IMG/VR virus record: IMGVR_UViG_3300032236_000292
Coordinates: 1-22,440 of that record
Reading direction: 5' to 3' (one strand)
From: a virus
DNA length: 22,440 nt
The position numbers and the translations under genes were made by a program. The notes beneath the pieces are model-generated. The model searched no databases, was not told where the DNA came from, and saw only the letters and a list, made by a program, of their open reading frames with translations. Shown here in pieces: positions 1 through 22,440 of the stretch (position 1 is the first letter of the stretch; each line of letters starts with the position of its first letter).

Positions 1-633
1 TATAAAGCTCTCAGTTGCGTTTCCATACGCGGCATCCCAACCACTAATTGGTAAATTAGTTGTAATGATTGTTGGAAGACCATTATTAAACCGTGTACGA
101 ATTAAATGATGTAGCACAGTACGCTGCCAACCACTTGCTGATGTATGTTCTTTTCCTACATCATCTACAACTAGAACACGTATGTTGTAAGCATCATCTT
201 CACACTCACCATGCATACCTAAGAACAAACGTTCTTGCTCATCACTATGCTCACCCATAAGAGTACCATTAAGGTCCAAGATAGAAGTGAATGTAGAAAA
301 ATAACAAGGTGTTACAAGTACCTTGCCGTCTTCAACCATAAAGATTTCTGGAGGAAACTCACGAAGCATCTCTTGAATGATTGATACAGCAAGAGTAGTT
401 TTTCCATGACCTGGTTCACCAACAATTAGTAACCCTTTACCACAAGTCGACTTACCTTCCGCACGAATAATATCTCCATCTTTTACTTTCTGTATCCAAC
501 GCTTTGAAATTTCAAGGTCTTTTGGAGTTACATCTTTGCAGTCAGACAGCTCCCATCCAATTCTTGCTTTAGGGATACTAGCAACCTGAACCCAAGAACG
601 GCGTCTTATAGGTAAGGTATCTGTCTTAATCAT
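1..633 (-). CDS. DnaC-like helicase loader ATPase (3' end cut by window edge)
   Basis: Translating the minus strand from the ATG at 633 gives 211 codons with no stop before the window edge, so the C-terminus is missing. Visible motifs are Walker A GEPGHGKTT (residues 72-80), Walker B VLVVDDV (153-159) followed by GKEH, and a sensor-1-like TTNLP (191-195). This is the AAA+ pattern of DnaC/IstB-type loaders, which place the replicative helicase on origin DNA. About 70 residues precede Walker A, a suitable length for a helicase- or initiator-binding domain. Its start overlaps the stop of the 50-aa gene by 8 bases (ATGATTAA). With the winged-helix gene upstream, it resembles the lambda O/P or DnaD/DnaC arrangement. 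The ATPase class is clear; the loader role is inferred from context. Confidence 0.85.
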   Translation of the reverse strand, partial: MIKTDTLPIRRRSWVQVASIPKARIGWELSDCKDVTPKDLEISKRWIQKVKDGDIIRAEGKSTCGKGLLIVGEPGHGKTTLAVSIIQEMLREFPPEIFMVEDGKVLVTPCYFSTFTSILDLNGTLMGEHSDEQERLFLGMHGECEDDAYNIRVLVVDDVGKEHTSASGWQRTVLHHLIRTRFNNGLPTIITTNLPISGWDAAYGNATESFI

Positions 634-778
634 CTTTTTTCTCCTGCTGAGCATTACGGATATAGGTGTTTAGTTTATCAATAGTCTCTTTAGTAAGACC
701 AGCTGCACGCATCTGGCTTTCGCGTTCCTGCTCTTCCTTAAGCAGCTGTTCTTCGTAAAGACGTTTCATGTTACTCAT
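626..778 (-). CDS. 50-aa charged helical protein in the replication module
   Basis: I do not recognise this protein. The reading frame extends to 823, but the ATG at 778 (MSNMKRLYEEQ) is preferred: it has AAGG eight bases upstream and gives an 8-base overlap (ATGAGTAA) with the preceding gene, a junction style used elsewhere here. A second ATG at 769 is possible. The product is rich in Glu, Lys and Gln and should be almost entirely helical, with a coiled-coil-like N-terminal half (roughly residues 4-22) and a second helix (28-46). It lies between a presumed initiator and a helicase loader and overlaps both, so it could be a small adaptor of the replication complex. That role is inferred from position only. 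Confidence 0.6.
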   Translation of the reverse strand: MSNMKRLYEEQLLKEEQERESQMRAAGLTKETIDKLNTYIRNAQQEKKDD

Positions 779-1679
779 ATAACCAACCTTGTGTACTCTT
801 AGCATCCGCAGTAGCGGCTTCAACTTGTTCGTCTGTTCTTACCATATTGCGAGCCTGACTTGCAAGTTCATCAGCACGGTAGATGAATAGCTTCCAAAGA
901 ACTTCTGCATCATCGTACTTATCCATGCTTACAGACTCAAAGAACATATCAATCATTTTAACTTCTAACTCGCCATTTGTATTTAACCGCTTACGCATAT
1001 TTGACAAAGCAAAACCAAAACGACTAGAGCCTACACTCCATGGGCGGATATTCCAGTGCTTGGAAATCCTATCGGCGAACTCATACTTAACATCACTGAC
1101 TGTCCAGAGAGAAGGCTCTACCATACTACGGTGCATGATTTTGCCGTTTTGCTTTTCCTTCTGAGCAAGTTCGTGCTGCTCTTGCTTATACTTCAATGCT
1201 TCCTTGCGTTTATCGATTAGTTCGTCTGAACTGGAACTCTCAAACATTCCTCCCCAACCGCTCACGTCTTCCACCTCCAAATTTAATTTAACAAAGTTTT
1301 CTTCACGGGACTCCGTTCCCGTGTATTCTTTATAAGTATAACTACTTAAGTAACTAGTATTAGTTAGCTCAGACAGCTGACTCAGGGGGCGGGAATTTCC
1401 CGCTTCAGGGGACCAGCTTACTGGAGCGGGAAAACCCAGCTCCACAAGATGGTTATACCCAGCCTCTGTGACCACTCCGATGGTACGGATATCATTGCCG
1501 ACTTTGCTTCTAATGCGCTCTATGAAGCCCGCTTCTTCTAGTTCTTTTAGGACAGCTTGCATGAAGTCTTTACCATGCCGTTTAACGCCCTTAAATCGCT
1601 CTATACGGCGCGTAGAGGTAGGAGGTATACTCTGGTATACACATACCGTCAAAACGCCTGTAGCTTGCGCTGAAATCAT
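771..1679 (-). CDS. Winged-helix replication-initiator-like protein
   Basis: This 302-aa protein starts at an ATG that overlaps the upstream stop as ATGA. Residues 8-82 read as a winged helix: a helix at 38-50 (KDFMQAVLKELEEAGFIERI) followed by a wing-like hairpin around 60-72. Residues 84-135 are a polar, low-complexity linker rich in Ser, Thr, Glu and Asn. A charged helix follows (152-178), then a compact C-terminal domain (190-280) with aromatic and basic residues. A DNA-binding N-terminus, a linker and a C-terminal domain, placed just upstream of a DnaC-like loader, suggest a lambda O- or DnaD-like initiator. I see no specific family signature, so a transcription regulator remains possible. 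The linker-coding DNA carries the inverted repeats noted at 1304-1432. Confidence 0.7.
   Translation of the reverse strand: MISAQATGVLTVCVYQSIPPTSTRRIERFKGVKRHGKDFMQAVLKELEEAGFIERIRSKVGNDIRTIGVVTEAGYNHLVELGFPAPVSWSPEAGNSRPLSQLSELTNTSYLSSYTYKEYTGTESREENFVKLNLEVEDVSGWGGMFESSSSDELIDKRKEALKYKQEQHELAQKEKQNGKIMHRSMVEPSLWTVSDVKYEFADRISKHWNIRPWSVGSSRFGFALSNMRKRLNTNGELEVKMIDMFFESVSMDKYDDAEVLWKLFIYRADELASQARNMVRTDEQVEAATADAKSTQGWLYE
1304..1432. other. Candidate replication origin inside the initiator gene
   Basis: Four elements cluster here. An inverted repeat CACGGGA/TCCCGTG lies at 1304-1323 with a 6-base loop. A 44-base stretch at 1324-1367 has only 9 G or C bases. GCGGGAA and its inverted copy TTCCCGC lie at 1389-1403 around one base. 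A third GCGGGAA lies at 1426-1432. GC-rich repeats flanking an easily melted tract, inside an initiator gene and in its linker-coding part, resemble lambda ori within gene O. There are few repeat copies and they are not evenly spaced, so the call is tentative. Confidence 0.3.
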
Positions 1680-2248
1680 TTCTGGAGTACCTCAGCCAGC
1701 TTCTTGGCGAATTCCTCAGCAAAAATGATAGCAATCTCACGAATATTGTCATTATTTTGAGACATAACTTCTTTAAGATGTGGTACATTATCTGTTAATA
1801 ACTGCAACAGCTCAGCATTTTCTTCTACCACTTGTTCAATTGCTTTCATTACGTGTGGTCTAGGTTTATATGTATCCTCAGTTAACTCAATAGAAGTAAG
1901 AACAAATAGACCATTTGTTAAGTCAAGGGCTACTATTCCATGCTCTGTGGCTTTATCTAGAGCAACTTTAGAATCGCGGTCATTTTCATCCCATAAAATA
2001 AAATAAGCGCTAGTGTCTGAACTCTCAAGTTCTACTTGAAGGTTTGTATTATCTGTATCAGAAGCAAAGCTCATTTTCTTTTCTTCTAGATATTGCTTGG
2101 CATATACCTGTCCATCTGACAGGCTCCCATTGGAAGAGAGTAACCAAAAACGTGCATTTTTGTTAGCATAAATGTAATCGTCAATCAGGGCTTCTACATT
2201 TTCCCTGCTCGTCTTTCCATTGCCAACAATTACGATATCTTCGTACAT
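1676..2248 (-). CDS. Unknown 190-aa protein with Rossmann-like N-terminus
   Basis: I do not recognise the family. The N-terminus (IVIVGNGKTS, residues 5-14) is a beta strand plus a Gly-rich turn. Then come a helix, a second strand (FWLLSS) and SDGQVYAKQYL, which together suggest a small nucleotide- or ligand-binding alpha/beta fold. The last 60 residues (about 130-190) look helical. A strong AAGGAG precedes the ATG by five bases. It is the first gene of the replication cluster and has its own likely promoter (2277-2304). A SLOG-like nucleotide-binding role is possible but unproven. Confidence 0.75.
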   Translation of the reverse strand: MYEDIVIVGNGKTSRENVEALIDDYIYANKNARFWLLSSNGSLSDGQVYAKQYLEEKKMSFASDTDNTNLQVELESSDTSAYFILWDENDRDSKVALDKATEHGIVALDLTNGLFVLTSIELTEDTYKPRPHVMKAIEQVVEENAELLQLLTDNVPHLKEVMSQNNDNIREIAIIFAEEFAKKLAEVLQK

Positions 2249-2251
2249 GTT

Positions 2252-2274
2252 GTCTCCTTAGACGGTTAGGAGAC
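2252..2274 (-). promoter_or_regulatory. Hairpin covering the ribosome-binding site of the 190-aa gene
   Basis: A perfect 7-bp inverted repeat, GTCTCCT (2252-2258) and AGGAGAC (2268-2274), has a 9-base loop. On the minus-strand transcript the second arm contains the AAGGAG Shine-Dalgarno site of the gene starting at 2248. No U-tract follows, so it is not a typical terminator. It could hide the ribosome-binding site in transcripts that read through from the tail operon. Confidence 0.45.
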
Positions 2275-2276
2275 TA

Positions 2277-2304
2277 ACTATACTCGTAGATTATTTAGCG
2301 TCAA
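2277..2304 (-). promoter_or_regulatory. Sigma70-like promoter for the replication cluster
   Basis: On the minus strand, TTGACG (2304-2299) and TATAGT (2282-2277) are separated by 16 bases. Each matches the consensus at five of six positions. The -35 box begins two bases after the stop region of the preceding gene, and the start codon at 2248 lies about 29 bases past the -10 box. It would transcribe the 190-aa protein, initiator, small protein and loader. Host sigma preferences are unknown. Confidence 0.55.
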
Positions 2305-2305
2305 A

Positions 2306-2992
2306 TCAAGATAGAGTTACTGTTGAAGTTGTAGCACTAACTGCAGAATAAGTGTTAGCAACAGTAATTTTATAGTATAAACTTTTACCTGTGTAATTAG
2401 TATTTAGTGTTTCAACATACTGAGCACCCATAGAAGCTGTGTATATAGTGCTATAAACAACACCTTCACTCTGACCATTAACATATCTTGTAATAGATAA
2501 CGTAGCTGCTGGAGATACAGAATTAGAAACACCGTAGTTAACAGATGGTATTAAATATCCCTTTGAGTTTTTAGAATATGTGAAATCACCAAAAGAAATA
2601 TACGCTGAGTTCCAACCTGCTGTAGAAAGAGCTGCTGTAGTAGCAGGTGGTTGTGCAGTTTTAATTTTAATAAGGCTTGCCCACTTATTACTTACCCAAG
2701 CTGTAGGAGCAGTTCCTAGTGTAATTGTTCCAGTAGTCACAGCAGTTCCATCTGTCACATACGCAATGAATGAGTTAGAGTTAGCAACATTAGCTACAAT
2801 TCCATTTACTATGTTTGCTGTAGTAGGTGCTGATATTCCAGTAACAGTAATAATTTGACCAGTTTTAAAGTTATGTGGGTCTTGTGTATTAAATACAATT
2901 TGTTGAGGTTGACTAGTAGCAGTAGGTTTTGGGTATACAGTTCCACCAGTAATAACTGCAGTTAGTCCACCTTGGTCAATAGAGTTACGCAA
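2306..2992 (-). CDS. Small distal tail or fiber-like protein (last gene of the tail operon)
   Basis: This 228-aa, Ser/Thr/Asn-rich, beta-predicted protein has no Cys and no visible signal peptide. Its start codon is TTG at 2992, which overlaps the preceding stop (TTGCGTAA); no in-frame ATG or GTG lies between it and the upstream stop. Residues 31-90 hold a module seen in three other proteins here: PHNFKTGQIITVTG followed by an Asn-rich turn and a strand. The C-terminal half (about 120-228) is unrecognised beta structure. Following a gpI-like gene, it sits where contractile phages often encode fibers or fiber adaptors. No collagen-like or chaperone domain is visible, so 'fiber' is inferred from place and composition. 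Confidence 0.6.
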   Translation of the reverse strand: MRNSIDQGGLTAVITGGTVYPKPTATSQPQQIVFNTQDPHNFKTGQIITVTGISAPTTANIVNGIVANVANSNSFIAYVTDGTAVTTGTITLGTAPTAWVSNKWASLIKIKTAQPPATTAALSTAGWNSAYISFGDFTYSKNSKGYLIPSVNYGVSNSVSPAATLSITRYVNGQSEGVVYSTIYTASMGAQYVETLNTNYTGKSLYYKITVANTYSAVSATTSTVTLS

Positions 2993-5900
2993 AGTAAATA
3001 CCGTCCGTCATAATAGTTTTAATGTTACCTAAGTTAAATACTCGGTTTGGATATAAGTGGCTACGAGACGCGTTTGCTGTACCTTCCCAAACAGAGTCTC
3101 TATTATCTGAAGAATTAAACCCATCGAAAGACCCATCAAAATAAGTTAGTGGTCCTGCTGCCGCTTCAAATAAAACAGCATCAATATAATAAGTTGTAGT
3201 AGTACTATCTGGGGAAGCAAAACTTAATACTGCATACGCTGCGTTTGGGTCAGAAGTAAATGTAACTGATACTTGAGTCCAAGTATTGGCTTCTAGAGTA
3301 AAAAAGTTATTACTATAAGTTTGTATACTTGAAAGACTAGTATCATATGTTGTAGCGCCTAATGATACTCTACAAGACGTAGCAGCCTTAACCCATAAAG
3401 AACCAGTATAAGTAGTATTTGCACTAATAGAAATTGCCTGAGTAGCTGTTACTGGTTGTAGGTTCATAGTAGTTGGTGAACCAGACTGTACTACTTTTAC
3501 TGATTGAGAACCTACATACACATTACTAGAAATATCTCCATTTACTAAAAAGCTAGTTGTAGCAGTAGTAGTACTAGTTGTGAAGAATGCACCTATTGTT
3601 CCAAGTGTAACTGTTCCTTCAAGTGATGGGTTAGTAATAAGGTTAACTCGTGGTGCGTTAATAGTTACATATGTTAATTGTGCGTCTTCGTATACAGAGT
3701 TTGATGAAACATATGCAGAGAGAATTGATGGGTTAGTAACTGTAGGTGTAGTAGTCATAGTGTAGGTAAGCTGAGTTGTATTTGGTACAGATGCAATTGC
3801 AAATGTGCCATCGTAAGGGGCCCCAATTCCAGTAACTGTTACATAGTTAGTAGATGAGTACCCAGTCCAGTTATTAGCAGAAAAACCATGTGGGAAATTA
3901 GTTGTGATTGTTGCTGTAGTTCCAGAGTTAGTTGCGCTTGTTATCTGAATACCTTTTTCAAACTGTGCTGCATCTAGGTAAAAAGATTTAGATACAATTC
4001 CAGTTGCAATATCTCTAATTTGAATCATTGGTTCTGCATAGTATGCTCCACTAGGAGCGGTTCCTTGGGCAACAACAGGTACCCAAGTTTTATTAGAGCT
4101 TGCATTAATAGTAGCTGTTGTATGGTGAGTATTGCTAAAGGTAAGGGGGTACAGAGTAACTGAACCAGTAGGACTAGTAGATAGAGTTACTGTACCCGAA
4201 CCAATTGATGAAACAGTTGTATCAGCAGCAATGTTATTACCAGCCACATACATACCAACAGCAATGCCTGATGTAGCAACTGTAATTATTGCAGAGCTTG
4301 CAGTTCCAACAGTTGGAGTAACAGTTGTACTATTAATAATGTTTCCTTTATTGTCATACCAATTAAGGAAAGGCTCAATTACAGCAGTATCAGCACCGCC
4401 AATATATCCACCAGAGTTAGCAAAAGCACTAAACGTGTAAGGAATACCTGGGGTTACAGCAAGCATAACTGACGAAGCAGCAACTTTATCCGCACCAGAT
4501 TTAGATGACCATACTTCATCATTGATTGCTATATCTCCAACAGTAGGTTGGGATAGTGTAACTGTACTAGATTCTATCTTAGTAATATAGGTTCCAGGAG
4601 TAATGCTAGGGTGTATTAAATACTCATTAGTACTTAGTGTTGAGCTTCCATAAAATGTAAGTTTAGTAGTACCACTAGTTGTTGTAGATGATGCTCTGAC
4701 TCTTTTAGGTCTTAACGCAACAGTCATAACTCTAGATGTTGTTGTGCTAGGAGTAACCTTACCCATACCAGTAATCATGTTAGTAGATACTTTAATGGTT
4801 ACGCCTGAAGCGGAGCTAGTAGTTATTTGATTAATTCTAAATGTAGTACTAGATAAAATACTTGTAATAACTGTTCCTGCACTAAATACATTTGTGCCAC
4901 TAGTAATAGCTACTGCGGAGCCAGCCTTAATATTAGCGGTACTAGATACTATTACTACAGTAGTTCCAAAGACTAGGTTTACACCAGTAAAAGATTGACC
5001 AGGACCATTTGTATAAGCATCATTAAACGCTGATATTGTTGTACCACTACTAGAATCAACAGGACCTGCAGCAGTAATAACTGGTTTATATGTAGGGTAA
5101 GTATCATTGAAGTCAGCGCTATCTACTACAAACCATGCACCAATTCCGTCTTCAAAAGAAGCGGAGTTAAAGTCCTGCATTTGATTTTTTCCAGAAGTTA
5201 GAACTACTCCATACCCAGTGTATGCCTTGATAAGAGTTGCAAGCCCATCAGTAGACCCGTTTTCCATATAAATTTTTATGGCGTTTTTAAGAAGAATACG
5301 TGCTTGTGTGATGTCTCTTACATCAGAATAAGATATTCCAAATTCTTTTAATAATTGTTTAAGTAAAATTTCATCTACATTATTTACATCATATGTATTA
5401 AATACATTTGTAGCTTGCGCTTTATATTGTTCAATATGAAATGCAAATAAACTTAAGAAGTCTGTTAGGTCATTACCGCTATTAGTTTGACTTGCGCCAA
5501 TATAATATTCTGGAAGATTAGTTAACAGATAGTCAAGCATCCCAGTATTCTTTATTAAGATAGATTCTGTTTCACCCAGTTTAGACCAGTAAAGCAAACC
5601 ATTATCATAGTACTGAATAAACAAAGCGTAATAAGTTTTATTTGCTTTAGAATTAACTGCAACTGATGTTTTTGCAGGGTTAGTTATTGTAGCAGTATTT
5701 GAACCAAACGAATCATAAACGTGGTAGTTGGCACTTGGTCCACTTGAGTTAGGTTGCTTACTATCTACTTTAGTTCCTATTGCTGATGCAGGTACTACAA
5801 TGTAATCTCCTACAGCATAGTTAGAGCCACCAGAACGAAGTGTTGCTCCAGCAGCTCCCGAGGAAACATCTACTAGTGCATTTTTACCATGTGAATTACC

Positions 5901-6566
5901 AAGTCCTACTACTGAAATTGCAGTAGTAGTAATAGAAGGAGTTGGTGCGGTTGTACTGTTATCTAAAGTAATTGTTTTTATACTATTTGTACTAGCAGAA
6001 GAAACTCCAGTGATGTTTATAAGAACATCTGCAACATTAGTTCCTAAGTTAGTACCCGCTGTTGCTGCGTATCCGATATCTGCTTTATTTATGTACAGAG
6101 TACTTCCTGATGTATATCCTCCACCAGCACAATTAAGCTTTACAGATATAACAGTTCCGTTGTTACCCACAGCTGGACCAGATACAGTTACATCAAAAGT
6201 TGCCCCACTAAAAGTTGTATGGCTACTTTCATTCCAACCCTTAACACCAGTGTAAGTTATATAATCAACAGTATTTAATAAACCTTCATTGTATCCGCCA
6301 CCACTATACGTGAATGTTGTAATAACATTACCAGTATTTAAAGTAGCAACTTTATAAATTAAATTTTTATTAGCATCGGTATAGATTACTGTTCCATCAT
6401 TTGGGTTTAATGGAGTTCCTGTATAGCTTCGTACAAGTTTAATTTGGTTCCAACGTACATTAGTTGGTGGCGCACTCCAGTAGACATGAGTAACCCCATA
6501 GTTATTTGGACGTGCGCCCATAGAAACGTTAAGGGATGACGTAGTTATTGGAGAAGCTGTTGACAT
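2985..6566 (-). CDS. Giant gpI-like baseplate/tail protein with carbohydrate-binding-like domains
   Basis: At 1193 aa this is the longest product in the window and several times longer than P2 gpI. Residues 20-85 plus 300-340 look like one FnIII-type domain split by a GGGY-type insert (86-265). Residues 343-460 resemble the P2 gpI/tail-protein-I fold (MLDYLLTNLPEYY at 343-355, then NGSTDGLATLIKAYTGYGV). A CenC-like jelly roll starts at 463 and ends near 873 but is broken by inserts at 505-690 and 750-812. An HGF-type module (874-950) and an intact CenC-like domain (972-1137, NLITNPSLEG to YYIDAVLFE) follow. The end has YFDGSFDG and W.GT motifs found in actinophage minor tail proteins. It probably links the wedge to fibers and binds host surface sugars. 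Its start overlaps the wedge stop as TAATG. Confidence 0.75.
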   Translation of the reverse strand: MSTASPITTSSLNVSMGARPNNYGVTHVYWSAPPTNVRWNQIKLVRSYTGTPLNPNDGTVIYTDANKNLIYKVATLNTGNVITTFTYSGGGYNEGLLNTVDYITYTGVKGWNESSHTTFSGATFDVTVSGPAVGNNGTVISVKLNCAGGGYTSGSTLYINKADIGYAATAGTNLGTNVADVLINITGVSSASTNSIKTITLDNSTTAPTPSITTTAISVVGLGNSHGKNALVDVSSGAAGATLRSGGSNYAVGDYIVVPASAIGTKVDSKQPNSSGPSANYHVYDSFGSNTATITNPAKTSVAVNSKANKTYYALFIQYYDNGLLYWSKLGETESILIKNTGMLDYLLTNLPEYYIGASQTNSGNDLTDFLSLFAFHIEQYKAQATNVFNTYDVNNVDEILLKQLLKEFGISYSDVRDITQARILLKNAIKIYMENGSTDGLATLIKAYTGYGVVLTSGKNQMQDFNSASFEDGIGAWFVVDSADFNDTYPTYKPVITAAGPVDSSSGTTISAFNDAYTNGPGQSFTGVNLVFGTTVVIVSSTANIKAGSAVAITSGTNVFSAGTVITSILSSTTFRINQITTSSASGVTIKVSTNMITGMGKVTPSTTTSRVMTVALRPKRVRASSTTTSGTTKLTFYGSSTLSTNEYLIHPSITPGTYITKIESSTVTLSQPTVGDIAINDEVWSSKSGADKVAASSVMLAVTPGIPYTFSAFANSGGYIGGADTAVIEPFLNWYDNKGNIINSTTVTPTVGTASSAIITVATSGIAVGMYVAGNNIAADTTVSSIGSGTVTLSTSPTGSVTLYPLTFSNTHHTTATINASSNKTWVPVVAQGTAPSGAYYAEPMIQIRDIATGIVSKSFYLDAAQFEKGIQITSATNSGTTATITTNFPHGFSANNWTGYSSTNYVTVTGIGAPYDGTFAIASVPNTTQLTYTMTTTPTVTNPSILSAYVSSNSVYEDAQLTYVTINAPRVNLITNPSLEGTVTLGTIGAFFTTSTTTATTSFLVNGDISSNVYVGSQSVKVVQSGSPTTMNLQPVTATQAISISANTTYTGSLWVKAATSCRVSLGATTYDTSLSSIQTYSNNFFTLEANTWTQVSVTFTSDPNAAYAVLSFASPDSTTTTYYIDAVLFEAAAGPLTYFDGSFDGFNSSDNRDSVWEGTANASRSHLYPNRVFNLGNIKTIMTDGIYFA
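3717..3947 (-). repeat. HGF-type beta module in the giant tail protein
   Basis: Codons 874-950 hold FPHGFSAN, YVTVTGIG and a TFAIASV strand, then a TQLTYTM strand. Related modules lie at 6743-6958 (AHGFVAGQTVTVTG), 2723-2902 (PHNFKTGQIITVTG) and 17025-17216 (FAPGQVLTISG). Confidence 0.65.
4137..4313 (-). repeat. GI-VGM beta module in the giant tail protein
   Basis: Codons 752-810 encode AIITVATSGIAVGMYVAG, then TTVSSIGSGTVTLS and LYPLTF, matching the neck and sheath modules. It interrupts the first CenC-like jelly roll. Confidence 0.7.
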
Positions 6567-8542
6567 TAAAAAATACCACCAGTAGTTGTTACATTAATAT
6601 AAGTTGATTCAAGAATCGGCACTTCATCAATGTTGCAGTAAAGGTCGTTTACCCCACCATTTGCTTGTACAGTAATAGTAGAAGTTGATGAGATAGCAGC
6701 ATTGGTAGTTGCAGAAGTTTTTAATCCAAGAGCTGTATTAGTAACAGCGCTTCCGACAGCGGTAACATTCGTACCTGCTGTTGATACTGCTACAGTAAAC
6801 GTATTAGTAGCAGTAGCGGTAATAACGGCATTTGCTACGTTATTATTTGTATTTGCATACCCAGTAACTGTTACAGTTTGACCAGCAACAAATCCATGTG
6901 CATTACTTGTATATGTAAGAACTGGTCCAGCACCAGCAGCAACAGCACTAGTTGCTTTTGTTACGCTTGGGATAAGTGAATTAATAACTACTGGGGTTGT
7001 AGTAAATACTGTTGAGGGGTCAGCACCACCGATAGAAGTAATAATATTGTTTATAGTACCTGAATAACCAACTGGAATTCCTGAAGCATCAAAAACATTA
7101 ATAAATGAAATAGTTGTTCCAGAAGCAATAGTATTAACAGTTGTAGCCGATTGTGTATAAATAGTTGTTGATGTAGATGCTGTAGCAATCTTTTCATAAT
7201 CAGTGATAGTTACATACGCCACACCATCCACAGAACGAATTGTTGAGTACACATCTCCCTGAGTAATGTTGTCATTAAATACAACATTGTCAAAACCAAA
7301 TAAACTATACAGCGCACTAGTCACTGCATTTTGTACAACAACTGGGTCGTATTGAGGAAGAACATTTACAGTTACAGATAGGTATGGGAAAACTGGAGTA
7401 AAGTCATAAATACTGATACTAGTATTAGGAGGAGTCTTACCAGCAAAGTAATTAGTTACTGAGTTTTTTAAAGACGTACTTGAAGCATATCCACCAGCGG
7501 CTGCGATGTACAACGTAATCTGCGTGTAATTAGATGCCGCTGCATTAGCTTTTGCAATACCTGGAACCTGTACAGCAAGTTGAGCATAGTCCCGCAAAGA
7601 TACTGCACGGTTAAGAGAACGTAATGCTAATGGAGCGTTAAGGCGAATAGAATCTGTTGACTCAGCATCCTGACCACCACTACATGCAGAAGCATTATTA
7701 ACATTTAAATAACTGATAGACGCACCAGTATTATCGCTAACAACTGTTGTAATTGTATTTGCTGCAACGTTTCCGATACTTCCCGCTGTTGTTGTGTAAC
7801 GGTACGAGATGTTAACTGAAGATGATGAAGGAGGAATTTTACCTGAAACACCATCACCAAATTGAATATATGTATTTCCTGTTCCGTCAGTATAAATTGA
7901 ATATACTGCATCGCTAGGTCCGTAATCAATTGTGTATGGCACTTTAGTGTACGTTGTTGCACCTACAAGAACTGTAATAGTATCGTTTGTTAAAACGCCG
8001 CCATTAGAAAGTTTAAATGTTTGATAAGCAGTTCCATCTGAAATACCAATTGTTTCAGTAGTAGTCTGCCCTTGTTTTACTCCTACGTTTGCTGTTCCAT
8101 AAACAGAGCCAACAGCCGCGGGAACAGTAATAGAAGAAGAAGTTTCAAATGTAACTTGATTACCAGCAGCATCTGGGTTTGAATTTACAACTGCTCCAGC
8201 GGCTACTGTAATAGCACTTGAACCAGTATTGGAAAAGGTTACTGTTCCAGTTGCACCAGTTAAACTATTAGGTGTGTAGTTTAAAAGTTTGGCTAGTTTT
8301 ACAACTGTGTCTCTTTGAGTTGAACTAGAAATAAATGACTCGTTTGCTGCTCGGTCTACATAGTAATTAAGAAGGTCACCCATATAAGCAAATAACTCAA
8401 CTAAAACAACCCCAAAGTCACTGGAGTCACGGGACGTCCACTGAGGAGCAAAGTTAGGAATTAAAGACAATAAGTCATCTCTAATTGAAGTAAAATCCCT
8501 AGACGTATAGTCTACTTGGGGTACGTACAAACTATCAGCCAT
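6566..8542 (-). CDS. Baseplate wedge protein, J-like / T4 gp6-like
   Basis: This 658-aa protein opens with a wedge-like segment (DYTSRDFTSIRDDLLSLIP, residues 11-29; DFGVVLVELFAYMGDLLNYY, 42-61). It has the Baseplate_J core, including YIQFGDG (225-231) and the stretch around 290-335 (DAESTDSIR, SLNRAVSLRDYA, VPGIAKA) typical of gpJ/gp6. These proteins form the inner baseplate ring that opens on sheath contraction. Residues 529-600 carry an HGF-type beta module (AHGFVAGQTVTVTG) near the C-terminus, outside the conserved core. It follows gp25 directly with a TAATG overlap, the usual order gp25, gp6/J, I. Confidence 0.9.
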   Translation of the reverse strand: MADSLYVPQVDYTSRDFTSIRDDLLSLIPNFAPQWTSRDSSDFGVVLVELFAYMGDLLNYYVDRAANESFISSSTQRDTVVKLAKLLNYTPNSLTGATGTVTFSNTGSSAITVAAGAVVNSNPDAAGNQVTFETSSSITVPAAVGSVYGTANVGVKQGQTTTETIGISDGTAYQTFKLSNGGVLTNDTITVLVGATTYTKVPYTIDYGPSDAVYSIYTDGTGNTYIQFGDGVSGKIPPSSSSVNISYRYTTTAGSIGNVAANTITTVVSDNTGASISYLNVNNASACSGGQDAESTDSIRLNAPLALRSLNRAVSLRDYAQLAVQVPGIAKANAAASNYTQITLYIAAAGGYASSTSLKNSVTNYFAGKTPPNTSISIYDFTPVFPYLSVTVNVLPQYDPVVVQNAVTSALYSLFGFDNVVFNDNITQGDVYSTIRSVDGVAYVTITDYEKIATASTSTTIYTQSATTVNTIASGTTISFINVFDASGIPVGYSGTINNIITSIGGADPSTVFTTTPVVINSLIPSVTKATSAVAAGAGPVLTYTSNAHGFVAGQTVTVTGYANTNNNVANAVITATATNTFTVAVSTAGTNVTAVGSAVTNTALGLKTSATTNAAISSTSTITVQANGGVNDLYCNIDEVPILESTYINVTTTGGIF

Positions 8543-8979
8543 TAGATAACCTCAATGTTTTCGCCAGAAGGAGTAAGGGATGCCTTAACAATTTTAACAG
8601 AATCTTGCTCTCCAGTCGGGATTTCGTATATAATATTTATAGTTAAATATCCATTTGTTTGGTCATAGTCAGTCGTAACATTTACAAGAGTAAGCTCTGG
8701 TAACCATTTTATGAATGTTTCCTGAATAGCCGTGGCTACTTCACCTGCTGAAAGATTGCCGCTTTCAAACAACAAAGAGTCAATACCAGCGCCATAGTAC
8801 CTGTACCAAATACGCTCATTCTCTTTAATTGATAGCAAAGATACAACTTTATCCTTCCAAGCCTTTGGGTCATTATCTTGGATAATAGCAATTTTTCCAT
8901 TATTAGATATATTAAATGGAAGGCTTATTGTATAAGTAGTACGAGGTGAGAAAGTACCTGATGTATTTATATTAGCCAC
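8542..8979 (-). CDS. T4 gp25-like baseplate wedge protein
   Basis: The 145-aa size fits the gp25/GPW family. Residues 60-75 (ERIWYRYYGAGIDSLL) match the conserved R...YG...L region. A helix follows (AGEVATAIQETFIKWLPEL), then strands ending in a basic/hydrophobic tail. The start is GTG at 8979, not ATG, with AGGAG nine bases upstream inside the end of the preceding gene. gp25 joins the baseplate to the first sheath ring. It lacks a strict EPR triplet; the equivalent position reads NER. Confidence 0.88.
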   Translation of the reverse strand: MANINTSGTFSPRTTYTISLPFNISNNGKIAIIQDNDPKAWKDKVVSLLSIKENERIWYRYYGAGIDSLLFESGNLSAGEVATAIQETFIKWLPELTLVNVTTDYDQTNGYLTINIIYEIPTGEQDSVKIVKASLTPSGENIEVI

Positions 8980-8980
8980 G

Positions 8981-9709
8981 TTAGAACGCTCCTAGCCATA
9001 GTGGGAAATTAGGGTCTCCGCCTTCAAACATTACCCAGCACCCATCTCCTGGGATAGGCAAAAATCCTCCAACAAGAGTCGCAGTTACTGCAAACGAAGG
9101 GGTTGCTGGGACTACTGAGTCTGCGTCTTTAGCAAGTAATTGGATAGCAGGGTCTGTTCCTCGCCACCAAAACTCTATGTAGTCTCCCGCTTTAACAGTT
9201 AGTACGTAGTTCCAAGCAATAATTTGAGGGGTTGCGTTAGCCTTACCATTAATAGATATACTACCGTTGCTGCTTAAAACATTTTGAGCTGGAAGGCTTC
9301 CGTTTATCTTAAGCCAAACATCTGCAGTATCGTTGCCATCGTTAGTTCTTTGCAACTGAGCCGAAAACTGAATGTTATATGTTCCAGCAGCGGCAAACGT
9401 AAGCTTTGAGCCATCCACAATAGAAACTCTAAAAGCTTCTTCTATTGTGTTAATGGTTATTGCTTGAGGGGTGTTAGCTGCTGCGATATTTTGAGTAGTT
9501 GAGTCACTAAAGGAACCGTAAGGAGCTTTTTTATTTTCAGGCACTCCAATTATAGGAAACGCCCAGCTAGTTGAAGCATTGCCTAGAATCTGTGGGACTT
9601 TAAGTTTTATTCTTCCAAGCTTATCTGGGTCAGCAGTATCTACTACAACACCTCTATAAATGCCGTAATACATTTTGTTCCAATTTTGGTTATTAAATTC
9701 CATGGCCAT
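8981..9709 (-). CDS. gp5-like OB-fold baseplate spike protein with an inserted C1q/TNF-like domain
   Basis: Residues 14-58 (YYGIYRGVVVDTADPDKLGR, KLKVP, then WAFPIIG) and 214-242 (GGFLPIPGDGCWVMFEGGDP to PLWLGAF) together form the OB-fold signature of T4 gp5/VgrG-type spikes. Residues 62-213 interrupt it and read as a C1q/TNF-type jelly roll: FRVSIVDGSKLTFAAAGTYN (93-112), DVWLKING, TVKAGDYIEFWW (171-182) and SFAVTATLV. No beta-helix needle follows the OB fold, and no lysozyme domain is present. The start could be the ATG at 9709 or 9703; it overlaps the hub gene. The OB fold should sit below the hub, with the insert projecting sideways. Confidence 0.82.
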   Translation of the reverse strand: MAMEFNNQNWNKMYYGIYRGVVVDTADPDKLGRIKLKVPQILGNASTSWAFPIIGVPENKKAPYGSFSDSTTQNIAAANTPQAITINTIEEAFRVSIVDGSKLTFAAAGTYNIQFSAQLQRTNDGNDTADVWLKINGSLPAQNVLSSNGSISINGKANATPQIIAWNYVLTVKAGDYIEFWWRGTDPAIQLLAKDADSVVPATPSFAVTATLVGGFLPIPGDGCWVMFEGGDPNFPLWLGAF

Positions 9710-11024
9710 TAGTCCGTAATCTATTTATCACACTTGCAGTTCTTCCTGAAGCCTGAACGTAGCTAATAGTACGAGCATCAATATCTGGGCTAACCCAATG
9801 ATACCCGACAATACCTTTATGAGGAGATGGTCTATTCTTGGTTTGAGCAAACCCTTTGTTATTATTTTTTGTGCTTCCTTGTTTTAAAGTAGATTTTTTA
9901 CTAGGAACACGATTTTTTTGACGAGGTTTAAGTCTTCTAATCTGAGTCTTATTAGGAGCAGCGATAGCTAGACCATCTTGCCAAACGTTTGCTGTACCAA
10001 TAGAGTCTGCACCAACCTCTACTACGGTTGTATACTTTAAGATATTAGGCTCTGTCTCAACTACTCTGTGGCTTGTACGTAATACAATCCAGTACCCAGA
10101 ATAATCTTTTCCAACGCCTGAAAGATAAATAGGTTGGTCTGGTTTTAAGTCTGGAGTACCTAAGACTTCAATCTTAGCTCTATAAGGGAACCTATTACGT
10201 TGGTCAATTGCTTGTGCTTCATAGTATGCAACATTGTATCCAGGTGCAACAATATCTGTGGCAAAACTATCAAAAAACTCTGGCGTTGAAATTTGCTTTA
10301 ATACTTCTGGACGTACTGCGTTAGTTACAACACTAGACTTTATACCACGTGGGTCAACACCACCTACCTGAGCAGCAGACTTATACGCATCTGGATATTG
10401 TAAGCTTTCTCCTAGAATTAATTTAAAGGAGTATAACGTAGAGCCTTGTGGGTCGTTGGCTTCACGCATAATAAAACTAGGTGCAGTTCCTCTATCTTTT
10501 GTATAGTCAAAAGTTAATGGCTGAAAATAAATAGAGGTGTTTTCAATGCGTAATGAGTACCCACATTGTTTAGCAAGGCGAGTCATAATCTCTAAATCAG
10601 TATGACCAGTCTGTGAAACTTGTTCAAACACACGTGGATGAGGCTCAGCAAAAACCGAAAAGTTATAGCTCTGACCAATCTCTTCAATTATTTGAGCAGC
10701 TGTCTTATTTGTATAAACCTTTTGTCTAGCTTGTTTCATCCTGTAAGATGCACCAATAAGAGTCATTTCTACAAATTGTTTACCTGGGCTAATATCTGGC
10801 TTGATGTCATGAATGTAGCCAACAAATTCTCTACTACCAGTTGCTCCAGATAAAACACATCTAACAGGTTGGCTAGGAGAGATACTAGCGTACTGAAGAT
10901 TCCAATCCCTAAATCTGACAACCGCAATTTCATGTGCATATTTTTCTTGGTTTAATGTAAAAGAAGATACACGTTGAGGAGCATTTTGGGATAAAGGAAA
11001 CTCAAGAGTTATATAATTAAACAC
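9693..11024 (-). CDS. Baseplate hub protein, gp27/gpD/VgrG-N-like
   Basis: The frame opens at 11051, but GTG at 11024 is the better start: it has AGGA upstream and an 8-base overlap (GTGTTTAA) with the LysM gene, and it removes nine residues encoded inside that gene. The 443-aa product has the hub pattern: an N-terminal beta domain (VRFRDWNLQYASI), a GYIHDIKPDISPG segment, a T..QII.EI helix with an AEPHPRVF strand, and a QTGHTDLEIMTRLAKQCGYS stretch typical of gpD/gp27. The last 80 residues are a basic, Lys/Gln/Asn-rich tail not usual in the family. The hub is the trimeric platform between tube and spike; the OB-fold gene follows directly. Confidence 0.85.
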   Translation of the reverse strand: MFNYITLEFPLSQNAPQRVSSFTLNQEKYAHEIAVVRFRDWNLQYASISPSQPVRCVLSGATGSREFVGYIHDIKPDISPGKQFVEMTLIGASYRMKQARQKVYTNKTAAQIIEEIGQSYNFSVFAEPHPRVFEQVSQTGHTDLEIMTRLAKQCGYSLRIENTSIYFQPLTFDYTKDRGTAPSFIMREANDPQGSTLYSFKLILGESLQYPDAYKSAAQVGGVDPRGIKSSVVTNAVRPEVLKQISTPEFFDSFATDIVAPGYNVAYYEAQAIDQRNRFPYRAKIEVLGTPDLKPDQPIYLSGVGKDYSGYWIVLRTSHRVVETEPNILKYTTVVEVGADSIGTANVWQDGLAIAAPNKTQIRRLKPRQKNRVPSKKSTLKQGSTKNNNKGFAQTKNRPSPHKGIVGYHWVSPDIDARTISYVQASGRTASVINRLRTNGHGI

Positions 11025-11298
11025 TAGGAATCCTAATAACTGTTCCAACACTAATAGTAGTGAAGTCTGTAATCTCTGGGTTGTACTCTACAATTGTCCA
11101 CCAAAGGTCTGGTCGCTTAAAATACTTTTGTGATAGTCCATGTAAGGTATCACCCTTAGAGTAGATATGTGTAAAGAAAGAAATATTATTTAAAGAGTCA
11201 AATGTATAAAATACAATTGGGTATGCCGTACCATACTCTTCCTTAGTAAAATAATCAACTAGCGCCTCTTCATAACGCGAACCAGAATAAATAGCCAT
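11017..11298 (-). CDS. LysM-domain baseplate protein (gp53-like)
   Basis: The 93-aa protein has about 44 N-terminal residues and a LysM domain at 45-91: IYSKGDTLHGLSQKYF, then LWWTIVEYNPEI and VGTVIRIP. In contractile tails a LysM protein sits at the tube/baseplate junction (T4 gp53, or the C-terminus of Pvc7/Afp7), where it acts as a structural part and not a cell-wall enzyme. AAGGAT precedes the ATG. Here LysM is a separate gene following a CIS-tube-like gene. Confidence 0.85.
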   Translation of the reverse strand: MAIYSGSRYEEALVDYFTKEEYGTAYPIVFYTFDSLNNISFFTHIYSKGDTLHGLSQKYFKRPDLWWTIVEYNPEITDFTTISVGTVIRIPSV

Positions 11299-11306
11299 TA
11301 CAATCC

Positions 11307-12374
11307 TTACTTCTTATTAGATAAACCAGCAGTAGCCATAAGGTTAAACTGCAAGCCAACAGTAGTGCGGATAGGAACCATGCCCTTTGAAAAGTAATTA
11401 TGGTTTACAACAATATTATTTACATAACCAATATAACTTAATGGACCAATATCAATACGAAGAAGGGCAGGAGTTAAGAACCCAATATCAGAACTATCAC
11501 GTCCAGTCGCAGAGTTTTTCCAGCCTGGTCCGTTAATTGCTTTGTATAAGTACTCAAGGTCAGCTATAGTTCCATAGCGTTGTAGGTCATATATTTTATT
11601 ACCAATATTATTAGTTGCACCTACAAAGCTATCAAAAGAGTTATTACCTGCGTAATACTTTGCGTAACTATCTGCGTATTTTTTATACACATCAGTTCCT
11701 ACTTTAGACCCTGCTGGAATATCTCTAATAGATGCAAAGTCATTAACACGGTCAATTATAAACTCAACAGATAAGTATTCACCACTTGGAAACGCTCCAA
11801 TAACATCTACAAATGAATCAGCAAATGTAGGAGTGATGTTAAGGTTTACTGCTACGGACGTTGTAAACTCAGTTGGATTCCATAAGAATTGAAATCCATA
11901 GCGAGGGTCTTTAGCATGCTTTCCTTTACCGCTATTATATGTAGTAGTATCCACATAAGTATTATCTACACGTGAATACCAGTAAATGCGAGCGCGGCGG
12001 TATTTACCAATTGAGCCAAGAGTATACTGCTCGGTATTAGGAATTAATGAATCTGTAGAGGGTTCAACAGGAAGACTCCATTGATGTGGAGGAAGGTTCC
12101 AGTTATACCCATATAAGCCAACACTAGTAGGGGTTTGACTAGCGCCATGGTTTGATGTTACCTGTTGTGACCTAGCAGAAGGACTAGCAGTAAAATTAGA
12201 AACTTTATTATCTGTAGTTCTATTTAAGTTGGTCTCAACGTTTGGTGTAGCCTGTTGGTTATTTTTGGTATTAACTTGTATTTTATTTGGAGCAACTGTA
12301 GAACTATTACTAACAAGTTGTCTAGTAGTAGTAGGAACTGTGGTAGTAGAGTTTGCGCTATTATTTGGTATCAT
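11307..12374 (-). CDS. CIS-tube/tube-initiator-like baseplate protein with disordered N-terminus
   Basis: In this 355-aa protein the first 80 residues are Asn/Thr/Ser/Gln-rich and probably disordered. The folded part shows YGFQFLWNPTEF (159-170) and, near the end, LLRIDIGPLSYIGYVNN (304-320) with GMVPIRTTVGLQFNL (331-345). This is the pattern of the contractile-injection-system tube protein (Pvc7/Afp7 N-terminal part), which joins the tube to the hub. It precedes the LysM gene, consistent with a split Pvc7. AGGAGT lies within the stop region of the tape-measure gene. The family call is from motif memory, not a search. Confidence 0.6.
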   Translation of the reverse strand: MIPNNSANSTTTVPTTTRQLVSNSSTVAPNKIQVNTKNNQQATPNVETNLNRTTDNKVSNFTASPSARSQQVTSNHGASQTPTSVGLYGYNWNLPPHQWSLPVEPSTDSLIPNTEQYTLGSIGKYRRARIYWYSRVDNTYVDTTTYNSGKGKHAKDPRYGFQFLWNPTEFTTSVAVNLNITPTFADSFVDVIGAFPSGEYLSVEFIIDRVNDFASIRDIPAGSKVGTDVYKKYADSYAKYYAGNNSFDSFVGATNNIGNKIYDLQRYGTIADLEYLYKAINGPGWKNSATGRDSSDIGFLTPALLRIDIGPLSYIGYVNNIVVNHNYFSKGMVPIRTTVGLQFNLMATAGLSNKK

Positions 12375-12376
12375 TA

Positions 12377-14008
12377 TTAACTCCTACTCGCCATTGCTTT
12401 AGCTGCTGCGTTACCAAATGCCCAAGGGTCAGCATCAGGTGGAGCAGTGACATTTACATATATGTTTCCAGTGTAGGTACTTCCAGAAGGTGTACCAGGA
12501 GTAACTGCAGAATAGTTTGAAGTCATACCAGCAACATCTGCGTTAGGGTTTTGGTTGTCTGCCAGGCTTCCTACAGCTAGCATCCCTAAACCTGCACCAG
12601 CAACAGCTCCTCCAAGTAAACCTAGTTGTCCATAGTCACTTTTTTTCATATGGCTAATTAAACCACCGCTGTAATATCCACGTCCATGGTTAACTCGAGA
12701 TGTAAGAGCAGAGATTAATCCAAAACCTGCTCCACCACGAATACCACTAAATGTTTCCATCATGGTCAATAAACCTTGACCACCTTTAGCAGCACTGCTG
12801 ATAGCATCTGCTGGAAGACCTAGAATGTTTGCTAACATAGACTGGTCTTTACTTACTCCTTTGGCATTTCCTAAAGAATTAAATGCATTAAACAGTGCAC
12901 TAACACCTTCATTAGCACTCATAAAACCAGCATTAGTAGCTTTTGTCCAAGCTTGAAGCATACCTAGTTCAGCAGTATTTCTGGTTGCTAAGCTTCTAAT
13001 AGATGGAGTGACTCCACCAGTTCCCTGCAAAGCAGCAGACGTACCAGATGTAGATAGACTTTTTCCACCGCTATTAGACATTTGAACAAGTCCAGCCAAA
13101 ACAGATTGACGTAATTGGGCGTCATTTCCAAAGTATTGGTTAAGAATACTATCCAAAGCATTACCAGACATAGCAGATATAGCAATAGATTGTGGGGTAA
13201 CAACACCGCCAGATGATTGCTTTAATAAATTATATAACTGCCCAATGATATCTGGTAGGTCATTCATTTGAGAACCAGTTCCATTACGTACATTGATACC
13301 AATCATACGTAGCATATTTACGCTTCTAGCATTATTAAGACCAGCCATTGCTGTAATACCACCAGAAAGACCAGCACCAGGAATGAGGTTAGATACAAGT
13401 GCGGCTCCACCCATAACGCCACCAAAACCAGTTTTACCTTGAAAGTTATTAAGACCAGGAAGTAGTCCCATGCTAGCGCCCATGTTATATGAGTTTGTAA
13501 CATCCATAGCATTGGTAGGTGTACCCATACCAGCAATAGCACGCTGGTCCGCATATGCTTGTGAAACACTAGTAATTACTTTACCGTTTTGTTGATAACC
13601 ATAGAAACGAAGCCTATTAGAAAAGGCTTCCATATTAACAGCTTCATCAGCAGTTGGTAAAAGACCAAAAGCACCTAGGGCTACTTGAGCAATTTTTTTA
13701 CCTAGCATGGCGCTTAATCCACCACTAGCAGTAACATACCCAGAAGATGCTGGGTCTGACATACCTGGAATATTAGAACCTGTGGTAAGTGCGCTTTGCT
13801 GTGCTGGAAGGTTTGCACCAGCATTAACTATTTGACCAGGTACTCCAGTATTAAATGCTCCGCCTCCACCTTGACCGCCCATAGCTAAACCAGCTACTGT
13901 GCCTAATGAATAATGAAGTGATTTAGCTTCACCAGCCATATGAGTAAGGGCTTTATCGGCACGCTCAAAGTTTTCGGCTACCGATTTAGATACATCATCC
14001 AGTGCCAT
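12377..14008 (-). CDS. Probable tail tape measure protein
   Basis: This 543-aa protein is rich in Gly, Ala, Ser and Met. It has a helical N-terminus (VAENFERADKALTHMAGEAK) and hydrophobic Gly-rich segments, e.g. around residues 457-485. It has no recognisable enzymatic domain. Its place immediately after the chaperone/extension pair and before the baseplate genes is the standard tape-measure position. If it is the ruler, its length suggests a tail of about 80 nm (roughly 1.5 angstrom per residue). AGAAGG lies upstream of the ATG, and the start overlaps the chaperone extension frame by 14 bases. Position is the main evidence. Confidence 0.65.
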   Translation of the reverse strand: MALDDVSKSVAENFERADKALTHMAGEAKSLHYSLGTVAGLAMGGQGGGGAFNTGVPGQIVNAGANLPAQQSALTTGSNIPGMSDPASSGYVTASGGLSAMLGKKIAQVALGAFGLLPTADEAVNMEAFSNRLRFYGYQQNGKVITSVSQAYADQRAIAGMGTPTNAMDVTNSYNMGASMGLLPGLNNFQGKTGFGGVMGGAALVSNLIPGAGLSGGITAMAGLNNARSVNMLRMIGINVRNGTGSQMNDLPDIIGQLYNLLKQSSGGVVTPQSIAISAMSGNALDSILNQYFGNDAQLRQSVLAGLVQMSNSGGKSLSTSGTSAALQGTGGVTPSIRSLATRNTAELGMLQAWTKATNAGFMSANEGVSALFNAFNSLGNAKGVSKDQSMLANILGLPADAISSAAKGGQGLLTMMETFSGIRGGAGFGLISALTSRVNHGRGYYSGGLISHMKKSDYGQLGLLGGAVAGAGLGMLAVGSLADNQNPNADVAGMTSNYSAVTPGTPSGSTYTGNIYVNVTAPPDADPWAFGNAAAKAMASRS

Positions 14009-14150
14009 TTAAGTACCTTCTAGACCTTTCAATCCAATTTAGTCGTTCGCGTAAAGATAGTGAGCGCACATCGCTCATAGACAAATTAAATGTTCGGATT
14101 AGTACTTCGTATTGGTCCATTAAGTATTCGTATTCTTCGTCCTTATAGAC
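13995..14150 (-). CDS. Tail assembly chaperone extension (+1 frameshift product)
   Basis: This open frame begins within the end of the chaperone gene and gives 51 residues: VYKDEEYEYLMDQYEVLIRT, then FNLSMSDVRSLSLRERLNWI and a basic tail. It ends with TGA at 13995, overlapping the tape-measure start. The only internal ATG (14120, giving 41 aa) has no Shine-Dalgarno site. Phages commonly make such C-terminal extensions by frameshifting just before the tape measure. Here it lies in the +1 frame relative to the chaperone. The fusion would have 262 + 51 = 313 residues. Confidence 0.65.
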   Translation of the reverse strand, partial: VYKDEEYEYLMDQYEVLIRTFNLSMSDVRSLSLRERLNWIERSRRYLNGTG

Positions 14151-14937
14151 GAAATAAGGCGGCAAGACTTAGCGGTAGTCCTATTGAATTACCACATGCC
14201 TCACAAGCCTTACTCACCTCCTGAAGGCGAGGACCTGGGTTACGGTTAGCAATCTCTGAGACAAGTTCCTGTCGGTCGCTGATACTAAGAGCAAGAGCAG
14301 TAGCTCTACCCATAGGTGGAGTACCATTTATTGAAGCAATACATCCACCAAGAAGTACTGTAACAGCTTCTGCTGTAGACTTATCTTGAGCGTCAACTAG
14401 CTTCTTTTGGGTAATGCCATTAGGAAGATTTACTACCACGTCTCCAGCTTTAACTGTGACTAGGAAAGACCTGTCTTCCACAGGATTATCCAGTTCTTTA
14501 ACTTTGATATCTTTGTCAATATCAAGTGTCAGTTCTTGTTCTTTAGCACAACTAGGACATATAGTATTGGCAATAATTTCGTTACCAAAAGTAACTTTTC
14601 TTATACCAAGAACTATGGCGTCCCTATCTCCAGATAGTAAATTATCAAGGTCAGTTGAAGTTACCTTATCTCCGCCAAGTTCTACAAGTCCTCTAGATAA
14701 AATTACCTGTAAGAGGTTGTTGCCAGCAGAGGCAAGTGCTTCTTCATCCGCTCCATTTAATTCCCTAACCCTGGCTGTTTTAACCAAGATACCTTCTTTT
14801 GAAATAAACCCACCAGGTAGGTATACCTCATTAGAAATAGGGGCTGTAGTAGTAACCTCTACAGCAGAGTCTCCCATTTTTTCAAACTGGGCTCCGAGTT
14901 GGGTGAGAAGTGATGGGTCAGTAGATACTTCAGTCAT
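14143..14937 (-). CDS. T4 gp26-type tail assembly chaperone with zinc ribbon
   Basis: This 264-aa protein has the T4_baseplate (gp26-like) layout: LPGGFISKEGILVKTARVRE (residues 40-59), then NGADEEAL, and a zinc-binding pair CPSC (127-130) and CEAC (245-248). It lies between tube and tape measure, where tail assembly chaperones are encoded. AAGGAG precedes the ATG. Its end reads TTA TTT CGT CTA TAA; a +1 slip at TTT CGT C enters the extension frame. Family recognition is moderate to good, and the chaperone role comes from position. Confidence 0.75.
   Translation of the reverse strand: MTEVSTDPSLLTQLGAQFEKMGDSAVEVTTTAPISNEVYLPGGFISKEGILVKTARVRELNGADEEALASAGNNLLQVILSRGLVELGGDKVTSTDLDNLLSGDRDAIVLGIRKVTFGNEIIANTICPSCAKEQELTLDIDKDIKVKELDNPVEDRSFLVTVKAGDVVVNLPNGITQKKLVDAQDKSTAEAVTVLLGGCIASINGTPPMGRATALALSISDRQELVSEIANRNPGPRLQEVSKACEACGNSIGLPLSLAALFRL
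14149..14154 (-). promoter_or_regulatory. Likely +1 ribosomal frameshift site (UUU CGU C)
   Basis: Near the chaperone end, in-frame codons are TTT (14154-14152) and CGT (14151-14149), followed by C at 14148. A tRNA-Phe pairs with UUU and, after a +1 slip, with UUC. This sequence matches the shift site known for the influenza PA-X product. It lies two codons before the zero-frame stop and opens the 51-residue extension. Confidence 0.5.
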
Positions 14938-14961
14938 GTAGTGCTCCTTGTTAAAATATTA

Positions 14962-15597
14962 TTATAGCATCTTGCCTGGGTTATTGCCTGGGTCCAACGC
15001 AGTACCATCGGACTTAACAAACGCAACAGACATACCTTCGTGTACCAAAGTCATTGTTTCGTAGAACAATTGATTTTCAGCAGCACTCATATCACTGTAT
15101 GAAAGTGCAGTAATCCAAGCATTTCGTAGGATGAATGTCATTCTCTGGTCGTTATTAACCCCATCAGCATTTGGATGGTCCATAAGAGAAATCTTTACAT
15201 TACAACGGAATGAAGAGGGCTTATTAACGTTATCCACGTTAAGTCCTTCACCAGCTGCTGCGGCGTTAAGACCACGCATCCATGTAATAGCCTGGTCGTT
15301 TCCATAAAGAACACCACGGCTGAAAGTAACTGGACTATAAGAAATCATTCCAGGAATCTGATGGACTGTGGTGTTGTAGCCACCCTCACGGTATGCAATA
15401 GGGTTTGTAGTGATAGTCAAACCTTGAACAGCACTGAACCCACCAGTAAATCCACCAGTTGTATTCGTCAAAATTTTATTGTTGAATACAGTTCCACCGC
15501 TTACGGGAGTAAACTCGGCTTTGAACCTAAAGTTGCGTAACGGGTCAGTTAGGAGAGACCCACGCTGGTCAATTGTATTAATGTTATTTGTTGTCAT
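14962..15597 (-). CDS. Tail tube protein, T4 gp19-like
   Basis: This 211-aa protein carries the gp19/tube signature: DPLRNFRFKAEF (18-29), then FSAVQGL near residue 53, YREGGYN, PVTFSRGVLYGN and ITWMRGL. It builds the hexameric inner tube under the sheath. TAAGGAGAT lies just before the sheath gene upstream, while this gene starts at the ATG at 15597 after a short spacer with GGAGATAATA. The gene order sheath then tube is standard. The Asn/Gly-rich C-terminus is unremarkable. Confidence 0.9.
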   Translation of the reverse strand: MTTNNINTIDQRGSLLTDPLRNFRFKAEFTPVSGGTVFNNKILTNTTGGFTGGFSAVQGLTITTNPIAYREGGYNTTVHQIPGMISYSPVTFSRGVLYGNDQAITWMRGLNAAAAGEGLNVDNVNKPSSFRCNVKISLMDHPNADGVNNDQRMTFILRNAWITALSYSDMSAAENQLFYETMTLVHEGMSVAFVKSDGTALDPGNNPGKML

Positions 15598-15611
15598 TAT
15601 TTATTATCTCC

Positions 15612-17849
15612 TTAAACCGTTACGGTTACTGTTGTGCCGCTGTCTACTTGACCAATGCGGATGACAATGAATTCAGCTGGCTTTAGAAGTGCTACACCAA
15701 TTTCAACGTGTAGTTCTCCTGCAGATACTGAAGTAGTAGTGTTGATTGTGTTATCGCACTTTACATAGAATGCCTGGTCAGCAGTTGCTCCGTAGAGACC
15801 ACCTGTCCGCCAGAAATCATTCAAGAATGTATTAACCACAGTAGATACTCGTACCCAAAGGTTAGTATCATTAGGCTCAAACACTGCAAACTGAGTGATG
15901 CTCTTAAAGTTTGAAGCCAAGTAGTTAAGTGTTCTACGTACTGGTACATAACGATTTGTGTAATCTGTAGCAAGGGTACGAGCACCCATAATGCAGATTC
16001 CATTTCCTGGAACATATCGGATTACGTTTAAGTTAGCACCGCTGTTGTTATTAATTACATCAAAGTCAGCTGATGAAAGTGAAGCAATAGATACAACATT
16101 AGCAAGGTTAGCGTCCTTAGCACCAGCAGGGGCTTTGAATACTCCGCGAGTACTGTCTGTCTTAACATACGTTCCGACAACTGCACCACCAGGAGGGATT
16201 GTTGCTATTTGACCAGATGAGGTATATGGCTGAGGGATTGTAATGTAAGGGTAGTAAGCCGCACCAAACTTCTGATTTGTGGTAAATCCATTGACTACAG
16301 CAAGGGTGCTTGCTACTGTTGTATTAGGAGCATCAATTACAACAAATGAATCTCCTCTATTAGCAGCATAACTTAGCAAGTTAGTTACATCACTAGAGCT
16401 ATTACCAGCCCAGTTCATAACTAGCGGAGCTGAAGCTGAATCAAAACGACCAACCATAACATCTGTAAGACCTGTAATAGCACTACGTGCGGTAGAGCCT
16501 TCAGTACCAGTAACAGCAGCAGGGCTTGAGGCAATCTGTTGACTACTTGCTGTAACTCCTAAGTCAACTGCTCCAGTTGCTGTAAAGCCACTAGCAGCAA
16601 TACTCCAAACGAAAGACCCTGTTGCAGTAGTATTAGCTGGGTTAGCACTATTAACTAAAGCAGATGACCACGAGCCATTAAATACTGGAAGTCGGTTGTA
16701 GCCTGTATTAGGTGAACCGCCATCAGTTACTGTAATGTAAGCAGAGTTAATCAAGTTAGCAAAGTAACGACTATTTGTTGCGTCCATACTTAACTGTGGC
16801 CAGCGCTCTACAATGTCTGTTTTAAGTGCAGTAGCTGCATCAGACGCGGAAGAAATATATACATTTAGGTCAAAATAATTAGCAGTACTACTTGGAAGAA
16901 TAGTAATCCAAATATTGTTACCCCAAGTACCAGCGCCGTTTGCGGAAATATTTAAAGCATTAGTTGTGCTGTTATTATAACCGCTTACAATACTTCCTGT
17001 TGTAAGAGCTATACCGCTTTGTGTAGTGCCCGTGTAAAAAATAGTAGCGCTTGAAGTACCAGAACCTGATGCCGCAGCTGTAACAATCCATTGATTATTA
17101 AGAGTCTTTAAAGTGTCTGTACCAGTAATACCACTAATAGTTAGCACTTGACCAGGAGCAAAGTTAGCAAAGTCTGTTGCATTACTAGAAGTAAATGTTA
17201 AAGAGTTAGTACCTGTTGACAATGTAATAGAAGAATTAGACCATGTAACAGTGCTTATACCCTGGTCACGAATGGTTAAAGATGCAGCAGATGCAGTAGC
17301 AGCACCGTCACGAAGAACGTATGCCTGTGAACCACCATTATCAAAGAACGATTTAAGAGCATACTTAAGGTCAGTATTTGGAGTTATTGCTAGTGTAGAC
17401 CCTGAAGCAACTGCAACAGTTGGAGAAGCGCTAATAGTAATTGTTCCAGCACCAACTGCAGTAACAAGAGTTCTATCTGCAAATGAACCAGCTGTACCAG
17501 CTACAAAAGATACTACAGAACCAACAGTAATACCAGCAGTAGCTACCGAAATAGAAGTAGCTGATGTACTAATAGAACTTGATGTAGTAACGTAAGTTGG
17601 CTTTACACTACTAAATACATTTGAAGCATTACCAAAAGCAAACTTATTTACAAAGTCTCCCCATCCAGTAACTAGTGTTGGAACACCTACACCCTGGTAA
17701 GCGGTAGAACCAATTGTTGCTGGGGCAGTAGGTCCATGGTCAGAATATCCAACAAAGGCAGCGATAGACTGTGTAGGTTGAGTATTAATAGGCGCGTTTG
17801 CTAGAAGACTCTCTTCAATGTAAACGCCTGGCTTACTGTAGTTAGCCAT
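15612..17849 (-). CDS. Tail sheath protein with two inserted beta modules
   Basis: The 745-aa protein begins MANYSKPGVYIEE and has SIAAFVGYSDHGP and WGDFVNKFAFG, all typical of sheath N-termini. LKYALKSFFDNGGSQAYVLR (161-180) and NISANGAGTWGNNIWI (300-315) continue the fold. The C-terminal domain shows RYVPVRRTLNYLASNFKSIT and ends HVEIGVALLKPAEFIVIRIG. It contracts to drive the tube through the envelope. Residues 82-158 (GITVGS type) and about 212-275 (APGQVLTISG type) are extra modules placed between conserved strands. TTAAGGAGAT before the ATG suggests high expression. Confidence 0.93.
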   Translation of the reverse strand: MANYSKPGVYIEESLLANAPINTQPTQSIAAFVGYSDHGPTAPATIGSTAYQGVGVPTLVTGWGDFVNKFAFGNASNVFSSVKPTYVTTSSSISTSATSISVATAGITVGSVVSFVAGTAGSFADRTLVTAVGAGTITISASPTVAVASGSTLAITPNTDLKYALKSFFDNGGSQAYVLRDGAATASAASLTIRDQGISTVTWSNSSITLSTGTNSLTFTSSNATDFANFAPGQVLTISGITGTDTLKTLNNQWIVTAAASGSGTSSATIFYTGTTQSGIALTTGSIVSGYNNSTTNALNISANGAGTWGNNIWITILPSSTANYFDLNVYISSASDAATALKTDIVERWPQLSMDATNSRYFANLINSAYITVTDGGSPNTGYNRLPVFNGSWSSALVNSANPANTTATGSFVWSIAASGFTATGAVDLGVTASSQQIASSPAAVTGTEGSTARSAITGLTDVMVGRFDSASAPLVMNWAGNSSSDVTNLLSYAANRGDSFVVIDAPNTTVASTLAVVNGFTTNQKFGAAYYPYITIPQPYTSSGQIATIPPGGAVVGTYVKTDSTRGVFKAPAGAKDANLANVVSIASLSSADFDVINNNSGANLNVIRYVPGNGICIMGARTLATDYTNRYVPVRRTLNYLASNFKSITQFAVFEPNDTNLWVRVSTVVNTFLNDFWRTGGLYGATADQAFYVKCDNTINTTTSVSAGELHVEIGVALLKPAEFIVIRIGQVDSGTTVTVTV
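17376..17606 (-). repeat. GI-VGS beta module inserted in the sheath
   Basis: Codons 82-158 encode a segment with SISVATAGITVGSVVSFV, then RTLVTAVGAGTITIS and STLAI. The flanks KFAFG and LKYALKSFFDNGG are normally close together in sheath proteins, so this is an insertion. Confidence 0.7.
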
Positions 17850-17880
17850 TATATCTCCTTAATTGAGTGTTAATAAATTA

Positions 17881-18516
17881 TTAAACCGCTTGTTTGTCCG
17901 AAGGAATCGTAAGAGTCCATGGGTATTGTGCTCCCTTGTTGTTGATACTGACATTGCTAACACCTACAAGTGAAGCGACAATATCTGGTGTCATTTCGCT
18001 GACTACTCTGACGGTATAGATATTACGAAGAATGCGCTTGTTTCCATTCTCGCCTTCTGCTCTATCTAATTTTGCAAAGCTATCCAAAAACATATGCCTA
18101 GATGCAGTGCTCGTACCTAAGTCGTTTGCAACTGGCAAATAGCCACGGGTCTGTGGAAACTTGCGTGCTAACTGGAAAGCTAGCGCTCGGTCATGCCTAG
18201 GATGACGAGAGTATGATGAGACCTGGTAAACCAAGTCATACGCCACAGGAACTTCATATCCGTAGTATTGTCCAGCTACAGATGTTTGAGTTCCTTGGTG
18301 GTCTGAATCATAGTAGTATCCAGAATGCTGACGCTCTCTAGCATACATTATGTTAATAAGTTCTATAGTGATAAACGGAAAACTTTGTTGACGAATTTCT
18401 ACGTCAGGGTATCCAAACCATACCTGCACGTTTCGGCTAGAGGACTTCTCATCTGCTACAGTAATGCCAGAAAGATATGTTTTTAAAGCTGCGTCTTCAG
18501 CAAGAATAAATGTCAT
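17881..18516 (-). CDS. Tail-terminator-like neck protein
   Basis: This 211-aa protein lies immediately upstream of the sheath gene, a common place for the terminator that caps tube and sheath. It has FGYPDVEIRQQSFPFITIEL (34-53), a Tyr-rich YYYDSDHQ loop, YEVPVAYDLVYQVSSYSR (about 86-103), and a helix DRALAFQLARKF. The pattern of strand, 'P.i.i.l', then Y.l..q....R...R.dl.l is like gpU/terminator-type proteins. Its start overlaps the preceding stop as ATGA. The role is inferred from position and general pattern. Confidence 0.55.
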   Translation of the reverse strand: MTFILAEDAALKTYLSGITVADEKSSSRNVQVWFGYPDVEIRQQSFPFITIELINIMYARERQHSGYYYDSDHQGTQTSVAGQYYGYEVPVAYDLVYQVSSYSRHPRHDRALAFQLARKFPQTRGYLPVANDLGTSTASRHMFLDSFAKLDRAEGENGNKRILRNIYTVRVVSEMTPDIVASLVGVSNVSINNKGAQYPWTLTIPSDKQAV

Positions 18517-18836
18517 TTTTCAAATGCTCCTGGGGCTAACTTGCTAACAAAGTCAGATGCTGCTTTTCCAATCACCTTTAAAACGGTTTCATCCATTTCC
18601 TTTTGTAAGCTTCTCATTACAGATAAGGCGTTGTGTCCCAAAGAACCATACTCTAAATCTTCAACTGATTCTTTCATCTCATCGTCAATATTAAACTCAT
18701 TAACATTTCTAACAGAAACTGCATTAATAGCATTTGAGTTCCAGCCAGCAGCACTAGCTAAACTTTGGAATTTTTGAGTAAGACCTTCAGACGCTTCAGC
18801 TAGGTCTTTTTGAATAAATGAAAAGAATTCAGACAT
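18513..18836 (-). CDS. Putative tail-completion (HK97 gp10-like) protein
   Basis: This is about 107 aa and mostly helical (FFSFIQKDLAEASEGLTQKF; HNALSVMRSLQKEMDETVLK). It contains VEDLEYGSLGHNA, reminiscent of the LE.G...P segment of gp10-like proteins, and lies just before the terminator-like gene. The frame can begin at TTG (18839), but ATG at 18836 is preferred; it overlaps the previous stop as TGATG. GTGGG upstream is a weak ribosome site, so coupling is likely. Family membership is uncertain. Confidence 0.5.
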   Translation of the reverse strand: MSEFFSFIQKDLAEASEGLTQKFQSLASAAGWNSNAINAVSVRNVNEFNIDDEMKESVEDLEYGSLGHNALSVMRSLQKEMDETVLKVIGKAASDFVSKLAPGAFEK

Positions 18837-18955
18837 CAAAACCCACGATATAGTAGACCCACCAAAAAACCAGCCAAGGAACTATAGTCAGGCTTATTAC
18901 CATGAATTACGCCACGGTAAAACTCACCTTTGTCTGCCTCAGATATGTTAGGCAT
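18836..18955 (-). CDS. 39-aa leader protein of the tail operon
   Basis: The minus-strand ATG at 18955 follows a strong AAGGAGGATTGCA, and the frame runs 39 codons to TGA at 18836, overlapping the next ATG (TGATG). The product starts MPNISEADKGEFYRGVIHGN and ends with a hydrophobic stretch (SLAGFLVGLLYRGF) that could be a short amphipathic or membrane-associated helix. I do not recognise it. As the first gene after a promoter-like region, with the strongest Shine-Dalgarno site here, it is probably translated. Confidence 0.65.
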   Translation of the reverse strand: MPNISEADKGEFYRGVIHGNKPDYSSLAGFLVGLLYRGF

Positions 18956-18982
18956 TGCAATCCTCCTTGGTGGAGTTAGGGC

Positions 18983-19022
18983 ACTATATTCGCAAGGTTT
19001 GGTTCAGTTCCCGCATGGAACT
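18983..19022 (-). promoter_or_regulatory. Candidate tail-operon promoter with palindrome at -35
   Basis: On the minus strand, TATAGT (18988-18983) matches five of six -10 positions. No good -35 hexamer is present. Instead, a 6-bp inverted repeat AGTTCC/GGAACT with a 5-base centre lies at 19006-19022, its near arm 17 bases from the -10 box. This suggests a phage late promoter using an activator. The first gene starts 28 bases downstream. Confidence 0.4.
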
Positions 19023-19038
19023 ACTACTAGGATAAATG

Positions 19039-19061
19039 AAAAAGCGGGCTTTCGCCCGCTT
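19039..19061 (-). terminator. Intrinsic terminator after the head/neck operon
   Basis: Read on the minus strand, AAGCGGGC-GAAA-GCCCGCTT forms a perfect 8-bp GC-rich stem with a GAAA tetraloop, followed by a run of five T (19043-19039). It lies 17 bases after the stop of the 108-aa gene. This is a textbook rho-independent terminator for leftward transcription. Confidence 0.88.
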
Positions 19062-19077
19062 AAATCATATTAATTTA

Positions 19078-19404
19078 TTATCCTGTAGTGCTTACATAAG
19101 AAGCTAGAACAATACAGGTGTTGGTCATGGCGGCTGAAGCATATCCCCAAATTACATCTCCACCATTAGCCCAGAACTGTACTTGACCAGGCATAACTGT
19201 AACGCCAGTTCCAGACGCAGCAGGAATCTTAATTCCACCGTTGGTAGTTCCAAGACCATCTAAAGTATCATCACCAATAGCTAAAGCAGCAACTGTATCT
19301 CTATTTTGAATAGTAATATATGCTGGGGTAGCTCCTTTAGGAACTGTATAAATTTTAGTTGTAGTAGCAGACGCTAAGGATACTGTTGCGTGGTCAAGTG
19401 CCAT
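19078..19404 (-). CDS. Small beta-rich structural protein (decoration-like)
   Basis: This 108-aa protein (MALDHATVSLASATTTKIYT at the start) is Thr/Ala/Gly-rich with alternating hydrophobics, e.g. TPAYITIQNRD and GVTVMPGQVQFWANGGDVIW. That suggests a small beta sandwich. It has no Cys except near the C-terminus (NTCIVLASYV). It is last in the head/neck operon, before the terminator. It could be a capsid decoration or head-fiber protein; I cannot assign a family. Confidence 0.6.
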   Translation of the reverse strand: MALDHATVSLASATTTKIYTVPKGATPAYITIQNRDTVAALAIGDDTLDGLGTTNGGIKIPAASGTGVTVMPGQVQFWANGGDVIWGYASAAMTNTCIVLASYVSTTG

Positions 19405-19628
19405 TACTTCTTACCCTTAATCTTCTTTGCTAGAGCAGTGTCTTTCTTCTTATCTTCAGCAGCAGACATTGGCTTCTTGTCCATCTTCTTATCTTCTTTG
19501 CCAAACTTAGCTTTTTGAGCAGGGGACATACCCTTCATGGTATTGGCATCTTGCTTCTTATCAGCAGCTTTTGTAGCCTTTGTAGGCTTACACGCACACT
19601 TTGCTTTGCCGCACTTCTTACAGTTCAT
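19404..19628 (-). CDS. 74-aa Lys-rich protein with N-terminal Cys cluster
   Basis: The N-terminus MNCKKCGKAKCACK holds four Cys in C-x2-C-x4-C-x-C order, likely to bind zinc. The rest is about one-third Lys with Ala, Asp and Met (KKMDKKPMSAAEDKKKDTAL) and should be helical or disordered. ATGA overlaps the preceding stop, and TAATG joins it to the next gene. It could neutralise packaged DNA or bind nucleic acid. I do not recognise it; a virion-internal protein is a guess. Confidence 0.65.
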   Translation of the reverse strand: MNCKKCGKAKCACKPTKATKAADKKQDANTMKGMSPAQKAKFGKEDKKMDKKPMSAAEDKKKDTALAKKIKGKK

Positions 19629-19744
19629 TTCTTTCCAACTTTCTTTGTAGTAGTTTTCTTTTTAGCAAACTTCTTATTAGCAGCTGCTAAAGTCTTTTGT
19701 CCGTGCTTATTTTTAGGCTGTCCACAGCCACATGTTGCACACAT
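19625..19744 (-). CDS. 39-aa MCATCGCG-type Cys/Lys miniprotein
   Basis: ATG at 19744 gives 39 codons ending with TGA at 19625, overlapping neighbours on both sides (TAATG upstream, ATGA downstream). The product begins MCATCGCGQPKNKHGQ and continues as a Lys-rich helix (KKFAKKKTTTKKVGKK). C-x2-C-x-C could bind a metal. Short proteins with this kind of N-terminus recur in phage genomes, but I know of no function. Confidence 0.65.
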   Translation of the reverse strand: MCATCGCGQPKNKHGQKTLAAANKKFAKKKTTTKKVGKK

Positions 19745-19980
19745 TATTTACCCGCCTTCTTATGAGGATTGTTTTTATGCCAATCTTTAGTAGCCTTGAC
19801 ACCTTCTTTAACCGTTTTGGCACCAGCTTTTTTGGTCAAATCTATTTTATCATATTTACCGTTTTGCTTTTTAGAGCCAGCGTGGTCAACTACAACATCA
19901 CCTTTTTTATCTTTATAGACACGGTGAACTTTGCCAGATACTTTAAGGGTAGCAGGGTTTTCTTTTTTCTTAGCAGCCAT
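19744..19980 (-). CDS. 78-aa basic protein with a KOW-like beta segment
   Basis: The protein is about one-third Lys. Residues 13-43 (LKVSGKVHRVYKDKKGDVVV then DHAGSKKQNGKYDKIDL) read as short strands with Gly turns, like a small SH3- or KOW-type fold. The C-terminus is a basic helix (KTVKEGVKATKDWHKNNPHK). TAATG junctions join it to both neighbours. Nucleic-acid binding is plausible from charge; the function is unknown. Confidence 0.65.
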   Translation of the reverse strand: MAAKKKENPATLKVSGKVHRVYKDKKGDVVVDHAGSKKQNGKYDKIDLTKKAGAKTVKEGVKATKDWHKNNPHKKAGK

Positions 19981-20138
19981 TACTTTTTTTTCTTCTTAGC
20001 GGCATTCATGTTATCCACAAGATTAGGGTAAGGGCGACCAGCAGCCTTAGCCTTAGCCTTAGCAGAAGCTTTCTTTTTAGGGGTGAGCTTCTTATCTTTT
20101 TTACTTGGGTCTGGTGTGTCCCATACTTCTTTAGCCAT
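19980..20138 (-). CDS. 52-aa Lys/Ala-rich protein with RPYPNLVDNM motif
   Basis: ATG at 20138 follows AGGATTAATA and gives 52 codons ending TAA at 19980 (TAATG with the next gene). It begins MAKEVWDTPDPSKKDKKLTP, passes through an Ala-Lys repeat (KASAKAKAKAAG), then GRPYPNLVDNMNAA, and ends in a poly-Lys tract. The A-K repeat resembles histone-tail-like sequences. The long A-run just before its stop could allow slippage, but I see no benefit. Function unknown. Confidence 0.65.
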   Translation of the reverse strand: MAKEVWDTPDPSKKDKKLTPKKKASAKAKAKAAGRPYPNLVDNMNAAKKKKK

Positions 20139-20146
20139 TATTAATC

Positions 20147-20908
20147 CTATTGTGCGTAAGTTTGGAATTGCGGGTCATTGACCAACTCTTCAGGCATAAT
20201 TTGCTGGCAATCAAATACCAATAAAGTAAACCTCTCTGAAATAATACCAGAGTAGTTGCTCTTAAGTGGTCGATAAACCTGGTTCTTCCATACAATTCTA
20301 TCACGGTTAAGTGGGTCTGGGTTCTCAGAATCAGTGGGGTCTAGTTTGTATAACATCTCGGGTATAGTATCAATTAATACATCATGGTCAATAACAAAGT
20401 GAATCTTATCCGCGTTATAAAAGCCCTGCTGTACAAGGTTAGTTTGGCCTTGTTCAAGTACCGCTTTAATAACAGGAACAGATACAGGGGCTTTCCATTG
20501 CCTACCATCATTGGTAAAGTTAATAGACGTACCCGCTGAAATAGTTTTAGTAGTCTTAGCAGTAAGCCTAATAGTTAATCCAGAAATCTGCTTTACAAGC
20601 GTACCGCTAGGTATTCCAGTAGCGTTTACCGCCATACCAACTAGAATTCCTGTAGTAGAAACTACAGTAACAACAGTAGTACCCACAGCAGAAGATACGG
20701 TAGTAGTCTTACTAACACCAGTAGTACTAGTTATATAGTTAGAACCAACATCATAAATCGGGTCAACATTAGTTGCCGTTCCATTCCAGACGTACCATTG
20801 GATATTAGTACCTACTGGATTAGTTAGGTCCTTAGTAATGGCGTCGTGGATTTCTTCGGTTTCAAACTCAGTATCAAAACGACCGCTAGGGGTGTACGGT
20901 CTACTCAT
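20147..20908 (-). CDS. Probable neck/head-closure protein with an inserted beta module
   Basis: The 253-aa product starts MSRPYTPSGRFDTEFETEEI. The C-terminal half (WKAPVSVPVIKAVLEQGQ, HFVIDHDVLIDTIPEMLYKL, RIVWKNQVYRPLKSNYSGII and a FTLLVFDCQQI strand) looks like a beta-barrel head-closure protein, with the 'I.W..Q.Y.P' pattern of such proteins. Residues 68-132 are a GILVGM-type module also found in the sheath and the giant tail protein; the flanks join well if it is removed. It is placed between head-side genes and the tail operon. The neck role is inferred from pattern and position. Confidence 0.55.
   Translation of the reverse strand: MSRPYTPSGRFDTEFETEEIHDAITKDLTNPVGTNIQWYVWNGTATNVDPIYDVGSNYITSTTGVSKTTTVSSAVGTTVVTVVSTTGILVGMAVNATGIPSGTLVKQISGLTIRLTAKTTKTISAGTSINFTNDGRQWKAPVSVPVIKAVLEQGQTNLVQQGFYNADKIHFVIDHDVLIDTIPEMLYKLDPTDSENPDPLNRDRIVWKNQVYRPLKSNYSGIISERFTLLVFDCQQIMPEELVNDPQFQTYAQ
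20513..20707 (-). repeat. GI-VGM beta module inserted in the neck protein
   Basis: Codons 68-132 encode VGTTVVTVVSTTGILVGMAV, then NATGIPSGTLVKQISGLTIRL and ...SAGTSINF. This is one copy of the module also seen at 17376-17606, 4137-4313 and, in weaker forms, 4509-4700 and 4779-4997. Confidence 0.7.
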
Positions 20909-21240
20909 CGTCTACCATCACCATGCCCAGTTAAAAAGTGTTTAACTCGCCTACCTGCCGAACCTACTGCGTGTATTCCTCGTTCAACCGCTTGCCCAAC
21001 ACCTGGATGTTGAGGAAAAGCTAAGTCAGCCATCATTCGTGCCCCACCTGCTGGGTCTCCACCGCTCATTGCTCTAGCAGCAGTTTCAGTAGCCTGGCCT
21101 ATAGCGGCACCCATAATTGGGTACTCCATAGCAGTAAATCCCAATCGGACAGCCTCACCTAAAGCATAAGGCTTGTCTTCTTTGATAGCTTGCCTAAAAC
21201 CCATTCGCTTTGGCTCTTCAGGAGTATCCTCTTCGCTCAT
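20905..21240 (-). CDS. 111-aa unknown head/neck-region protein
   Basis: I do not recognise it. The N-terminus is acidic (MSEEDTPEEPK). The middle is Ala/Gly/Met-rich and amphipathic (LGFTAMEYPIMGAAIGQATE, RAMSGGDPAGGARMMADLAF). The C-terminus is basic (GRRVKHFLTGHGDGRR). No transmembrane segment is clear. It overlaps the neck gene as ATGA and the miniprotein as TAATG, so it is made with them. It might be a scaffold- or virion-associated helper. Confidence 0.6.
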   Translation of the reverse strand: MSEEDTPEEPKRMGFRQAIKEDKPYALGEAVRLGFTAMEYPIMGAAIGQATETAARAMSGGDPAGGARMMADLAFPQHPGVGQAVERGIHAVGSAGRRVKHFLTGHGDGRR

Positions 21241-21338
21241 TACTTCACCTGTAGGCTAGTACGGTCAATCATAATACCGCGACAGCAAGCCGCGTAATCT
21301 TCACAGTCCTGAGTTGGACAACCTGTTCTACAAGCCAT
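21240..21338 (-). CDS. 32-aa TGCPT-type Cys-rich miniprotein
   Basis: ATG at 21338 overlaps the fiber stop (TAATG), and the frame ends TAA at 21240 (TAATG with the next gene). It encodes MACRTGCPTQDCEDYAACCR plus a short tail, with five Cys at 3, 7, 12, 18 and 19. Very similar short TGCPT-type proteins recur in phages, including actinophages, to my knowledge. Metal binding is plausible. No function is known to me. Confidence 0.7.
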   Translation of the reverse strand: MACRTGCPTQDCEDYAACCRGIMIDRTSLQVK

Positions 21339-22440
21339 TAGACCCACGTACCAGACAATGTAGTTGTAGTTGTGCTATTAAGTTTGTATACTGCCATCCA
21401 TGCAGCGCTAGTTGTAGGACCAGTTCCAGTTGCGTTTTGACTTTGCCCAAACCCTAGCGACATACGACCTCCACTAGTCGCGCCTGTTGTAAGATATGCG
21501 TAACCACGTATAAACTTTGTTCCTGCAGTAGTTCCAGCCGTTCCTAAGTTTACACCTACATTTATTACACCACCGCTAGCTGTTGAGACAGTTGAGTCAA
21601 TAGTAGACGAGTTCCAAGACGTATTTACCGAATAAATACTAGAAGGAGTTGTTGCTGTACCACCAGATGTCTGATAAAGAATAGAGGTATTCCAAAATCC
21701 TGAAGATGCAGACGCGTCTTTTGCTAATGTAATGTAGTACTCAATGTAATACTGAGATGAGTTATCAATAGTAATATACCTTGGAGTTCCTACTCCTGAA
21801 ACAATACTATCTTGGAATACATTTGTCATAGTACCACCAGTTGTAGAACCATTTACAGTTGTCGCAAGTACGCCGCGGGCTACTAGTGTTTTATCGACAA
21901 ACCCCAGACCAGTACCTCCGTATAAAACAGGAACAGTTCCAGTAGAAATATTGCTTCCGTTCAATACTGTTAAACCAGTTGTAGCACCAGTTCCTCCATA
22001 AAGAACGTTGATAGTTCCAGTAGAAATACTTGAGCCACTGAGAACTGTAAGACCCGTGGTAGCTCCAGTACCACCATTAAGAATAGGAACATTTCCCGAA
22101 ATGTTTGCTGCATTTAAGTTAGTAAGAGAAGCACCATTACCACTAAACGTTCCAGAAGTTGTGGTACCAGTTACAGATAAACTTCCTAAAGTTCCAACAG
22201 AAGTGATACCAGTTGCTGTAGTGACGCTTGTGGATAAAGTAGTACCACTAATTTTAGACGCATCAACAGCATAAGGTAAGGAGTTCCAGTTAGTACTACC
22301 ATCCCCTATTTTAAATCTACCCACATTAGCGCCAGTAGGGTCGGTAACAAAACCTAGTTCACCCGTAGCCAAAACTGAGTTCTGAGCAGCCCAGTTACCC
22401 GAAGTATCTCTACGCACTTGAATTTGTGTAATACGAGCCA
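21338..22440 (-). CDS. Fiber protein with Mtd-like N-terminus and GGTG repeats
   Basis: The frame is open to the window edge, whose last bases read (N)TG GCT CGT ATT ACA CAA; the start is therefore probably ATG with its A at 22441, giving MARITQIQVRRDT. Using the GTG at 22417 would cut the conserved start. The N-terminus (RRDT...NW...N..LATGELGFVTD, then FKIGDGSTNWNSLPYA) matches the Mtd/fiber N-terminal domain. Residues 106-170 (counted from 22417) hold a triple repeat, followed by a beta-rich tip (about 175-359). It lies on the head side of the operon, so it may be a head fiber, though a tail fiber is possible. Confidence 0.75.
   Translation of the reverse strand, partial: ARITQIQVRRDTSGNWAAQNSVLATGELGFVTDPTGANVGRFKIGDGSTNWNSLPYAVDASKISGTTLSTSVTTATGITSVGTLGSLSVTGTTTSGTFSGNGASLTNLNAANISGNVPILNGGTGATTGLTVLSGSSISTGTINVLYGGTGATTGLTVLNGSNISTGTVPVLYGGTGLGFVDKTLVARGVLATTVNGSTTGGTMTNVFQDSIVSGVGTPRYITIDNSSQYYIEYYITLAKDASASSGFWNTSILYQTSGGTATTPSSIYSVNTSWNSSTIDSTVSTASGGVINVGVNLGTAGTTAGTKFIRGYAYLTTGATSGGRMSLGFGQSQNATGTGPTTSAAWMAVYKLNSTTTTTLSGTWV
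21908..22102 (-). repeat. Triple GGTGATTGL repeat in the fiber shaft
   Basis: Three units of about 25 residues lie in tandem: IS.G...ILNGGTGATTGLTVL, IST.....LYGGTGATTGLTVL and ISTG.....VLYGGTGLGF. The GGTG turns suggest a triple-stranded fiber shaft. Protein identity between the first two units is high; the third diverges after GGTG. Confidence 0.8.

Follow-up and report, generated by a model that had tools for sequence, protein, structure and literature searches.

A gp26-type tail assembly chaperone gene with a probable programmed +1 frameshift at a conserved UUU_C site

Tail chaperones made by frameshifting, mostly of the −1 kind, are a textbook example of recoding. The functional model is phage lambda gpG/gpGT, in which a chaperone encoded before the tape measure gains a frameshifted C-terminal domain through a −1 shift; the shifts of P2 and other chaperones are −1 as well, T4 being excepted and the haloarchaeal myovirus HSTV-2 being very likely +1 (PMC5009743). 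For T4-like phages, two papers (PMC10885494, PMC12846349) credit Vladimirov, Gautam & Davidson (2022, Virology 566:9-15) with chaperone genes present as short and long copies and with poly-T −1 signals, and as we read these citations the chaperones are gp26 and gp51. As far as the citing papers relay that work, it has already described both the gp26/gp51-type chaperones and the −1 signal of T4-like phages. For +1 shifts, no general motif is said to exist, and UUU is reported to belong, at the RF2 site, to the second tier of slippery codons (PMC10885494). At the influenza A PA-X site (UCC_UUU_CGU), which has no evident stimulator, a P-site slip on UUU_C is favoured because tRNA-Phe (GAA) pairs better with UUC than with UUU, and UUU_C sites in which the E- and A-site codons are restricted have been predicted to form a class (PMC3498833).

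Here we analyse a window of 22,440 nucleotides, positions 1 to 22,440 of IMG/VR virus record IMGVR_UViG_3300032236_000292, in which comparative data make it highly probable that one gene, ORF1, encodes a tail assembly chaperone with a programmed +1 frameshift giving a short and a long form. The short form (TAC-N; 14143-14937, minus strand) has 264 residues with two CxxC pairs and is gp26-type: it matches PF12322 (T4_baseplate) with E 1.5e-9 and 38.3 bits against a curated cut-off of 24.5, and phrog_150 with E 1.3e-7. The first-pass annotation had recognized this first part correctly, and ORF1 indeed belongs to the gp26/gp51 family of T4-like phages, probably together with its extension. Its view that a gp26-type chaperone is an unusual case does not hold, however, because gp26/gp51-type genes of T4-like phages have already been named tail assembly chaperones in the work cited above, as its citations present it.

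The surroundings of ORF1 are those of a tail assembly chaperone, and this synteny is established at the level of gene order. Its upstream neighbour, on the same strand, encodes the tail tube protein (14962-15597; phrog_4542, E 5.6e-23), preceded by the tail sheath gene (15612-17849, minus; phrog_17610, E 1.3e-46; phrog_23, E 5.6e-40). Directly downstream of ORF1 and its extension lies a 543-aa ORF (12377-14008, minus), for which a profile search returned no match; it is therefore named a probable tape measure by position and synteny only. In SP-15, LIS04 and immuto phages, the gene that follows this pair carries a tape measure annotation. The overlap of the extension with this ORF, noted in the first pass, is real (14 nt, between the stop at 13997-13995 and the ATG at 14008), the tape measure identity being positional. 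In BRock (L085, 3963 onward), the gene at the tape measure position is annotated 'endolysin'.

An AlphaFold2 model of the short form has a pLDDT of 89. Compared with the PDB, it ranks the HK97 tail assembly chaperone 2ob9 first, a weak match (E 0.3; TM-score by query 0.17-0.20); compared with viral predicted structures, it finds T4-like hub assembly proteins with E 1.7e-20. The ORF1 profile, run against the sequences of solved structures, gave no match, and no near-identical DNA was found among isolate phages. Neither the window nor eight related loci contain tRNA genes. WhiB-family genes are present in 12 of the 12 large related contigs searched (G001-G012; the records of L009, L011, L016 and others), and actinobacterial hosts are therefore suggested. 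Taken together, ORF1 probably encodes the chaperone for tail assembly in a contractile-tailed phage whose host is probably an actinobacterium.

ORF1 ends, on the minus strand, with TTA (14157-14155), TTT (14154-14152), CGT (14151-14149), CTA (14148-14146) and TAA (14145-14143). The putative shift site thus covers 14149-14157, with TTA in the E site, TTT in the P site and CGT in the A site; the slip tetranucleotide UUU_C occupies 14154-14151, and the 0-frame stop stands two codons past the slip codon. Skipping one base after TTT would yield a 313-aa fusion with 51 residues beyond F262. The +1-frame extension (TAC-C, gp51/P2-E'-like) spans 13995-14150 on the minus strand, 51 codons and the stop. 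The junction predicted for a +1 shift is LFVYK; a −2 shift would give one residue more. The corresponding predicted peptides of the window are ACEACGNSIGLPLSLAALFVYK (244-265) for the long form and ACEACGNSIGLPLSLAALFR (244-263) for the short form. Among the 19 minus-strand genes of the window (6562 codons), one of 187 TTT codons is followed by CGN, namely that of the shift site. About three such pairs would be expected from the CGN frequency, and the pair is perhaps avoided elsewhere.

Comparison with relatives establishes both the shift site and the +1 frame as conserved sequence features. From 80 + 80 IMG/VR loci we read 91 distinct junctions, and the break falls at the same Phe codon in all 91, with an extension of 44-54 residues that is always in the +1 frame. 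The slip codon is followed by C in 90 of the 91 and by T in the other (L077, where TGA comes directly after); the A-site codon is CGC in 42, CGT in 26, CGA in 16, CAA in 6 and TGA in 1. Since this codon varies, the constant part of the site is UUU_C/U. The codon before TTT is TTG in 82 of the 91, the window having TTA. The claim from the window alone that a +1 slip on TTT opens a 51-codon frame is borne out by these counts, and the conservation that had been put forward as its check extends to cultured Streptomyces phages.

The junctions were clustered at 80% nucleotide identity into 44 representatives, which keep the pattern. TTT is the slip codon in every cluster, compared with 83% of Phe codons elsewhere in ORF1, and the preceding Leu codon is TTG in 37/44, compared with 14% of Leu codons elsewhere in the gene (binomial p 2e-26, with the clusters taken as independent, which is true only roughly). 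The wobble positions of TTT and TTG carry 2.0 and 1.4 bits of information, respectively, against a mean of 0.45 at other upstream wobbles. The A-site codon is CGN in 41/44 clusters, and the 0-frame stop comes exactly one codon past it in 40/44, the remaining clusters having it within four. In the same 44 representatives, no Shine-Dalgarno-like motif was found upstream of the site, and the search for a stimulatory RNA structure gave an alifold energy of zero and a mean single-sequence z of +0.23.

Selection on the extension is evident from the alignments. Third-base degeneracy follows the 0 frame upstream of the site and the +1 frame downstream (Mann-Whitney p 0.0015 and 0.0005). Beyond the site, pairwise pN/pS is 0.305 in the +1 frame, whereas the 0 and −1 frames give 1.3 and 0.96, respectively; within ORF1 it is 0.329. 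Residues invariant in the extension include E16, S33, R37, N39, W40 and R43. Modelled by AlphaFold2 as a chain separate from the short form, the plain +1-frame ORF is predicted to form a three-helix domain (pLDDT 88.8).

A conserved +1 frame could also be translated as a small gene of its own, by reinitiation after the TAA or from an internal start codon. The window gives this reading some footing, with AAGGA (14144-14140) lying across the stop and an ATG in frame at 14120, which qualifies the first-pass statement that the small frame has no ribosome site of its own. In addition, a separate ATG-started small gene is present in phage LR756511 and in contigs L269 and L275, and the deposited records of cyanophages and phiM12 have such genes annotated. 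The substance of that statement nevertheless stands, since the window's AAGGA and ATG are about 19 nt apart and the position of the ATG is a Leu codon in most relatives. Moreover, the first 25 codons of the extension lack ATG in 81 of 91 relatives and lack ATG, GTG and TTG alike in 57, yet they are conserved from the slip codon onward; in 29 of the 91 the whole extension is free of all three. A start codon with a ribosome site for the small frame was sought in the relatives, and within the window clade they do not supply one. Internal starting would also leave the wobble conservation of TTT and of the preceding TTG unexplained, and we regard it as quite improbable. Nor was a long product encoded elsewhere found: the twelve contigs of 60-98 kb (of uncertified completeness) and four complete isolate genomes searched have a single PF12322 gene per record (16/16) and no second gp26/gp51-type gene, therefore no T4-style second long gene, and each of the 12 contigs has one extension.

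The window being a metagenomic contig, in which a one-base change would restore a 313-aa ORF, the split might have arisen from a sequencing or assembly error in one continuous gene. Independent genomes refute this reading, to which we give next to no probability: the identical break recurs in 91 distinct contigs, the same split stands in the finished isolate genomes of BRock, Alone3, GiJojo, pSt2308, SP-15, LIS04 and GXN1, and the 0-frame stops lie at a set distance from the site. A subtler alternative is that the same net frame is reached by transcriptional slippage or by a −2 shift, as −2 and +1 yield the same frame and OAZ1 behaves as −2 in yeast (PMC10885494). Here the T run is just three long, short for transcriptional slippage by established knowledge. 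For a −2 shift, two bases back on UUG UUU the tRNA would face UGU, whereas UUU re-pairs well with UUC at +1, and the conserved base after UUU fits the +1 slip. We hold such routes to be very improbable as well.

For the programmed +1 shift, the account that follows is inferred as to its occurrence, its efficiency, the precise way of slipping and the tasks of the two products. Most ribosomes would terminate at the TAA and release the short form of 264 residues. In a fraction of them, where peptidyl-tRNA-Phe sits on UUU while the A site (CGU) is slow to fill, the tRNA would slip one base forward; the anticodon GAA would then re-pair with UUC, and 51 more codons would be read to give the 313-aa long form, predicted to end in a small helical domain. 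A pause caused by a rare A-site codon is not obvious, because CGU is the commonest arginine codon of the window (69/199). By analogy with lambda gpG/gpGT, coating of the tape measure is the probable role of the short form, while the long form, which would be rarer, probably connects the tape measure to tail tube subunits.

The sites of the window clade fit the UUU_C class derived from PA-X by pattern only, that is, by UUU_C, restricted E- and A-site codons and no stimulator found. The match to PA-X proposed in the first pass therefore holds for the UUU_CGU core, shared along with the proposed UUU_C P-site slip and the lack of an evident stimulator (PMC3498833), but it does not extend to the preceding codon, which is TTA here, TTG in most relatives and UCC in PA-X; PA-X also concerns a eukaryotic ribosome and an unrelated protein.

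As to the protein systems, the T4-like gp26/gp51 chaperones share with the window the PF12322/phrog_150 family and the short/long logic, and differ in how the two forms are encoded: by two separate genes in T4, by a −1 shift at T TTT TTC in the cyanophage type, and by one gene with a probable +1 shift at UUU_C in the window clade. P2 E/E+E' likewise lies between tube and tape measure and has an extension to which that of the window is similar (E', PF06528), although its shift is −1 (according to the record's annotation) and its N part is PF10109, not PF12322. Lambda gpG/gpGT differs in its −1 shift and in an N part unrelated to ORF1 by any test run. HSTV-2, likened here by description only, shares the very likely +1 direction and is an archaeal virus (PMC5009743).

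Kinship of the extension to gp51 and P2 E' is suggested by profile-profile comparison, in matches that are moderate because the extension is short. Alone, the window's extension has no significant match among Pfam and PHROGs profiles. As a clade profile in hhalign, it matches P2 E' with 75% probability (E 2.5e-5, of moderate strength), the cyanophage −1 extensions with 57% and the SP-15 group with 43%; reversed controls reach at most 1.4%. Against T4 gp51 directly it scores 1.2%, which is not significant, whereas the cyanophage extension matches the gp51 C terminus with 77%, so that the window extension may be tied to gp51 through these two cyanophage steps. The remaining pairs of extension groups range from 0.1 to 95%, the strongest being LR756508 with the 121Q/CBB groups (95%). 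PF06528, the family of P2 E' itself, is listed for 21 of 39 extension members, weakly (best E 0.004); phrog_634, which goes with gp51, is absent from the families listed for these members. In T4, gp26 (208 aa) matches PF12322 and ends without an extension, and gp51 (249 aa), which matches PF12322 too, carries the extension within its own reading frame (phrog_150 aligns to position 280 of 282).

Beyond the window clade, the +1 form recurs in cultured phages, and in all it appears to be used by a large group of phages with contractile tails, most of which infect actinobacteria. In the Streptomyces phages and related IMG/VR loci, CTG or CTA stands before TTT C.. and a +1 extension follows; Streptococcus phage GXN1 has TTC TTT CGT C, with the same core as the window. 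A +1 extension is also found in Mel-JY01, the 484-kb phage LR756508 and the L260 group, and in SP-15, LIS04, immuto and Slicko, where the +1 frame was assigned without an exact slip codon; TTT-C with a +1 extension further occurs in a 'Proteobacteria' MAG contig. In the −1 form, all 76 distinct cyanophage-type gp26 genes (L180-L259) end in the canonical heptamer T TTT TTC, after which the extension continues in the −1 frame, and T TTT TTC or T TTT TTT precedes a −1 extension in 121Q, CBB, V2275, Atu_ph07, PA5oct, phiM12, XacN1 and RAS14. No account of a +1 shift in a gp26-type chaperone turned up in the literature searched, outside which most subscription papers lie. Very likely, then, what is new here is the same chaperone with the opposite shift direction, as read from sequence, at a simple UUU_C site with no stimulator found. 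Going further, we lean towards a twofold proposal: that UUG/CUG UUU C-GN, unaided by an RNA structure or a Shine-Dalgarno element, programs bacterial ribosomes to shift +1 across a whole phage lineage, and that one chaperone family has seen the direction reversed at the same Phe codons (−1 at U UUU UUC, +1 at UUU C/U), the two-gene form of T4 being a third solution.

With dozens of naturally occurring variants, the family shows for a single +1 site of a single gene that UUU and then C/U are fixed, UUG before and CG after are favoured, and other bases are free. The same arrangement exists in cultured Streptomyces, Bacillus, Listeria and Streptococcus phages, which makes it open to immediate testing. 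Existing annotation is corrected as well: in the annotated +1 phage genomes examined, the long form is never entered as a fusion, and the extension is either left out or given as a separate gene. In pSt2308 (L083, 3759-4019) and LIS04 (L087, 3666-3897), it lies unannotated in an intergenic gap. In S-RIM8, phiM12 and Atu_ph07 (L172, 2523-2660; L173, 2451-2612; L169, 2391-2513), the downstream gene is annotated from an internal start and labelled 'gp51 / hub assembly catalyst' or hypothetical, and the conserved −1 frame extends back to T TTT TTC/T at the end of gp26.

Other arrangements were also encountered. In Lysobacter MAG contigs L284, L285 and L286, TTT TTT TTG closes the gp26-type gene, and the extension, which lies in the −1 frame, could also start at an overlapping ATG (a −1 shift or a separate gene). 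In L089, L269 and L275, relatives of frameshifting phages, the ATG of the extension gene lies at or just past the gp26-type stop, and this separate-gene form possibly provides a natural series for loss or gain of the shift.
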